DNA from: Pseudarthrobacter sp. AL07
GTDB taxonomy: Bacteria; Actinomycetota; Actinomycetes; Actinomycetales; Micrococcaceae
Direction: 5' to 3'
Assembly (NCBI RefSeq): GCF_029960665.1
Contig: NZ_JASBRB010000001.1
Location: forward strand, 310,001-374,000
Length of the DNA: 64,000 nucleotides
In this document: piece by piece, positions 1 through 64,000 of the stretch
How the letters are laid out: each line of letters starts with the position of its first letter
How positions within the stretch are numbered: the stretch's first letter is position 1
The notes under the pieces: generated by a model
Told to the model about the DNA's origin: nothing
The model's input: only the letters and a program-made list of their open reading frames with translations
Databases searched by the model: none
Made by a program: the position numbers and the translations under genes

Positions 1-646
1 GCACAATGACGATAAAGATGATGTCCAGGTTCTCCCGGACCCACGGGACCCTGTCACCGAGCAGGTAGCCCAACAATGTGACGCCGCTGCCCCACAGGAC
101 CGCGCCGATCACGTTGAACAGGAAGAACTTTTTCTTGTCCATCCGGGCCACGCCGACGATCACAGGCACGAAGGTCCTGATGATCGGCACGAAGCGGGCC
201 AGGATCAGGGCCTTGCCGCCGTGCTTTTCGAAGAAAGCGTGGGCGTTCTCGACGTTTTCGCGCTTAAAGAGGCGGGAGTTCGGCTTGTTGAAGATGGCCG
301 GGCCGGCCTTGGAGCCGATCAGGTAGCCGGTCTGGTTGCCGATGATGGCGGAAATAGTGATCAGGAGCGCCAGGAGCCAGACATTGAACTGGATGGTGTC
401 CGTTGCCACCAGCAGCCCTGCCGTGAACAGCATCGAGTCCCCGGGAAGAAAGAATCCCACCAGCAGGCCCGTCTCCGCGAAGACAATTCCGCAGACCAGC
501 AGCACCACCCAGGGCGCTAGTGCGGGATCGGCCAGGAAAATCTGGGGGTTCAGCCAGTCGGGCAGGAAGGAGGCCAGCTGCGGCTGGACCGGTCCTGCAC
601 CACCCAGCATGGGCGCGGCAAGGTCGCTGATCGCAAGAAAGTTCAC
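1..646 (-). CDS. DedA/VTT-family membrane protein (3' end beyond window)
   Basis: This integral membrane protein is open at the left edge; about 215 residues are visible. Reading right to left, it has a hydrophobic first segment (PWVVLLVCGIVFAETGLL), the GFFLPGDS motif typical of DedA proteins, further membrane segments, then the conserved stretch ILARFVPIIRTFVP followed by a G-x-A-R-M motif. DedA proteins are thought to be undecaprenyl-phosphate or phospholipid flippases supporting envelope homeostasis; the substrate here is unknown. The start is uncertain. GTG at 646 directly abuts a GAGGAG, which is too close to act as its ribosome site, while ATG at 610 is in frame but has no ribosome site. 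Family assignment is firm, the N-terminus is not. Confidence 0.88.
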   Translation of the reverse strand, partial: MNFLAISDLAAPMLGGAGPVQPQLASFLPDWLNPQIFLADPALAPWVVLLVCGIVFAETGLLVGFFLPGDSMLFTAGLLVATDTIQFNVWLLALLITISAIIGNQTGYLIGSKAGPAIFNKPNSRLFKRENVENAHAFFEKHGGKALILARFVPIIRTFVPVIVGVARMDKKKFFLFNVIGAVLWGSGVTLLGYLLGDRVPWVRENLDIIFIVIV

Positions 647-785
647 CTCCTCAGGGTACTTGACGCACCTGGGCGTCCCTGTTGCATCAGCACCTCACGC
701 TGCGGCGGGCGGTTCCCCAACCCCGCCACCCGGCGTCGAGCGCGTGATCTGCGCGACAGGGCCGCCCCGGTGACACGGAGCGGCC

Positions 786-1802
786 ATGTCCGGCGGTAAA
801 GTATGGGCCGTGGGTTTGGACTTTACGGCGATCGACTTCGAGACGGCCAATGGCTTCCGGGGTTCACCGTGCGCTGTTGGCCTGACGAAAGTCCGGGGCG
901 GGCGCGTGGTGGATGAGGCGTCGTGGCTGATGCGTCCGCCGGTCAACCACGACCACTTCGAGTACCACAACGTCAGGGTCCATGGCATCAAGGCTACGGA
1001 CGTGGCCGGCCGTCCCCGTTTCGGTGAGCTGTTCCCGGAGATTGGTGCCTTTATCGGCAGCGACATCCTGGCGGCGCATAACGCGGCCTTTGACCTGGGC
1101 GTGATCCGGTCCGGGCTTGAGGTCTCCGGCCTGCCCGGGCCTGCCTACGATTACGTCTGCACGGTGATGCTGGCCCGGCGCTGCTACTCCCTGGTCTCCA
1201 ATTCCTTGCCGTTCGCCGCGGAGGAAGCCGGCGTGCCGCTGGTCAACCATCACGACGCCGCAGAGGACGCCCGGGCCTGCGCCGGCATCCTGATCGATAT
1301 CGCTGCGCGGAACAATGCCAACAGCATTGCCGAGCTCTACCTGTCGCTGGGTCTGATCCTGCCGCATCAGGCGGCTTTTGACCCGGCGCACGATGTCCTG
1401 TCCAAAGCCAGCCTTACTGCACTTGCCGGCGCCGCTGGGGGAAACAGCGCAGCGCTGGTCCGCCCGCTCGTGTCCGGGTGGCCGGAGGAGGGCGAGAACC
1501 CAGTGCCCAATGCCGACGCCGAACCCTCCCACCCGCTGTATGGCCAGACCGTTGTCTTCACCGGCGAGCTCGCCATGGCCCGGCCGGAAGCGAAGGTGCG
1601 TTCGGCCGAGCTGGGTGCCCGGCCGGAAAGCCGGGTGACGGCCCGCACCACGGTGCTGGTGGTGGGTGACGGCTTTGTGGCCGCGGACCTGCGGTCCGGC
1701 AGGCTGACCGGCAAGGCCCGGCGTGTCCTGGAGCTCCACGATCGCGGCCAGCCCATTGAAGTGCTCTCCGAAGGCGAGTTCCTGCAGATGGTGGGCGGCT
1801 GA
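786..1802 (+). CDS. DEDDh 3'-5' exonuclease with C-terminal BRCT domain (DnaQ/epsilon-like)
   Basis: A 338-residue protein. The N-terminal half carries the RNase T/DnaQ exonuclease fold: the first acidic motif is in FTAIDFETANG (residues 13-23), a middle motif is AHNAAFDLGVI, and a late HHDAAEDA gives the His and Asp of the DEDDh set. After a linker of about 60 residues, the C-terminus (roughly 250-335) looks like a BRCT domain, beginning LYGQTVVFTGELA as in DNA ligase. The exonuclease-BRCT pairing is common in actinobacterial epsilon-like proteins distinct from the replicative proofreading subunit, and a repair role is likely. ATG at 786 follows a weak ribosome site; a GTG at 810 would still leave the catalytic domain intact. 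Confidence 0.87.
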   Translation: MSGGKVWAVGLDFTAIDFETANGFRGSPCAVGLTKVRGGRVVDEASWLMRPPVNHDHFEYHNVRVHGIKATDVAGRPRFGELFPEIGAFIGSDILAAHNAAFDLGVIRSGLEVSGLPGPAYDYVCTVMLARRCYSLVSNSLPFAAEEAGVPLVNHHDAAEDARACAGILIDIAARNNANSIAELYLSLGLILPHQAAFDPAHDVLSKASLTALAGAAGGNSAALVRPLVSGWPEEGENPVPNADAEPSHPLYGQTVVFTGELAMARPEAKVRSAELGARPESRVTARTTVLVVGDGFVAADLRSGRLTGKARRVLELHDRGQPIEVLSEGEFLQMVGG

Positions 1803-1843
1803 GCAGCACGCTTTGTCCGCATGCGGTGATTCCGGCTGCACGG

Positions 1844-1875
1844 ATCCGGCCCTGCGTTTATCCGGCCCTGCGTTC
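1844..1875. repeat. Two tandem copies of a 16-bp unit
   Basis: The unit ATCCGGCCCTGCGTTY occurs twice back to back, and the first six bases recur once more after it. It sits in the 125-bp gap between the exonuclease and DUF4395 genes. No function is apparent; slippage is the simplest origin. Confidence 0.7.
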
Positions 1876-1915
1876 ATCCGGCGCAACAAATCTTCCCTGC
1901 GGCGTGCCTGGCTCC

Positions 1916-1921
1916 TAGCCT
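1916..1921 (+). promoter_or_regulatory. -10 hexamer TAGCCT, 6 nt before the DUF4395 start
   Basis: TAGCCT is followed by six bases and then the ATG at 1928. With the usual 6-7 nt between a -10 element and the transcription start, the mRNA would begin at or next to the ATG. No ribosome site is needed and none is present. Confidence 0.45.
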
Positions 1922-1927
1922 TGCAGG

Positions 1928-2446
1928 ATGAGCAAACTAACGGACGGCCAAACAACCGGAATCAACTGGTCCGCCGTGTTCGCCTTTCCCAACCCCGTCA
2001 ATGAATACGCGGCCCGGATCACCGCCGGCCTGGTGGTGCTCCTCGCGGGCGCCACACTGCTGAGCGGGTCCGTGTGGGGACTGGTGCTGATTGCCGCCGG
2101 CTTCTGGCTGCGGGTGCTCTTCGGCCCACGGATTTCGCCGCTGGCCCTGCTCTCCGTCAAGGTCCTGGCACCCCGGCTGGGCCGCGTTCGCCTGGTTCCC
2201 GGACCGCCCAAGCGTTTTGCCCAGGGCATGGGGACTGTAGTCTCCACCACGGCGCTGATCCTGTTCCTTGCCGGCGCCGCCCCGGCAGCGTGGATTATGC
2301 TCGCGGTACTCATAGCGGCTGCCTCGCTGGAGGCCTTCGCCGGATTCTGCCTGGGCTGCGTTATCTTCGGAGTGCTCCAGCGCCGGGGCCTGATCCCGGA
2401 GGACATCTGCGAGGCCTGCAACAATCTCCAGCTTAGGCGGACGTAA
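1928..2446 (+). CDS. DUF4395 family membrane protein
   Basis: A 172-residue protein with four or five hydrophobic segments (about residues 33-50, 52-68, 105-122 and 124-155) and the DUF4395 signatures: VNEYAARITAG near the N-terminus, an FGPRISP motif, and near the C-terminus the cysteines of FCLGCVIF and EDICEACNNLQ. Homologues are often found beside thioredoxin-like or thiosulfate sulfurtransferase genes, which suggests a thiol-related membrane function, but no such partner is present here and no activity is established. The 3' end overlaps the convergent ADP-ribosylglycohydrolase gene by 14 bp. ATG at 1928 fits the leaderless promoter pattern. Confidence 0.85.
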   Translation: MSKLTDGQTTGINWSAVFAFPNPVNEYAARITAGLVVLLAGATLLSGSVWGLVLIAAGFWLRVLFGPRISPLALLSVKVLAPRLGRVRLVPGPPKRFAQGMGTVVSTTALILFLAGAAPAAWIMLAVLIAAASLEAFAGFCLGCVIFGVLQRRGLIPEDICEACNNLQLRRT

Positions 2447-3515
2447 CGCCCACCAGCAGATCGGCCATGCCGCGGATAACGTCCGGTCCTTCGAGGGCAT
2501 CGAGCCACTCCGGGGGCAGGCACTCTTCGCCGTAGTAGGCGCCCAGGATGTTTCCCGCGATGGATCCCGTGGTATCGCTGGCGCCGCTGTGGTTGACGGC
2601 CAGCGCCACGGCTGCCCGGAAATGGTCTTCCGGCGACAGTGTGGAGTCCGCATCCGGCGCTGTGGCCAGGACAGCGTAAAGCCCGACGGCGAACGCCTCC
2701 TCCGCGACCCAGCCCCCGCCGAGCTGCCGAACCAGTTCCTCCGGCGACAGGACGCCTGTTCCCGCACAGCGGATGGCCGCTTCAAGCCGCTCGGGAAGTT
2801 CCGCCGCCACATCCTTCAGGCCACGCACCTCCTCCACGACCGCCGCTGCCGCGTCCGCCAGCGTATCACCGGCCACCAGGCGGTGGATCAGCAGGCTGAA
2901 GCTGCCGGCACTTTGCCGTGCGGACGGATGACCGTGCGTCAGGGAGGCGGCGTCGGCACTCAACTTATAGACGGCGTCGGACCCTATGTAGGGAATCAGG
3001 CCGAACGGTGCCGACCTCATCACCGTTCCGCGATCCTTCGAATCCGGGTTCACCGGCCGGTAAACCGTGCCCATCTCCCCGGTGGCCAACCCGCTGGTAC
3101 ACGCGTTTCCCGGAGCGCGGCGGTGCCTCAGGACCTCATGGCCGTCGATCCACCGCGGCGGCTGCGCCGGGGCCTGCGGCGGTAAGGACTCACCCTGGGT
3201 GGCCAACCAGCGGAGATAGGCCAGCCACACGCAGGCGTTCGCGTCGGCACCCACGCCGTCATTGGCCCATTCGAGCACCTCCACCAGCCCGTCCACGGTG
3301 TACAGCGTCAGCTGCGTGTCGTCCGAAAAGTGACTGCCGCCGTCGAGCCCTGCCAGGTCCGTCAGGCCCGCCGGGCCGAAGCGCCGGCGGATGGCCTCGA
3401 TCGAGACGGACTCCACCGCGTAGCCCAGCGAGTCGCCCAAGGCGCCGCCCAGGAGGCAGCCGTGGATGCGGGACTTCAGCGGGGGTGCGGCAACGGCGCC
3501 CGGTTCGATGCTCAT
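2433..3515 (-). CDS. ADP-ribosylglycohydrolase family protein
   Basis: A 360-residue protein of the DraG/ARH fold, which removes ADP-ribose from proteins or related substrates using a binuclear metal centre. The N-terminus has GCLLGGALGDSLGYAVE, then HFSDDTQLTLYTVDGL with the metal-binding S-D-D-T. The C-terminal metal motif is HSGASDTTGSIAGNILGA, ending with a YYGEECLPPEWLDALEG block typical of the family. All metal ligands expected from the family are present, so it is probably active. The open frame extends much further upstream, but ATG at 3515 begins immediately before the conserved fold and gives the usual family length. The gene is solitary and its target unknown. Confidence 0.9.
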   Translation of the reverse strand: MSIEPGAVAAPPLKSRIHGCLLGGALGDSLGYAVESVSIEAIRRRFGPAGLTDLAGLDGGSHFSDDTQLTLYTVDGLVEVLEWANDGVGADANACVWLAYLRWLATQGESLPPQAPAQPPRWIDGHEVLRHRRAPGNACTSGLATGEMGTVYRPVNPDSKDRGTVMRSAPFGLIPYIGSDAVYKLSADAASLTHGHPSARQSAGSFSLLIHRLVAGDTLADAAAAVVEEVRGLKDVAAELPERLEAAIRCAGTGVLSPEELVRQLGGGWVAEEAFAVGLYAVLATAPDADSTLSPEDHFRAAVALAVNHSGASDTTGSIAGNILGAYYGEECLPPEWLDALEGPDVIRGMADLLVGVTSA

Positions 3516-3659
3516 GACAGTAAATTTACCGCGCGGGCGGCGGTGGAACTCGCCGGGGGTGCCACGCCGTCCGTCCACTAAGCTCGGATTCAGCCAACGC
3601 CCAGAATCCCTTCGCAGAATGCAAAGGCACCAAACCCCAACGATAAGGATTTCCCCACC

Positions 3660-4670
3660 ATGACCACGCCTGTGCCCGTCCACCGTGATCCCGCCTCCGG
3701 GCTGACTGCCGGCAGCGGTGGCGAAATCCGGCACGGGCTTGTGTCCAGGCTGTCTGCGGAAGCCTTTGGCAGCCTTTTCATCGTGGTGGCAGGCCTGGGC
3801 GTCCCGCTGTTCTCCATCCCGCAGTCCAGCCCGCTGCCGGCCGCGCTCGCAGCAGGCCTGGCAGTGACCGCGGCGATGCTGGCCTTCGGCTACGTTTCCG
3901 GCGGACACTTCAACCCGGCGGTGACCGTTGGCCACGCCGTCGCCGGCCGGATCCGGCTCGGTGACGCCGCCGCGTACATCGGCGCGCAACTGGTGGGCGC
4001 GCTCCTGGGCGCCCTCGCACTCTTTGGCATCCTGCGGACGCTGCCCGGCATCCAGGACAGCCGAACGGCGTTCGACACCGTGACCGCCGGATTCGGCGAA
4101 CATTCCATCATCCAGGCGCCCCTCGCCGGCGTGCTCCTGCTGGAAGTACTTGGGGCCGCCATCCTGGTTGCAGTCTTCCTGGGCACCACTGCGCGCAACA
4201 ACGTCAACAAGTCGGCAGCCGCCGTAGCTGTGGGCCTTGCCTTCGCCGTCCTGCTGCAGCTGGGCCTGTCCGTGGGCAATGCGCCGTTCAACCCCGCCCG
4301 CGCTACGGCCTCGGCCCTCTTCAGCTCCAGCTGGTCCCTTGAGCAGCTGTGGCTCTTCTGGGTGGCTCCCTTGGCGGGCGCGGCCATCGCCGGGCTGGTC
4401 TTCCGTGGTTTCGCCGACCCTGTTGTTTCCGTAACTGCCTTGGCCGCTGGCGGGTCAGCGCCTGACGACAGCGACGCCGACGACGTTGAGGATTTTGACG
4501 ACGAGGATGTTGAGGTCGATGCCGACGTCGCCGATGAGGCCGCTACGGTGCCTGCCACGGCAGCTGCCACGGCAGCTGCCCCGGTGAAGGCCGCACCGGT
4601 TCATTCCACCGCGGACCAGCCGGACAGCCGCGACGAGGCCCAGGACTTCTTCGACGGAAAGCGCGGCTAA
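3660..4670 (+). CDS. Aquaporin / MIP-family channel with acidic-alanine tail
   Basis: A 336-residue membrane channel with six predicted helices between residues about 30 and 250 and both pore half-helix motifs: HFNPAVTVG in the first half and PFNPARATAS in the second. This makes it a water or glycerol channel. The aromatic/arginine region after the second NPA (NPARATAS) suggests the water-selective AqpZ branch, but that is inference. Residues about 262-336 form a cytoplasmic tail rich in Asp/Glu (DSDADDVEDFDDEDVEVD) and then Ala/Pro, absent from the usual 230-270-residue family members. An AAGGA about 10 nt before the ATG at 3660 serves as the ribosome site. Confidence 0.92.
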   Translation: MTTPVPVHRDPASGLTAGSGGEIRHGLVSRLSAEAFGSLFIVVAGLGVPLFSIPQSSPLPAALAAGLAVTAAMLAFGYVSGGHFNPAVTVGHAVAGRIRLGDAAAYIGAQLVGALLGALALFGILRTLPGIQDSRTAFDTVTAGFGEHSIIQAPLAGVLLLEVLGAAILVAVFLGTTARNNVNKSAAAVAVGLAFAVLLQLGLSVGNAPFNPARATASALFSSSWSLEQLWLFWVAPLAGAAIAGLVFRGFADPVVSVTALAAGGSAPDDSDADDVEDFDDEDVEVDADVADEAATVPATAAATAAAPVKAAPVHSTADQPDSRDEAQDFFDGKRG

Positions 4671-4729
4671 CCGGCCTGGCCGGGCCACGGACTGTTGCGG
4701 CGGTGTCCTAAACTGTCGGTGGCAGCCGC

Positions 4730-4735
4730 TAGCGT
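4730..4735 (+). promoter_or_regulatory. -10 hexamer TAGCGT, 6 nt before sbcD
   Basis: TAGCGT, six bases, then the sbcD ATG at 4742. No Shine-Dalgarno sequence is visible, so a leaderless transcript is the natural reading. Confidence 0.4.
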
Positions 4736-4741
4736 AAGAAT

Positions 4742-5923
4742 ATGCGGTTATTACACACATCGGACTGGCACTTGGGCAGGTCCTTCCATGGCGTCGGGAT
4801 GCTGGACGCCCAACGGTCATTTGTTGATCAGCTCGTCGGCGCCGTCACCGAAAACGCGGTTGATGTTGTCCTGATTGCCGGCGACGTCTATGACCGCGCC
4901 CTGCCCGGCGTCGACGTGGTGGGGCTGTTGGATGATGCCTTGGTGCGACTGACAGCGGCCGGTGCCACGGTGGTGCTGACATCAGGCAACCACGACTCCG
5001 CCATCCGGCTGGGCTTCGCTTCCCGGCTGCTGGAACGTGGCGGCGTCCACCTGCGGACCAGGCTGGCAGACCTGGACCAGCCAGTTGTACTGCCGCTGGG
5101 AGCGGGTGACCGCGCTGATCCTGGCGCAGTCCTGGCCATCTATGGAATCCCCTGGCTGGAACCGCGCCTCGTCGCCGAACAACTCGGCGCAGAAACCGCC
5201 AGCCATTTCGAAGTCACCCGCGCCGCCACTGACCGCATCCGGGCGGACCTCGCGCAGCGCAACGCTGCGGGAACGGTTCATTCGGTGGTCCTCGCCCACA
5301 CGTTCGCCAGCGGCGGGATCAGCTCAGACAGCGAGCGGGACCTCAGCATCGGGGGAGTCGGAGCCGTGCCCCTGGACCTGTTCGACGGGTTCAGCTACAC
5401 CGCGCTGGGGCACCTGCACGGCCGGCAGACGCTGTCGCCGCAGGTCAGGTACTCGGGATCGCCCCTGGCCTACTCTTTCTCCGAAGCCAAGCACACCAAG
5501 GGAAGCTGGCTGATCGACGTCGGCCCGGACGGTGTGACCGGTGTATCGGAACTGACGTGGGAAGCCCCGCGGAAGCTGGCCGTGCTCCGCGGCGGAATCT
5601 CGGAACTCCTGGAGTCCGCAGAGCATTCCTGGGCCGAAGGGGCGTACTGCCAGATCACGCTTACGGATGAGCAGCGGCCCGGGCAGGCCATGGAGCGGCT
5701 GCGGGTCCGTTTTCCGGACACGCTGGTCCTCGGGTTTGATCCACAGGGCGGCGCCGTCAAGGCGTCCAAAAGCTACAGCAGCCGGCTCGCCGAAGCCCGG
5801 GATGATCTCTCGCTCTGCTGCGGATTCCTCGATCACGTGCGGGGGCGGGACGCGGACGACGCCGAGCAGTCGGCTATCGCCGCGGCGCTGGATAACGTCC
5901 GCCTCAGGGAGGCATCGCTATGA
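4742..5923 (+). CDS. sbcD: Nuclease SbcCD subunit D (Mre11-like)
   Basis: A 393-residue calcineurin-like phosphoesterase, the nuclease subunit of the SbcCD complex, which processes hairpins and protein-blocked DNA ends. The phosphoesterase motifs appear in order: LLHTSDWHLG (residues 3-12), VLIAGDVYDR, VVLTSGNHDSAIR, VVLAHTFASGG and ALGHLHGRQ. The C-terminal capping domain follows from about residue 290. The stop overlaps the sbcC start by 4 bp (ATGA), so the two subunits are translationally coupled. The start codon sits 6 nt after a plausible -10 element. Confidence 0.95.
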   Translation: MRLLHTSDWHLGRSFHGVGMLDAQRSFVDQLVGAVTENAVDVVLIAGDVYDRALPGVDVVGLLDDALVRLTAAGATVVLTSGNHDSAIRLGFASRLLERGGVHLRTRLADLDQPVVLPLGAGDRADPGAVLAIYGIPWLEPRLVAEQLGAETASHFEVTRAATDRIRADLAQRNAAGTVHSVVLAHTFASGGISSDSERDLSIGGVGAVPLDLFDGFSYTALGHLHGRQTLSPQVRYSGSPLAYSFSEAKHTKGSWLIDVGPDGVTGVSELTWEAPRKLAVLRGGISELLESAEHSWAEGAYCQITLTDEQRPGQAMERLRVRFPDTLVLGFDPQGGAVKASKSYSSRLAEARDDLSLCCGFLDHVRGRDADDAEQSAIAAALDNVRLREASL

Positions 5924-8900
5924 GGATCCACCGCCTTGTCATCTCCGCCTTCGGGCCCTTTGCGGGCACCGAGGAAATCGACTTCGACAGGTTGAGTGCC
6001 CACGGACTCTTCCTCCTCAACGGACCTACCGGAGCAGGGAAGACCAGCGTGCTGGACGCTGTCTGCTTTGCGCTGTACGGATCCGTGCCGGGGGCGCGCC
6101 AGGACGGCAAACGCCTGCGCAGCGATCATGCCGAGCCTTCGCTGGAGCCTGCGGTCACCTGCGAGTTTTCCGCCCAGGGCCGCCACTTCGAAGTCACCAG
6201 GTCGCCGGCTTGGGATAAACCCAGTGCCCGGGGAAAGAACGGCTTCACCACACAGCAGGCCAAAACGCTCCTCCGGGAACGCCTCAGCGGAACGTGGACG
6301 GAGAGATCCGGACGCAATGATGAAGCCGGCGCTGAAATCATCGCCCTGCTCGGAATGGACCGGGAACAGTTCACCCGAGTGGTGATGCTGCCGCAGGGCG
6401 ATTTTGCCGCCTTCCTGCGGTCCAAGGCAGCCGATCGCCTGGAACTGCTGCAGAAACTCTTTGGCACCCAGCGGTTCGAAGCCCTGGAACAGGAGCTGTC
6501 GGCGCAGGCCCAGGCCGCGCGGAGCGATGTTGCCCGGCTGAACGCAGAGCTTGAGCTGCTGGCGGCGCGGGCCGAAGCCGAGGCCGCTGCGCTGGCCATT
6601 GATGATTTGCCGGCTCCTGCCCAGGAGGAGCCGGCGGACCGGATCGAATGGCTGCAGGAAACCGTGGCCCACCGCGCAGTCGAGCTGGCTGCGGCGGCGG
6701 ACGCCGCAGCGGCCGTCAGCAGGCACTCGTCAGACCGGCTGGAGAACGAATCCGCGCGGCGGGAGCGCCACCGCAAGCTGGCAGCCGCCGAGGCCCGGAA
6801 GGCCGCCGCTGAGGCAATCCTGCCATCCCTGGAGCTCCATGGCGCCCGGCTCGAACAACACCGCCGCGCCGAGGTGCTCACCGGTCAGCTGCAGGCTGTC
6901 CAGTCCAGCCAGACCCAGGTCCGGCACGCCGCGGGAGCCCTGGAATCCGCCATCACACTGCTGCGGATGGCCGCGGATGAAGACCCCGAACTGGGCCAGC
7001 TGGACCTCGGTGCCATGGAGGCAGACCACGGCGATGCCGGGCTCTCCGCCGCCGCGGCACTTGACGTTGCGGGTGAGCTCAGCCGCCTCAGGTCACTGTT
7101 GGCCGTTGTGGAAGCCAGGTTGCCGGATGAGGAACGCCTTCAATCACTGGTTGCCAGGCGCGCCTCGCTCACCACGAAGCAGCAGGAACTCACCCAAAAG
7201 GACATTGACCTTGGCGTTTCGCTGCAGGGTCTCCGCGCGGAGCAGGAAACCCTGACGGCAGGCCTGGAGCCACTGACGGAACTGGCATCAGCAGCCACGC
7301 TCCATGACAAGGAAGCCGCTGCGGCCGGGGAGCTTCTTGACGTCGTCCGGCGCTGCGCGGCTGCACGCGCGGCGCAGGCGCTCGCCACGGAGCGCCACTC
7401 GGCGTCCCGGGAGATCCAGCTCGAGAAGAAACTCCGTTGGCTGGACCTGCGCGAGGAAAGACTCGCCAATGCCGCCGCGGAACTCGCCGCCCAGCTGGCC
7501 GAGGGCGAGGCCTGCCCCGTTTGCGGCAGTGCGGACCATCCGGCTCCCGCGGCGGCTGGGGCGTCAGCGCTGGGCCTCAGCCAGGCCGAGGAGGCTGCCC
7601 AGCACGAGCATGAGGCCGCAGAGACAAAACTGGCAGCGCGGGCCCGCGAGTTGGGCGACGCGAACCAGTTGGTGGCTGTCCTTGAAGGCCAGGGCGGGGA
7701 CATGCCCGAAGCGGATGCGCTTGCGGCCTTCGAGTCCGCCCGCACGGCCGCCGGCGAGTCGCAGCTGGCGGTGAAAAACCTTGCGGACCTCCGGCAGCAG
7801 CTTGAGGCCGCGGAGGTCCGAAATGCGGCAGCGGATTCCGCCAGGCACAGCGCAGCAGCCGAACTCGCGCGGGTCACCGCTGAATTGTCGGGACTGGCGG
7901 ACCAGCTGGCGTCCCTGGACAGCGCACTCTCTGCGCTGCGAGGCGGTCACCGCAGCCTCACTCAGCGGCTGCGGGCGCTGCAGGATGCCGCCGCTACGGT
8001 GGAGAAGGCCGTGGAGGCCCAGGCATTGCTCAGCAGAGCCAAAGCCAGGGCCGAGGAAGCACGGATCCAGCTTGACCTGGCGTTACCGGACGCCGGCTTC
8101 GGCTCGGCGGAGGTGGCCCGCGCACAGCTTCTTTCGAATGCTGATGCTGCTGCCTTGCAGGCCGAGGTCCGGGCCGGCCAGGACGAACAGGCGCGGATTG
8201 CCGAGCTGTTCGCATCCGAGGATCTGCTGCTTGCACTGACTGAAGAGGCCGCCCATCCCGTGGTGGACGAAGCCCTCCTCGCTGACCTGCAGGACGCCGC
8301 GGAGAAGGCCGGACAGGAAGCACGGGCTGCCGATCTCGCCGCCGGCATGGCCGCGCGCTGTGTGGAGGCGCTAGCGGCTGTCCGCAGCGACTACCAACAA
8401 CTGGCCGGTTCTGGGCGCGTTCCCAGGGAACGCGCCCAGCTGCTGACAGCCCTGGCTGATACCGCGGCCGGCCGTGGAGACAACACCTACCGTATGAGCC
8501 TGAACAGCTACGTCCTCGCGGCACGGCTCGAACAGGTGGCCTTGGCTGCCTCCGAACGGCTAGTCGCCATGAGCGATGGCCGCTACCTGCTCCAGCATTC
8601 AGACGCCAAGGCCGCGCGCGGCGCAAAATCCGGGCTGGGGCTGGAAGTGGTGGACCAGTGGACCGGTCACCGCCGGGATACCTCTACGCTTTCCGGTGGC
8701 GAATCCTTTATGGCGTCCCTGTCCCTCGCCCTGGGGCTGGCAGACGTTGTGCAGCAGGAATCCGGTGGCATCCAGATCGAGACGCTTTTTGTAGACGAAG
8801 GTTTCGGCAGCCTGGACGAACAGTCCCTGGAACAGGTCATGGATGCCCTCGAAGGCCTTCGTGACGGCGGCCGCGTTGTGGGTCTGGTCAGCCATGTGGG

Positions 8901-8997
8901 GGAGATGAAACAGCGCATCGGAACCCAACTCCAGGTCCTCAAGGGTCGGAACGGTTCCACGCTCCGTATTTCCGACGCCGCCGAGGCGCTGGTGTGA
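5920..8997 (+). CDS. sbcC: Nuclease SbcCD subunit C (Rad50-like SMC ATPase)
   Basis: A 1025-residue ATPase subunit partnering SbcD. The N-terminal Walker A is NGPTGAGKTSVLDAV (around residues 33-47). Ala/Glu/Leu-rich coiled coils run through the middle on both sides of a zinc hook, EACPVCGSADHP, near residue 530, which dimerises two arms. The C-terminal half-site has the ABC signature TLSGGESFMASLSLALG followed by Walker B LFVDEGFGSLDEQ and a final switch histidine in GLVSHVGEMKQRI. Length and architecture are standard for actinobacterial SbcC, with no sign of damage. Confidence 0.96.
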   Translation: MRIHRLVISAFGPFAGTEEIDFDRLSAHGLFLLNGPTGAGKTSVLDAVCFALYGSVPGARQDGKRLRSDHAEPSLEPAVTCEFSAQGRHFEVTRSPAWDKPSARGKNGFTTQQAKTLLRERLSGTWTERSGRNDEAGAEIIALLGMDREQFTRVVMLPQGDFAAFLRSKAADRLELLQKLFGTQRFEALEQELSAQAQAARSDVARLNAELELLAARAEAEAAALAIDDLPAPAQEEPADRIEWLQETVAHRAVELAAAADAAAAVSRHSSDRLENESARRERHRKLAAAEARKAAAEAILPSLELHGARLEQHRRAEVLTGQLQAVQSSQTQVRHAAGALESAITLLRMAADEDPELGQLDLGAMEADHGDAGLSAAAALDVAGELSRLRSLLAVVEARLPDEERLQSLVARRASLTTKQQELTQKDIDLGVSLQGLRAEQETLTAGLEPLTELASAATLHDKEAAAAGELLDVVRRCAAARAAQALATERHSASREIQLEKKLRWLDLREERLANAAAELAAQLAEGEACPVCGSADHPAPAAAGASALGLSQAEEAAQHEHEAAETKLAARARELGDANQLVAVLEGQGGDMPEADALAAFESARTAAGESQLAVKNLADLRQQLEAAEVRNAAADSARHSAAAELARVTAELSGLADQLASLDSALSALRGGHRSLTQRLRALQDAAATVEKAVEAQALLSRAKARAEEARIQLDLALPDAGFGSAEVARAQLLSNADAAALQAEVRAGQDEQARIAELFASEDLLLALTEEAAHPVVDEALLADLQDAAEKAGQEARAADLAAGMAARCVEALAAVRSDYQQLAGSGRVPRERAQLLTALADTAAGRGDNTYRMSLNSYVLAARLEQVALAASERLVAMSDGRYLLQHSDAKAARGAKSGLGLEVVDQWTGHRRDTSTLSGGESFMASLSLALGLADVVQQESGGIQIETLFVDEGFGSLDEQSLEQVMDALEGLRDGGRVVGLVSHVGEMKQRIGTQLQVLKGRNGSTLRISDAAEALV

Positions 8998-9124
8998 CTG
9001 CGGCCATGCCGGTCTGGACTGGGCCAAACCGGCCTATATGATTGAACAGTTACCGGGTCGCGCGCATCGGGAGGAGGGACGATGCGCATTACTGAACGAG
9101 CCCGTTACCTTGAAATCTTCAGCA

Positions 9125-10489
9125 ATGTCCTCCCTGTCCGTTTCCCTGGAAGCGCCGGTCTCTGCCGGCGCCGGCGCTCCCGACACTGTCCATCCCGACA
9201 CTGTCCATCCCGACACTGTCCATCCCGACACTGCCCGTCCCAACAATGCGCCGGCGTCCGCTGCGCTGGCTCCGCCCACGGGTCGGTTCGCCAGGCTCCC
9301 GCACCTCGCCGGCCGCAGCTTTATCCCCCTGGGCCTGTTCGCCCGGCTGCCCCTGGCCATGCTGACCGTCGGTGCCCTGACCCTCGTCACGTCCGTGACC
9401 GGCTCCTACGCGCTGGGCGGCACGGCCGCGGGTGCCGTGGGGATCGGCTCGGCTCTCGGCGCCCCCGTCTTTGGTTCCCTCGCAGACCGCAGGGGGCAGC
9501 GGCCCGTCCTCCTGGTTGCGTCGGTGCTCAATGCCTTGGCCGTCCTTGGGCTGATCGGCACGGCCTGGGCCGCGCCCGACGCCGGGTCCTTTCCCGTAGC
9601 CGTAATCGCCGCAGCGTTCCTCGCCGGTGCCAGCTGCCCGCAGGTAGGGCCGTTGGCCAGGGTGCGCTGGATGGCGCTCACTTCGCGGGGCAAGGAAGCG
9701 ATGGACAACCGGGACCTTGATACGGCCCTGTCCTACGAGGGCACCGCCGATGAACTGACGTTTGTCCTGGGACCGGCCCTAGTGGGAATTTTGGCCAGCC
9801 TGGTGGCCCCTTGGCTGCCGTTGGCTCTTGCTGCAGCCATGACCATCACGCTGGTGCCCGCCTTTGCCATGCACTCCACCCACAAGGCGGTTCCCGTAAG
9901 CCGGGGCTCCGCGGCCTCGCGCAAGGCAGCCAGAATTCCCGCCGTCGTCGCACTGCCCGTCCTGGCGATGGTGGCCATGGGCACCTTCTTTGGGTCCGCC
10001 CAGACGTCCTTGAGCTCGTTCTCTGCGAGTTTCGCCTCCTCTGAAATCGCCGGACTGCTGTATGCGGTCATGGGATTGAGTTCTGCCGCCGCAGCCCTGT
10101 CCGTGGCGTACTGGCCCCAGCGCTTCACGCCGGCGGCCCGGTGGCTGGTCAGCGCGGCACTGATGACGGTGCTTGCGTTGCTGCTTCTGGTGCCGGGATC
10201 GTTGGGCGGCATGGTGGTGGTGCTGCTGGTCCTCGGATTGCCGGTGGGTCCCGTGATGGTCACGGTCTTCGCGATCGGAAGCGTGGTGGCGCCGGTGGAA
10301 CGGCTGGGGACCGTGATGACGGCTCTGGCCAGCGGTATCGTGGCGGGCACCGCACTGGGGGCCGCGGTTGGTGGCCAGCTCGCGCAGGCCCACGGCTACC
10401 ACACCGCGTTCGTTGTGCCTGTGGTTGCTGCTGGCGGCCTGCTGGTGCTTGGTGCTGCGGCCGCAGTCATTCTCCGCAAACGCCACTGA
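9125..10489 (+). CDS. MFS transporter
   Basis: A major facilitator with about 12 membrane segments; 454 residues from the chosen ATG at 9125 (MSSLSVSLEAP). The cytoplasmic loop after helix 2 has the family motif GSLADRRGQRPVLLV. It resembles actinobacterial drug-efflux-like MFS proteins, but the substrate is unknown. The N-terminal tail contains four DTVHP-type pentapeptide repeats before the first helix. The frame stays open to 9038, so an earlier start is possible. A strong GGAGGAGGG at about 9069 precedes an ATG at 9082 that is in a different frame, so it does not support the transporter start; TTG at 9110 is another candidate. Family confident, start uncertain. Confidence 0.85.
   Translation: MSSLSVSLEAPVSAGAGAPDTVHPDTVHPDTVHPDTARPNNAPASAALAPPTGRFARLPHLAGRSFIPLGLFARLPLAMLTVGALTLVTSVTGSYALGGTAAGAVGIGSALGAPVFGSLADRRGQRPVLLVASVLNALAVLGLIGTAWAAPDAGSFPVAVIAAAFLAGASCPQVGPLARVRWMALTSRGKEAMDNRDLDTALSYEGTADELTFVLGPALVGILASLVAPWLPLALAAAMTITLVPAFAMHSTHKAVPVSRGSAASRKAARIPAVVALPVLAMVAMGTFFGSAQTSLSSFSASFASSEIAGLLYAVMGLSSAAAALSVAYWPQRFTPAARWLVSAALMTVLALLLLVPGSLGGMVVVLLVLGLPVGPVMVTVFAIGSVVAPVERLGTVMTALASGIVAGTALGAAVGGQLAQAHGYHTAFVVPVVAAGGLLVLGAAAAVILRKRH
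9181..9240. repeat. Four tandem copies of a 15-bp coding repeat
   Basis: CGACACTGTCCATCC occurs three times exactly and a fourth time with two changes, all in frame inside the N-terminal tail of the MFS transporter, encoding DTVHP repeats. The near identity at DNA level points to recent slippage-driven expansion, and copy number may vary between strains. Confidence 0.9.
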
Positions 10490-10532
10490 TCGGCGCCGGT
10501 CGGTGGTCACGGCCAGACGGGGTATGCCGTGG

Positions 10533-11258
10533 TCAGCCCAGCTGGGCCTCAATGCGCCCGGCGCCCGCCACCAGCGCCGCGGCGATTTCGTCCGGATTCT
10601 GGGCTCCCCGGATATAGACGACGGCCAGCGCGGCCGGCCGGCCGGCAGGGACCCGGACCGGGACAGCCACGGAGGAGACTCCGCGTATGACTTCATCGTG
10701 GCTGGCGGCAAAGCCCAGTTGCCGCGCGGTTCCCGCCTCGGGCCGGTAGGGGATTCCGGGCGCGGCCGCATGCCAGTCAGCTTCTGAATACGCTGACTGG
10801 ATCGCAATTCCGGGGGCACCGGCGCTGATTGGATGCCGGGAGCCAGGGTGCTGGACAATCGCGGCGCCGGTATGCCTCGGGTCCACGGTGACGATGGTGA
10901 CACAGTCGTCGCGGTCCCAGACGGCCACAAAGGCACTCATGGCCAGGGCATTGGCGAGTTGGGTCAGCTCCGGCAAGGCCGCCGTTTGGAGATCGCGGGC
11001 CACGCCCCGCGCCAGGACGGCAAGCCCGGGCCCTGGCTGGACTCTGCCGGCGTCATCGCGCACCAGCAAGGAGTGATCCTCCAGGGTCCGCAGGATCCGG
11101 TAGGCCACGGAGCGGTGGACCCCCATGGCGTCGGCAAGCTCCGCAATGGTCAACGGCGCCTGCGCCGCGGCCAGTATTTCCAGTGCCCGGATTCCGCGCG
11201 ACAGGGTCTGGGAAGGGGAAGCCTGAGCTGCTTTGGAGGGGACTGCGGTGGGCGTCAT
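10533..11258 (-). CDS. IclR-family transcriptional regulator
   Basis: A 241-residue repressor or activator. The N-terminal winged helix (about residues 15-75) has SRGIRALEILAA, PLTIAELADAMGVHRSVAYRIL and LEDHSLLVRD. The C-terminal effector-binding domain follows, with GVSSVAVPVRVPAGRPAALAV near the end. It is divergent from the MHS-type transporter at 11541, the usual arrangement when an IclR regulator controls uptake of an aromatic or organic acid, so it may control that gene. ATG at 11258 is preceded by AGGA at 8 nt; the reading frame continues upstream but without a better start. Confidence 0.88.
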   Translation of the reverse strand: MTPTAVPSKAAQASPSQTLSRGIRALEILAAAQAPLTIAELADAMGVHRSVAYRILRTLEDHSLLVRDDAGRVQPGPGLAVLARGVARDLQTAALPELTQLANALAMSAFVAVWDRDDCVTIVTVDPRHTGAAIVQHPGSRHPISAGAPGIAIQSAYSEADWHAAAPGIPYRPEAGTARQLGFAASHDEVIRGVSSVAVPVRVPAGRPAALAVVYIRGAQNPDEIAAALVAGAGRIEAQLG

Positions 11259-11448
11259 GGATTCCATCCTAGGCGTCTGCGCCGGCCCTGCCCGTGCACC
11301 ATGACGTTGCTTCCCGCACCCGGACGGTGTGCTGATTCTCGAAAAAGCTGTGTGTTGATTCCGAAATAGAAGTTCAACTATGGAATTGATCCGCACGAAG
11401 ATTCAAGAAAAGTCGTGCGTTTCGTCACATTTTCGCGTAACCTAATAC

Positions 11449-11470
11449 TTACTGACCGTTCGATCAGTAA
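11449..11470. promoter_or_regulatory. 22-bp palindromic operator (TetR-type) before the MHS transporter
   Basis: The site has perfect 7-bp arms TTACTGA and TCAGTAA around CCGTTCGA, with further partial symmetry in the centre. It lies just downstream of TAATAC (11443-11448), a possible -10 element, so a bound protein would block transcription. The half-site resembles those of TetR/AcrR-family repressors rather than the usual IclR site. No TetR gene is in the window. Confidence 0.6.
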
Positions 11471-11540
11471 ATTGGACGACCTGAATCCACCCCGGCAGCC
11501 GGAATCCCTCACCAGGCTGCCCCCAAGCCACGGAGTGCCC

Positions 11541-12875
11541 ATGACCGAAACTTCACGCGTCGATTCCGAGGCGGGCCCGAGCAGCAAGCACGAGGAACGC
11601 AAGGTTCTCGCTGCAACGCTGGTCGGCACCACCATCGAGTGGTACGACTTCTTTATCTTCGCGCAACTGACGGGCACGTTGCTGTCCCCGCTGTTCCTGT
11701 CCCCGCTGAACGAATCCAACCCGGGCCTGGCCCAGATCCTGTCCTTCGCGCTCATCGGCATCAGCTTCCTGTTCCGCCCGCTTGGTGCAGTTGTCGCCGG
11801 CCACCTCGGCGACCGGCTCGGCCGCAAGGCAATGCTGGTCTTCACCCTGCTGATGATGGGCGCAGCCACGTCGCTGATCGGCATGCTGCCGACTTATGCG
11901 CAGATCGGCGTCTGGGCTCCCATCCTGCTGATTCTCCTCCGCGTTGTCCAGGGCTTCTCCGCCGGCGGTGAATGGGGCGGTGCTGCGCTGATGGCCGTGG
12001 AGCACGCCCCCAAGAGCCGCCGCGGTGTGTTCGGTGCGTACCCGCAGATCGGGGTCCCGGTCGGCATGATCCTGGCCACAGGCCTGCTCTTCGTTCTCAA
12101 CTCCAACATGTCAAAGGAAGACTTCGCGGCCTGGGGCTGGCGGGTGCCGTTCCTGCTGTCCATAGTGCTGATTGTGGTGGGATACCTGATCCGCCGGGCT
12201 GTGGCCGAGAGTCCCGTCTTCCAGGAGATGGCAGCCCGAAAGGCCGAAAGCAGGGCGCCGCTCAGCGAGCTCATTCGTAACCATAAGAGGCCCGTGCTCT
12301 ACTCGACCATGATCTTTATTGGCAACAACGCTGCTGGCTACCTGTTGATTGCCTTCTTCATCTCCTACGCCACCAGGACGTTGAAGATGCCGGTCCCGGA
12401 AATCCTGCTGGCCACCACCCTTGCCTCCTTCGGCTGGCTGATCTTCACGCTCGCAGGCGGCTGGCTCTCGGACCGGATCGGCCGGGTCAAGACGTTCCTG
12501 ATCGGTTATGCAATCATCTTCATGTGGATGATCCCGATGTTTGCTCTGATCGACACCAGGAACATCTGGCTTTACGCTGTGGCGCTCTTTGTCCTGACCA
12601 TCGGCCTCGGCCTCTCCTACGGCCCCATGTCGGCAATGTACGCCGAGATGTTCCCGCCCAATGTCCGCTACTCGGGCATCTCCATCGGGTACGCCTTCGG
12701 CGCCATCCTCGGTGGTGCTTTCGCTGCGACCATTGCCGAGACTCTGCTGCTGAGCACCAAATGGACCGGATCCATCGGCATCTACATCATGATCCTGTGC
12801 GTGATTTCAGCAGCCGGGGTTCTGCTCGCCAAGGAGACGAAGGGCAACCCGCTCGGCGTCAGCAGCCACCACTAG
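11541..12875 (+). CDS. MFS transporter, metabolite:H+ symporter (MHS) subfamily
   Basis: A 444-residue permease with 12 predicted helices. The opening ATLVGTTIEWYDFFIF is diagnostic of the MHS group (shikimate, proline/betaine, citrate, alpha-ketoglutarate symporters). The motif GHLGDRLGRKAMLV lies between helices 2 and 3, RVVQGFSAGGEWGGAALM at helix 4, and GWLSDRIGRVKTFL in the second half. The substrate cannot be told from sequence; an organic or aromatic acid is likely given the divergent IclR regulator. ATG at 11541 gives the family's N-terminus; the frame is open to 11415, but the extra residues look non-coding. Confidence 0.9.
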   Translation: MTETSRVDSEAGPSSKHEERKVLAATLVGTTIEWYDFFIFAQLTGTLLSPLFLSPLNESNPGLAQILSFALIGISFLFRPLGAVVAGHLGDRLGRKAMLVFTLLMMGAATSLIGMLPTYAQIGVWAPILLILLRVVQGFSAGGEWGGAALMAVEHAPKSRRGVFGAYPQIGVPVGMILATGLLFVLNSNMSKEDFAAWGWRVPFLLSIVLIVVGYLIRRAVAESPVFQEMAARKAESRAPLSELIRNHKRPVLYSTMIFIGNNAAGYLLIAFFISYATRTLKMPVPEILLATTLASFGWLIFTLAGGWLSDRIGRVKTFLIGYAIIFMWMIPMFALIDTRNIWLYAVALFVLTIGLGLSYGPMSAMYAEMFPPNVRYSGISIGYAFGAILGGAFAATIAETLLLSTKWTGSIGIYIMILCVISAAGVLLAKETKGNPLGVSSHH

Positions 12876-12892
12876 GGTAGTCCGCATCGCAC

Positions 12893-12932
12893 AACGGCGG
12901 GTTCCGGCCATCTGGCCTGGGCCCGCCGGTTG
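12893..12932. terminator. Imperfect hairpin between convergent genes
   Basis: CAACGGCGGG pairs with CCCGCCGGTTG (one bulge), with an inner GGCC-atct-GGCC stem. It lies between the MHS transporter and the convergent phosphoribosyltransferase gene and probably terminates both. There is no T-run. Confidence 0.5.
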
Positions 12933-12975
12933 CCGTGAGCCCGGTGGCGCCCTGAGGGCTGGGCTGCTGCGGGGC

Positions 12976-13623
12976 TTACTGGTTCAGCAGGCTGATGGCG
13001 TCCTCATCGGTTAATTGTTCGAAGTGCCGGTAGAAGCTACCCACGGCGCGGAACTTGCCCGGCAGATGCAGGCACAGCACGGCATCGCACACCCTGGACA
13101 CTGCCGCGTAGGCCTCCACCGAACCCACCGGGGCTGCGGCGACGACGAGTGCCGCGCCACCCGAACGGGCGGCCTCGACGGCGGCGCGCATGGTGGCTCC
13201 GGTGGCCAGGCCGTCGTCGAGAAGGAGGATTGTTTTGCCGGTGAGGCTGTTGCTGATCCCCGGGTAGGTCCCGGCCCGTCGAAGCAGCTCGGCCCGCTCG
13301 CGTTTCTCCACTTCATCCAGCCATTCCTGGCGGACTCCGTGATCCAAAATGCGGGTGATCAGGGGAAGGTTGAGCAGGCGCACTATCCGGCCTCCGGACC
13401 AGGCCAGCGCGCCGAACGCTGTTTCGTCGTGGCCGGGGATGCCGAGTTTACGGACCAGAACGGCGCCGAGCGGCAGGTACAGGGCCTTCGCGGCCGCGGC
13501 GGCGACGGGGATACCGCCGCGGGCCAGCCCCAGGACGATGGTGTCGGGGCGTTCCCGGAACTGGGTGAGCACCGCCGCCAGCCGTTCACCGGCATGGGTG
13601 CGGTCTTCAAAACGCGTGCTCAT
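12976..13623 (-). CDS. Phosphoribosyltransferase-domain protein
   Basis: A 215-residue stand-alone type I phosphoribosyltransferase fold. The PRPP-binding loop is seen in ILLLDDGLATGATMRAAV (about residues 130-147), and the N-terminus has the family's VLGLARGGIPVAAAAAKAL and VLVRKLGIPGHDETAFGA. Such proteins are annotated only as putative phosphoribosyltransferases; the acceptor base is not known. GGGAG precedes the ATG at 13623. It is transcribed away from the decayed serine-hydrolase fragment and may share little with its neighbours. Confidence 0.85.
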   Translation of the reverse strand: MSTRFEDRTHAGERLAAVLTQFRERPDTIVLGLARGGIPVAAAAAKALYLPLGAVLVRKLGIPGHDETAFGALAWSGGRIVRLLNLPLITRILDHGVRQEWLDEVEKRERAELLRRAGTYPGISNSLTGKTILLLDDGLATGATMRAAVEAARSGGAALVVAAAPVGSVEAYAAVSRVCDAVLCLHLPGKFRAVGSFYRHFEQLTDEDAISLLNQ

Positions 13624-13714
13624 TTGCTCCCTCTCCGGCTGTCTCCGCCCGATTCCAGCCTACCTTCTGCCGCCGCAGCGGGAAGCGGGGATACGGCCTC
13701 CCGCCGCGGCTGAG

Positions 13715-13908
13715 TCAAGCGAGCGCGACGGAAACGGCCTTGGTGATGTCCTGCATGTAGGACAGCAGCTGTTCCGTATGCTCCTGGACCGTCGCCTGGC
13801 TCTGGAACTCCAGGTGAACGCGCCCAGCGGATCATCGAGGGACGCCGAACCCTCCTCCACCAGGTGGTAGAAGGCCGCAGCAGTCAGGATTTTTGAAGGA
13901 TGCTGCAT
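13715..13908 (-). pseudogene. Frameshifted serine-hydrolase (beta-lactamase fold) remnant
   Basis: From an ATG at 13908 the frame reads ...PSKILTAAAFYHLVEEG, then SASLDDPLG. This matches the active-site block of class C-like serine hydrolases: SxxK, then a helix, then LVEEG-x-x-SLDDP. Near 13818-13825 it runs out of homology, and a -1 frame continues as RVHLEFQSQATVQEHTEQL to a TGA at 13715. The full family is over 300 residues, so this is a fragment. The second part does not look like a beta-lactamase and may be an unrelated tail or noise. No neighbouring piece carries the later YxN or HxG motifs. Confidence 0.5.
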
Positions 13909-13991
13909 CTGAGGATCCAGGCAGCGGAACCTATGCGGGAGCCATGAAATCCCTGTCAGGAATCAGCCGCCAGGGGTCAGCCGCGCTGTGC

Positions 13992-14819
13992 TCAGACTCC
14001 GAGGAAAGCGATGGCGCCTTGTTTGAAAGCCCGGCTGGTGATGGCGTTGGTGTGGCTGCGGCCAGGCAACGTCAGCTGTTCAGCCATGGACCCTGCCCGG
14101 ATTCCAAGTTCGGCGAGCTGCGGCATGGTGGCCGCACGTTCATCCTGGTCGCCGGCCACAAGAAGCATCGGCATGTGGGGAACGGCTTCGGCCGGATCGA
14201 ACGGTTCGGCTTTGATGGCATCCACCAGGGACAGCAGCGCGAAGATGTTGTTGCTCGGCAGGAGCATGGCCATTTTGAGCAGGCCGGCCGTGGACGGGTC
14301 CGCGATGGGGGTTCCGTCGGCGAGGTAGTTCTGGGCGGCTATGAGGTCAAAGGCTGCCAGCGGATCGGCGATGTTCGGTCCGCCCAGGACCAGGCGGTGG
14401 ACGATCTCGGGCTGGGTGGCACCGAATTCCCAGGCGAGCCGGGCGCCCAAGGAATAGCCCAGAAGGTCCACCCCGCTGGAAGGGTCACCATCGTGCAATG
14501 GCCGCACGCCGGCGTCGAACGCTATCTGGAGCAGGTCCGCACGGATCCTGCTCGGGGAGTAGGAGTCCATGTCCTCGGGGGCGCCGCTGCGGCCGTGTCC
14601 GGGCAGGTCCACGGTGATGACGCGGCGGCCGGCCTCCAGCAGGGCCGCCACCCAGCCGGTGTCATGCCAGTTGAGTTTGCTGGAAGAAGAGAAGCCGTGC
14701 AGCAGCAGCACAGGGCGCAGTCCGGCGTCGTCCTGCGGATCGTGCATCTCCACAAACAGTTGGGGGTCGGTGCCCTCAACGGTGTGGGAATGCATCTCGC
14801 CGGTGTGCCTGCCGCTCAT
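13992..14819 (-). CDS. Alpha/beta hydrolase
   Basis: A 275-residue hydrolase. The oxyanion region is VLLLHGFSSSSKLNW and the nucleophile elbow VDLLGYSLGARLAWEFG; the acid lies in MLLVAGDQDE and the catalytic His near GRSHTNAI at the C-terminus, so a full Ser-Asp-His triad is visible. Substrate unknown; it most resembles the esterase/epoxide hydrolase-like group. ATG at 14819 has an AGGA 8 nt upstream, which lies inside the end of the lipoyl-domain ORF, so the two may be coupled. An in-frame ATG at 14834 overlaps that stop. Confidence 0.87.
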   Translation of the reverse strand: MSGRHTGEMHSHTVEGTDPQLFVEMHDPQDDAGLRPVLLLHGFSSSSKLNWHDTGWVAALLEAGRRVITVDLPGHGRSGAPEDMDSYSPSRIRADLLQIAFDAGVRPLHDGDPSSGVDLLGYSLGARLAWEFGATQPEIVHRLVLGGPNIADPLAAFDLIAAQNYLADGTPIADPSTAGLLKMAMLLPSNNIFALLSLVDAIKAEPFDPAEAVPHMPMLLVAGDQDERAATMPQLAELGIRAGSMAEQLTLPGRSHTNAITSRAFKQGAIAFLGV

Positions 14820-14823
14820 GGTG

Positions 14824-15126
14824 TCAGTCCTCATCAAGTACGGCGCTCAGGCGGACCCGGCGCGTCGGTGCCTCATCCTTCGGGACCGTACCCATGATCC
14901 CGGCAGTGTTGTCCGGCACCTCGAACACGATCAGGGGTTTGCCGACATTGATCCTGTCGCCTGCCCCACCGAAGGTACGCACCACTTTACCTGCCTTCGG
15001 ACCGGGCAGTTCAACAGCGGTTTTCCTGGTTTCCACCGCCGTCAGCGGCCGGTTCCGTTCCACCGGCGCCTTGAGCGTGCTGGAGCAGCCGGCAACATCG
15101 GCGCTGGCCATATGGCGGTAGGTCAC
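14824..15126 (-). CDS. Stand-alone lipoyl-domain protein, probably a remnant of a 2-oxoacid dehydrogenase E2
   Basis: A 100-residue ORF with a GTG start. Residues about 28-75 align by eye with the lipoyl domain of branched-chain 2-oxoacid dehydrogenase E2: RPLTAVETRKTAVELPGP contains the lysine that would carry lipoate (normally ETDKA or ETAKA), followed by AGKVVRTFGGAGDRINVGKP and LIVFEVPD. The peripheral-subunit-binding and catalytic domains of E2 are absent, and the first 25 residues do not look like the usual lipoyl N-terminus. It is either a domain carrier or what is left of a deleted E2. No E1 or E3 gene is nearby. Confidence 0.55.
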   Translation of the reverse strand: MTYRHMASADVAGCSSTLKAPVERNRPLTAVETRKTAVELPGPKAGKVVRTFGGAGDRINVGKPLIVFEVPDNTAGIMGTVPKDEAPTRRVRLSAVLDED

Positions 15127-15159
15127 GGCTTAGATGAGGACGGGACCGCTTCCTGCTAG

Positions 15160-16539
15160 TTACTTGGGTTGGCGATCGCGGAGGGTGAGACGGGCGCCAA
15201 GCCAGCAGGCTGCCGCGAGGCAGGCAACCAGAACAAAGGTGCTCAGCAGCTGGCCGCGGCTGCTTTCCGCGCTGAAGCCAACAGCGAAAATCAGTCCCAG
15301 GAGGACGAGTCCGAAGATGGTCAGGGCCGGGAATCCGTGCATCCGCAGCGGAAGCTCGGCACCGTCCCGGTCCGCGCGGCGCCGGAGGATCAGCTGCGAG
15401 ACAAGGGCCGTGCCCCAGACCACCAGGCATGTGGATCCGACCAGCTGGAACAGGGCCGGCAGGATCCGGTCCGGGAACAGCAGCTCCAGGACGGTGGCGA
15501 AGAAGCCGAATGCCACCGACACGCCTACTGCCACCATGGGCACGCTGGCGCCGCTGAGCCTGGCCAGGAACCGGGGAGCCTCGCCCCGTTCGGCGAGCGA
15601 GTACACCATTCGGGACGCGCCGTAGAGGTTGGCGCTAAGTGCGGAGAGAAGCGCGACGACGGCAACCAGGGTGATCGCCGTCCCGGCGCCCGGGATCCGG
15701 GCCGCGTCGAGCACGCCGGCAAAGGGCGAGGCGAGTCCTTTGGAGGAGACCGGCAGGACTGCAGCGATGACAAATACCGAGCCGATGTAGAAGACCAGGA
15801 TGCGCCACAGCACTGTGCGGATCGCCTTGCCCACGCTGTGCTCCGGATCCTCCGTTTCCGCGGCGGCCACGGCAACGATCTCGGTTCCGCCAAAGGCAAA
15901 GATCACTACGAACAATGCCGTGGCGATTCCGCCAAGCCCGGCAGGAGCAAAGTCAGTGGTGATGTTAGCGAGCCCGGGCGAAGCTACCTCGGGCAGGAGG
16001 CCCAGCAGCAGGGCGACCCCCACGGCCAGGAACGCCACAATGGCGGCAACTTTCAGGATGGCGAACCAGAATTCGAACTCGCCGAAGTTCTTCACACCCG
16101 TCAGGTTGATTGCCGTAAACACAAACATAAAGATCAGGGCCAGGGCCCAGACGGGGATAACCGGCCAGACGGAAAACAGGAGGCCCGCTGCGCCCAGGGC
16201 TTCCGCAGCGATGACCACCACCAGCTGGAGCCACCACAGCCAGCCCACGGTAGCGCCGGCGGTTTTTCCCAGCGCCCGTTCGGCGTACACGGAGAAGGCG
16301 CCGCTCGTGGGATTCGCAGCGGCCATCTCGCCCAGCGCCCACATCACCAGGATGATGAGCGTCCCGGCGACAAGATAGGAGATCAGCACGGCAGGCCCGG
16401 CGGCCTGGATGCCAGCCCCTGAACCCAGGAACAGGCCGGCGCCAATGGCGCTGCCCAGTCCCATCATGGTGAGCTGCCGGGATTTCATGGTGTGACCGAG
16501 GTGGGATGCCGGCCGCACTGCCGTGGACGTCGATGTCAT
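15160..16539 (-). CDS. APC-family amino acid permease (GABA/AnsP-like)
   Basis: A 459-residue amino acid transporter with 12 predicted membrane segments. The first helix contains TMMGLGSAIGAGLFLGSGAG, the substrate-binding signature of the AAT group of APC permeases, and helix 6 has VVIFAFGGTEIVAVAAAE. These mark it as an amino acid:proton symporter of the GABA/aromatic/asparagine permease group; the substrate is not determinable. ATG at 16539 has AAGAAGG about 9 nt upstream and is preferred over the in-frame ATG at 16587. Upstream and divergent lies the remnant of an Lrp/AsnC regulator, which may once have controlled it. Confidence 0.92.
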   Translation of the reverse strand: MTSTSTAVRPASHLGHTMKSRQLTMMGLGSAIGAGLFLGSGAGIQAAGPAVLISYLVAGTLIILVMWALGEMAAANPTSGAFSVYAERALGKTAGATVGWLWWLQLVVVIAAEALGAAGLLFSVWPVIPVWALALIFMFVFTAINLTGVKNFGEFEFWFAILKVAAIVAFLAVGVALLLGLLPEVASPGLANITTDFAPAGLGGIATALFVVIFAFGGTEIVAVAAAETEDPEHSVGKAIRTVLWRILVFYIGSVFVIAAVLPVSSKGLASPFAGVLDAARIPGAGTAITLVAVVALLSALSANLYGASRMVYSLAERGEAPRFLARLSGASVPMVAVGVSVAFGFFATVLELLFPDRILPALFQLVGSTCLVVWGTALVSQLILRRRADRDGAELPLRMHGFPALTIFGLVLLGLIFAVGFSAESSRGQLLSTFVLVACLAAACWLGARLTLRDRQPK

Positions 16540-16729
16540 GCCTGTGAACCTTCTTGGGGTTGGGGTGGGTGCCTCTGAGGGGACCACTTGAATTTACCGC
16601 CTAAGTCGCCGTCCCGCGGGCAACCGGTCTGCAACGATGCCGGCACTTTGAATCAGTTGGATGACTATTGGCTGGCACGTTGCTTACCCCAAGGTGTTAG
16701 GCGAAGGCGGTTGTCTAAACGTCGAGGCC

Positions 16730-16854
16730 TTGGACGCCAAAATTGTTCGACGTTTTACCGACAGTCCGGGGTGCTGGCCGCGATCCCGGAGCTGATCGAG
16801 GTTCACACCGCTTCCGGCAGTCCGGACCTGCGGCGCGTTTTGGATGCGATGGTC
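16730..16854 (+). pseudogene. Remnant of an Lrp/AsnC-family regulator
   Basis: Two frames of the 472-bp gap between the permease and nrtR carry Lrp/AsnC-like pieces. At 16730 one frame reads LDAKIVRRFTDSPG, like the start of an AsnC N-terminal helix-turn-helix domain. From 16771 another frame reads VLAAIPELIEVHTASGSPDL, then RRVLDAMV, the first strand-helix-strand of the effector-binding domain. Nearly all of the DNA-binding domain and the rest of the effector domain are missing, and the two pieces are out of frame, so the gene is dead. The position, divergent from an amino acid permease, is typical for a living Lrp-type gene. Confidence 0.55.
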
Positions 16855-16918
16855 GCCCCCTGGTCTGGCGGACCAGCCACAGGATCCTTCATCCGGTTGC
16901 ACTGTGCGGCGAAACATT

Positions 16919-16946
16919 TTGAATCAGGGGAATGTGGCCGTAGAAT
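16919..16946 (+). promoter_or_regulatory. Promoter of the NAD biosynthesis operon
   Basis: TTGAAT (16919-16924), a 16-bp spacer and TAGAAT (16941-16946) form a good housekeeping promoter. The expected transcription start, near 16953, falls at the edge of the NrtR palindrome. Confidence 0.6.
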
Positions 16947-16952
16947 CAGTTC

Positions 16953-16967
16953 TAGTCATATTGACTA
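16953..16967. promoter_or_regulatory. NrtR operator
   Basis: TAGTCA-tat-TGACTA is a perfect palindrome placed immediately downstream of the -10 element and about 45 bp before nrtR. NrtR repressors are known to regulate NAD synthesis genes and to release DNA on binding ADP-ribose or NAD. The position predicts autorepression of the whole nrtR-nadABC-desulfurase operon. The assignment rests on symmetry and gene context. Confidence 0.75.
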
Positions 16968-17011
16968 TAACTAGGTGATGGCAATGAAGCCCAAAAGCAG
17001 GGAGCGGGTGA

Positions 17012-17728
17012 GTGACCGTGTACAGCAGTTCAGCGAACGTCTCCGAGCGGGCCACCGCTGCCCCCTCGCTCGCCATCTCCACCGTCATTTTCGCCCTGCG
17101 GCCCAGCGAATCCTCGGGCCGGCCTACCCTGTGGCTACCCCTGGTCCGCAGGATTCGTGAACCGTACAAAGACCTTTGGGCACTTCCCGGCGGACCGCTG
17201 ACGCATGTTGAATCCCTGCAGGATGCTGCGTCCCGCCACCTCCGGGAAACCACCGGACTCACCCCGAGCTACCTGGAACAGCTCTATGCGTTCGGCGGGC
17301 TGCACCGCTCACCCACGCAGCGGGTTGTGTCCATCGTCTACTGGGCGCTGGTCCAGCCCACCGAGGCCGCCCTGGCCGACGAATCGGAGAACGTGAGGTG
17401 GTTCAGGGCAGACAAGGTAGGGGACCTGGCCTTCGACCACAACGCCATTGTTGATTACGCGCTCCGGCGCCTGCGGAACAAGCTGGCCTACGGCTCGGTG
17501 GCCTACCACTTCCTGGGCGAGTACTTCACCCTCGCCCAGGTCCGGGAAGTCTACGAAGCAGTCCTGGACACCCGGCTGGACCCGGCCAACTTCCGCCGCC
17601 AGCTAAAATCCACGCCGGAGATCGAAGAAACCGGCGAGTACCTCCAGGGCGGCAAGCACCGCCCGCCACGTCTCTACCGCTTCACCGGCCGCCCCGGCCT
17701 TGATCCCGACAACAGGAGCACACCATGA
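17012..17728 (+). CDS. nrtR: NrtR, Nudix-related repressor of NAD synthesis
   Basis: A 238-residue regulator with an N-terminal Nudix-like domain and a C-terminal winged helix. The Nudix box is degenerate: GPLTHVESLQDAASRHLRET keeps the G-x5-E spacing but has RH where hydrolases have RE, and a single Glu where they have EE, so it should bind but not hydrolyse its ligand. The C-terminal part with NFRRQLKSTPEIEETGEYL and PPRLYRF is typical of NrtR. GTG at 17012 has a GGGAG 7 nt upstream; GTG at 17018 is the alternative. It is first in the NAD operon, overlaps nadA by 4 bp and lies behind its own operator. Confidence 0.93.
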   Translation: MTVYSSSANVSERATAAPSLAISTVIFALRPSESSGRPTLWLPLVRRIREPYKDLWALPGGPLTHVESLQDAASRHLRETTGLTPSYLEQLYAFGGLHRSPTQRVVSIVYWALVQPTEAALADESENVRWFRADKVGDLAFDHNAIVDYALRRLRNKLAYGSVAYHFLGEYFTLAQVREVYEAVLDTRLDPANFRRQLKSTPEIEETGEYLQGGKHRPPRLYRFTGRPGLDPDNRSTP

Positions 17729-19047
17729 GCAGCGTCAACACAGCCATCCAGCTGATCACGCGCGAACAGGCCGAAAGCGCGTCCCGGAGCGCGGCTGCAG
17801 GCAAAACAGCAGCCACCTGCAGCCCGGCGCTCGCCAAGGGGCCGTGGGAATACGACCTCGCCGAGGTGCTCGCCGGTGCCCCGGCTTATGGACCCGGCGC
17901 CTCCAGTGCGGACGTTGCGCCGGCCGCCACGCCGCGCCAGGGCCAGCTTCCGGAGGAATACAAGCGCGCCGGGGATGCCGAGCTGGACGTCCGCATCCGT
18001 GCGGCGAAGGAAAAGCTGGGCGACCGGGCAGTGATCCTGGGCCACTTCTACCAGCGCGACGAGGTCATCCAGTACGCCGATTTTGTGGGCGACTCCTTCC
18101 AGCTGGCCAACGCCGCGCTCACCCGGCCTGACGCCGAGGCCATCATTTTCTGCGGCGTGCACTTCATGGCCGAAACCGCGGACATCCTCTCCACTCCGGA
18201 ACAGGCCGTCATCCTGCCCAACCTCGCCGCGGGCTGCTCCATGGCAGACATGGCGGACATCGACTCCGTGGAGGAGTGCTGGGAACAGCTCGAAGAAATC
18301 TTCGGCACCGAGGCCGACGCCGAGGGCCGGGTTCCGGTCATTCCGGTCACCTACATGAATTCCTCCGCCGCCCTGAAGGCATTTTGCGGCCGCAACGGCG
18401 GCATTGTCTGCACCTCCTCCAACGCCAAGGTGGTCCTGGAATGGGCCTTCGAACGGGGCCAGCGGGTCCTGTTCTTCCCCGACCAGCACCTGGGCCGCAA
18501 CACCGCCAAGGCCATGGGTGTGCCGCTGGAGCAGATGCCCATGTGGAACCCGCGCAAGGAACTGGGCGGCAACGATGAACAGGCCCTGCTCGATTCCCGC
18601 GTCATCCTTTGGCACGGCTTCTGCTCGGTCCACAAGCGCTTCAACGTCGGCCAGATCGAAAAGGCCCGCGCCGAGTTCCCCGGCGTCAACGTGATTGTGC
18701 ACCCCGAGTGCCCCATGGAGGTGGTGGACGCTGCCGATTCCGCCGGCTCAACCGACTTCATCAAGAAGGCCATCGCGGCCGCCACCGAACCTGCCACCTT
18801 CGCGATCGGCACGGAAGTCAACATGGTGAACCGGCTGGCGGCGGAATACCCGCAGCACACCATCTTCTGCCTGGACCCGGTGATCTGCCCCTGCTCCACG
18901 ATGTACCGCATCCACCCCGGCTACCTCGCCTGGGTCCTGGAGGAACTCGTCGAAGGCCGCATCGTCAACCGCATCAGCGTGGACGCTTCCGTCCAGGACA
19001 ACGCCAAAACCGCGCTCGAGCGTATGCTCGCCGCGCGTCCCCTGTAG
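17725..19047 (+). CDS. nadA: Quinolinate synthase NadA
   Basis: A 440-residue enzyme condensing iminoaspartate with dihydroxyacetone phosphate to quinolinate, the second step of de novo NAD synthesis. It belongs to the long actinobacterial type with about 75 extra N-terminal residues before the core. Visible core motifs are VILGHFYQRDEVIQYADFVGDS, CGVHFMAETADIL, YMNSSAALKAFC, CTSSNA, FFPDQHLGRNTA and HPECPMEV. Cys-rich CPCSTMYRIHP near the C-terminus provides a ligand of the oxygen-sensitive [4Fe-4S] cluster. The cysteine desulfurase at the end of the operon presumably supplies that cluster. Confidence 0.96.
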   Translation: MSSVNTAIQLITREQAESASRSAAAGKTAATCSPALAKGPWEYDLAEVLAGAPAYGPGASSADVAPAATPRQGQLPEEYKRAGDAELDVRIRAAKEKLGDRAVILGHFYQRDEVIQYADFVGDSFQLANAALTRPDAEAIIFCGVHFMAETADILSTPEQAVILPNLAAGCSMADMADIDSVEECWEQLEEIFGTEADAEGRVPVIPVTYMNSSAALKAFCGRNGGIVCTSSNAKVVLEWAFERGQRVLFFPDQHLGRNTAKAMGVPLEQMPMWNPRKELGGNDEQALLDSRVILWHGFCSVHKRFNVGQIEKARAEFPGVNVIVHPECPMEVVDAADSAGSTDFIKKAIAAATEPATFAIGTEVNMVNRLAAEYPQHTIFCLDPVICPCSTMYRIHPGYLAWVLEELVEGRIVNRISVDASVQDNAKTALERMLAARPL

Positions 19048-19100
19048 CCCGCCGCTGCAGTCCCGCCCGCTGTAACCCTGGACACCGAAACGAGCCCCAC

Positions 19101-20939
19101 ATGAGCGCAGAGAGCCCAGCCGGTGGTCCGGCACCCCGGCGGCTGATCGTCGTCGGGAGCGGCATCGCGGGACTGTACTCCGCGTTGCTTGCCGCCGACG
19201 CCGGCGTCGAAGTGGTGCTGCTGACCAAGGGCGCGCTCGCGGACAGCAACACCTACTACGCCCAGGGTGGCATCTCCGCCGTGCTCGACGAGCCCGCGCC
19301 CGGAGACACCGTGGCCGCGCACATCGCAGACACGCTGAAGGCCGGGGCCGGACACTGCGACGAGGACGCCGTCCGCGTGCTCTGCACGGAAGCCCGCCAG
19401 GATATCGCCGGCTTGGAACGCTTCGGCGTGCATTTCGATACGGACGACGACGGCGACCCCTCGCTGGGTCTGGAAGCCGCCCACTCCGCGCCGCGGATCC
19501 TGCACACCGGCGGCGACGCAACCGGTGCCGGGGTGGCCCGGGCGCTCATCAGGACCGTTCTGGATGCGCAGGCCGCTGGCCGGATCCAGGTTATCGGCCA
19601 CGCCCAGGTGACGTCCCTGTCCCAGAGCGAAGGACGCGTGGACGGAGTGAATTTCCTCCACGACGGGCGGGAACTTGCCATCCGCGGCGATGCCGTGCTC
19701 CTGGCCACCGGGGGAGCTGGAAGGCTGTTCGCCCAGACCACCAACCCCGCCGTGGCAACTGCCGACGGGCTGGCGCTCGCCTGGCGGGCCGGAGCCGCAG
19801 TTGCGGACCTGGAGTTCTTCCAGTTCCACCCCACCTGCATGGTGCTCCCGGCCGATGCTCTTGAGGCAGCCGGCAACGGAGCTGAACCGCTCCTGATTTC
19901 CGAAGCCGTACGCGGCGAAGGCGCCATCCTGCTGGACGCCCACGGCGAACGCTTTATGCCCGCCTACCACCCTGATGCAGAACTTGCCCCGCGCGACGTC
20001 GTTTCCCGCAGCATCGCCCTGCACCTCGCTACCCTGGGGGATCCCAACGGACACGTGTTCCTTGACGCCATGGTGGTCGAGGCCCTGCACGGCAAGGGGT
20101 ACCTCGAAAAGCGATTCCCGACCATCAGCACCCGCACCCGCCACGCCGGTGTCGACTGGACCCGGGACCTCGTCCCCGTGGCACCGGCCGCGCACTACTG
20201 GATGGGCGGGGTCCTTACCGACCTTTACGGGCGGACCTCTGTACCCGGGTTGCTGGCTGCCGGCGAGGTTGCCTGCACCGGCGTCCAAGGTGCCAACCGG
20301 CTTGCCAGCAATTCTTTGCTTGAGGGTCTGGTCTTCGGGCGCCGGGCTGTTGAGGGGTTCCTGGCTTCCGGTCCGTCGCGGGACACCGATGCTCCGCGTG
20401 CTGTCTCGGGCTGGGTGTCGCCCGACGCTGTTCCTCCCCTCGCTGTCTCGGCCGCTGGCGGCCTCCCCTTGACGCTCGCTTCCGGAACACCCTCGGTCGA
20501 CGACGGAACGCTTGGTTCGCGGGGGACTTCCGAAAAGCCTGCCAACATGGGCTGGGAGTTCGAAACGGTCCCGGCACCTGGTCCTCGTGAAACTTCCTTT
20601 GCTTCGGCGGGGCCGTTTTCCCGGGTGGCTTTGCGGCGGTTGATGACTGCTAACGCTGGGGTTTTGCGTCATGGCGGGTTGCTTAGGGAGGCTTCGGGGT
20701 TGCTTGGGGCCTGGGCCTCCGCTGACCATCCGGCTACTTTGCCTGATTCCCTCGATTCTCGCGATCATGAGGATGCCAATCTTTTGTTGGCTGCGCAGCT
20801 GCTTGTGCATGCCGCGCGGGAGCGGCGGGAATCCTTGGGGGCGCATTACCGCAGCGACAGCGTGCCCGTGAATGCCGCCGTCGAACATTTTGATAAGCGT
20901 TACACCATGAGCCGGAAAGCGAGCCTCGTCAATGACTAG
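19101..20939 (+). CDS. nadB: L-aspartate oxidase NadB
   Basis: A 612-residue flavoprotein oxidising L-aspartate to iminoaspartate for NadA. The FAD-binding start is LIVVGSGIAGLYSALLAADAG (Rossmann dinucleotide motif), followed by NTYYAQGGISAVLDE, HTGGDATGAG and GANRLASNSLLEGLVFGRRA. Usual length is about 530-560. The excess is a linker of about 80 residues (roughly 424-504) rich in Gly, Ser, Pro and Ala, between the catalytic part and the C-terminal helical domain. From about 20,630 the codon usage changes markedly, with many TTG and other T-rich codons. ATG at 19101 starts 53 bp after nadA and the end overlaps nadC by 8 bp. Confidence 0.95.
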   Translation: MSAESPAGGPAPRRLIVVGSGIAGLYSALLAADAGVEVVLLTKGALADSNTYYAQGGISAVLDEPAPGDTVAAHIADTLKAGAGHCDEDAVRVLCTEARQDIAGLERFGVHFDTDDDGDPSLGLEAAHSAPRILHTGGDATGAGVARALIRTVLDAQAAGRIQVIGHAQVTSLSQSEGRVDGVNFLHDGRELAIRGDAVLLATGGAGRLFAQTTNPAVATADGLALAWRAGAAVADLEFFQFHPTCMVLPADALEAAGNGAEPLLISEAVRGEGAILLDAHGERFMPAYHPDAELAPRDVVSRSIALHLATLGDPNGHVFLDAMVVEALHGKGYLEKRFPTISTRTRHAGVDWTRDLVPVAPAAHYWMGGVLTDLYGRTSVPGLLAAGEVACTGVQGANRLASNSLLEGLVFGRRAVEGFLASGPSRDTDAPRAVSGWVSPDAVPPLAVSAAGGLPLTLASGTPSVDDGTLGSRGTSEKPANMGWEFETVPAPGPRETSFASAGPFSRVALRRLMTANAGVLRHGGLLREASGLLGAWASADHPATLPDSLDSRDHEDANLLLAAQLLVHAARERRESLGAHYRSDSVPVNAAVEHFDKRYTMSRKASLVND

Positions 20940-21804
20940 CCTGACCCTCCCCGCAGCACCCGTCCGGGACATCCTGGAACGGGCCTTTGCCGAGGACGCG
21001 CCCAACGGTGACATCACCTCGCAGCTGCTGATCCCGGCCGACGCCCGCGCCACCGCGGTGCTGAACGCGCGGGTGCCCGGCGTCTTCAGCGGTGGAACGG
21101 TGTTCCGCGACGCCATGAAGCTTGTGGACCCGGACACCGACGTGGAACTGCTGCTCGCTGAGGGGGCAGTGTTCGACGCCGGCACGCACCTCGCGCGCGT
21201 CACTGGCAACGCGCGCTCGGTGCTGCTCGCCGAACGGGTCGGGCTGAACCTTGTACAGCGGATGAGTGCCATCGCAACCAAGACCGCGGAATTCGTCCGG
21301 CTCGTCGAAGGCACCACGGCGCGCATCACGGACACCCGCAAAACCACGCCCGGCCTGCGAGTGCTGGAGCGCTATGCCGTCCGCTGCGGCGGGGGAGCCA
21401 ACCACCGCTACAGCCTGTCCGACGCCGTGCTGGCCAAGGACAACCACCTGGCCGTCATGACGGGCGGAGACCCCGCCAAGCTCACCGCCCTGCTCGCCGC
21501 GGCCAAGGCCCAGCTGGGGCACACCACGCACTTCGAAGTGGAGGTGGACAGCGCCGAGCAGATTGAACCTGTCCTTGCCGCCGGTGTGGACACCATCATG
21601 CTGGACAACTTCACCCTCGAAGAGCTCCGCTCCGGTGTCAAGCAGGTGGACGGACGCGCCATTGTGGAAGCCAGCGGCAACGTTAACGTCGGCACCGTCG
21701 CCGACATCGCAGCGGCGGGCGTGGACGTCATCTCCATCGGCGGTCTCACCCACAGCGTGGCTGCCCTGGACCTCGGCCTGGACGTCGAACTGAGCGTCGG
21801 CTGA
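20932..21804 (+). CDS. nadC: Nicotinate-nucleotide diphosphorylase NadC
   Basis: A 290-residue quinolinate phosphoribosyltransferase producing nicotinate mononucleotide from quinolinate and PRPP. The sequence has the expected EDAPNGDITSQLL N-terminus, RKTTPGLRVLERYAVRCGGG with the substrate-binding arginines, HRYSLSDAVLAKDNHL, EVEVDSAEQ, MLDNFTLEELR, EASGNVNVGTV and the late ISIGGLTHS. Length is normal for the family. The ATG lies inside the end of nadB, implying translational coupling, and the cysteine desulfurase gene follows 7 bp later. Confidence 0.97.
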   Translation: MTSLTLPAAPVRDILERAFAEDAPNGDITSQLLIPADARATAVLNARVPGVFSGGTVFRDAMKLVDPDTDVELLLAEGAVFDAGTHLARVTGNARSVLLAERVGLNLVQRMSAIATKTAEFVRLVEGTTARITDTRKTTPGLRVLERYAVRCGGGANHRYSLSDAVLAKDNHLAVMTGGDPAKLTALLAAAKAQLGHTTHFEVEVDSAEQIEPVLAAGVDTIMLDNFTLEELRSGVKQVDGRAIVEASGNVNVGTVADIAAAGVDVISIGGLTHSVAALDLGLDVELSVG

Positions 21805-21811
21805 AGCGGCC

Positions 21812-22966
21812 ATGATCTTCCTCGACGCTGCCGCCACCACCCCGGTCCGCCGCGAGGTCCTCGAGGCCATGTGGCCCTACCTGAGCGGCGAGTTCGGCAA
21901 CCCCTCCAGCCACCACACCTTGGGCGAAGCTGCGGCGTCCGCGCTCGCAGGCGCCCGTGCGGCCGTGGCCAAGGTGCTCGGCTGCCGTCCGGGCGAGGTC
22001 ACCTTTACCTCGGGAGGCACGGAGGCGGACAACCTCGCCGTTAAGGGCGTTGCCCTGGCCCGGCAGGCTGCGGACCCGGCCCTCAACCGCGTGGTGATCA
22101 GCGCCGTCGAACATCCCGCAGTGGAAGAGTCCGCGCGCTACCTGGAACGGTTTCACGGGTTCACCGTGGACGTGGTTCCGGTGGACGGGACCGGCCGGGT
22201 GACGCCGGAGGCGCTCGCCGCCGTGCTCCGGCCGGAAACTGCCCTGGTCAGCGTCATGTATGCGAACAATGAGGTGGGCACCATCCAGCCGGTCGCCGAA
22301 CTGGCCACCGTCGCCACCGGGCGGGGCATCCCGTTGCACACCGACGCCGTCCAGGCCGCTGGCTGGCTGCCCTTGGACGTCAAGGCCTTGGGCGTGGACG
22401 CCCTGAGCATTTCCGGCCATAAGCTCGGTGCGCCCAAGGGGTGCGGCGTGTTGTACGTCCGCGGCCGGACCCGCGTTGAGCCCCTGGTGCACGGCGGCGG
22501 CCAAGAACGCGGCCGCCGGTCCGGGACCGAAAACGTTGCCGGTGCCGTGGCGCTGGCTACGGCACTGACGCTCGCCCACGCCGAGCGGCCGGAACTCGCC
22601 GCCCGTGTGGCTCTTCTCCGCGAATGCTACATCGCCACTATCCTGGACACCGTTCCCGGCGCCCTGCTCACCGGGCACCGGACGGAACGGCTGCCGTCCG
22701 TGGCATCGTTCTGTTTCCCCGGCACCAGCGGCGAATCCGTGCTGTTGGAGCTGGAGCGGCAAGGTGTGGTGTGCTCGAGCGGTTCGGCCTGTGCCGCCGG
22801 CTCGGATGCGCCGTCGCCGGTGCTGACCGCGCTGGGTTATGACGCCGAAGTGGCGCAGACGGCCGTGCGGTTCAGTTTCACCTCAGACGTGACCGCGGAC
22901 GAACTGGAGCAGGCGGCGGCAGCGGTGGGCACCGCCGTCGGACGCGTCAGAACCCTCGGCCGCTAG
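21812..22966 (+). CDS. Cysteine desulfurase, NifS-like (probable NadS)
   Basis: A 384-residue PLP enzyme that takes sulfur from cysteine for Fe-S assembly. It has FLDAAATTPVRREVLEAM at the N-terminus, FTSGGTEADNLAV for cofactor contact, HTDAVQAAGWLPLDV, the lysine Schiff base in SISGHKLGAPKGCGVLYV, and the catalytic Cys loop VVCSSGSACAAGSDAPSPVL. Placed 7 bp after nadC as the last gene of the operon, it most likely builds or repairs the NadA [4Fe-4S] cluster, the role described for NadS-type desulfurases; a broader role is not excluded. It overlaps the convergent gtrA-like gene by 4 bp. Confidence 0.92.
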   Translation: MIFLDAAATTPVRREVLEAMWPYLSGEFGNPSSHHTLGEAAASALAGARAAVAKVLGCRPGEVTFTSGGTEADNLAVKGVALARQAADPALNRVVISAVEHPAVEESARYLERFHGFTVDVVPVDGTGRVTPEALAAVLRPETALVSVMYANNEVGTIQPVAELATVATGRGIPLHTDAVQAAGWLPLDVKALGVDALSISGHKLGAPKGCGVLYVRGRTRVEPLVHGGGQERGRRSGTENVAGAVALATALTLAHAERPELAARVALLRECYIATILDTVPGALLTGHRTERLPSVASFCFPGTSGESVLLELERQGVVCSSGSACAAGSDAPSPVLTALGYDAEVAQTAVRFSFTSDVTADELEQAAAAVGTAVGRVRTLGR

Positions 22967-23454
22967 ATATGGCGGGCGCGGCGGAAAATCCAATGCCGCA
23001 ACATCGTGAACCGCACGGCGGTGGCCACGAAGCCTGACAACGTGGTGGTCCACAGTTCATCGGACACAGTGGCCTCCGGGTGCAGCCAATGCAGCACGCC
23101 CAGGCTGCCGCCGGTAATGACCAGCGCCACGGCAATGACGATCATGCCGTTCAGATGGTCACGGGCCATCCGGCGCTGCCCGGAGATCTTGAACGTCAGC
23201 CTGCGGTTCAGCGCCGTGTTCATCAAGGACGTCAGCACCAGGGCGGCCGCATTGGCCAGTTGCGGTCCAAGCCAAGGCCGCAGCAACGCATACAGCGCAA
23301 GGGAGGTGGCGGTGCAGATAATGCCGACGCCGGTGAAGCGAAGGAGCTGCCGCACCAGCGGAAACCTGAAGATTCCAGGGTAGTGCCTGGTGGCCGGCGC
23401 ACTGCGGGTGGGCTGCTGCGTCAGCTGGGCGGCGGGCGCAGCAGGGGTTTCCAT
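22963..23454 (-). CDS. GtrA-family membrane protein
   Basis: A 163-residue protein with four predicted helices between residues about 35 and 155, and the GtrA-like motifs RFTGVGIICTATSLALYALL, NAAALVLTSLMNTALNRRLTF and SGFVATAVRFTMLRHWIF. GtrA proteins are thought to flip or present lipid-linked sugars for cell-wall polysaccharide glycosylation. The first 30 residues are a Pro/Ala-rich cytoplasmic tail. It stands alone between convergent and head-to-tail neighbours, with no glycosyltransferase beside it. Confidence 0.88.
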   Translation of the reverse strand: METPAAPAAQLTQQPTRSAPATRHYPGIFRFPLVRQLLRFTGVGIICTATSLALYALLRPWLGPQLANAAALVLTSLMNTALNRRLTFKISGQRRMARDHLNGMIVIAVALVITGGSLGVLHWLHPEATVSDELWTTTLSGFVATAVRFTMLRHWIFRRARHI

Positions 23455-23473
23455 GGGTCAAGCCTGACACATG

Positions 23474-24322
23474 TCAGGCGGGGGTTTCCTCCCAGGACGC
23501 AGCCTTGACCGGGTTGCTGAGCTCGCCAATGCCCTCCACACGGCACACCACTGTGTCCCCGGGGTGGATGCGGGCACACTCCGCCGGGAAGCCCGTGAGG
23601 ACCAGATCGCCGGTGTGCAGGGTCATAAACGAGCTGAGGTACACAAGGATTTCGTCCACCTTCCAGCCGAGGTCGGCGCTGCTGGCGGCCTTCAGCTCGG
23701 CGCCATTGTGCACGATGCTGATGGCCAGCTCCGAATCGTCGAGGTCCGTCACAATCCAGGGGCCCACGGGAGTGAAAGTGTCCTGGCTCTTGGCGCTGAT
23801 CCACAGTTCGTCCGACTTCTGCAGATCGCGTGCCGAGACATCGTTGCCGATGGTGAAGCCAAGGATGGCGCTCCGGGCGGTCTCCAGCGTCAGGCCGCGG
23901 ACGGTGCGCCCGACGACGACGGTCAGCTCCGCTTCCGGGTCCACGTAGCCCACCGTTGAGCTCAGTTCAATGGCGTCGCCGGGGCCGATCACGCTGGATG
24001 CCGCCTTGTGGAAGGCCTGTGGCGGGAGGTTCCGGCCGGCCTGGCCAGTGTTATGCGCCATGCCGAAGACATTGGCGGGGACGGATGGGGCCAGGAAAGA
24101 GAAGGACTCCTGGTCTACTACGGTGCCGGTCTCCCACCCCGGCCGGGCCGGGTGGTTGGCGTTTGCGCGGGACGCCTCGAAGGGGGAATCAACAACTGTC
24201 CAGGACCGGCCTGCGTCGGTGCCGAAGTCGGGGGCGTCATTGGCCGCGAAGAACTGTTCGTCGGCAACAGCCGGGGACAGGGGGCGGACGCGGGCAAGGC
24301 GGCGGGGGGCGCTGGCAGTCAT
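23474..24322 (-). CDS. Fumarylacetoacetate hydrolase (FAH) family protein
   Basis: A 282-residue protein of the FAH fold, which hydrolyses or decarboxylates acylpyruvate-like compounds using a metal ion. The metal-binding acidic cluster is seen in VDPEAELTVVVGR, followed by ILGFTIGNDVSARDLQKSDELW, the typical FAH substrate loop, and GDLVLTGFPAE with PGDTVVCRVEGIGELSNPV at the end. It differs clearly from the FAH protein at 58265 and lacks its upstream metabolic partners, so the substrate is unknown. The gene precedes gtrA on the same strand by 19 bp and might be cotranscribed. Confidence 0.88.
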   Translation of the reverse strand: MTASAPRRLARVRPLSPAVADEQFFAANDAPDFGTDAGRSWTVVDSPFEASRANANHPARPGWETGTVVDQESFSFLAPSVPANVFGMAHNTGQAGRNLPPQAFHKAASSVIGPGDAIELSSTVGYVDPEAELTVVVGRTVRGLTLETARSAILGFTIGNDVSARDLQKSDELWISAKSQDTFTPVGPWIVTDLDDSELAISIVHNGAELKAASSADLGWKVDEILVYLSSFMTLHTGDLVLTGFPAECARIHPGDTVVCRVEGIGELSNPVKAASWEETPA

Positions 24323-24392
24323 GATGACATCCTACGTCCTCCGGGCGAGCAGTATCCGGATCTTAACAGGCCCAATCACCGGGTTGGTCGGC

Positions 24393-25055
24393 TCAGTACA
24401 GCTCTCCCACCGGGATCTCCACAGCCAGGCGGTTGGACGGGCCGGGCAGCGGGCAGGCCCAGGCTTCGTTGTAGGCGCAGGACGGGTTATAAGCGAAGTT
24501 GAAATCCAGGACAAACTCGGCCCCCGCACCCGAGCCATGGACCCCGTGGAATGCGCCCTTAATAGTATCCAGGAGGTAACGGCCGGCGCCGTACGTTCCG
24601 CCGGGCTGGCCGGCGGTGGCGTCCCGGAACGGCACGAAAATCCCGCCGCCGTAACCCTGCAGCTTCCACACACCCAGCTGGCCCAGTTCGGGAAGGTCGA
24701 ACGTGCCCAGCCGGACAAAACGGACAACACCGTCAGTGGCGGTTTCCGCGGTCATTTCCCGGCCGGCGCCCTCAAGGGTCAGGGGAACATAAAAGCGGTA
24801 GATGGGATCGTAGTCGGCCGTCTTCAGGCCGGAGAACTGGGACTTGTCCTTCGCGCTGAGAGCTGAGGCCGGATGCGTTGCGAACATCCGGTCGCGTTCA
24901 TGCCGCCAGAGCGAATGGGCCTCCGCCGGATCTTCGGCGGCAACCTTCCGCACAGTGTCGTACAGGGCAAACGTCCGCAGCCGCCAGTCCGCAATGTCGA
25001 TGGCAGAGATGTCTGCCAGGCTCCCCATGTCCGCGCCGTACTGCTCATCCGCCAT
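24393..25055 (-). CDS. DUF1684 domain protein
   Basis: A 220-residue soluble protein. DUF1684 landmarks are visible: ADWRLRTFALYDTVR and HERDRMFATHPASALS near the N-terminus, DYDPIYRFYVPL, and at the C-terminus GAGRYLLDT, LDFNFAYNPSCAYNEAWACPLP and NRLAVEIPVGE. The late Asn/Pro/Cys-rich strand is the most conserved part of the family. No biochemical role is established. ATG at 25055 has an AGG about 9 nt upstream and is preferred to the in-frame ATG at 25079, which lacks a ribosome site. Confidence 0.87.
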   Translation of the reverse strand: MADEQYGADMGSLADISAIDIADWRLRTFALYDTVRKVAAEDPAEAHSLWRHERDRMFATHPASALSAKDKSQFSGLKTADYDPIYRFYVPLTLEGAGREMTAETATDGVVRFVRLGTFDLPELGQLGVWKLQGYGGGIFVPFRDATAGQPGGTYGAGRYLLDTIKGAFHGVHGSGAGAEFVLDFNFAYNPSCAYNEAWACPLPGPSNRLAVEIPVGELY

Positions 25056-25138
25056 AAGCACCAGCCTAGTCCCTTGCATGCGGGGAACGTCCGACGGCGA
25101 CACGAGGCTCCGGCCCTTTGGCCGCCGCCGTCCGCCGC

Positions 25139-25144
25139 TAGGCT
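25139..25144 (+). promoter_or_regulatory. -10 hexamer TAGGCT, 6 nt before the lipoprotein start
   Basis: TAGGCT, six bases, then ATG at 25151 with no Shine-Dalgarno sequence. It matches the leaderless pattern seen at several other genes in the window. Confidence 0.45.
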
Positions 25145-25150
25145 GGCTGC

Positions 25151-25966
25151 ATGACACACAAGGCGGCAATGTGGGGAGTGCGGACGGCCGCGCTGCTGAT
25201 GGCAGGGACGCTGGCAGCCGGCTGCAGCGCGCCTGGCAACAGCGATTCAGCGTGGACGGCGCAGCCGGACCCATCGGCCAGCCCTGGCGCCGGCACGGGC
25301 TCAACCGCCGGCGCTACCGGGTCCCCGTCACCGGATCCTGCTGCCACAGCGGGCGCCTCGACGTCCGCCGCACCCGGACCGGCCGCAACGGCAACTGCCT
25401 GGAAGACCTTCACTGACCCGGCGAAGACCGTCAGCTTCGACCTGCCGGAGGAATGGATCGCCCAATCCGTCACGCCCGAGGACGGGACGCTGCCGGGTGC
25501 CCTGAGGATCGAGGTGAAAAAGCAGGACGGCACGGTGGTGGCTGCCCTGCGGACAGGACTGCCGCCGTCGTCATCCGAGTGCCCGGAAGATGCCCGGAAA
25601 CCCTATGTTGTGATCAGCAGCGTGCCGGTAGAGCTTCCCGGCCTGACGGCGGAGGGCACCATCGCGCCGCACGCGGTGTTCCGCGTGATCCAGGGCTACC
25701 GATACTTCGGCTCCTACGGCATCACCAACATTGTGGGCGGGGCGGACGGCCAGGCCTGCGAACTGCGGAATGTGGTCCGTGGCCCGGCCGGAAAAGGGGA
25801 CTACTCCTTCGGTGACCTCGGCGTCCTGAAGGCCTTCGCCCCGGACGAGAAGGTGGCACCGGCCAAGGCCTTCGACACCCTGGGCCAGGCCGAAAAGTAC
25901 GTGGACGAGAGCCCGGAATTCGCGAACGTCCAGCGGATGCTAATGTCTCTGGAGATCAAAAACTAG
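25151..25966 (+). CDS. Putative lipoprotein of unknown function
   Basis: A 271-residue exported protein. The signal peptide ends in the lipobox LAAGC (Cys25), so it should be lipid-anchored on the outer face of the membrane. Residues about 27-78 are an Ala/Ser/Pro/Gly-rich spacer. The folded part starts near WKTFTDPAKTVSFDLPEEW and contains two cysteines (one in SSECPEDA, one in GQACELRN) that could form a disulfide. The beginning of the folded part resembles the PsbP/lipoprotein-type beta fold seen in other actinobacterial lipoproteins, but the similarity is too weak to name a family. Confidence 0.8.
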   Translation: MTHKAAMWGVRTAALLMAGTLAAGCSAPGNSDSAWTAQPDPSASPGAGTGSTAGATGSPSPDPAATAGASTSAAPGPAATATAWKTFTDPAKTVSFDLPEEWIAQSVTPEDGTLPGALRIEVKKQDGTVVAALRTGLPPSSSECPEDARKPYVVISSVPVELPGLTAEGTIAPHAVFRVIQGYRYFGSYGITNIVGGADGQACELRNVVRGPAGKGDYSFGDLGVLKAFAPDEKVAPAKAFDTLGQAEKYVDESPEFANVQRMLMSLEIKN

Positions 25967-26035
25967 TCCCGCCCCCGGCCCCTCAACCCCGGGGCAGTGC
26001 GGGAAGTTCTGCCACAACCTCACACCCGGAGATAC

Positions 26036-26842
26036 ATGGAACGCACCGTTTCAGCACGTATGGTTTTCAGGACCATCGCCGACACGAAGGCAGCCCTCGC
26101 CATCGCTGTGGCCAGGAATCCCGGCTATACATCGTTTGCCGAGTCCCTGACTGTCACGGCCGACGGGCAGCCGGTTCCGTTCCAGGAACTCGCGGACAAC
26201 CATGGCGGCCGCCTGCACTATATGGAATTCGTTGAACCCACCGAGGTCACCGTGGAGTACTCGGCCACGGTTGCAGGGCAGGCCCTCGCGGAAGAAGCCA
26301 CCCTGGCTGAGCTCATCCGCTACGTGCGGCCAAGCCGCTACGCGGAGTCGGACAGGCTGCTGCCCACGGCCTACGCCGAATTTGGCGGCCTGCACGGTGC
26401 CGAACTGCTCCAGGCCGTGCGCAGCTGGGTCTTCGGGGAATTGCGGTACATCAGCGGTTCCTCCAGGGGCACTGACGGCGCCGTCGAAACCCTGCTGCAC
26501 CGCAGGGGAGTGTGCAGGGACTTTGCGCACCTGGCCATCGCCCTGCTGCGTTCCAAGGACGTCCCGGCCCGGCTCACCGCCGTGTACGCGCCAGGGCTGA
26601 GTCCCATGGATTTCCACGCGGTAGCCGAGGCACATGTCAACGGCGCCTGGCACGTCATCGACCCCACAGGGCTGGCCCCACGGGAGTCGATGCTGCGGAT
26701 CACGGCAGGCCGCGACTCGTCCGACACCGCGTTCCTGTCCACAGTGGGCGGGCGCCTGACGCTGACCGAGCTGCGTGTCAGCGCTGTGGTCAACGGGCAG
26801 TTGCCGGCCGAAGATCCGGCCAGGCTGGTCATGCTGGGCTAG
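26036..26842 (+). CDS. Transglutaminase-like cysteine protease fold protein
   Basis: A 268-residue protein with an N-terminal beta-rich domain typical of bacterial transglutaminase-like proteins (residues about 1-115), then the catalytic core. The Cys lies in LLHRRGVCRDFAHLAIALLR (about residue 160), the His in MDFHAVAEAHV and the Asp in NGAWHVIDPTGLAPRE, giving a complete Cys-His-Asp triad. The type is often linked to an A-alpha/GCN5 cluster or proteasome-related operons, but here it stands alone and its target is unknown. GGAG lies about 4 nt before the ATG at 26036. Confidence 0.88.
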   Translation: MERTVSARMVFRTIADTKAALAIAVARNPGYTSFAESLTVTADGQPVPFQELADNHGGRLHYMEFVEPTEVTVEYSATVAGQALAEEATLAELIRYVRPSRYAESDRLLPTAYAEFGGLHGAELLQAVRSWVFGELRYISGSSRGTDGAVETLLHRRGVCRDFAHLAIALLRSKDVPARLTAVYAPGLSPMDFHAVAEAHVNGAWHVIDPTGLAPRESMLRITAGRDSSDTAFLSTVGGRLTLTELRVSAVVNGQLPAEDPARLVMLG

Positions 26843-26847
26843 TTTCC

Positions 26848-26887
26848 CGGCACGGCACGGCACGGTACGGTACGGAACGGAACGGCT
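26848..26887. repeat. Pentanucleotide tandem tract, CGGCA/CGGTA/CGGAA
   Basis: Starting just after the transglutaminase-like stop codon, the sequence runs CGGCA three times, CGGTA twice and CGGAA twice, then CGG. The blockwise change of the fourth base suggests repeated slippage. It is non-coding. Confidence 0.85.
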
Positions 26888-26900
26888 CTGCGCGAAACGG

Positions 26901-26926
26901 CACCGCCCGGCCGGTGCCGGGCGGTG
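26901..26926. terminator. Hairpin with perfect 11-bp arms
   Basis: CACCGCCCGGC pairs perfectly with GCCGGGCGGTG around a CGGT loop. It lies between the convergent transglutaminase-like and MarR genes and probably stops transcription from both sides. No T-run follows. Confidence 0.6.
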
Positions 26927-26939
26927 AGTTCCCGGCAAG

Positions 26940-27428
26940 TCAGTTCCCGGGCGGCTGCTTTGCCGGCCGCGCCCCCACGGAATGCCGGAGTTTCTCGGTC
27001 AGCCGCTGAAGTTCCCGCTGCTCGGCTGCCGTCAGGGCCGGCCCCACCAGGCTGGCGATGTCCCTCACATGCTCCCGGCCGATCTCCTTCTGGAGGGCAG
27101 ATCCCTCCTCGGTGAGCTTCAGCAGCACGCCGCGGCCGTCGTCGGGGGCCGCCATCCGGACCACGAGCCCGCGCTTCTCCAACCTTTCAACCAGCCTGCT
27201 GAGGCTTGACTGGCTCAGCAGGACATGGTCATTGAGTTCATTGAGCCGGAGCCAGCCGGACGGACACCGGGACAGCGTGAACAGCACGTCGTATTCGTTC
27301 AGTGCCACTTTCCGGAAAGCGGGACCGGCCTGCAGCCTGCGCATCACGGCCACCTGCGCCCGGAACAGGGATTCCCAGGTTTCCGCTGCCAAACGAATGG
27401 GTGATTCATTGCCGCCGGCAGCCATCAT
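26940..27428 (-). CDS. MarR-family transcriptional regulator
   Basis: A 162-residue winged-helix regulator: LRLNELNDHVLLSQSSLSRLV is the recognition helix region, and RLEKRGLVVRMAAPDDGRGVLLKLTEEG forms the wing. The ATG at 27428 overlaps the stop of the luciferase-like monooxygenase gene by 4 bp (ATGA), with GGAGG just before; a second in-frame ATG at 27425 is better spaced. The coupling to the monooxygenase, and a palindrome upstream of that gene, suggest that this protein represses its own operon, with a monooxygenase substrate or product as inducer. Confidence 0.9.
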   Translation of the reverse strand: MMAAGGNESPIRLAAETWESLFRAQVAVMRRLQAGPAFRKVALNEYDVLFTLSRCPSGWLRLNELNDHVLLSQSSLSRLVERLEKRGLVVRMAAPDDGRGVLLKLTEEGSALQKEIGREHVRDIASLVGPALTAAEQRELQRLTEKLRHSVGARPAKQPPGN

Positions 27429-28534
27429 GCCTCCGAAGGAGCAGTGTCAGACGCCTGCGCGGCCATCAGCGCGGCCACGCGGCCGGCGTGCGTAGGCGGG
27501 TCCGGGACGTGCGCGGGCTTGAGGGCCGTGTATTCCTTGCGGAGGACCGGGAGTACTTCCTCGCCAAACAGGTCAAGCTGCTCCAGCACCGTCTTCAAGG
27601 GCAGGCCAGCGTGGTCGATCAGGAACAGCTGGCGCTGGTAGTCGCCGAAGTACTCGCGGAACGTCAGGGTCTTTTCGATCACTTCCTGCGGGCTGCCGAC
27701 TGTCAGCGGCGTCTGGGAAGTGAAGTCCTCCAGCGACGGGCCGTGGCCGTAAACGGGCGCGTTATCGAAGTAGGGCCGGAATTCCTTCACGGCGTCCTGG
27801 GAGTTCTTCCGCATAAAGAACTGGCCGCCGAGGCCCACGATGGCCTGATCCGCCTTGCCGTGGCCGTAGTGCTCGTAGCGCTCACGGTAGAGGCTGATCA
27901 GCTGCTGATAGTGCTCCTTGGGCCAGAAGATGTTGTTCGCGAAGAACCCGTCGCCGTAGTAGGCAGCCACCTCGGCGATCTGCGGTGTACGGATGGAGCC
28001 GTGCCACACAAACGGGGCCACGCCGTCGAGCGGGCGGGGAGTGGACGTGAAGTTCTGCAGCGGCGTACGGAACTTGCCGGACCAGTTGACCGTGTCCTCG
28101 TCCCACAGCCGGCGCAGCAGGCTGTAGTTCTCAACGGCCAGCTCCACGCCGTCCTGGATGTTCTTGCCGAACCACGGGTACACCGGAGCCGTGTTGCCGC
28201 GGCCAAGGACCAGGTCCACGCGACCGTTCGCGAGGTGCTGCAGCATGGCGAAGTCTTCGGCGATCTTGACCGGATCGTTGGTAGTTATCAGGGTGGTGGC
28301 AGTGGAGAGCGTGATCCGCTCGGTCTGCGCGGCGATGTAGGCGAGGGTGGTGGTGGGCGAGGAGGAGAAGAACGGGCGGTTGTGGTGCTCGCCGAGGGCG
28401 AAGACATCCATGCCGATTTCCTCGACTTTTTTGGCGATTGCCACTGCCGCTTTGATGCGTTCGTTCTCCGTGGGCGTCCGGCCGGTGGTGGGGTCAGTGG
28501 TGATGTCACTGACGCTGAATACGCCGATCTGCAT
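27425..28534 (-). CDS. LLM-class flavin-dependent oxidoreductase (luciferase-like monooxygenase)
   Basis: A 369-residue TIM-barrel flavoenzyme. Characteristic blocks are MQIGVFSVSDIT at the start, KVEEIGMDVFALGEHHNRPFFSSSPTTTLAYIAAQTERI, VDLVLGRGNTAPVYPWFG and YGDGFFANNIFWPKEHY. These mark the CE1758-type subfamily of FMN-dependent luciferase-like monooxygenases. The substrate is unknown. It is first in a two-gene operon with a MarR regulator, and a palindrome (28591-28604) lies in its promoter region, so expression is probably inducible. Confidence 0.92.
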   Translation of the reverse strand: MQIGVFSVSDITTDPTTGRTPTENERIKAAVAIAKKVEEIGMDVFALGEHHNRPFFSSSPTTTLAYIAAQTERITLSTATTLITTNDPVKIAEDFAMLQHLANGRVDLVLGRGNTAPVYPWFGKNIQDGVELAVENYSLLRRLWDEDTVNWSGKFRTPLQNFTSTPRPLDGVAPFVWHGSIRTPQIAEVAAYYGDGFFANNIFWPKEHYQQLISLYRERYEHYGHGKADQAIVGLGGQFFMRKNSQDAVKEFRPYFDNAPVYGHGPSLEDFTSQTPLTVGSPQEVIEKTLTFREYFGDYQRQLFLIDHAGLPLKTVLEQLDLFGEEVLPVLRKEYTALKPAHVPDPPTHAGRVAALMAAQASDTAPSEA

Positions 28535-28575
28535 GGTGGGCCTTCCGTTTCCTGGACTTCTCTGGGCTTGCTTCC

Positions 28576-28581
28576 ACTATA
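28576..28581 (-). promoter_or_regulatory. Probable -10 element of the LLM-MarR operon
   Basis: On the minus strand this reads TATAGT, about 42 nt upstream of the monooxygenase start. The palindrome at 28591-28604 begins 9 bp further upstream, in the spacer/-35 region. Confidence 0.4.
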
Positions 28582-28590
28582 CGCGATGTG

Positions 28591-28604
28591 CATGCATTTG
28601 CATG
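28591..28604. promoter_or_regulatory. Palindromic operator CATGCA-tt-TGCATG
   Basis: A perfect 6-bp inverted repeat with a 2-bp centre, 57-70 bp upstream of the monooxygenase start. MarR proteins commonly bind such AT-containing palindromes in the promoter of their own operon, and the only regulator in this operon is a MarR protein. The binding is inferred. Confidence 0.6.
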
Positions 28605-28647
28605 TATCGACAGATATAACGCCGCCGCGGCGAGAATATTCCAGGCT

Positions 28648-31600
28648 CTACTCGGGGTCGCCCGGAGCGGCTCGGCGGCCACTGACGCGGGGCACCTTAC
28701 CGGTGGTCCAGTCCCGGAACTCGGCATCGACGTCGTCCGCTGCTGCAAACTCCGGACGCTGCTGCATGGCAAGAAGCAGTGCTTTGGTTTCCCGCCGTCC
28801 CTCCACCAGCCGGTACAGTACAGGAACCAGCACCAGGGTAAGCATTGTGGAAGAAACCAGGCCACCGATCACAACTACGGCCAGCGGCTGGGAAATGAAG
28901 CCGCCACCCCCGGTCAGGCCAAGCGCCATGGGTGTCAGGGCGAAAACGGTGGCCAGTGCGGTCATCAGGATGGGCCGGAGGCGCTGCCTCGCGCCATGGG
29001 TGATTGCGTCCGCCACGCTAATCCCGGCGCGGCCGTCCTGTGGCCGCCGGTACTGGTTGATGAGGTCGATGAGCACGATGGCGTTGGTGACCACAATGCC
29101 CACCAGCATCAGCATGCCGATCAGCGACGGCAGGCCCAGCGGAACGCCCGTGGCCAGGAGCAGGGCGACGGCTCCGGTGGCGGCAAAGGGAACGGAAACC
29201 AGCAGGATCAGCGGCTGGATCAGGGACTTGAAAGTGGCCACCATGATGACGTAGACAATTGCGATTGCCGCCAGGAGCGCCAGGCCAAGCTGCTGGAAGG
29301 ACTCGGCCTGCTGGGTGGTGGCGCCGCCGAGTTCGGCGGTGACGCCGGCGGGCAGGCTGACGTCCGTGAGGCGCTTCTGCACCTCCGCGTTCACGGCGCC
29401 AAGGTTGGAGCCCGACGGCGTGACTGACACTTTGGCGGTCCGCTGGCCGTTGCTGGCGGTAATGGAGACCGGCACGTCCACCTGTTCCACCGAAGCGATG
29501 CTGCCCAGGGTCACCCGTGCGCCCGCGGCGGGGAGTGCGATGTTGCGCACGGCGTCAATGCTGGTGAACCGGGTGCCCTTGCCAATCTGGACCGGAAAAT
29601 CGTTGGTGTCGATCCGGACCGTGCCGGCAGGAATGGAGCTGATGGTGGCCGCCAGGACGCCGGCTACCTGTTCCTCGTTCAGTCCGGCTGCCGCGGTCTT
29701 GGCCCGGTCAACCTTGACCTGGACCACCGGCTGGTTGGCCGCCAGGTTGGTTGCCACCTCGCTGGTTTCCGGCACGCCGGTCATTGCATCCACCATGGCC
29801 TCGCTGGCTGTGCGGAGATCCTCTGATGTTGCAGCCTTGATGGTGATATCCACCGTGGAGGACGTCCCGAAACCACCCTGCTGGGAGCCGACCGTAATCT
29901 TCCCGGAACCGGCCACCTTGCTTACCTCAGCCCGGACGGTTTCCTGCAGCTTTGCCTGATTCGCCTTCTCATCCGTCACCACGGTGAACGTGGAGTTGGC
30001 GGAGCCGGAGGACGTCAGGGCGGCAAAACCGGCCTGGGCGTTGCCTGTGGTGACCTGCACATTCCTGACACCCTCGATGCCCCGAAGGACGTCCTCGACC
30101 TTGACCGCGGCTGCGCTGGTGTCGGCCAGGCTTGTCCCGGCGGGCATCACCTGGCGGACCGTCATGCTGTTCTGGCCGGATTCGCCGAGGAGGTTGGTGG
30201 AAAGCAGCGGCGTCATGGCAGCAGTGGCGCCGAGGACCAGGACGGCGGCTACCAGCGTCACCACCGGATGCTTCTGGGTTTTGCTGAGGACGGGCAGGTA
30301 CGCGCGCTGCAGCCGGCTCTTTTGTTCCGCCTCCTGGGCGTGGGCACGGGCGGCGTCGGCAGCGCGGACAGCAGCTTCGCGGGCAGCTGGCGAACCTGTT
30401 GCGGAACCGGTGGGGCTCTTAAGGAACCAGTAGGCCAGGACCGGAACGATCGTCAGTGATACCAGCAGCGATGCCAGCAGGGCCATGGTGACGGTCAGGG
30501 CGAAGGGCCGGAAGAGTTCGCCGGCGAGCTCACCCACGAATGCAATGGGCAGGAAGACCGCCACGGTGGTCAACGTGGAGGCGGTGATGGCGCCGGCCAC
30601 CTCCCGGATGGCGGTGAGGATCGCCGAGACTTTCTCCTCCCCGTAGCTGAGGTGGCGTTTGATGTTTTCGATCACCACAATCGAGTCGTCCACCACCCGG
30701 CCGATCGCAATGGTGAGCGCGCCCAGGGTCAGGATGTTCAGCGAATAGCCGGTCGCGGACAGGCCAATGAACGTGACCAGCAGCGACAGCGGAATCGACA
30801 CCGCGGTAACAAGGGTGGAGCGGGCTGACATCAGGAAGAGAAGGATGACGGCGACGGCGAAGCCCAGCCCGAGCAGGCCTTCGGTGGTGAGGTCCTTGAT
30901 GGACTTCTCGATGAACGGGGCCTGGTCAAACACTGCAGTGAACTTTGCATTGGACCCCAGTTCGGCCTCGAGGGCCGCCAACGACTCGTTCACTGCGTGG
31001 GAGATTCCTACGGTGTCTCCCTCCGGCTTCTTGGTCACGGAGACTGCCAGCGTTTCCTGGCCGTTGGTCCGGGTGATGGACGTCCGCTCGTTGTCCTCCA
31101 GGCTGACGTCGGCCACCGTGCCGATGGTTGCGGCATCCTTGGCCCCGCCCAGGGGCAATGCCTTGATGGCGTCCAGGGAATCCACCGGGCTGCCGATCTG
31201 GAGGGAGAGCGTTTTACCCTGCTCCTGGATGGTCCCGGCCGGGACCAGCGCGCCGTTGTTGGAGAGGGCGTTCCGGATGGACTCGATCGTGGCGCCCTTG
31301 GCGGCCATTTCCTCGGGCCGGGGGAGTATCTCGATGTGCTGGGTGGCGCCGCCGGTCACGTCGGCTCCGCGGACGCCGTCGATCTTCTGGAGCCGTGGAA
31401 CGGTCAGGCGCGCCAGGTCAGCGTTCAGTTCGCTCAGAGGCTTGTCCGAAGACACGGCCAGGAACACAATGGGGAAGTCGCTGATGCTGCCCGCGATGGC
31501 CTGTGGCTGCACCTCCTCAGGCAGGGAACGCTTGGCGTTTGAGATGGCCCGGTCGATCTGGTTGCGGGCGCGGTCGAGGTTTGTCCCGTAGGTGAACACC

Positions 31601-31881
31601 ATTGAGATCTGCGAGACGCCGTTGCGCGACGTCGAGGACGTGGACTCCAGGCCCTCCACGCCGTTCAAGGCGGTTTCCAGCGGTGCGCTGACCTGCTTGT
31701 CCACCACTTCGGGTGACGCGCCGGGCATGGCCGAGAGGACTGTTATCTGCGGGAACTCAATGGAGGGGATGAGTTCCTGTTTCAGCGATGACATGGTGAT
31801 TACGCCGAACACCGTCGCGAAGACGGTGATCAGCGCGATCAGCGCCCGGTTTGCCAATGAAAGTTGTGCCAGCCGGAACAT
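28648..31881 (-). CDS. RND-superfamily efflux permease (HAE1/AcrB-like)
   Basis: A 1077-residue transporter with two repeats of one helix, a large extracellular porter domain and five further helices, using the proton gradient. The N-terminus has the first helix and PSIEFPQITV; the proton-relay helix reads TIAIGRVVDDSIVVIENI with the conserved Asp pair, and the second half has the matching TNAIVLIDLINQYR. Arg/Lys-rich loops sit at SPAAREAAVRAADAARA, an Ala-rich cytoplasmic insertion after the sixth helix. Typical for actinobacterial HAE1-type pumps, which lack an adaptor and an outer-membrane channel. Substrate unknown; drugs or lipids are possible. Confidence 0.93.
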   Translation of the reverse strand: MFRLAQLSLANRALIALITVFATVFGVITMSSLKQELIPSIEFPQITVLSAMPGASPEVVDKQVSAPLETALNGVEGLESTSSTSRNGVSQISMVFTYGTNLDRARNQIDRAISNAKRSLPEEVQPQAIAGSISDFPIVFLAVSSDKPLSELNADLARLTVPRLQKIDGVRGADVTGGATQHIEILPRPEEMAAKGATIESIRNALSNNGALVPAGTIQEQGKTLSLQIGSPVDSLDAIKALPLGGAKDAATIGTVADVSLEDNERTSITRTNGQETLAVSVTKKPEGDTVGISHAVNESLAALEAELGSNAKFTAVFDQAPFIEKSIKDLTTEGLLGLGFAVAVILLFLMSARSTLVTAVSIPLSLLVTFIGLSATGYSLNILTLGALTIAIGRVVDDSIVVIENIKRHLSYGEEKVSAILTAIREVAGAITASTLTTVAVFLPIAFVGELAGELFRPFALTVTMALLASLLVSLTIVPVLAYWFLKSPTGSATGSPAAREAAVRAADAARAHAQEAEQKSRLQRAYLPVLSKTQKHPVVTLVAAVLVLGATAAMTPLLSTNLLGESGQNSMTVRQVMPAGTSLADTSAAAVKVEDVLRGIEGVRNVQVTTGNAQAGFAALTSSGSANSTFTVVTDEKANQAKLQETVRAEVSKVAGSGKITVGSQQGGFGTSSTVDITIKAATSEDLRTASEAMVDAMTGVPETSEVATNLAANQPVVQVKVDRAKTAAAGLNEEQVAGVLAATISSIPAGTVRIDTNDFPVQIGKGTRFTSIDAVRNIALPAAGARVTLGSIASVEQVDVPVSITASNGQRTAKVSVTPSGSNLGAVNAEVQKRLTDVSLPAGVTAELGGATTQQAESFQQLGLALLAAIAIVYVIMVATFKSLIQPLILLVSVPFAATGAVALLLATGVPLGLPSLIGMLMLVGIVVTNAIVLIDLINQYRRPQDGRAGISVADAITHGARQRLRPILMTALATVFALTPMALGLTGGGGFISQPLAVVVIGGLVSSTMLTLVLVPVLYRLVEGRRETKALLLAMQQRPEFAAADDVDAEFRDWTTGKVPRVSGRRAAPGDPE

Positions 31882-31961
31882 CGCGGGTCTCTCCTGGGGT
31901 TGATGGACTCCTGCGGACCAGACCGTCCAGCCGGGTCTTCACGCCCGCCGGACAGCCTGAA

Positions 31962-33464
31962 TCAGTGGTTGGCGGATACGCTCTCGAGCTGCAATGCCTT
32001 GGCCGTAGCCGCCTCGAGCTCAGCGGCCAGATCCGGATTCTCATCCAGCTTCACACCGTAGCCCGGCATCATGTCCTTGAGCTTGCCTTGCCAGCCCTTG
32101 AAGTTCTTGGGGAAGGATTTCTGCAGCAGTTCAATCATGATGGGCACGGCCGTGGAGGCGCCGGGGGATGCGCCCAGCAGCGCGCCGATGGTGCCGTCCC
32201 GGCCGGCGATGACCTCGGTACCGAACTGCAGCACGCCGCCCCGCTTCGGGTCCTTCTTGATGATCTGTACGCGCTGGCCTGCGGTGATCAGCTCCCAGTC
32301 GCCGTCCTTGGCCTCGGGGTAGTACTCGCGCAGTGCCTCGACTTTGTCGCCGTGGCGCTTGGCCACCTCCTTGACGAGGTAGGCCGTGAGGTCCATGTTG
32401 TCCTTGGCCACAGCAAGCATCGGGATGATGTTGCTGGGCCGGATGGACAGCGGCAGGTCAAGGTAGGAGCCGTTCTTCAGGAAGTTCGTGGAGAAACCGG
32501 CGTAAGGGCCGAACAGCAGTGAACGCTTCCCGTCCACGTAGCGGGTGTCCAGGTGCGGGACTGACATGGGCGGGGCACCCACCGAAGCCTGGCCGTAGAC
32601 CTTGGCGCTGTGCTGGGCGGAGAGTTTCTCGTCGGTACAGCGGAAGAACTGGCCGGACACGGGGAAACCGCCAAAGCCCTTGCTCTCCGGGATGCCGGAG
32701 GCCTGGAGGAGGTGCAGTGCGCCGCCGCCTGCTCCCACGAACACAAATTTGGCGTGGATCTTGCCGTGTTCCCCGGAAGCCGGGTGCTTGATCGAAAGGT
32801 CCCAGCCGCCGTCGGCCGCTTTGGAGATGCCACTGACGTCATGGCCGTAATTGATTTCGACGCCGTTGTTTCCGAGGTAGGTGGTGAGCTCGCGGGTCAG
32901 TGCCCCGAAGTCAACGTCGGTCCCCTCGGCTGCGCGCGTAGCGGCGATGTTCTGCTTAGGGTCCCGGCCCTTGACGATCAGCGGCGCCCATTTAGCGATC
33001 TGAGCGTGGTCCTCGGAGTACTCCATGCTGCGGAACAGAGTGTGGGGCTTGAGTGCCTCGTAGCGGGTCTTGAGGAACTTGGCGTTGTTCTCGCCGATCA
33101 CAAAGCTCATGTGCGGGACGGTGTTGATAAAGCCCTTGGGCGAACCGATCAGGGATTCGTCCACAAAATGGGACCAGAACTGGCGGGACAGCTGGAACTG
33201 TTCGTTGATGAGCAGTGCCTTGGCAGGGTCCACCGAGCCGTCTTTGGCGGCGGGGGAGTAGTTGAGTTCGCACAGGGCGGCATGGCCGGTGCCGGCGTTG
33301 TTCCAGGGGTCGGAGCTTTCCAGCCCGGGCTGATCCAGGCGTTCGAACAGGGAGATGGTCCAGTTCGGTTCAAGCTGCTTGATGAACGCCCCGAGTGTGG
33401 CGCTCATGATGCCGCCGCCAATCAGTACGACGTCGGCATGTTGGGTCTTGGATATGAAGGTCAC
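31962..33464 (-). CDS. mqo: Malate:quinone oxidoreductase Mqo
   Basis: A 500-residue peripheral membrane flavoenzyme oxidising malate to oxaloacetate and passing electrons to menaquinone, bypassing NAD-dependent malate dehydrogenase. It begins with the FAD motif [18 protein letters not shown], then [62 protein letters not shown] and near the end [15 protein letters not shown]. All are strongly conserved in Mqo. The GTG at 33464 gives the normal length; no alternative is likely. Confidence 0.97.
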
Positions 33465-33543
33465 AATCAGTCTCCGATAGCAGCGGCTCTGGCTGTCAAA
33501 GAATATCCCCGGGCGGCCCGCATACTGAAATTGGGCCGGACCG

Positions 33544-35274
33544 TCAAGCCTTTAGCTCTACTTTTGTGAAAACTTCATTCAGGACCGGGGACGCCGGGTA
33601 GATGCTGACGCGGTCCGAGAGTGCCAGAGCCGAGATGGGGAAGGCGATGGGAACGGCCGGCACCGTGGCCGCGATCTGGGCGTTGATGGTGTGGTATTGC
33701 TCGTCGCGTTCCTTCCCCGCAGGTAGGCCGCGGGCGCGGTTGATCTTGGAAAAGACCTGCGGGTCCTGGTAGCCGAATTCGCCGTTCTTTTCGCCGAACA
33801 GCGGGCCCACAAAGTTATCGGCGTCCGCATACGCGCCGTTCCAGCCCAGCAGGTGGAGCCCGTGGTCCCCGGGTGACTGCACTTTCTGGAGATAGCCCTC
33901 GGACCAGTCCACCGGGACAGGTTTGATGTTGAGCCCGACGGCGGTCAGTTGCCGGCTGATTTCGGCGTAGATTTTCTCCGGCGTCGGCAGATAGGGGCGG
34001 GTGGCATTGAGCGGGTAGTAGAACCTGATCTCTTCCCCGATGTAACCGGCCTCGGCCAGGTAGGCCTTGGCTTTGACCGGATCGTGGCCCAGCGCGGGAG
34101 CGTCGTTATTGAAACCGCTGATCTTGGGTGGAACGAACTGTGATGCCTTGGCCGTGTTGTCGATGAAGAACTTGCGGATCAGGGTTTCCTTGTCGATGGC
34201 CAGCTCAATGGCCTGCCGGACCTTTTCGTTCTGCAGCACCGGAATTTCCTGGTTAATGCCCAGGTACATCACCGAGAACGGATCCCGCTGGACGATCTGC
34301 ATGCCCCGCTTGACCAGCTGATCGAAATTGCCCACAGTGACGGCGTCGTAGCCGTCGATCTTGCCGGCCAGGAGGGCCTGAAGCCTCGTCTGGGGGTGGT
34401 CGTACGTGACGAAATTGATGGTGGAGATCTGCCCGCGGTCACCCCAGTAGTTTTTGTGGCTGACGAGCCGGACACTCGCCTCTTCCCAGGCGGCCAGGCT
34501 GAACGGCCCGGTTCCCACAGGGTTGGTGGCGAACCTGGAGATCGGGTTTCCGCCACGGGTCTGGTCCAGGACATCCGCCGTGCCCGCGGCCAGGGCGGCC
34601 GGGGACGCGATAGCGAATGCCGGCAGGGTGAGCGCTTGGAGGAAAGCGGTGAAGCGCTGGGTCAGGTCGATCCGGACAGTGTCAGCAGAGAGGGCCGTGC
34701 AGCTCTTGAAAATGGACAGCGCAGCGTCGTCGGAATGTGCCTTGAACACGCTCTTGAACGAGCTTCCCGGCGCCTGCCGCCGCAAATCCGGGGAGAAGGC
34801 GAACCAGCGGTTGAAGTTGGCGCATACGGCGTCGGCATTGAAGGGCGTGCCGTCCTGGAACGAGACGCCGCTGCGGAGTGTGAACGTGTAGGAGCGGCCG
34901 TCGTCGTCTTCGGACCATTCCGTCGCCAGCAGCGGCGTGGGTTTCCCGGTGGTCTGGTCCACGCCCACCAGGCCTTCGAGAATCTGCCGCGTGATCCGGT
35001 AGCTTTCCACATCGCTTGAGAGCGCAGGGTCGAGGCCAAGGGGCTGGGACGCCGTGCCGAAAGTAAAGGTTTCGGTGGGCTCAATGCCGGCGGGAGCCGT
35101 TGCAGGTGATGTGGGTGTTGCTGACGGCGACGGGATGCCGGTACAGGATGTCAGGCCTAACGCCATAAAAACGGCCCCGGTCTTGATGACCGTTCGCCGC
35201 GAAGTACTGCTGGGCACTCGTCTATCACCTCTGGCTGCTTTTGGCGGGCGCCGCCTACTGCGGGCCAAGGACAC
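33544..35274 (-). CDS. ABC transporter substrate-binding protein, family 5 (oligopeptide/nickel type)
   Basis: A 576-residue extracellular solute-binding protein. Near the N-terminus SRRTVIK (25-31), followed by a hydrophobic stretch and the lipobox LTSC (Cys44), looks like a Tat-targeted lipoprotein signal. The mature part has the SBP_bac_5 landmarks: [67 protein letters not shown] and [18 protein letters not shown]. The ligand is probably a peptide. No permease or ATPase genes sit beside it, so it must use components encoded elsewhere. The start is a GTG; an internal GTG at residue 20 would shorten the n-region. Confidence 0.92.
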
Positions 35275-35312
35275 AGTCTAGTTGACAGACCTCCGTGCTC
35301 CCTGGGCACACG

Positions 35313-35346
35313 CCAGAGGCCTGTTCCGGTGGGAACAGGCCTCTGG
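35313..35346 (-). terminator. 15-bp perfect-arm hairpin after the fasciclin gene
   Basis: CCAGAGGCCTGTTCC pairs perfectly with GGAACAGGCCTCTGG around a GGTG loop, 14-47 bp after the fasciclin stop. On the minus strand it is preceded by an A-rich stretch but has no following T-run; on the plus strand GTTTTA follows. It most likely ends the fasciclin transcript. Confidence 0.75.
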
Positions 35347-35359
35347 GTTTTAGAGCGGA

Positions 35360-36031
35360 CTACTTGGGCATCAGCACCGAGTCGATCAGGTATACGGTGG
35401 CGTTCTTGGTCTGGACGCCGCCGCAGATGACGCTGGCTCCGTCAACCATGAGGGCGTCCTTGCTGCCGGTCACGGTGACTGATCCGCCCTCGACCGTGGC
35501 GTGTGTGCCGGCGATCTTGTCCGGGGTGATCTGGCCGGGGACCACGTGGTAGGTCAGGATCTTGCTCAGCAGGGCGTCGTCGGTCTTGAGCGTTTCGATG
35601 GTGGCCGCATCGATCTTGGCGAAGGCGGAGTCTACCGGAGCGAAGACCGTGAACTCGCCGCCGTTAAGGGTGTCAACCAGGTCAACCTTGGGGTTCAGCT
35701 TGCCGGAAACAGCAGCTGTCAGGGTGGTCAGGATGGGGTTGTTGGATGCCGCGACCGCTACCGGATCCAGGGCCATCCCGGCAACCGAGCCTGCACCAGT
35801 GGGGACCTTCTCCGCGTAGCCGGCGCAGCCTGCGCCAACGAGGTTTGCGGCCGGATCCATGGCCTTAGCACTGGCGGAGGGGGACGGGGCCGCCTTCGTT
35901 GCTGACGGTGCGGCGGCCGGAGCCGAGGAGCTCGGGGTTGTTGTCGCGGTTCCACCGCAAGCGGTGAGGCTCAACAGGGCTGCAGCTGCAACGCCTGCGA
36001 CGGTGAAGGATGTGCGCTTGAATGACTGCAT
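35360..36031 (-). CDS. Fasciclin-domain lipoprotein
   Basis: A 223-residue surface protein. The signal peptide ends in LTAC (Cys25), a lipobox, followed by about 35 residues of Thr/Ser/Ala/Pro. The fasciclin (FAS1) domain occupies residues about 90-223 with the family motifs [17 protein letters not shown] (H1 box) and [13 protein letters not shown], ending [15 protein letters not shown]1 domains mediate weak adhesion; the closest known relatives are mycobacterial MPT70/MPT83-type secreted proteins. AAGGAG lies 7 nt before the ATG at 36031. Confidence 0.93.
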
Positions 36032-36258
36032 TTCGGTTCTCCTTGTTTTGTGGTTTCTGCCGAGTTCTTGCCTGCCGCAGGCGTTGTGCCTGTTGCGTGG
36101 CCTTTTCCGACTGTTGGGCACCTGCCCTTGGCTGGTGTCTCAATGGGTATTCGGTCGAAGCGCGGAAGCGGATGGGTGGACTGCCAAGAGTTTTTTAGTT
36201 TTGTCCCCAGCCCGGAGAAAAAGCCCACTAGAACACGGTGTCTAGGGGCAGTTAAACG

Positions 36259-36294
36259 ACAGAGACCCCAGGCCTGCGGGCCCGGGATCTCTGT
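36259..36294 (-). terminator. Terminator of the tRNA-Leu gene
   Basis: ACAGAGACCCCAGGCC pairs with GGCCCGGGATCTCTGT (14 Watson-Crick and 2 wobble pairs) around a TGCG loop. On the minus strand it begins 8 nt after the tRNA 3' end and is followed by CGTTTAAC. Confidence 0.75.
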
Positions 36295-36301
36295 TTATGT
36301 G

Positions 36302-36383
36302 TGCGCAAGGGGGGACTTGAACCCCCACGCCCGAAGGCACAGGAACCTAAATCCTGCGTGTCTGCCAATTTCACCACTCGCGC
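36302..36383 (-). tRNA. tRNA-Leu (anticodon UAG)
   Basis: The minus strand folds into a class II tRNA: acceptor stem GCGCGAG/CTTGCGC (one G-U pair), D arm, anticodon stem CAGGA/TCCTG with loop TTTAGGT (anticodon TAG), a short variable arm (GTGCCTTCGGGCGT) and a T arm with GGTTCAAGTCC. The CCA end is not encoded (CAC follows the discriminator). It reads CUN leucine codons. Confidence 0.95.
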
Positions 36384-36540
36384 TTGGCAGTTGCCGCCAT
36401 TTGTCCTGACGTTGACCATCTGGCCAACGGGATAGAACGTACGACGCCGGATGCCAGTTTCCATTGTAACCGCGGGCAAGCGCGGTTCGGGTCAACCGGA
36501 TCCTCCTCGCCGGAACCGGCGCCCCGTCAGACGCTAGGCG

Positions 36541-37014
36541 TTAGGCGTCCAGTTTGAGGTCGCGGCGCAGTTTCGCCACGTGTCCGGTGGCCCGGACGTT
36601 GTACTGGGCTAATTCCACCTTGCCGGCGGGGTCGATCACCACGGTGCTGCGGATCAGTCCCTCATAGGTCCGTCCGTAGTTCTTCTTCTCGCCCCAGGCG
36701 CCATAGGCCTCGGCGACGGCGTGGTCCCCGTCCGAAAGCAACGGAAAGCTCAGGTCCTCTTTGGCGGCAAAGGCAGCAAGCTTATTCACAGAATCGGGAG
36801 AGACGCCCAGGACCCGATAGCCGGACGATATGAACGACGCGAGGCTGTCGCGGAAATCGCAGGCCTGCTTGGTGCAGCCCGGTGTCGCGGCGGCGGGGTA
36901 GAAATAGACGATGGTGCTGCCGCCGTGACGCGAAGCAAGACTGACGTCCTCGCCGGACGAGTCCTTCAGGGTGAAGCCGGGCGCTAAATCCCCGGTCAAG
37001 AGTCTGTCAGCCAC
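36541..37014 (-). CDS. bcp: Thioredoxin-dependent peroxiredoxin, Bcp type
   Basis: A 157-residue thiol peroxidase reducing hydrogen and organic peroxides. IVYFYPAAATPGCTKQACDFRD holds both the peroxidatic cysteine (TPGCT) and the resolving cysteine five residues later, the alpha2-helix arrangement of atypical two-Cys Bcp enzymes. Further conserved parts are VLGVSPDSVNKLAAFAAKEDL and the late RSTVVIDPAGKV with the active-site Arg. GTG start at 37014 with GAGGAG 7 nt upstream. It is divergent from a MarR regulator, which could control both, possibly through the 6-bp inverted repeat in the shared promoter region (37050-37076). Confidence 0.95.
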   Translation of the reverse strand: MADRLLTGDLAPGFTLKDSSGEDVSLASRHGGSTIVYFYPAAATPGCTKQACDFRDSLASFISSGYRVLGVSPDSVNKLAAFAAKEDLSFPLLSDGDHAVAEAYGAWGEKKNYGRTYEGLIRSTVVIDPAGKVELAQYNVRATGHVAKLRRDLKLDA

Positions 37015-37049
37015 TATTAATCTCCTCGTTGCAGGCGGAACACACCATT

Positions 37050-37076
37050 TTAGTAAGCATTCAGGACCGGTACTAA
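37050..37076. promoter_or_regulatory. Spaced inverted repeat TTAGTA/TACTAA between bcp and marR
   Basis: TTAGTA (37050-37055) and TACTAA (37071-37076) form perfect arms 15 bp apart in the 86-bp divergent promoter region, near the expected -35 of the marR promoter. It is a candidate operator for the adjacent MarR protein. Confidence 0.4.
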
Positions 37077-37087
37077 CCAGCCTTAGC

Positions 37088-37093
37088 TATACT
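37088..37093 (+). promoter_or_regulatory. -10 hexamer TATACT, 7 nt before the MarR start
   Basis: TATACT is close to consensus and is followed by seven bases and the ATG at 37101, so the transcript would start on the initiation codon itself. Confidence 0.55.
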
Positions 37094-37100
37094 TGCTCGT

Positions 37101-37565
37101 ATGCCTGACATGGATCGCTGGCCCACTGGGCGCCTATTGTCCACTGCGGCACGCCTCGTTGAACACTCCTGGAACGAAAAGCTAAGCGCCATCGGACTGA
37201 CGCATGCCGGCGTGATCGCTATCGAAGTCCTCTCAGCACAAGGGCCGATGACGCAGGCCCAACTCGCCCAATATGTGCGTGTTCAGGCCCAGACCATGGG
37301 TAAGACGTTAAGTCGGTTGGAGTCCCACGGCCACATTGTTCGCGTCCGCAGCACGTCGGACCGCCGCAGCCAGGTGGTGTCCCTCACCGACAGCGGACGG
37401 GAAGCTGCGGCCGCGGCAGTTGAGATGGAACGCTCCGTACTCGCCGCGGCAACCATTGATCCCGACGCCCTACGGCAGGAACTCCAGGCCGTGGTCCGGG
37501 AATTAGCCAGCCAGTTCGCCTCGCCGTCAACGCGCGCCCTGATTGACGGTTCCCCGCTCGGCTAG
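37101..37565 (+). CDS. MarR-family transcriptional regulator
   Basis: A 154-residue winged-helix protein. Helix-turn-helix: PMTQAQLAQYVRVQAQTMGKTL; wing: SRLESHGHIVRVRSTSDRRSQVVSLTDSG, with the DRR motif typical of MarR wings. It is divergent from the bcp peroxiredoxin gene and may respond to oxidants, although it has no cysteine at all, so an OhrR-type thiol switch is excluded. The gene appears leaderless. Confidence 0.92.
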   Translation: MPDMDRWPTGRLLSTAARLVEHSWNEKLSAIGLTHAGVIAIEVLSAQGPMTQAQLAQYVRVQAQTMGKTLSRLESHGHIVRVRSTSDRRSQVVSLTDSGREAAAAAVEMERSVLAAATIDPDALRQELQAVVRELASQFASPSTRALIDGSPLG

Positions 37566-37681
37566 CAATCCCCGGAGTTCGGAAAGACCCCGCCGGTCTC
37601 GCCGCTGCGAAGTGTTGCAGTGGTGGTGCCGGTTTTTGCCGCTGTAGTCCTGTCAGCACAAGCGGATCTTCCGCCACTAAC

Positions 37682-37727
37682 AAAAACAGCCCCTGGCCAG
37701 CGTTTCCGCGTGCCAGGAGCTGTTTTT
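37682..37727. terminator. Bidirectional terminator between marR and tRNA-Lys
   Basis: AAAAACAGCCCCTGGC pairs with GCCAGGAGCTGTTTTT (15 of 16 pairs), 14-nt loop. A-tract and T-tract on either side make it an intrinsic terminator in both directions, serving the marR gene and, on the minus strand, tRNA-Lys, whose 3' end is 4 nt away. Confidence 0.88.
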
Positions 37728-37731
37728 ACTT

Positions 37732-37807
37732 TGGTGCACCCCCCGGGACTTGAACCCGGAACCCATTGATTAAGAGTCAATTGCTCTGCCAATTGAGCTA
37801 GAGGTGC
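37732..37807 (-). tRNA. tRNA-Lys (anticodon CUU)
   Basis: The minus strand gives a standard 76-nt tRNA: acceptor GCACCTC/GGGGTGC (one T-G pair), anticodon stem ATTGA/TCAAT with loop CTCTTAA (anticodon CTT), T loop GGTTCAAGTCC, and an encoded CCA end. Confidence 0.96.
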
Positions 37808-37923
37808 ATCTCTTATGTGATGACCTTCCGGGCTTTTTCTTTCCCGGTTGATCTCCGCAACGACATGAAACTCTACACGAACTTTCGGGTCATGTGAAAT
37901 TGAAGCTGTTGGGGCCAGCAGGC

Positions 37924-39033
37924 TCACCCGGGAGGGGCCAGAACCAGCACAAAATCAGGGTTTCTGTTGTTGGTGAGCAGCCAGAGTCCGCCGTCGGGGG
38001 TTCGGGTGACGTCACGGATCCTGCCGTATTCGCCTGTGAAATAAGCCACAGGTGCTCCTGCTTCTGCGCCGGACAGTGCCACAGTCCAGAGGCGTTGGCC
38101 GCGCAGGGCGCCGAGGTATGCGGTCGACCCGACAATTTCCAGGCCGCTGGGTGAGGAGTCCGCCGTCGAAGGCCACACCACCTTCGCGTCGCGGTACTCC
38201 TCCCGATGTGGCGCCCCGGTCACTGCGGGCCACCCGTAGTTGGCGCCCGGTTCAATGAGGTTGAGTTCGTCGTTGACGTCCGGGCCGAACTCGCTGGCCC
38301 AGAGCCGGCCGGAACTGTCCCACGCCAGACCCTGGACGTTTCGGTGCCCCAGGCTGTAGACGGCATTGCCAAAAGGGTTGCCGGGGGCGGGGTCTCCCTC
38401 CGGCGTCAGCCGCAGGATCTTCCCGCCCAGGGCGTTCGGGTCCTGCGGCTGTTCCCGGCGCTGGGAGTCTCCAGTACCCACGTACAGGAACCCATCCGGG
38501 CCGAACCGGATCCGGCCGCCGTTGTGCGTGGACGCCTTCGGGATTCCGGAAAAGACCACCTCTGGCCTGCCGAGGTCCAGGCCCCCGTCAGGCTGTCCCG
38601 TCAGTTTCAACCGGGCGATCCGGTTGTCCTCCGCGGACGTGAAGTACAGGTAAAGGTAGCTGTCGGCCGGAAAATCGGGGGAGAGGGCGAGGCCCAATAG
38701 TCCTCCCTCACCGCCTGGAGCAACGCCGGGGACCTGGCCGATGGTGATGGTCTTGCCATCACGGACAGCTTTCAGCAGCGCAGAGTCACGCTCGGAGATG
38801 ACGGCAGTTCCGTTCGGCAGGAATACCGTGGCCCAGGGGATGTCGAGCTGAAGATCGAGCCGTGCCACAATCTCGGGCGGCGTCGTGTTTCCCGGGACCG
38901 GCCCAATTTCCGTGCCGGATCCGCTCACTCTTCCCGTGATGCTGGCGGTGGGAGCATCGCTGGCGTCCCCGGCGCAGCCCGACAGCAGCAGGGCCAGGAT
39001 CACTGCGACGGCGCCCGCAGGAGGCTTGGCCAC
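37924..39033 (-). CDS. PQQ-dependent sugar dehydrogenase-like lipoprotein (glucose/sorbosone dehydrogenase fold)
   Basis: A six-bladed beta-propeller protein; 369 residues from the GTG at 39033. That start gives a compact lipoprotein signal, AVAVILALLLSGC. Family motifs: LDLQLDIPWATVFLPNG, ISERDSALLKAV, GLLGLALSPDFPADSYLYLYFT, STHNGGRIRFGPDGFLYVGTGD, LGHRNVQGLAWDS and LWASEFGPDVNDELNLIEPGANYGWP. These are the hallmarks of soluble-GDH/Hhip-like proteins, which may use PQQ; cofactor and substrate are unproved. The frame stays open upstream to 39354 and ATG at 39111 would overlap the previous gene. The stop-to-start distance from the sunset-domain gene (30 nt) favours the GTG. Confidence 0.87.
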   Translation of the reverse strand: MAKPPAGAVAVILALLLSGCAGDASDAPTASITGRVSGSGTEIGPVPGNTTPPEIVARLDLQLDIPWATVFLPNGTAVISERDSALLKAVRDGKTITIGQVPGVAPGGEGGLLGLALSPDFPADSYLYLYFTSAEDNRIARLKLTGQPDGGLDLGRPEVVFSGIPKASTHNGGRIRFGPDGFLYVGTGDSQRREQPQDPNALGGKILRLTPEGDPAPGNPFGNAVYSLGHRNVQGLAWDSSGRLWASEFGPDVNDELNLIEPGANYGWPAVTGAPHREEYRDAKVVWPSTADSSPSGLEIVGSTAYLGALRGQRLWTVALSGAEAGAPVAYFTGEYGRIRDVTRTPDGGLWLLTNNRNPDFVLVLAPPG

Positions 39034-39064
39034 CGCGAACGTATGAAAGCGCGCTCCCGTCCGG

Positions 39065-40039
39065 TCAGATTCGGGTGCGTCGGGGAGCTCGGAAACCTGC
39101 AGCTTCGGCATGGGCCGCCGACTCAAACCAGACGTCGGCTGTCGTCTGCTCATAGTCAGGATGCCCCTCCTCGTAATAGACCATGGTTCCGGCGTTGGCC
39201 TTGACGTCGAAATCCGCCGGGCCGCTGCCGTCCGGGCCGGGAGATGCGGAACCGGCGCCATAGGGCTGATCCGCGGCCAGATGCCCGGTCGGTTCCGGCG
39301 CAGCGTCGGAGTCCGCCACCGCTGCGGGCGCCACGGCCGCGGATTCCGTTTCAACTGCTTCGGCAGCGGCCGTTTCGGCGCCGGGCAGCGTGGGCGCGTG
39401 GGGCTCCGTGTACTCCGGGTGATGCTCAGGCCCGGTGCCCTGGGCCGCTGGCAGTTCGGACAGCGGGATAGCTGCCATCACGGTGGCTGAGTCGCCTGAT
39501 GGCCTGCGGCTGGCCGCGGGTTGGGTTGGCACACTTGCCTCTGACCACTGGGTTTCCCACTCAGCTTCGTCTGCCTGTCGGCTCACACTCTCCTGGCTGC
39601 CGGCTTCCTGGATTCGAGGTTGCTGCGTTGATACGTCCTCCGGGCGGACCGGATCCTCGGCCTCAGCGTCCGTGGAACCGGCAGCGATGGGTTCATGACC
39701 GGCGTCCTGCCCATCGCTGGGATCCTTTTCAACGTCGACTTCTTCAAGGCCGGTTTGATGCACGGCGGCAGCATCCTGGGGTTCTGCCGTGCTGTCGTGC
39801 TCGGGCGCATCATCGGCCGTCGTTGGTGGTGCCGGCTCAGCAGTGCCGAAGCCCGCAGCGCTGGGAATGCCCGTTGTGCCGGCGGCTTCCGCCGAGGCAG
39901 CTGCGCTTCCGCCAGCGAGCCCGCCGTCCGTCCGGATCGGCGTGGATTCGCCGGTGCTCGAGGAGTTGCTGCGGTTCAGCAGCCACCACACAACGCCCAC
40001 GATAGGCACGATGAGGATAATCCAGAAGACAAAATCCAT
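39065..40039 (-). CDS. Membrane-anchored low-complexity protein with C-terminal sunset domain
   Basis: A 324-residue protein: one N-terminal helix (MDFVFWIILIVPIVGVVWWLLN), a long Ala/Glu/Pro/Ser/Thr-rich acidic region (about 25-275), then a terminal block of about 45 residues, DFDVKANAGTMVYYEEGHPDYEQ followed by TTADVWFESAAHAEAAGFR. This block matches the sunset domain known from actinobacterial proteins such as the channel accessory ArfC (pattern IKGN-x-x-x-x-IYH...P-x-Y..T.AEVWF....A..AGFR), here with IYH replaced by VYY. Function unknown; envelope or stress association is guessed. An AGGG 8 nt upstream supports the ATG at 40039. Confidence 0.8.
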   Translation of the reverse strand: MDFVFWIILIVPIVGVVWWLLNRSNSSSTGESTPIRTDGGLAGGSAAASAEAAGTTGIPSAAGFGTAEPAPPTTADDAPEHDSTAEPQDAAAVHQTGLEEVDVEKDPSDGQDAGHEPIAAGSTDAEAEDPVRPEDVSTQQPRIQEAGSQESVSRQADEAEWETQWSEASVPTQPAASRRPSGDSATVMAAIPLSELPAAQGTGPEHHPEYTEPHAPTLPGAETAAAEAVETESAAVAPAAVADSDAAPEPTGHLAADQPYGAGSASPGPDGSGPADFDVKANAGTMVYYEEGHPDYEQTTADVWFESAAHAEAAGFRAPRRTRI

Positions 40040-40234
40040 AGCAGGGCCCTTCAGTCCGGATGGCATGGTTGCCGTTCCCTGACGGTACGTCGGCGCGAAC
40101 AGGGCTGTCTAGGTTCCGGCAGGTCCACTAGTGGCCGTCTCAGAATTTGAGACGAGCGTCCACTATTTGATCGAAATATTCCTGAAAATGGTCCAAACGA
40201 GCTGTTCGAGTCGTTAGCGTCCCGATCGGAGTCA

Positions 40235-40240
40235 TAGACT
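40235..40240 (+). promoter_or_regulatory. -10 hexamer TAGACT, 6 nt before ilvD
   Basis: TAGACT, six bases, ATG at 40247. No ribosome site is near; a leaderless ilvD transcript is the simplest interpretation. Confidence 0.45.
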
Positions 40241-40246
40241 TTGACC

Positions 40247-41968
40247 ATGAGTGAGGACACCCAAACAGCAACCGAGAACAAGATCGACATCAAGCCCCGA
40301 AGCCGGGTCGTTACCGACGGGATCCATGCCGCCCCCGCGCGCGGCATGTTCCGCGCAGTCGGCATGGGCGACGACGACTTCGCCAAGCCCCAGATCGGCG
40401 TTGCCAGTTCCTGGAATGAAATCACTCCCTGCAACCTCTCCCTGAACCGGCTGGCCCAGGGCGCCAAGGAAGGCGTCCACGCGGGCGGCGGTTTCCCGAT
40501 GCAGTTCGGCACCATCTCCGTCTCCGACGGCATCTCCATGGGCCACGAAGGCATGCACTTCTCGCTCGTTTCCCGTGAAGTCATTGCCGACTCCGTGGAA
40601 ACCGTTATGCAGGCCGAGCGCATCGACGGCTCCGTCCTGCTCGCAGGCTGTGACAAGTCCCTGCCGGGTATGCTCATGGCTGCCGCCCGACTGGACCTCG
40701 CCAGCGTCTTCCTGTACGCGGGCTCCATCATGCCGGGCTGGGTCAAGCTTGAGGACGGCTCCGAAAAAGAAGTCACCCTGATTGACGCCTTCGAAGCCGT
40801 CGGCGCCTGCGCCGCCGGCAAGATGAGCCTCGAAGACCTGACCCGCATCGAAAAGGCCATCTGCCCCGGCGAAGGCGCCTGTGGCGGTATGTACACCGCC
40901 AACACCATGGCCTGCATCGGCGAAGCCCTGGGCATGTCCCTCCCCGGCTCGGCCGCCCCGCCCTCGGCAGACCGCCGTCGTGATGAATTTGCCCGCAAGT
41001 CCGGCGAAGCAGTGGTGAACCTGCTCCGCCTCGGCATCACCGCCCGGGACATCATGACCAAGAAAGCGTTCGAAAACGCCATCGCCGTCACCATGGCCTT
41101 CGGTGGCTCCACCAACGCCGTCCTGCACCTGCTGGCCATCGCCCGCGAAGCAGAGGTCGAGCTGAACCTGGAGGACTTCAACCGCATCGGCGACAAGATT
41201 CCGCACCTCGGTGACCTTAAGCCGTTCGGCCGCTACGTCATGACTGACGTTGACAAGATCGGCGGTGTGCCGGTCATCATGCGCGCACTGCTCGACGCCG
41301 GGCTGCTGCACGGCGACTGCCTCACCGTCACCGGCAAGACCGTTGCCGAGAACCTCGCCGCGATCAACCCGCCGGACCTGGACGGCAAGATCCTCCGTGC
41401 CATGGACAACCCGATCCACAAGACCGGCGGCATCACCATCCTGCACGGCTCCATGGCGCCTGAAGGTGCGGTAGTGAAGAGCGCAGGCTTCGACGCCGAC
41501 GTCTTCGAAGGCACCGCCCGTGTGTTCGAGCGTGAGCAGGGCGCCCTGGCCGCACTGGACCAGGGCCTGATCAAGGCCGGCGACGTTGTGGTCATCCGTT
41601 ACGAGGGCCCCAAAGGTGGGCCGGGCATGCGCGAGATGCTCGCCATCACCGGCGCCATCAAGGGCGCCGGACTGGGCAAGGACGTCCTGCTCCTCACCGA
41701 CGGCCGCTTTTCCGGTGGAACCACCGGCCTGTGCATTGGCCACGTGGCACCGGAAGCAGCCGACGGCGGCCCCATCGCCTTCGTCGAGGACGGTGACCGG
41801 ATCCGGGTGGACATCGCCGCCCGAAGCTTCGACCTGCTGGTCGGCGAGGCCGAGCTCGAATCCCGCAGGATTGGCTGGGAGCCCCTCCCCGCCAAGTTCA
41901 CCAAGGGCGTGCTCGCCAAGTACGCCAAGCTGGTGCACAGCGCGAGCACGGGTGCATACTGCGGGTGA
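40247..41968 (+). CDS. ilvD: Dihydroxy-acid dehydratase IlvD
   Basis: A 573-residue Fe-S dehydratase making 2-ketoisovalerate and 2-keto-3-methylvalerate, the third common step of Val/Ile synthesis. Motifs: [38 protein letters not shown] (cluster cysteine), [21 protein letters not shown] (cluster cysteine), [18 protein letters not shown], and [20 protein letters not shown] near the C-terminus with the catalytic serine. Length is that of the shorter actinobacterial form, probably with a [2Fe-2S] cluster. It stands alone, 384 bp before ilvB and separated from it by a hairpin and a new promoter, so it is a separate transcription unit. Confidence 0.97.
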
Positions 41969-41984
41969 TACCCAAGTACCTCAA

Positions 41985-42019
41985 GCCTCCGGTGGCGACG
42001 CGGCTGCCGGAGGCGGCAG
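41985..42019 (+). terminator. Overlapping hairpins after ilvD
   Basis: GCCTCCGG (41985-41992) pairs with CCGGAGGC (42007-42014), and a competing stem CTGCCG/CGGCAG occupies 42004-42019. No T-run follows. It probably ends ilvD transcription. Confidence 0.5.
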
Positions 42020-42080
42020 GGCTTAATAAGGGCTGATCCAGGGTCCCCGCGCGGACGGCGCTTCCGCCGGAGGTGCGGGG

Positions 42081-42086
42081 TAAGAT
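42081..42086 (+). promoter_or_regulatory. -10 hexamer TAAGAT of the ilvBNC leader transcript
   Basis: TAAGAT would start RNA near 42092, just before the first leader hairpin. A convincing -35 is not visible. Confidence 0.4.
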
Positions 42087-42170
42087 CAGTCCGTGGACAA
42101 TGGAGTCCACACTGTGAGATGCGCACAGTCCTCGTTGACAGGCATCTCACGCAGAGGGAAAACTGAACGC

Positions 42171-42242
42171 ATGATCGCATTCGTTACTGTCGGCGCCGCT
42201 TTGGGTGTATCCGTCGTCCTTACCAAGCGCGTGGCTGACTAG
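42171..42242 (+). CDS. ilv leader peptide
   Basis: Twenty-three codons, beginning MIAFVTVGAALG and ending LTKRVAD. Six are valine, two leucine, one isoleucine: nine of 23 codons for the pathway's end products, including the run V-S-V-V-L. A GAGGG lies about 12 nt before the ATG. The peptide has no function of its own; its translation senses branched-chain aminoacyl-tRNA supply. Confidence 0.85.
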   Translation: MIAFVTVGAALGVSVVLTKRVAD

Positions 42243-42269
42243 CCCGACTGGTAACGAACCGTCACGCGC

Positions 42270-42305
42270 AACCCCTCGAAGGCCACCCGGCTGAGGGGTT
42301 TTTTT
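42270..42305 (+). terminator. Attenuator terminator hairpin
   Basis: AACCCCTC pairs with GAGGGGTT, with an inner GGCC/GGCT-like stem, directly followed by a run of seven T. It lies 48 bp before ilvB and must be read through for the operon to be expressed. Confidence 0.9.
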
Positions 42306-42352
42306 ATTTCCGCATTTTCCAAGTACACAGATGATCCACAAGGAAGAGTCCG

Positions 42353-44260
42353 ATGAGCAAAGGATCGCCGATCAGCCCCTCGCTGATGGCTACTAAGTCC
42401 GCTGGAGCCCCCAAGGCTCCGGAACGCGCCGACCGAACGGCTGACCAGGCCGCCGTCGTCGCTGATCTTGCCGCCGTCTCTCCTGTCCTTGGGCCCAACA
42501 ACGTTGTACCCCCAACGGTGATGACCGGCTCACAAGCTATTGTCCGATCGCTCGAAGAACTCGGCGTCGACGATATTTTTGGTTTGCCCGGTGGCGCGAT
42601 CCTGCCTACCTATGACCCCTTGATGGCTTCCAGGATGAATCACATCCTGGTCCGTCACGAACAGGGAGCCGGCCACGCCGCGCAAGGCTATGCCATGGTT
42701 ACCGGACGGGTTGGCGTCTGTATTGCCACCTCGGGCCCCGGTGCCACCAACCTCGTTACCGCCATTATGGATGCCCACATGGATTCCGTGCCGCTGGTGG
42801 CCATCACCGGCCAGGTATCCAGCGCCGTGATCGGCACCGATGCGTTCCAGGAAGCAGACATCGTGGGCATCACCATGCCGATCACGAAGCACTCCTTCCT
42901 GGTCACCAACCCCCAGGATATTCCGCATGTCATGGCCGAGGCCTTCCACCTCGCGTCCACGGGCCGCCCCGGCCCGGTGCTGGTGGATATCGCCAAGGAT
43001 GCCCAGCAGGGACAGATGACGTTCTCCTGGCCGCCGAAAATCGACCTTCCAGGCTACCGCCCGGTGACGCGCGGCCACAACAAGCAGGTCCGCGAAGCCG
43101 CCAAACTCATTGCCGCAGCCAGCAAGCCTGTCCTGTACGTCGGCGGCGGCGTGGTCAAGGCGCACGCCTCTGCTGAGCTCCGCGAGCTGGCCGAACTGAC
43201 AGGCGCGCCTGTGGTCACCACTCTGACAGCACGCGGCGCCTTCCCCGACTCCCACCCGCAGCACGTGGGCATGCCAGGCATGCACGGCACCGTTTCCGCC
43301 GTCACGGCGCTGCAGCAGTCCGATCTGCTCATCACCCTCGGAGCCCGCTTCGATGACCGGGTGACGGGCATCCTCAAGTCATTTGCGCCCAACGCCAAGG
43401 TGATCCACGCGGATATTGATCCCGCCGAAATCTCCAAGAACCGTACCGCCGATGTACCGATCGTGGGATCCGTCAAGGAAATCATCCCCGAACTCACCGA
43501 GGCGGTCCGCACACAATTCGAGTCCGCCGGCGCGCCGGACCTCACCACCTGGTGGGCTTTCCTTAACAACCTTAAGGAAACGTATCCGCTGGGATGGACC
43601 GAGCCGGAGGACGGGCTCAGCGCCCCACAGCGCGTCATCGAACGTATCGGCGCGTTGACAGGACCGGAAGGCATCTACGTTGCCGGCGTCGGCCAGCACC
43701 AGATGTGGGCCGCACAGTTCATCAAGTACGAGCGTCCGCATGCCTGGCTGAACTCAGGCGGCGCCGGCACCATGGGCTATGCCGTCCCGGCTGCCATGGG
43801 TGCCAAGGTGGGAGATCCGGACCGTGTGGTCTGGGCCATCGACGGTGACGGCTGCTTCCAGATGACCAACCAGGAACTGGCCACCTGCGCCATTAACAAC
43901 ATCCCCATCAAGGTTGCCATCATCAACAACTCCTCGCTGGGCATGGTCCGCCAGTGGCAGACACTGTTCTACGAGGGCCGCTACTCCAACACGGATCTCA
44001 ACACCGGCCACGAGACGGTCCGGATCCCTGACTTCGTCAAGCTGGGGGAGGCCTATGGCTGCGCTTCCTTCCGCTGCGAGCGGGATGAGGACATTGATGC
44101 CACCATCCAGAAGGCCCTTGAAATCAATGACCGACCCGTGGTCATCGACTTCGTGGTGAGCCCCGACTCCATGGTGTGGCCGATGGTGCCCGCCGGCGTA
44201 AGCAACGACCAGATCCAGGTTGCCCGCAACATGACCCCGGAATGGGAAGAGGAGGACTGA
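42353..44260 (+). CDS. ilvB: Acetolactate synthase large subunit IlvB
   Basis: A 635-residue ThDP- and FAD-dependent enzyme, the first common step of Val, Leu and Ile synthesis. The first 60 residues are an Ala/Pro-rich extension. The core starts with [30 protein letters not shown], then [13 protein letters not shown] with the catalytic Glu, the FAD region [12 protein letters not shown]-like ([14 protein letters not shown]) and the ThDP motif [36 protein letters not shown] precedes the ATG. It forms an operon with ilvN (2 nt gap) and ilvC, under attenuation. Confidence 0.97.
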
Positions 44261-44262
44261 AC

Positions 44263-44775
44263 ATGACCCGCCACACATTGTCCGTTCTGGTTGAAGACAA
44301 GCCCGGTGTACTGACCCGCGTCGCGAGCCTCTTTGCCCGACGCGCCTTTAACATCAACTCCCTGGCCGTCGGCCCGACGGAAGTTCCGGGCATGTCCCGG
44401 ATGACCGTCGTCGTCGACGCCGACGGTGACCTCATTGAACAGGTCACCAAGCAGCTCAACAAGCTGGTCAACGTGATCAAGATTGTCGAGCTGACCTCCG
44501 AATCTTCCGTACAGCGAGACCACATCCTGGTCAAGGTACGTGCGGATGCCGCAACTCGTCTGCAGGTGACCCAGGCTGCAGACCTGTTCCGTGCTTCAGT
44601 GGTTGACGTCTCCACAGACTCCGTGGTCATTGAAGCAACCGGCCACCCCGAAAAGCTCACGGCGCTGCTCTCAGTGCTCGAGCCCTTCGGCATCCGCGAA
44701 ATTGTGCAGTCCGGCACCCTGGCCGTTGGACGGGGATCCCGCTCCATGAGTGACAGGGCTTTGCGCAGCGCTTAG
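44263..44775 (+). CDS. ilvN: Acetolactate synthase regulatory subunit IlvN
   Basis: A 170-residue small subunit with an N-terminal ACT domain (HTLSVLVEDKPGVLTRVASLFARRAFNINSL, residues 4-34) and the second ACT-like domain typical of the long IlvH/IlvN form (from about residue 85). It confers valine feedback inhibition on IlvB. The ATG lies 2 nt after the ilvB stop, behind the AGAGGAGGA that overlaps the end of ilvB. Confidence 0.96.
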   Translation: MTRHTLSVLVEDKPGVLTRVASLFARRAFNINSLAVGPTEVPGMSRMTVVVDADGDLIEQVTKQLNKLVNVIKIVELTSESSVQRDHILVKVRADAATRLQVTQAADLFRASVVDVSTDSVVIEATGHPEKLTALLSVLEPFGIREIVQSGTLAVGRGSRSMSDRALRSA

Positions 44776-44849
44776 TCAGGCGGGGCACGTCCCACCTGCG
44801 GCGCATTGCCCGTGCAGTACCGCAACACCGCAGACTATTTACCCAGTAA

Positions 44850-45899
<1,050 letters not shown>

Positions 45900-45934
45900 G
45901 TCTGCCCTTCCGGCGCCATCACCGTGCAACAGTG

Positions 45935-45970
45935 AGGCCGGGCTCACACTTAACAATGTGAGCCCGGCCT
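45935..45970 (+). terminator. ilvBNC terminator
   Basis: AGGCCGGGCTCACA pairs perfectly with TGTGAGCCCGGCCT (14 bp) around an 8-nt loop, followed by TTCTGT. It ends the ilv operon and separates it from serA. Confidence 0.85.
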
Positions 45971-46025
45971 TTCTGTCAGCCTAGACTTGTTCCCATCCCC
46001 AGGACTGCAACGCAGAGGATCAGCC

Positions 46026-47615
46026 GTGTCAAAACCCGTAGTACTGCTCGCCGAAGAACTTTCGCCCGCCACCATCGAGGCCCTCGGCCCGGACTTCGAG
46101 ATCCGCCACACCGACGGCGCAGACCGGGCCCAGCTGCTCGCCGCCATCGCTGACGTGGACGCCATCCTGGTCCGCTCCGCCACCCAGGTGGACGCCGAAG
46201 CCATTGCCGCCGCCAAGAACCTCAAGGTCATCGCCCGCGCCGGTGTTGGCCTGGACAACGTTGACATCAAAGCCGCCACACAAGCCGGCGTGATGGTGGT
46301 CAACGCCCCGACATCGAACATCATTTCGGCAGCGGAACTGACGGTGGGCCACATCCTTAGCCTCGCACGCCATATCCCGCAGGCCAGCTCCGCGCTGAAA
46401 AACGGTGAATGGAAGCGCTCCAAGTACACCGGCATCGAACTGTTCGAGAAGAAGGTCGGCATCATCGGCCTGGGCCGCATCGGCGCCCTTGTTGCTGCCC
46501 GCCTCCAGGGTTTCGACACCGAAATCCTTGCCTATGATCCGTACATCACCTCTGCACGCGCCGCACAGCTCGGCGTCAGGCTCGTCACCCTCGACGAACT
46601 GCTGAGCCAGGCTGACTTCGTCACCATCCACATGCCCAAGACGCCGGAAACCGTCGGTATGCTCGGCGCAGACGCGTTCACCAAGATGAAGTCCACCGCC
46701 TACGTCATCAACGTGGCCCGTGGCGGCCTCGTGGACGAAGAAGCACTCTACGCCGCCCTGCAGGACCGCCAGATCGCCGGCGCAGCCGTGGACGTCTTCG
46801 TCAAGGAACCCAGCACGGACCTGCCGTTCTTCGCACTGGACAATGTAGTGGTCACCCCGCACCTGGGTGCATCCACCGACGAAGCCCAGGAGAAGGCAGG
46901 GGTCTCCGTTGCCAAGTCCGTGCGTTTGGCGCTGGCCGGCGAACTCGTCCCGGATGCCGTAAACGTGGCCGGCGGCGTGATCGCCCCCGACGTCCGTCCG
47001 GGCATCCCGCTGATCGAAAAGCTGGGCCGGATTTTCACAGCCCTGACCCACGCCTCCCTGACCCAGATCGACGTCGAGGTGGCCGGCGAGATCGCGGCCC
47101 TTGACGTCAAGGTCCTGGAACTTGCAGCGCTCAAGGGTATCTTCGCCGATGTGGTGACCGAACAGGTTTCCTACGTCAACGCCCCGGTCATCGCCGAACA
47201 GCGCGGCATCAACGTCCGCCTCATCACGTCGGCGGAAGCGGAGGACTACCGCAACGTCCTGACTATCCGGGGTGCTTTGAGCGACGGCAGCCAGATCTCA
47301 GTGGCAGGTACGCTCACTGGCCCGAAGCAGATCCAGAAGCTCGTGGGCGTCAACGGCTACGACGTGGAGATCCCCATCAGCGAGCACCTCGTGGTGGTTG
47401 CCTACGCCGACCGGCCCGGTGTGATCGGAACCATCGGACACATCCTGGGCATGAACAACATCAACATTGCCGGCATGCAGGTCGCACGTCAGGCGGAAGG
47501 TGGCCAGGTACTGGCATTGCTTACCATCGACAGCTCCGTTCCGCAGCAGGTGCTTGACGCCATCAAGGCAGGCATCGGCGCCGAGATGGTCCGCGAAGTG
47601 GACCTCGAGGACTAG
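46026..47615 (+). CDS. serA: D-3-phosphoglycerate dehydrogenase SerA
   Basis: A 529-residue type 1 enzyme beginning serine synthesis. The N-terminal substrate domain surrounds a Rossmann NAD domain (KKVGIIGLGRIGALVAARL), with the catalytic region VINVARGGLVDEEALYAALQD and VVTPHLGASTDEAQEKAG. After about residue 320 come the allosteric substrate-binding domain and a C-terminal ACT domain (VVVAYADRPGVIGTIGHILG) for serine control. GTG at 46026 is preceded by AGAGGA at 8 nt. A promoter-like TAGACT lies at about 45,980. It is independent of ilvBNC. Confidence 0.97.
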   Translation: MSKPVVLLAEELSPATIEALGPDFEIRHTDGADRAQLLAAIADVDAILVRSATQVDAEAIAAAKNLKVIARAGVGLDNVDIKAATQAGVMVVNAPTSNIISAAELTVGHILSLARHIPQASSALKNGEWKRSKYTGIELFEKKVGIIGLGRIGALVAARLQGFDTEILAYDPYITSARAAQLGVRLVTLDELLSQADFVTIHMPKTPETVGMLGADAFTKMKSTAYVINVARGGLVDEEALYAALQDRQIAGAAVDVFVKEPSTDLPFFALDNVVVTPHLGASTDEAQEKAGVSVAKSVRLALAGELVPDAVNVAGGVIAPDVRPGIPLIEKLGRIFTALTHASLTQIDVEVAGEIAALDVKVLELAALKGIFADVVTEQVSYVNAPVIAEQRGINVRLITSAEAEDYRNVLTIRGALSDGSQISVAGTLTGPKQIQKLVGVNGYDVEIPISEHLVVVAYADRPGVIGTIGHILGMNNINIAGMQVARQAEGGQVLALLTIDSSVPQQVLDAIKAGIGAEMVREVDLED

Positions 47616-47670
47616 GAACTGCACCGCCATGAACTACGCGTGACCGAAGCTTAACCTCGGCCACGTATGA

Positions 47671-47731
47671 TTGGCCGGTCTGCTTACAATGGCTGAGTCC
47701 CGTTTCGGGACCAGTCCGGCAGACCGGCCAA
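47671..47731 (+). terminator. Nested double hairpin after serA
   Basis: Outer stem TTGGCCGGTCTGC/GCAGACCGGCCAA (13 bp, perfect) encloses an inner hairpin GTCCCG-ttt-CGGGAC (47697-47711). ATACTTTTTG follows. It could terminate serA or be a structured leader of the permease gene 88 bp downstream. Confidence 0.7.
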
Positions 47732-47819
47732 TACTTTTTGCACACCAGGCAGGAAATCCTCCATGTCCGCCGCCTGCGGATCCCGGTGTGCGCACGCAAT
47801 CCAGGTTTCAGGGAGCCCC

Positions 47820-50615
47820 ATGAACGCCGTCCAGCGATTCATCAGAAGCAAAGTGCTGCTGCTGACCGCGGCCATCTTGATCGCAGCCATGTGCTTGTCG
47901 GTCCTCGTCCAAGGCCAGTCTCAGGCCGCGCTCAACCGAACGGTGGATGAGAACTCGCGGGGACTCTACGACGTCCTCGTCCAGGCCAAGGCAGGTTCCG
48001 CGGCGCTGATGCAGCCGGAGATCGCCAACGGCGGCGGCGGCATCAGCTTTGACCAGCTCGAGACCATCCGGAAGCTTTCCGGAACCTCCGTGGCGGCCCC
48101 CATCAGCCTGGTGTCCCGTGTGACACAGAACCTGGAGGCTCCGCGGCTCGACGCCATGGACTACCTGGGCTATAACTCCGGATTGGCAGGCACAGCCACC
48201 ACAGACCAGGCCGCAGGCGCCACAGAGCCCAGCAAATGGCCCGCCGCCGAGTCAGTTCTCGGCGACTCCGCCAAGAACTACCGCCTGACCGCCAGCGCCG
48301 TCAGCTCCGACGGTGTCTCAGAGCAGACCCTGTTCAAGTCCACCGCAGAGGGCAGCCTGGGCAAAGCCCGCCTGGTCGAAGAGCAGACGGTCGGGGGCAC
48401 CAGCATCCGGATCGCTCCTCCCACAGGCGAGACGGGCATCAAGTTCCCCGCTCCTGCCGGCGGTTCCGAACACAACCTGTTCAACCTTTCTGTAGCCCTG
48501 CCGCTGTCTCCCGAAGTGACCGAGTCCGTGGTGGCCGTCGACCCCGTTTCCGAGCGCGCCCTGCTTGGCTCGGCCGGCGACTTCCTTGCCCCGTTGGAGA
48601 AAGCTCCGCCTGCTGATGCGCGCAATGCCGGTGCGATTGGCCGGCACTTCGAAAGCCTCTTCACCAATGGCATCAGCACGCAAGAGCTCAACGAAGGCCC
48701 CGACTTCCTCGGCGTCAAACTCAAATACTGGGCACCGCTGATGACGCAGTACCAGCAGGCCAAACGCAGCGGACAGCTGACCGCAGACTCGCAGGCGATT
48801 CCCCTGATTGTCCGTTCCGGCACCTCCCTGGACCTGAAATACAACGTAAAGATCGAGGAGATCGACGCCGCGGGCAAGGTGGTCAAGGAAGTCGGCACCG
48901 CCACGCGCTCCCTCGGCAAGGACTACCTGCCTTTCGTGTCCAAAGACCCCTTCGCGTTGTCCTGGCCCGGTTCCACCGATCACTCCGGCCTCTTTGGCAG
49001 CGCCGGCAACTTCAACCAGGGACTCTATACCCCGGCTACGTGGAGCAATGACTTCGCAGCCGCTCCGAAGTACACCGACGGCGAAGCCGCAGCTAATGGC
49101 GCAGTCCAGAAGACCGCCGTTCCCAGCGACTGGGTCACCGTTAACCGGCTACCGGAGAAGGGTGCGAACGGCGCCCCGGTGGACCAGACGCAGCGTGAGC
49201 CCGTGGATGAACGTTCCTACCGGGAAGACCTGGCAACGGGGGAGAATCTCGCGGCTCCTCTGGCCATGGTCTATGGGACCTTTGACCCCTCGGCCGTCGA
49301 AAAGGCGGCCGGCGACGTCAACCGCCTCCCGCTGGGTGGCTACGACCCCACCCCGTTTACCCTCACCAAGGACGCCGACGGCAAGCCGGTCACCGCTGCC
49401 GGACTCAAGCCTTCACTCAGTGCCACCGGACTGGCAAGCCAGTCCGCTGGCGCCATCACCGACTTCTACGGCCTGGCCGCGGCCCGCGGCTACAAGGACA
49501 ACGCCTCTGTGATCGATGCGGTGCGTGTCCGGGCCAAGGCCCCCGGCAGCTGGAAGGAAGCCCAGCCGGACGTCGAAAAGCTCGCCAGCGAGATCCGCGA
49601 GATGGGTCTCGAGGCTACTGTCGTGGCCGGTTCCGCGCGTGAAGACGCCAGCATTTTTGTCCCCGGCTACTCAAAGGACGACGCCGGCAAGGAGTCAGCG
49701 CTGGGCACAGTCCAGCAGTCCTGGGTCCGGCAGAACGCTGCCGACGCCGTCTCCGGCTCGCTGTCCGGGTCCAACGTGACACTTCTTTTCCTCACCCTCT
49801 GCGGAGCCGCCCTGCTGACCGGCGCCTCCACCGTCAGCTACATCCGGAAACGCAAACGCGAAGCCGGCACCCTCCGCGCCATGGGCTGGACCCAGCTGCG
49901 CATCAGGAAGTGGGTGCTCGAGGAATTCGCCGTCGGCGCTGCGCTGCTCGCAGTAGCCGGGATTGTCCTGAGCCTGGTGAGCTGGAGCGTGACCACAGCC
50001 ATCGTCTCGGCCTCCGTTCTGGTCCTGTATGCGGCAGCAGCTTTTTTCGCCGCGCAACAGCTGCGCCACCGCGATGAGGTGGACCAGGAACCGCAGCACG
50101 ACGAGCGGCTGATCCCGGTCGACTCTCCGCTGACGTTTGCCAACCGGCAGCTCAGTACGAACAAGTTCAACACCGTGTCCCTGGCTGTCGCAGTGGGCGT
50201 GTTCGGCGCCGCGGTGGGCGGGCTGGTTGCCTTGCTCATCGACATCCCCCGTGCAGCAGGCGCGAGTGCGCTCAGCGGACTGGCCGCAGCAAGCGTCGCG
50301 CTGCCCAGCATGGTCCTTGCTCTCGCCGGCGTCGCCGTGGGCCTTACCCTGACGTTGGTGACCGGCAGGTTTGAGCTGAACGCCAAACGCCAATACCTGG
50401 GCATCCTTGAGGCCATGGGCTGGAACCCGGACATGCTGCGTCAGGTCCGGCTCTTCGAAAACGCGCTGGTAGGCACGGTGGCCCTGCCCCTGGGCGTCCT
50501 GGGCGCGCTGGGCATCGGGCTGCTTCTTGCCCCGTATGCCGCACTGTGGGCCGGCGTCGCCGGCCTGGTGGCTGTACTTTGCTGGATACCGATTGCAACG
50601 AAAGTGGTCCAATGA
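47820..50615 (+). CDS. FtsX-like ABC permease with large extracellular domain
   Basis: A 931-residue membrane protein of the MacB/FtsX group. One helix near residues 12-30 anchors a very long extracellular domain (to about residue 645), rich in Ala, Gly, Lys and Asp. Then come about three helices with an FtsX-like arrangement, including KRKREAGTLRAMGWTQLRIRKWVLEEF after the first, and a second set with RFELNAKRQYLGILEAMGWN. Such permeases do not import; they are mechanotransmission or lipoprotein/lipid/antimicrobial-handling proteins. GGAG about 4 nt before the ATG at 47820. The stop overlaps the ATPase start by 4 bp. Confidence 0.87.
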   Translation: MNAVQRFIRSKVLLLTAAILIAAMCLSVLVQGQSQAALNRTVDENSRGLYDVLVQAKAGSAALMQPEIANGGGGISFDQLETIRKLSGTSVAAPISLVSRVTQNLEAPRLDAMDYLGYNSGLAGTATTDQAAGATEPSKWPAAESVLGDSAKNYRLTASAVSSDGVSEQTLFKSTAEGSLGKARLVEEQTVGGTSIRIAPPTGETGIKFPAPAGGSEHNLFNLSVALPLSPEVTESVVAVDPVSERALLGSAGDFLAPLEKAPPADARNAGAIGRHFESLFTNGISTQELNEGPDFLGVKLKYWAPLMTQYQQAKRSGQLTADSQAIPLIVRSGTSLDLKYNVKIEEIDAAGKVVKEVGTATRSLGKDYLPFVSKDPFALSWPGSTDHSGLFGSAGNFNQGLYTPATWSNDFAAAPKYTDGEAAANGAVQKTAVPSDWVTVNRLPEKGANGAPVDQTQREPVDERSYREDLATGENLAAPLAMVYGTFDPSAVEKAAGDVNRLPLGGYDPTPFTLTKDADGKPVTAAGLKPSLSATGLASQSAGAITDFYGLAAARGYKDNASVIDAVRVRAKAPGSWKEAQPDVEKLASEIREMGLEATVVAGSAREDASIFVPGYSKDDAGKESALGTVQQSWVRQNAADAVSGSLSGSNVTLLFLTLCGAALLTGASTVSYIRKRKREAGTLRAMGWTQLRIRKWVLEEFAVGAALLAVAGIVLSLVSWSVTTAIVSASVLVLYAAAAFFAAQQLRHRDEVDQEPQHDERLIPVDSPLTFANRQLSTNKFNTVSLAVAVGVFGAAVGGLVALLIDIPRAAGASALSGLAAASVALPSMVLALAGVAVGLTLTLVTGRFELNAKRQYLGILEAMGWNPDMLRQVRLFENALVGTVALPLGVLGALGIGLLLAPYAALWAGVAGLVAVLCWIPIATKVVQ

Positions 50616-51367
50616 CAAACGAGACGAATGTTCACCGGAGCCGGAGGTCCGGCCTGGCTGAGGCGCCCCTGCAGACCCGTGCCAACACCATCGTCAAGGC
50701 CGCGGACCACGGGACCCCGCTGGAACTGAGCGGCATCACCATCCGCTACGGCGGCGGTAAGGGCGGTGCCGAGGCAGTCAGTGTCGTGGAGGGCTTCGAC
50801 CTCACGCTGCACGCGGGCGAGATGCACTGCGTGGCCGGCCGAAGCGGATCCGGCAAGACCAGCATCCTGACCGTCGGCGCGGGTCTGACCCTGCCGACGT
50901 CGGGCCGTGTCTTCTGGGAGGGGGATTCTCTCGAAACCATGGGCGACGACGAAATCGCCGACCGCCGTCGGGCCCTGATCGGTTACGTTGACCAGGGCGG
51001 TGCCCTGATCGACGGCATGAGCGCCCTCGAAAACGTCCTCCTCCCGGCAGTGCCTGACGGCGAGGTGGACCAGCGCCGCGACATGGCCAAGGACCTCCTG
51101 GACCTGGTGGGCCTGGGCCGTCGGATGCGGCACCGTCCGGCCCAGTTGTCCGGTGGCGAACGCCAGCGGGTGGCGATCGCCCGCGCCCTGATCCTGGGCA
51201 CGCGTGTGCTGGTGGTTGATGAGCCCACGGCCAGCCTGGACCGGGCCTCCGCCAACCGCATCATCAGCATCCTGAAGGACACCACCTCGGACGGAATCGC
51301 AGTACTGGTCGCTTCACACGACCACGAACTGGTCCGCCTGAGCGATACGCTGACTGAACTGATCTAG
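50612..51367 (+). CDS. ABC transporter ATP-binding protein (MacB/LolD type)
   Basis: A 251-residue ATPase driving the upstream permease, to which it is translationally coupled (ATGA). Walker A CVAGRSGSGKTSIL, signature QLSGGERQRVAIARAL, Walker B LVVDEPTASLD and switch His in VLVASHDHELV are all present. Compared with LolD proteins it has about 35 extra N-terminal residues. It resembles the MacB/LolD subfamily, consistent with an FtsX-type partner. Confidence 0.94.
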   Translation: MTNETNVHRSRRSGLAEAPLQTRANTIVKAADHGTPLELSGITIRYGGGKGGAEAVSVVEGFDLTLHAGEMHCVAGRSGSGKTSILTVGAGLTLPTSGRVFWEGDSLETMGDDEIADRRRALIGYVDQGGALIDGMSALENVLLPAVPDGEVDQRRDMAKDLLDLVGLGRRMRHRPAQLSGGERQRVAIARALILGTRVLVVDEPTASLDRASANRIISILKDTTSDGIAVLVASHDHELVRLSDTLTELI

Positions 51368-51401
51368 CCCTGCCCCTTCGCACTAAAGGTAACGTCCGCA
51401 C

Positions 51402-52961
51402 GTGAGCGCAACAGCCAAAACCCCGTTCTACATCACCACGGCCATCACCTACCCCAACGGTGTTCCGCACATCGGGCACGCCTACGAGTACATCGCCACC
51501 GACGCCATGGCGCGCTTCAAGCGGCTTGACGGCTTCGACGTGATGTTCCTGACGGGCACGGATGAGCACGGCATGAAGATTGCGCAGGCGGCCGAGAAGG
51601 AAGGCCTTACGCCCAAGGCACTGGTGGACCGCAACGCGGAAGTCTACAAGTCTGCCCACGCCGCCCTGGGCATCACCTACGACCGCTTCATCCGGACCAC
51701 TGACGCTGACCACTACGCCGCGTCGCAGGCCATCTGGAAGAAGATGGAAGCCAACGGCGACATCTACCTGTCCAAGTACGAAGGCTGGTACTCGGTCCGG
51801 GACGAGGCTTTCTACGTCGAGGACGACACCGTGGTGAAGGACGACGGCGTGCGGTACTCAAAGGAGACGGACACCGAAGTGACGTGGACGGCTGAGGAGA
51901 GCTACTTCTTCCGGCTGTCCGCCTACCAGGACCGCCTGCTGGCGCTGTATGAGGCGCAGCCGGAGTTCGGCGCACCGCAGTCCCGCTTCAACGAGGTCAT
52001 CAGCTTCGTCAAGCGCGGCCTCGAAGACCTGTCGATCAGCCGCACCACCTTCGACTGGGGCGTCCCCGTCCCCGGCAACGACAAGCACGTGATGTATGTC
52101 TGGGTGGACGCGCTCACCAACTACCTGACCGGCGTCGGCTACCCGGACGTGGAGTCGGAATCATTCAAGAAGTTCTGGCCCGCCGACGTGCACGTGATCG
52201 GCAAGGACATCTCGCGGTTCCACGCCATCTATTGGCCGGCGTTCCTGATGAGTGCGGGCATTGAGCTGCCCAAACGCGTGATGATCCACGGCTTCCTGCA
52301 CAACAACGGCGTGAAGATGTCCAAGTCGCTCGGCAATGTGGTGGCGCCGGCAGACTTCGTGGCGCAGTACGGCCTGGACCAGGTACGGTTCTTCTTCCTC
52401 CGCGAGGTCCCGTTCGGCGCCGACGGCAGCTACAACCATGAGGCCATCGTGGGCCGGATGAACTCGGACCTGGCCAACAACTTCGGCAACCTGGCGCAGC
52501 GTTCGCTGTCCATGGTGGCCAAGAACTGCGAGGGCCGGGTCCCGGTTCCGGGTGCCTTCACGGCTGAAGACACCGCGATCCTGGCACAGGCCAACGGGCT
52601 CCTGGAGACGGCCCGGGCCGCCTTCGAAAAGCAGGAATTCAGCCGCGCCCTCGAGGCCATCTGGGGCGTCCTGGGGGACACCAACGCCTACTTTGCCGAG
52701 CAGGCCCCCTGGGTGCTGCGGAAGACCGACGTCGAACGCATGAACACCGTGCTGTACGTGACGCTGGAAGTGCTGCGCATGGTGGCTATCCTGGCCCAGC
52801 CCGTGATGCCCACGGCCACGGCCTCGCTATTGGACACCTTGGGACAGCCCGACGGCGGATCCCGCCAGTTCGCCGCGCTCACTACGCCGATTGTCGCCGG
52901 AACGCCGCTGCCGGCTCCGGCGCCCGTCTTCCCCAAGTACGAGGAGCCGGCCGAAGCCTAG
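51402..52961 (+). CDS. metG: Methionyl-tRNA synthetase
   Basis: A 519-residue class I aminoacyl-tRNA synthetase. The HIGH-type motif is in [19 protein letters not shown] and the KMSKS loop in [12 protein letters not shown]. It is the short form without the C-terminal dimerisation domain, and the CxxC zinc knuckles of the long type are not visible, as usual in actinobacteria. GTG start at 51402, 34 bp after the ABC ATPase. Confidence 0.97.
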
Positions 52962-53095
52962 GTACGTTCCGGCTGGCTACTTGCTGGTACGCGGACTGAG
53001 TACGGTTCCGGGTCCGGTCAGTAGGGTCCATCTTGTAAGGCGGGTACTGAGTACTGGCGACATCTTGGTGTCCGTCTGCCTAGCCTTATCTGGTT

Positions 53096-53215
53096 AGCAA
53101 ACTGATGATTCGCATCTGGGAGAACCGTCGCCCCGATGCTGTCCGTTTGCCTTTAGCCCTCCGTTTCGGGGATGGCGCCGTTCTTCCACATGTCTGATCA
53201 GTTTGGACCAGACAA
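53096..53215 (+). promoter_or_regulatory. Structured 5' region of the surface-protein gene
   Basis: Within the 269-bp gap before the surface-protein gene, AGCAAAC near 53096 can pair with GTTTGCC near 53147. A second stem, GCC-CTCCG/CGGGG-GGC, follows at about 53156-53180, and GTCTG/CAGAC lies at about 53192-53213. It may be a structured leader. No known riboswitch consensus is recognised. Confidence 0.3.
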
Positions 53216-53230
53216 TGGACGGAGACGGAA

Positions 53231-54085
53231 ATGAAACGGATCCTTGCCGCTTTTGGTGTCGCGGGTCTTGCGCTATTAGGTGCCACAGCGCCGGCTACCG
53301 CGTCGCCTTCTGAGGATGAGAAAAAAATCACCATTTGCCACGCCACCGGCTCGGAAAGCAATCCCTACGTGCCGGTGACCATCAACCTCAACGGGCTCAA
53401 CGGCCACGTGGGCCACCAGTACGATGAGGACATCATTCCGGCCAACGATGGGAAAGTTCTTCCCGGCGGCCAGAACCTTGACAAGATCGGCATCTGGAAT
53501 GCCGGCTGCGCCGCACCATCCGAGCCGAACGGCAATGGTCAGGGCGATCACAAGATCACCATCTGCCACGCCACCGGCTCGGACAAGAACCCGTACGTGC
53601 CGGTAACGATCGCCCTGCAGGGGCTCAACGGCCACGCCAACGCCAACCACCAGGACTCGGAAGACATCATCCCGCCGAACAACGGCAAGGTGCTGCCTGC
53701 AGGCCTGAACTGGATGGGTGAAGGGCAGGCAACGTATAACAACGGTTGCGTGCCCACAACAGTGCCGCCAGTAGTGCCGCCTGTCGTCCCTCCGGTGGTT
53801 CCTCCGGTGGTTCCTCCGGTGGTCCCGCCTGTGGTGCCGCCGGGCGTAACGACAGTTGTACCGGGTAATCCCAGTGGGGCAGTTGTCGGAACGACGGCCG
53901 GTCGTGGGGCCGTAGCTGCCAACAACCCTGGCTTCAATGTCCAGACTGCAGTGGCAGGTTCCACTGACGTTGCCGTTGCCCCTTGGGCCGCCGGCATCGT
54001 GATGATGCTGCTCGCTGCAGTGGCAGTGGCTGCCCGGAAGACGCTGGCAGCCAGCGGTACCGTATCCCGGCCCTGGAAGGAGTGA
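53231..54085 (+). CDS. Cell-surface protein with two ICHATG repeats and a VPP stalk
   Basis: A 284-residue exported protein. Signal peptide 1-24 (cleavage probably ATA-SP). Two homologous domains follow: residues 32-93 and 108-173, each beginning KITICHATGS and containing NPYVPVTI, GLNGH and EDIIP...GKVLP. Each is bounded by one cysteine at its start and one at its end (36/93, 112/173), suggesting a disulfide in each. Residues 178-204 are seven VPPV units, a rigid stalk. Then a Gly/Ala-rich linker, GFNVQTAVAG, a transmembrane helix (about 251-267) and a basic tail. No LPXTG is present. The sortase gene 116 bp downstream suggests sortase-dependent anchoring. Function unknown. Confidence 0.82.
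   Translation: MKRILAAFGVAGLALLGATAPATASPSEDEKKITICHATGSESNPYVPVTINLNGLNGHVGHQYDEDIIPANDGKVLPGGQNLDKIGIWNAGCAAPSEPNGNGQGDHKITICHATGSDKNPYVPVTIALQGLNGHANANHQDSEDIIPPNNGKVLPAGLNWMGEGQATYNNGCVPTTVPPVVPPVVPPVVPPVVPPVVPPVVPPGVTTVVPGNPSGAVVGTTAGRGAVAANNPGFNVQTAVAGSTDVAVAPWAAGIVMMLLAAVAVAARKTLAASGTVSRPWKE
53762..53845. repeat. 12-bp tandem coding repeat (VPPV stalk)
   Basis: Seven imperfect in-frame copies of a 12-bp unit like GTCCCTCCGGTG encode V-P-P-V. Several neighbouring copies (GGTTCCTCCGGT) are identical in DNA, pointing to recent copy-number change. Stalk length may vary between strains. Confidence 0.85.
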
Positions 54086-54201
54086 CGCCGGGTCCTGGCG
54101 CCCGCAGTGGCGCTGTTTGAATCAACGGCGGGCGCCGTGGCCGCAAGGGCCCGGCGCCTGCCGGCAAACCGGGAAAATCCGACTGACAAGCGGGGGTAAC
54201 C

Positions 54202-54897
54202 ATGTACAGCGGTGGAAGGCTCTTCACCGCCAAGAGCATTGTCTTTGTGGCGCTCTGTGGCGTGCTGGCCTACCTGGCGTTCGCTTTTTTGCCATTCCTG
54301 GCCGGGCCGGGACAGTCGCCGAAGGTGACCGGGGTTGCTGTGCAGCCGACCGCCCAGGCTCCAACGCCGTCCACCCCAGCGCCCTCCACGGACACCGGTG
54401 CTCCGGTCCCGGCCGGTCCGGTTCCGGCCGGTCCGGCAGCGTCGCCACCGCAGCGCCTGGTGTACCCGGCCGCAGACATCGATGTGGTGGTCCATCCGCT
54501 CAAACCAACCGGCGAGGACCAGGCCACTCAAACTATCGTGCCGCCGCCCACCATGGACGGCTACTGGCTGTCGCCTTACGGTGTGCCCGGAGTGGGCTCG
54601 GTCAATACCACCTACATCGCCGGCCATAGCTGGGTGGACAGGGGCGCGCCGTTCAACCGGCTGAGTACCAAGGCGGCGGCAGGTGACAGGCTGACAGTGG
54701 ACACAGCCACGGGCGAAGTGGCCTACGTGGTGGATTCGGTGACTACCTACGTCAAGTCCGGCCTCAAGGACAGCCCCATATGGCAAGTGGCACCCAACAG
54801 GCTGGTCCTGATTTCCTGTTATACGGGTGATTTCTGGGGCACCAACGTGGTGGTGGTGGCCTCACCGGAGGACCCAGCCCTTCGTCTCAATAAATGA
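54202..54897 (+). CDS. Class E/F-like sortase
   Basis: A 231-residue membrane enzyme: N-terminal helix (about 12-33), a Pro/Ala/Thr-rich spacer (40-83), then the sortase beta-barrel. Catalytic His142 is in TTYIAGHSW and Cys206 in LVLISCYTGD. The arginine usually found a few residues after the Cys is missing; the strand reads FWGTNVVVVAS. Sortases join a substrate's sorting motif to the cell wall or a pilin. It lies directly downstream of the surface-protein gene. Some actinobacterial class F enzymes show a similar ISCYTGD-x-WG-x-NVVVV pattern, so loss of activity should not be assumed. Confidence 0.88.
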   Translation: MYSGGRLFTAKSIVFVALCGVLAYLAFAFLPFLAGPGQSPKVTGVAVQPTAQAPTPSTPAPSTDTGAPVPAGPVPAGPAASPPQRLVYPAADIDVVVHPLKPTGEDQATQTIVPPPTMDGYWLSPYGVPGVGSVNTTYIAGHSWVDRGAPFNRLSTKAAAGDRLTVDTATGEVAYVVDSVTTYVKSGLKDSPIWQVAPNRLVLISCYTGDFWGTNVVVVASPEDPALRLNK

Positions 54898-54903
54898 GAC
54901 TGA

Positions 54904-54931
54904 TTGTCCGACATGCGGATGACCTTAATAT
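54904..54931 (+). promoter_or_regulatory. leuB promoter
   Basis: TTGTCC (54904-54909), a 16-bp spacer and TAATAT (54926-54931). The expected transcription start is about 3 nt before the ATG at 54941, making a nearly leaderless mRNA. Confidence 0.5.
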
Positions 54932-54940
54932 TCTTGGAGC

Positions 54941-55993
54941 ATGAGCGCATCCACGATCAATCTCGCTGTCATTCCCGGTGACGGCATTGGCCCAGAGGTC
55001 ATTGCCGAGGCACTGAAAGTCCTCGAAAAGGCTGTCGCCGCTGAAGGCGTTGTCCTCAAGCAGACCCATTACAAGCTCGGCGCCGAGCACTGGCTGGCCA
55101 CGGGCGAGACCCTTCCTGATGAAGTCCTTGCCGATCTGCGCACGCGGGACGCGATCCTCTTCGGTGCGGTCGGAGCCGCACCCGGCGACACCCGGATTCC
55201 GTCCGGCATCATCGAGCGGGAGATGCTGCTCAAGCTCCGCTTCAGCCTGGACCACTACGTCAACCTGCGGCCGTCGCGGCTATACGGAACGGTAGGCAGC
55301 CCGCTGGCGAATCCCGGCATCATCGATTTTATCGTCGTCCGCGAGGGAACCGAGGGGCCCTACGTGGGGAACGGTGGCTCCCTTCGCACCGGCACGCCCC
55401 ACGAGGTGGCCACCGAGGTTTCACTGAACACGGCCTATGGCGTTGAGCGTGTTGTCCGTGACGCCTTCCGCCGCGCCAGTGCCCGCGAACGCAGGCATGT
55501 GACCCTGGTGCACAAGCACAACGTCCTGGTGTACGCAGGCCACCTGTGGAAACGCACCGTCGAGGCGGTGGCCCAGGAATTCCCCGAGGTCACCCACGAT
55601 TACCTGCACGTCGATGCGGCCACCATCTTTATGGTCACCAACCCGTCCCGCTTCGATGTCATTGTCACCGACAACCTGTTCGGCGACATCCTGACTGACC
55701 TTGCTGCAGCCATCACCGGCGGCATCGGCCTGGCGGCGTCCGGCAACATCAACATGGACCGTACTGCTCCGTCCATGTTTGAACCGGTCCACGGCTCGGC
55801 CCCGGATATCGCCGGCCAGCAGAAGGCCGATCCCACCGCGGCCATCCTGTCCGCAGTGCTCCTGCTGGACCACCTCGGCTACACCGCCGCGGCCCGCAGG
55901 ATTGAAGCTGCGGTGATCGCCGACGTCGAAACCCGCGACGGCGGCGCCCGCAGTACCAGCGCCGTGGGGGATGCCATCGCTGCAGCGCTCTAG
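54941..55993 (+). CDS. leuB: 3-isopropylmalate dehydrogenase LeuB
   Basis: A 350-residue oxidative decarboxylase in leucine synthesis. Motifs: [13 protein letters not shown] at the N-terminus, [20 protein letters not shown] with substrate-binding Arg, [61 protein letters not shown] with metal-binding Asp, and [21 protein letters not shown] normal actinobacterial length. It is the only leu gene of the window, next to ilvE. Confidence 0.96.
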
Positions 55994-56105
55994 ACCGTGC
56001 TCATGAGACTCGGTTAACCGGCGTAAGCTAGTTTCGAATCACCAAATGCTGCCCTGCGGTTCAGTGCTGAACCACATTCAGAAGGCAGCCGATCGTGGAG
56101 GAACC

Positions 56106-57218
56106 ATGACTCAGACCGCCCATGGCGTCGAATTTAACCAGCAGCTCTCGGCAACCCCGAAGTCAGCTGAAGAGCGTGCAGCCATCCTGGCGAACCCGGG
56201 ATTTGGCAACTACTTCACCGACCACACCGCCGTCGTCGACTACAGCGTCAACGAGCAAGGCGAAGGTGGCTGGCACACAGCACGCGTTGAGGCGTACGGA
56301 CCCATCTCCCTGGACCCGTCCGCCGCGGTGCTGCACTACGGCCAGGAGATCTTCGAAGGCCTCAAGGCATACCGCCACGCTGACGGCTCAATCTGGACCT
56401 TCCGCCCGGAGGCGAATGCGGCCCGCCTGAACAAGTCGGCCCGACGCCTGGCGCTGCCGGAACTGCCGGAGGAATACTTCCTGGGCGCCATCCGGGAACT
56501 TGTGCAGGCGGACAAGGAATGGGTTCCCGCCGGTGAGGGTGAGGCCCTGTACCTGCGCCCGTTCATGATCGCCACGGAGGCGTTCCTTGGTGTCCGGGCA
56601 GCGCGTGAGGTGTCCTTCCGGGTGATCGCATCGCCCGCCGGCAACTACTTCGGCGGCGAGCTCAAGCCCGTGTCCATCTGGATCTCACGCGAGTACGCCC
56701 GCGCAGGCCGCGGCGGCACCGGTGCGGCCAAGTGCGGCGGCAACTACGCCGCCTCCCTGATCGCGCAGCAGGAAGCCGAAGCCAACGGCTGCAAGCAGGT
56801 GCTGTTCCTGGACCACTTCAACGATGACGCCGTGGAAGAGCTCGGCGGCATGAACGTATTCTTCGTGATGAAGGACGGCTCACTGGTCACTCCGGCGTTG
56901 AGCGGCACCATCCTGGAAGGCGTGACCCGCATGTCCGTCATGCAGGTGGCCAAGGACATGGGCCGTGAAGTGACGGAGCGCAAGATCACCCTTGATGAAT
57001 GGCGCGACGGCGTGGCCTCCGGCGAGATCACCGAGGTCTTTGCCTGCGGTACCGCAGCGGTGATCACGCCGATCGGGGTCCTGAAGGACACCACCGAATT
57101 CATCGGCTCCGCGGACGCGGCGGCGGGGGAAACCACCATGGCCATCCGCGAACAGCTCCTGGGCATCCAGACCGGAACCGCGCCGGATACCCACGGCTGG
57201 CTGACACGCCTGGCCTGA
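56106..57218 (+). CDS. ilvE: Branched-chain amino acid aminotransferase IlvE
   Basis: A 370-residue class IV PLP aminotransferase for the last step of Val, Leu and Ile synthesis. Motifs: [62 protein letters not shown] with the Schiff-base Lys, [34 protein letters not shown] and [19 protein letters not shown] 5 nt before the ATG at 56106. It follows leuB by 112 bp, but a promoter of its own is possible. Confidence 0.96.
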
Positions 57219-57233
57219 CCTCCACAACCCTGG

Positions 57234-57260
57234 CCACTACAACGCTGACCACTACAACGC
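57234..57260. repeat. 12-bp direct repeat after ilvE
   Basis: CCACTACAACGC occurs at 57234-57245 and 57249-57260 (15-bp period), and a degenerate third copy begins at about 57220. The second copy runs into the long palindrome. Confidence 0.75.
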
Positions 57261-57318
57261 GGGGTCACTTAGCGCCCATTAACCGCATCGGGACGGGCGC
57301 TAAGTGACCCCGCGTTGT
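57254..57318. terminator. 24-bp perfect palindrome with 17-nt loop
   Basis: The arms (57254-57277 and 57295-57318) are complementary over 24 bp without mismatch; the core is GGGGTCACTTAGCGCCC. A short CCTTT follows. It may terminate ilvE, but the arms are far longer than needed and the sequence has the form of a dispersed repeat (REP-like). Only one copy is in the window. Confidence 0.7.
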
Positions 57319-57410
57319 CCTTTAACTGCGGGCAGGTCCGTCCCAGTCGTTGGGCTCACCAGCCCTGGGGGTGCGGTTATTCCTCGCCGGCCGGATGCGA
57401 AGATGGTGCA

Positions 57411-58208
57411 GTGAACTCCACTTCGAGCGGCTCCCTCCACACCTGCAGCCCGCTTACGGCTTTCATCCTGGCGCCCAACCCCGGGCCTATGAGCCTGGAC
57501 GGCACCAATTCGTACGTCATCTCTGCCCCCGGGTCCGGCGCATCTGTGGTGGTGGATCCGGGCCCTGCGGACGAAGGTCACCTGCGTCGCCTCGCGGACG
57601 CAGGCCCCGTGGAACTCATTCTGGTCACGCACCGGCATGCCGACCACACCGCGGGCTCCCTGCGGCTCCATGAGCTCACCGGAGCCCCGGTCCGCGCCGC
57701 CGATCCCCGGTACTGCCACGGCGGCGGCGAACCCCTTCAGGACGGTGAAACCATCCAGGCGGCTGGAGTGACGGTCCAGGTCCTGGCCACGCCGGGCCAT
57801 ACCTCCGATTCAGTCTGCTTCCATCTTCCCCACGACGGCCCCCACGGTTCAGTACTGACCGGCGACACTATCCTGGGCAGGGGCACCACCATGCTGGACT
57901 ACCCGGACGGCAGGCTGGGGGACTACCTCAGGTCCCTGGACCGGCTCGAAGCCCTTGGTCAGGCCGCCCTCCTGCCGGCCCACGGCCCGGTGCTGCCCTC
58001 CCTGGAGGCCATCACCCGCGCCTACCGCGAGCACCGGCAGGAGCGGCTGGCGCAGATCCGCGCAGCGCTGGCCCGGCTGGGCGGGGACGCCACGGTGGCG
58101 GACGTGGCAGACGCCGTGTACGCCGACGTCGACCCTTCCGTCCGGCGGGCGGCCGAAATGTCGGTTGCCGCGCAACTCGATTACCTCCGCCGGCTGCCCG
58201 GCACCTGA
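57411..58208 (+). CDS. MBL-fold metallo-hydrolase (LACTB2-like)
   Basis: A 265-residue metallo-beta-lactamase-fold hydrolase. The metal site THRHADHTAGS is the HxHxDH motif; ATPGHTSDSVCFHLP and VLTGDTILGRGTT give further ligands, and LLPAHGPVLPS the last His. A C-terminal helical part with REHRQERLAQIRAAL resembles the winged-helix-like tail of LACTB2-type enzymes (nuclease or thioesterase). Substrate unknown. The GTG at 57411 is preferred over longer in-frame extension into the palindrome region. Confidence 0.88.
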   Translation: MNSTSSGSLHTCSPLTAFILAPNPGPMSLDGTNSYVISAPGSGASVVVDPGPADEGHLRRLADAGPVELILVTHRHADHTAGSLRLHELTGAPVRAADPRYCHGGGEPLQDGETIQAAGVTVQVLATPGHTSDSVCFHLPHDGPHGSVLTGDTILGRGTTMLDYPDGRLGDYLRSLDRLEALGQAALLPAHGPVLPSLEAITRAYREHRQERLAQIRAALARLGGDATVADVADAVYADVDPSVRRAAEMSVAAQLDYLRRLPGT

Positions 58209-58251
58209 CCACAGGACCTGACGCAAAGCCAGGTGCCGCCGCTCAGGACGG

Positions 58252-58257
58252 TAGGCT
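58252..58257 (+). promoter_or_regulatory. -10 hexamer TAGGCT, 7 nt before the FAH gene
   Basis: TAGGCT, seven bases (GGAGACC), ATG at 58265. The same hexamer and nearly the same spacing occur before the lipoprotein gene at 25151. The GGAG in the spacer is too close to act as a ribosome site. Confidence 0.45.
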
Positions 58258-58264
58258 GGAGACC

Positions 58265-59041
58265 ATGCGTATTGCCAGGTTTGTAGTCGATTCTGATCCC
58301 CTCTACGGCGTTGTTGAAGGTGAGCCCGGCAGTGAGGAAATCACTGTCATCAACGGCGACCCCTTCTTCAACGGGGTGGAGCGCACCCACGTCAAGCACA
58401 AGCTCGAAGACGTCCGGCTCCTGGCGCCGATCATTCCCCGCAGCAAGGTGATCGGCGTGGGCCGCAACTTCGCCGAGCACGCCGCCGAACTGGGCAACGA
58501 AGTCCCGCAGCATCCGCTGCTGTTCCTGAAGCCGAACACCTCCGTCATCGGCCCCGGCGATCCCATTGTGCTGCCGGAATTCTCCGACGAGGTTTCGTTT
58601 GAGGCCGAGCTGTGTGTGGTCATCGGCCGGATCTGCAAGGACGTCCCCGAAGACCGGGTCGACGACGTCATCTTCGGCTACACCTGCGGCAACGACCTCA
58701 CCGCCCGCGATGTCCAGAAAACGGACCTTCAGTGGGCCAGGGCCAAGGGCTTCGACACCTCGGCACCCCTCGGACCCTGGATCGAGACCGAGCTGGACAC
58801 CGAAGACCTGGCCATCAAGGGCTGGCTCAACGGCGAACTGCGCCAGGACGGCAGCACCAGCCAGATGATCCGCGGCGTCCGCGAAATCGTCTCCATCGTG
58901 TCCCGGGCCTTCACCCTGCTCCCCGGCGACGTCATCATGACAGGCACCCCGGCCGGCGTTGACGTTGTAACCGCGGGGGACCGCTATGACGTGGAGATCG
59001 AGGGCATCGGCCGCCTGTCCAACCCGGTGGTCCGCCGCTGA
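58265..59041 (+). CDS. Fumarylacetoacetate hydrolase-family protein (acylpyruvase/FAHD1-like)
   Basis: A 258-residue protein of the FAH fold. Metal-binding: [17 protein letters not shown] (E-x-E part), [22 protein letters not shown], then [14 protein letters not shown] and [15 protein letters not shown]. This matches the FAHD1-like oxaloacetate decarboxylase/acylpyruvase subgroup more closely than the protein at 23474. The gene is placed 20 bp before gltX and is conserved in that position in many actinobacteria, so they may be cotranscribed. Confidence 0.93.
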
Positions 59042-59061
59042 CGGGTAAAGTTGGAACCACT

Positions 59062-60576
59062 ATGACTACTGCCTCCGCGCTGAACCCTGCCGCCATCCCG
59101 TCCGTCACTGCCGAAACCCCGGTCCGGGTGCGGTTCTGCCCGTCACCCACGGGCACCCCGCACGTGGGCCTGATCCGCACGGCGCTGTTCAACTGGGCCT
59201 ATGCCCGGCACACCAAGGGCACGCTGGTTTTCCGCATCGAGGACACGGACTCCGCGCGGGACAGCGAGGAAAGCTACCATCAGCTGCTGGACGCGCTGAA
59301 GTGGTTGGGCATCACGTGGGACGAAGGTGTCGAGGTGGGCGGCCCGCACGAGCCGTACCGCCAGTCCCAGCGCAGCGACATCTACCAGGATGTCATCGCT
59401 CGTCTGAAGGCCGGCGGCCACATTTACGAGTCCTACTCCACGCCGGCTGAAATCGAAGCCCGCCACCGTGCGGCGTCCCGTGACCCCAAGCTGGGGTATG
59501 ACGGGTTTGACCGGCACATCACCGAGGAACAGCTGGCCCAGTACAAGGCCGAAGGCCGCCAGGCCGTGCTGCGCCTGCGGATGCCGGACGAGGACCTCAC
59601 CTTCAAGGACCTCGTCCGCGGCGAGATCACGTTCAAGGCAGGCTCCGTGCCGGACTTCGCGGTGGTCCGTGCCAACGGCGCGCCGTTGTACACGCTGGTG
59701 AACCCGGTGGACGATGCCCTGATGGGAATCACCCACGTGCTGCGCGGCGAAGACCTGCTCAGCTCCACGCCCCGCCAGATCGCCCTGTACCGTGCCCTCT
59801 ACGCCATCGGCGTGGCCGAGTACATGCCGGAGTTCGGCCACCTTCCCTACGTCATGGGCCAGGGCAACAAGAAGCTCTCCAAGCGCGATCCCGAGTCCAG
59901 CCTGTTCCTGCACCGCGAACGCGGCTTTATCCCCGAGGGCCTGCTGAACTACCTGTCCCTGCTGGGCTGGTCGCTGAGCGCCGACGAGGACATCTTCACC
60001 GTCAAGCAGCTCGTGGAGCATTTCGATATCCACGATGTGCTGGCGAACCCGGCACGTTTTGACCTGAAGAAGGCAGAGGCCATCAACGGCACGCACGTCC
60101 GGCTGCTTGAGGCCGCCGATTTCCGTGCGCGCCTGGTGCCGTACCTCATGGCCGCGGGCCTGGTAGGGGAGATCCTCACCGACCGGGAGGAAGAGATCCT
60201 CACCGAGGCCGCACCCCTCGTCCAGGAGCGGATCACCCTGCTGGGGGAGGCCCCGGAGATGCTCGCCTTTTTGTTCAAGGCCGATGACGCGATCGACGTC
60301 GCAGAGGACGCCCGCAAGGGCCTGCCGGCCAACCTGACCGAAGTACTTGATTCCGCACTGGCGGCCCTTGAGCCTGTTCAGGACTGGAACCCGGAGGAGA
60401 TCCAGGCGGCCCTGAAGCAGGCGCTCGTGGAGGACCTCGGGCTGAAGCCGCGGCTGGCCTTCGGTCCTGTGCGCACAGCCGTCTCCGGGCGCCGGATCTC
60501 CCCGCCGCTCTTCGAATCCATGGTGATCCTGGGCAAGGACTCGTCCCTGAGCCGGCTCCGCGCCTTCCGCGGCTGA
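59062..60576 (+). CDS. gltX: Glutamyl-tRNA synthetase
   Basis: A 504-residue class I enzyme. The HIGH-equivalent is in [21 protein letters not shown] and the KMSKS-equivalent is [13 protein letters not shown]. The C-terminal helical cage (about 330-500) is discriminating-type like, but since Micrococcaceae often lack GlnRS and use an amidotransferase, this enzyme may also charge tRNA-Gln; that is inference. Both tRNA-Gln and tRNA-Glu genes lie 1 kb downstream. The stop overlaps the HAD gene start by 1 bp. Confidence 0.96.
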
Positions 60577-61313
60577 TGTCCGCCACCGGCACCACCGCTG
60601 ACGGAGTTCTGCAGACGCGCTTCGGGACCATCCGGGGCGTCCTGTTCGACATCGACGACACCCTGGTGGACCTCGAATACGCCATGACCACAGCCCTGCG
60701 CGAGGTCAGCGAGCACCTCCTGCCCGGTCTGGACCAGACCTCGTGGGAGCGTTTCGGCAGGATCTTCACGCACGAGACCACCCACTATTACGACAGGTAC
60801 CTGGCGGGGGAGCTGACCTTCAATGACCAGCGCCTCCTGCGGGGGCGCGCCGCTCTGGGGCACTTCGGGGTGGAACTTGCCGAGGGCGAAGAATCGCACG
60901 GGTGGCTCTCGGCCTACAGCCGGCTGCAGCCCAGCTATGTGCGGGCCTTCGCGGACGTGCTGCCGCTCCTGGACGTGCTGGACGCGGCCGGCATCCCCTA
61001 CGGTGCCGTCAGCAACAACGTGCACGACTACCAGCGGGCAAAGCTCGACAGTGCCGGCCTGGAACGCGTCACGCGCCTGGTTGGCACGGACACGGTAGGC
61101 GTTGCCAAGCCCGAGCCGGCCATCTACCTCGAAGGAGTCCGGCTGCTGGGGACCGCACCGGAGGAAACCCTCTATGTGGGGGACAACAGGATGCTGGATG
61201 CTGAAGGTTCGACGGCGGCGGGCCTGATCGGCGTCTGGCTCAACAGGGTGGGGGAGCCGGCGCCGGATTTCACCGGCCACGAGGTCGGCTCGCTGTCGCA
61301 ACTGACTTTATGA
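60576..61313 (+). CDS. HAD-family hydrolase
   Basis: A 245-residue phosphatase-fold protein. Motif I is LFDIDDTLVDLEYAM (catalytic Asp pair), motif II VSNNV, motif III the Lys in VGVAKPEPAIY, and motif IV YVGDNRMLDAEGS. The cap between residues about 35 and 100 is helical (C1 type). Substrate unknown; HAD genes often follow gltX in actinobacteria. Start at 60576 overlaps the gltX stop (TGATG). Confidence 0.92.
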   Translation: MSATGTTADGVLQTRFGTIRGVLFDIDDTLVDLEYAMTTALREVSEHLLPGLDQTSWERFGRIFTHETTHYYDRYLAGELTFNDQRLLRGRAALGHFGVELAEGEESHGWLSAYSRLQPSYVRAFADVLPLLDVLDAAGIPYGAVSNNVHDYQRAKLDSAGLERVTRLVGTDTVGVAKPEPAIYLEGVRLLGTAPEETLYVGDNRMLDAEGSTAAGLIGVWLNRVGEPAPDFTGHEVGSLSQLTL

Positions 61314-61461
61314 CCGCCGGGCGCGCGTTCGTTGCAGGGCTTCGGCACCCAAGCCGTCAGCGCCGATTTGTGCCAGCCCAAAGTCTCGGGTAAAGTAATT
61401 TCTCGTGCTGAGGCGCACGGAGCGCGGCTTGAAGCCCGAAACTCCGGCCCGAAAGTATCAT

Positions 61462-61533
61462 TGGGATATGGTGTAATTGGCAACACTACGGTTTCTGGTA
61501 CCGTCATTCTAGGTTCGAGTCCTGGTATCCCAG
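61462..61533 (+). tRNA. tRNA-Gln (anticodon CUG)
   Basis: A 72-nt tRNA: acceptor TGGGATA/TATCCCA, anticodon stem ACGGT/ACCGT with loop TTCTGGT (anticodon CTG), T loop GGTTCGAGTCC. The CCA end is not encoded. Confidence 0.96.
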
Positions 61534-61571
61534 CTCTGTTTGGTCGCAGGCTAACCGCGGCAAATCAGTGG

Positions 61572-61665
61572 TTTCAGATCGGTTCGCCGATTTGAAACGC
61601 GCGCTGAGTGTATGAAATACTCACTTAGCAAACCGGCCTGGCGCCGGTTGGAAGTGAAAACTTCC
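61572..61665 (+). other. Three hairpins between tRNA-Gln and tRNA-Glu
   Basis: The 143-bp spacer holds TTTCAGATCGG-ttcg-CCGATTTGAAA (61572-61597), AACCGG/CCGGTT (61631-61649) and GGAAGT-gaaa-ACTTCC (61650-61665). None has a T-run, so they are better read as processing structures of one tRNA-Gln/tRNA-Glu transcript than as terminators. Confidence 0.5.
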
Positions 61666-61676
61666 TGGAAGTACGC

Positions 61677-61752
61677 GGCCCCATCGTATAGCGGCCTAGT
61701 ACGCTGCCCTCTCACGGCGGTAACGCGGGTTCGAATCCCGCTGGGGTCACCA
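61677..61752 (+). tRNA. tRNA-Glu (anticodon CUC)
   Basis: A 76-nt tRNA: acceptor GGCCCCA/TGGGGTC (one G-T pair), anticodon stem CTGCC/GGCGG with loop CTCTCAC (anticodon CTC), T loop GGTTCGAATCC, CCA encoded. Confidence 0.96.
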
Positions 61753-61754
61753 TG

Positions 61755-61788
61755 AAACGGTCCCGGGCCTCAGCCCGGGGCCGTTTTT
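61755..61788 (+). terminator. tRNA-Glu terminator
   Basis: AAACGGTCCCGGGC pairs with GCCCGGGGCCGTTT (one G-T pair) around CTCA, continuing into TTTTTCG. It starts 3 nt after the tRNA and is a strong intrinsic terminator. Confidence 0.92.
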
Positions 61789-61867
61789 CGTTGTGGACTC
61801 CGCTCCGGCGGGAACAGGACAAAACCGGGGCCCGGTGGAAAAGCGGCGCAACTGGCATGATGATCCT

Positions 61868-63682
61868 GTGACCTCCTCAGACGGGCTTCGTCCCACGCAG
61901 CCTTCGCCGCCTAAGCGCGCACCGAGAACGCAGCCGGGCCGGCCCGACGCGGCGTCGGAGCCAGCCGTGGCCTTGCTTGAGGCCGTGCGTGGGGATCTGT
62001 CCGCAGTGTCGTTGCCGCTCGCCCTTGCGGACGTCGAACAGGCGCGCCAGGACACGCGGAACGCCGTCGCCCAGCTGGACGACTACATCCTGCCGCGGTA
62101 CCGCAGCCTGGACGCACCGCTGCTTGCCGTCGTCGGGGGTTCCACGGGCGCCGGCAAGTCAACGCTGGTCAACGCCCTCGTGGGGCACCCGGTCACACGC
62201 TCCGGGGCCATCAGACCCACCACCCGGCAGCCCATCCTGCTGCACCACCCGGCTGATGCCGGCTGGTTCGAAGGCCACCGTGTGCTGCCCACGCTCAACC
62301 GGATCCGGGGCACCGTCTCGACGGAACCCGTCCCGGCCAGCCGGGCCGGCGCAACACCCGATGCGGAGGCCATTTCCTCCCTGGTGCTGGTGGCGGATCA
62401 GGCTGTGCCGCAGGGGATCGCGCTGCTTGACGCTCCCGATGTCGACTCCATTTCCGACGACAACCGCAGGCTGGCCGGTCAATTGCTGGCCGCCGCGGAC
62501 CTGTGGGTTTTTGTGACCACTGCCAACCGCTATGCGGACGCGGTCCCGTGGAAGCTGCTTTTGGACGCGTCCTCGCGGGACATCATGGTGGCCGTGGTCC
62601 TGGACCGTGTGCCGGCCGAGGCGGAAGCCGAAGTCAGCGCCGATCTCCGTGCGTTGCTGCAGAAAGAAGGGCTCGGCGATGCCGGACTGTTCATTGTGCC
62701 GGAGACGGACCTGGACCATCTCGGCATGCTGCCAACGAACGCGGTGGAGCCGCTGCAGCGCTGGCTGCAGGATCTTGCAGCCGACGCCGCCGGGCGGTCC
62801 GACATTGCCCGCCGTACACTCAACGGCACGGTGAAGGCGCTGGCCGGGCGGGTCGGCACGGTGGCGCACGCGGTCCAGGGGCAGGAGCGGGCCGCGGCCT
62901 CACTCCGTGCAGGCGCTGAGGCCGCCTATCGCGATGCCGGAACCCGGATCCTGGACGCAACAAAGGACGGCGCCCTCCTCCGCGGCGAAGTCCTGGCGCG
63001 CTGGCAGGACTTCGTCGGAACCGGGGAATTCTTCAGGGCGCTGGAACAGAACATCGGACGGCTGCGGGACCGGGTGGGAGCCTTCTTCCGGGGGGAGCCG
63101 ACGCCGGCCGTCCGGGTTGAGGCCGCCATCGAAACGGGGTTGCAGGCCGTCATCCTGGACGAGGCCGCCAACGCCGGCGAGGAAACTGACCGGCGGTGGC
63201 GCTCGGACCCGGCCGGCCGCGAGCTTCTGGGGACGGCCGATCTGTCCGGCACCAGCCCAGGTTTCGCCGAGGTGGCCGCAGCGGAGATCAGGGCCTGGCA
63301 GGCCGGCCTGATGGAACTGATCCGCACGGAAGGGCAGGGCAAGCGGACGCAGGCCCGCTGGCTTTCCTTCGGGATCAACGGGCTGGGTGCCGCACTGATG
63401 ATCGTGGTGTTTTCCATGACCGCCGGCCTCACCGGGCTGGAGATCGGCGTGGCGGGCGGTACCGCGGTGGTGGGCCAGCGACTTCTGGAGGCAGTGTTCG
63501 GCGAAGACGCGGTGCGCCGGCTTGCGCAGACGGCGCGGGATGACCTCCATGCCCGTTGCCAGCGGCTGCTGCAGGCAGAGCAGCAGAAGTTCCTCCAACG
63601 CCTGCCGGAGGGCGGCGCGGACACCGGCCGGATCCTGACCGACCACGCCGCTGCCCTGGCCTGGTTGGCGGACAAGGCATGA
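61868..63682 (+). CDS. Dynamin-like GTPase with C-terminal membrane segments
   Basis: A 604-residue large GTPase from the GTG at 61868. P-loop GSTGAGKS at residues 91-98; TTRQPILL in the switch I position; LLDAPDVDSI as the G3-like motif (DxPG altered to DAPD). A clear N/TKxD motif is not seen; VVLDRVPAEAE stands in its place. Helical, Arg/Glu-rich middle, then two hydrophobic segments (about residues 500-545: INGLGAALMIVVFSMTAG and IGVAGGTAVVGQRLLEAVF). It resembles the actinobacterial DynA/B-like or YfjP-like GTPases that remodel membranes. An upstream start at 61793 would overlap the tRNA terminator. Its stop overlaps the next GTPase by 4 bp. Confidence 0.85.
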   Translation: MTSSDGLRPTQPSPPKRAPRTQPGRPDAASEPAVALLEAVRGDLSAVSLPLALADVEQARQDTRNAVAQLDDYILPRYRSLDAPLLAVVGGSTGAGKSTLVNALVGHPVTRSGAIRPTTRQPILLHHPADAGWFEGHRVLPTLNRIRGTVSTEPVPASRAGATPDAEAISSLVLVADQAVPQGIALLDAPDVDSISDDNRRLAGQLLAAADLWVFVTTANRYADAVPWKLLLDASSRDIMVAVVLDRVPAEAEAEVSADLRALLQKEGLGDAGLFIVPETDLDHLGMLPTNAVEPLQRWLQDLAADAAGRSDIARRTLNGTVKALAGRVGTVAHAVQGQERAAASLRAGAEAAYRDAGTRILDATKDGALLRGEVLARWQDFVGTGEFFRALEQNIGRLRDRVGAFFRGEPTPAVRVEAAIETGLQAVILDEAANAGEETDRRWRSDPAGRELLGTADLSGTSPGFAEVAAAEIRAWQAGLMELIRTEGQGKRTQARWLSFGINGLGAALMIVVFSMTAGLTGLEIGVAGGTAVVGQRLLEAVFGEDAVRRLAQTARDDLHARCQRLLQAEQQKFLQRLPEGGADTGRILTDHAAALAWLADKA

Positions 63683-64000
63683 GCCGCCACCGCGTCTCCC
63701 GCGAAGCGTCCCAGCTGGACCGCAGGCTCGAAGCCCTCAACGATGCCCGCGAACTCGCCGAAGGCGTCCTGCCGGATGCGGCACTCGAGGAGGTGTTCCA
63801 GCTCCTCGAACGCGCGAGCTCCCGGCGGTCACTATCGGCTGATCACACCGTTGTTGGGTTCTTCGGTGCCACCGGCAGCGGCAAATCGTCACTCTTCAAC
63901 GCGGTCAGCGGCGCTGAAATCGCGACGGCGGCCGCCCGCCGCCCCACAACGTCGGAACCGTTGGCAGGTGTCTGGGGCGCGGACGGCAGCGAGCCGCTGC
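63679..64000 (+). CDS. Second dynamin-like GTPase (3' end beyond window)
   Basis: Only the first 107 residues lie in the window. An N-terminal coiled-coil-like stretch (SQLDRRLEALNDARELAEGV) precedes VVGFFGATGSGKSSLFNAVSG with the P-loop GATGSGKS at 63-70 and RRPTTSEP in the switch I position. It is coupled to the preceding GTPase gene by an ATGA overlap. The arrangement matches the tandem dynamin-like pairs of actinobacteria, in which the two proteins act together. Confidence 0.85.
   Translation, partial: MSRHRVSREASQLDRRLEALNDARELAEGVLPDAALEEVFQLLERASSRRSLSADHTVVGFFGATGSGKSSLFNAVSGAEIATAAARRPTTSEPLAGVWGADGSEPL

Follow-up and report, generated by a model that had tools for sequence, protein, structure and literature searches.

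The locus described here raises the question of how a surface protein without an LPXTG-like motif could be anchored by the sortase encoded next to it. It lies in a window of 64,000 nt (the whole stretch of DNA that was analysed) from Pseudarthrobacter sp. AL07, in which nt 53231–54897 on the + strand comprise the surface-protein gene and the sortase gene together. An earlier note, made from sequence alone, had described a protein with a signal peptide, two ICHATG domains, a VPP stalk, a transmembrane helix and a basic tail, followed 116 bp downstream by a sortase gene; it had seen no LPXTG or LAXTG and had proposed NVQTA as a non-canonical recognition motif. Comparison with relatives makes it very likely that the two genes form a dedicated sortase-substrate anchoring pair with an NxQTA signal; no experiment has been done, and cleavage, the acyl-enzyme and wall attachment are inferred. 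The features of the locus are as follows.

53231–53305, + strand: signal peptide, about residues 1–25 (read by eye from the translation)
53321–53512, + strand: ICHATG domain 1 (alignment of 47 domain copies)
53549–53752, + strand: ICHATG domain 2 (domain-copy alignment, AlphaFold2, Foldseek)
53753–53842, + strand: proline-rich stalk with VVPP repeats (translation)
53930–53950, + strand: proposed sorting signal GFNVQTA (conservation among relatives)
53936–53950, + strand: NVQTA core of the sorting signal
53984–54034, + strand: C-terminal membrane helix, about residues 252–268 (Kyte-Doolittle window, limits by eye)
54035–54082, + strand: basic C-terminal tail (translation)
54202–54897, + strand: sortase gene, 231 aa (ORF translation, Pfam)
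about 54229–54306, + strand: N-terminal membrane helix of the sortase (read from sequence)
54442–54894, + strand: catalytic domain of the sortase (alignments, predicted fold)
54625–54627, + strand: His142 of the sortase
54817–54819, + strand: Cys206 of the sortase
54844–54846, + strand: Asn215 of the sortase, at the position of the catalytic Arg

The description of the locus held. ORFs and translations confirmed a surface-protein ORF of 284 aa (53231–54085, + strand) separated by 116 bp from the sortase ORF (54202–54897), and the domain layout was as claimed, with the signal peptide and helix resting on sequence and hydropathy. The protein possesses the layout of an LPXTG-type substrate, i.e. 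a signal peptide judged by eye, a C-terminal helix and a basic tail. Absence of LPXTG and LAXTG was verified in the translation, and the tail had no match among the NCBIfam anchor models at E 10, so that an LPXTG signal in this protein was rejected. The peptide GFNVQTAVAG is located at 53930–53959, ahead of the hydrophobic helix, and by analogy with cleavage between Thr and Gly of LPXTG, the predicted cleavage point is between T239 and A240. A PDB sequence search with the surface protein gave a best E of only 0.55. The pair is flanked by what we take to be, from the translations, a methionyl-tRNA-synthetase-like ORF and an isopropylmalate-dehydrogenase-like ORF. No promoter was found in a scan of the locus, terminator-like sites numbered 6 versus 1.7 expected, and the RNA fold of the 116-bp intergenic gap had a z of -1.7.

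The check that the earlier note had itself named, alignment of homologues encoded beside this sortase clade, was made as an upstream-ORF test, which took at each locus the closest ORF upstream of the sortase that ends in a helix and a basic tail, the motif playing no part in the choice. The input was 234 loci, from which 8 were dropped for lack of a sortase ORF at E 1e-30 and 44 because the last 120 residues of the sortase were already represented; 34 without an upstream ORF meeting the rule were left uncounted. At 138 of the 148 distinct sortase loci counted, G-x-N-[VAIL]-[QDE]-T-[AGS] was present before the helix, compared with 17 of 29,600 shuffled tails and none of 43 other anchored ORFs at the loci. 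Nine of the ten misses were variants (TDVDTA, SRVQTA, NAQTT, NIDSA, NMQTA, NIQSA, NVDTR, VAVDTF and LAVQTA) and the tenth, L045, is apparently frameshifted. Looser rules placed the signal at 23 of the 34 uncounted loci. The 11 without it were L052, L262 and L263 (divergent sortases), L064 (truncated), L090, L161, L237, L245, L257, L261 and L271; at L090, no anchored ORF was found by the rules, yet the DNA pattern G[FY]N[VA]QT was placed there. In genome G030, two pairs (L045 and L028) look frameshifted. Thus, the proposal passed its own test, and one of the outcomes named as refuting it, no conserved motif before the helix, did not occur. NVQTA as a non-canonical motif is supported but was too narrow, the wider form being N-[VAI]-[QD]-T-A, usually inside NxGxN[VA]QTA.

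Similar results were obtained with two other sets. A looser genus test, which prefers a motif-bearing ORF wherever one exists, recovered the signal in 99 of the 105 anchored ORFs lying upstream, the misses being L037 (a variant), L045 (looks frameshifted) and L052–L055 (divergent sortases); at L064 and L090, an anchored ORF was lacking. Of 167 named GTDB loci, 80 were kept, and 78 of these had the signal, as NAQTA in 38 and NVQTA in 33, with NLETA, NAQTS, NVQTS, NVDTA and NIQTA in the rest; the two misses were L143 (NAQTT) and L161 (contig end). The hosts in this set were Arthrobacter, Pseudarthrobacter, one Kocuria dechangensis and one Micrococcaceae metagenome bin. These counts are drawn from related genomes, do not represent independent events, and overlap between the genus genomes and the named GTDB loci.

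When 64 tails dereplicated at 60% identity were aligned, the block N-x-G-[FYLM]-N-[VAIL]-[QDE]-T-A was observed, with N in 55, G in 64, F/Y/L/M in 51, N in 62, T in 62 and A in 59. The tails had been chosen with the motif, and the counts for G, N, V/A, Q/D and T are therefore partly built in. The N two places before G (55 of 64), however, is at a position absent from every selecting pattern, and the residue after G was also outside the motif-based selection. No comparable conservation was seen in the stalk, spacer or helix of the aligned tails, from which the NxG[FYL]N[VA]QTA block stands out. Relative to LPXTG, the signal has N for L, V/A/I for P, Q/D for X and A for G, with T kept.

Signal and sortase also occurred together across genomes. 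The window sortase was matched at E 1e-5 in 72 of 101 genus genomes (in G079 by a divergent match only), and the DNA pattern G[FY]N[VA]QT had 85 matches in 62 of the 101, versus 3 for the reversed pattern. By hand comparison of coordinates, 82 of the 85 preceded a clade sortase by no more than about 0.7 kb. Three matches lying outside such tails were rejected as chance, namely that in G008, that in G035 at 1342158 and that in G002 at 220070 (loci L057–L059). The exact pattern was present in 61 of the 72 sortase-bearing genomes; in the other 11, most tails examined were variants, one genome had only a divergent sortase and one a truncated sortase. In the 29 genomes where the sortase had no match, the pattern was found only in G008, in an unrelated ORF. 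All four Gly, both Asn and both Gln codons were used in the pattern, and this mixed codon use indicates that the protein sequence is what is kept.

A tail profile run over 39 genomes, scoring at most 150 candidates per genome, reached E 1e-6 or better 25 times, in 19 genomes. These matches equalled the number of clade sortases genome by genome and were all adjacent to them, a tally that sets aside a divergent sortase match in G013 (E 1.7e-17). The remaining 20 genomes, of which six belong to the genus but lack a sortase match and 14 represent other families of the order, had no tail-profile match better than 5e-4. One-to-one pairing is thus shown in the searched genomes, and as far as the search extends, each sortase probably has a single substrate of the NxQTA kind. 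L063 apparently holds two tandem substrates, with NLGYDVDTA and NLGYNVDTA, before a single sortase. A paralogue of the domain part is encoded on contig C85 of the same genome (48% identity over query residues 1–72); its end reads GFNAQTS ahead of a helix and basic residues, and its own sortase comes next.

The window sortase passed PF04203 (37.6 bits versus a cut-off of 26.6) and was matched by no NCBIfam class model. The AlphaFold2 model of its domain (pLDDT 84.4, pTM 0.83) possessed the sortase beta-barrel fold; Foldseek against sortases gave E 3.3e-9, and VIA gave Z 12.6–15.2 over 118–136 residues to classes A, C and E (50 listed rows). In PDB sequence searches, the window sortase had no match and the sortase profile reached a best E of 0.07. 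The catalytic His and Cys were present in 31 of 31 clade rows, so that a sortase fold with both residues conserved is shown; Lys185 (K105 of the domain) is likewise invariant. The His-Cys-Arg triad, which all sortases are said to share (introduction of PMC13257024), is incomplete here: the strand beta8 position that is Arg in class E was Asn in all 31 clade rows. That column was placed by sequence alignment and not by superposed coordinates; in L005, a class E row, Arg occupies it. Over 89 class-F-like rows, among them L006, L221, L223 and L274–L303, it held Asn in 85, Ser in 4 and Arg in none. Loss of Arg as a trait unique to the NxQTA clade was considered and is unsubstantiated, since class F rows also lack it. 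With Asn in place of Arg, it cannot be taken for granted that the enzyme works by the standard mechanism.

A tree built on 81 rows placed the 31 NxQTA rows in one group (95/96) and 24 class F rows in a separate one (100/100); the tree was only midpoint-rooted, and its class F rows had been picked by a pattern requiring Asn. Hosts of the clade were Arthrobacter, Pseudarthrobacter and other Micrococcaceae. In a search of the family, 42 of 245 genomes and 11 of 32 genera matched the sortase at E 1e-20, two of these genera only via a divergent group whose operon is a different one and lacks the signal. In the class, 34 of 394 genomes matched at E 1e-8, those outside the family being distant (best 4e-22). 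The divergent Micrococcaceae group consists of L052–L055, L262–L264, L266 and L267; its neighbours, where displayed, are other membrane proteins without NxQTA, including one with CNNPTFKPGDSP among L052–L055.

Class F (NF033748) is similar to the window sortase in fold family by profile, in having His and Cys, and in lacking Arg in the Arg column (Asn 26 and Ser 4 in the 30 class F loci over the cut-off, i.e. 30 of 30 without Arg). Class F genes, like the window sortase, are often located beside a tail-anchored surface protein, and the nearest plasmid-borne relative bears the annotation class F sortase. However, the window sortase had no match to NF033748 at E 1, two clade members scored only 27.9 and 29.5 bits where the cut-off demands 166, and the enzyme falls in a clade separate from class F. 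The tails also differ: 11 of the 16 class F loci displaying a tail (30 examined) had [GSH]-[VA]-x-T-G and not N-[VA]-Q-T-A. L006 of the AL07 genome is just below the class F cut-off (157.6 versus 166 bits). The neighbour tails of the [GSH]-[VA]-x-T-G form, at class F loci within L274–L300, are not LPXTG, e.g. PRGGAQTGGG and PKGSVKTGVGG. Beside class-F-like sortases of other actinobacterial families, [VLAI]PT[AS][VI]xAG with a helix and a basic tail was observed at 13 of the 27 loci L200–L226; the loci concerned are L203, L206–L211, L215, L217–L220, L222, L224 and L226, with one-residue variants at L203 and L217. Such tails, e.g. VPTAVDAG and VPTAIPAG, could represent a second non-LPXTG signal.

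Class E, represented by SrtE1 of S. coelicolor with its LAXTG signal, is likewise actinobacterial and has Ala in place of Pro at the second signal position, and the window sortase resembles it in fold (Z 12.9 to 5cuw). The class E signal begins with Leu and ends with Gly, whereas that of the clade begins with Asn and ends with Ala. SrtE1 keeps Arg329 (PMC5148588), and the spacing from Cys to the clade Asn (Cys+9) equals that from Cys320 to Arg329 (PMC5148588). A separate class E gene, L005, is present in the AL07 genome (NF033747, 245.2 bits versus 160). Signals of class B, NPXTN or (N/S/P)PXTG (PMC5148588, PMC13257024), share the initial Asn and the Thr in fourth position, but the 138 matching tails have V, A, I or L in second position and none of the ten misses has N-P-x-T. 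A sortase beside a substrate with a distinct signal is known from AbpA-SrtB of oral streptococci (PMC4974636), which differs in having LPKTS with a three-residue tail, no hydrophobic domain and a Firmicutes class B enzyme (PMC4974636). The anchor models TIGR01167 (LPXTG), NF041528 (LAETG) and NF058582 (LAVTG) have the same layout of signal, helix and basic tail. Among five clade tails compared with the anchor models, only that of L002 passed one (TIGR01167, 17.2 versus 15.9 bits), owing to the helix part (profile 7–32), and no NxQTA-type anchor model in NCBIfam was matched by the five. In the open-access literature searched with exact strings, sortase together with NVQTA or NAQTA was not found. 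The system is likely a sortase pathway of known type whose signal is new and whose active site deviates.

The two ICHATG domains of the surface protein are 67% identical to each other. In the alignment of 47 copies, I5, C6, H7, A8, G10, D39, P42 and C67 were invariant; ICHA and the last Cys had been used to excise the domains, and invariance of these residues is thus partly built in. Domain 2 gave an AlphaFold2 model with pLDDT 88.8 and pTM 0.76, for which no PDB fold match was found (Foldseek best E 3.7). The window protein had no Pfam family above cut-off and no NCBIfam match, and the 47 copies reached a best E of 0.028 against Pfam; a lack of matches there is no proof that the fold is new. 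The earlier note had also claimed conserved Cys, His and acidic residues in this domain, which held (Cys, His and Asp), and had suggested that it could bind a metal or ligand, which remains possible without binding data. With respect to anchoring, ICHATG is one of several passengers and lies outside the mechanism. A part for ICHATG in that mechanism was rejected: of the 78 proteins with the signal in the named GTDB set, 33 contain the ICHATG string.

Passenger domains (ICHATG, ice-binding PF11999 or unknown) vary while the signal stays. In ten other clade substrates scanned by Pfam, none chosen for ICHATG, PF11999 was detected in five (L038, L040, L051 and L254 with N-x-D-T-A, and L049 with SRVQTA), and the other five had no Pfam match at E 0.01. 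A pair on plasmid NZ_CP154263.1 is annotated as an ice-binding family protein and a class F sortase. PF11999 proteins of Arthrobacter relatives with a tail of the NxQTA kind beside a clade sortase were seen at L038, L040, L049, L051, L254 and L337. No work joining ice-binding and sortase in title or abstract was found in the open-access literature searched. Five N-x-D-T-A sortases (L038, L040, L044, L051 and L254) formed one tree group (100/98); D at the third signal place was also present outside this group, in L063, L066, L246, L247, L250, L256 and L259.

Elsewhere in the phylum, 7 of 245 genomes encoded ICHATG domains. Seven ICHATG loci outside the family were read to the ORF end, and four had anchor-like tails, LPFTG (L327), LPRTG (L335), LARTG (L336) and LAMTG (L325), three of these proteins coming from the single genome G741. 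Only the LPRTG tail passed TIGR01167 (24.0 versus 15.9 bits). No tail of LPxTG/LAxTG type was found at L333, L329 and L330, nor in the short ORFs of L326 and L328. Since ICHATG is carried on LPxTG/LAxTG tails in these four proteins from other families, NxQTA stands at the position of LPXTG, and the occurrence of this ectodomain on either kind of anchor fits an exchangeable anchor.

Recognition of NxQTA by the clade sortase is strongly supported by these comparisons and is very likely; the remaining steps are inferred. In the proposed mechanism, the signal peptide would export the surface protein, and the C-terminal helix and basic tail would hold it in the membrane, leaving N-[V/A/I]-[Q/D]-T-A just outside for recognition by the neighbouring sortase. 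Cys206 would attack the Thr carbonyl, the T-A bond would be cut, and the protein would be passed on to a cell-wall precursor through an amino group of the latter; the cut between Thr and Ala, the acyl-enzyme and the transfer to peptidoglycan are all inferred from the sortase family. The proline-rich stalk would raise the anchored protein on the wall, and the passenger domain, ICHATG here and ice-binding domains in relatives, would be exchangeable. The role of the surface domain is inferred.

Three other explanations were considered. In the first, the sortase links copies of its neighbour into a pilus-like fibre, either in place of or alongside wall attachment of single molecules. The best fold matches include class C sortases, and a streptococcal sortase beside its sole substrate is known to perform both anchoring and ladder formation (PMC4974636). 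On the other hand, the 39 genomes have one signal-bearing protein per sortase and no tails for ancillary pilins, and the class A and E fold matches are equally good; one locus, L063, does seem to hold two substrates. This explanation appears unlikely. In the second, the enzyme is not a transpeptidase and, Arg being missing, cuts between QT and A to release the surface protein. It is supported by Asn in the Arg column of 31 of 31 clade rows and by a class A enzyme that was inactive after Arg replacement (PMC13257024). However, 33 class F rows also lack Arg (Asn 29, Ser 4), LPXTG is cited as a substrate of a class F enzyme (PMC13257024), and ICHATG domains elsewhere sit on LPxTG/LAxTG tails; release is thus improbable as well. 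The third, that the conserved island serves membrane insertion or folding and that the sortase has other proteins as substrates, fits the closeness of the island to the helix and is very unlikely, as the island is absent from 43 other anchored ORFs at the same loci and the pattern from 28 of 29 sortase-less genomes, the one match being in an unrelated ORF.

The preferred reading, a dedicated anchoring pair, can be extended to a bolder claim, for and against which, its parts being taken jointly, we see equal weight. It holds that the pathway lies outside the A–F scheme, with a His-Cys-Asn clade of Micrococcaceae reading N-[VAI]-[QD]-T-A on one adjacent protein each, that the Ala after the scissile bond matches Ala-containing peptidoglycan bridges, and that related clades read other signals (PTAVxAG, [GSH][VA]xTG). 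The peptidoglycan bridges of these bacteria contain Ala. Under this claim, the differing signals would make the Arg-less class-F-like sortases of Actinomycetes a radiation of specificities missed by LPXTG searches.

A 2026 study of an actinomycete possessing four sortases of class F took LPXTG, NPXTG, SPXTG, PPXTG, LPXTA and LAXTG as criteria (PMC13251363), and deletion of these four sortases gave no phenotype (PMC13251363); a differently formed signal would leave their substrates invisible. The pairs described here allow tests of signal-enzyme co-change (Q to D) and of what replaces Arg, and NxQTA pairs may offer an orthogonal ligation tag. Some relatives seem to place ice-binding proteins on the wall by the NxQTA system. 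Sortase substrates are usually sought by LPXTG-like motifs, and the NxQTA proteins of this family of soil bacteria would escape standard searches.
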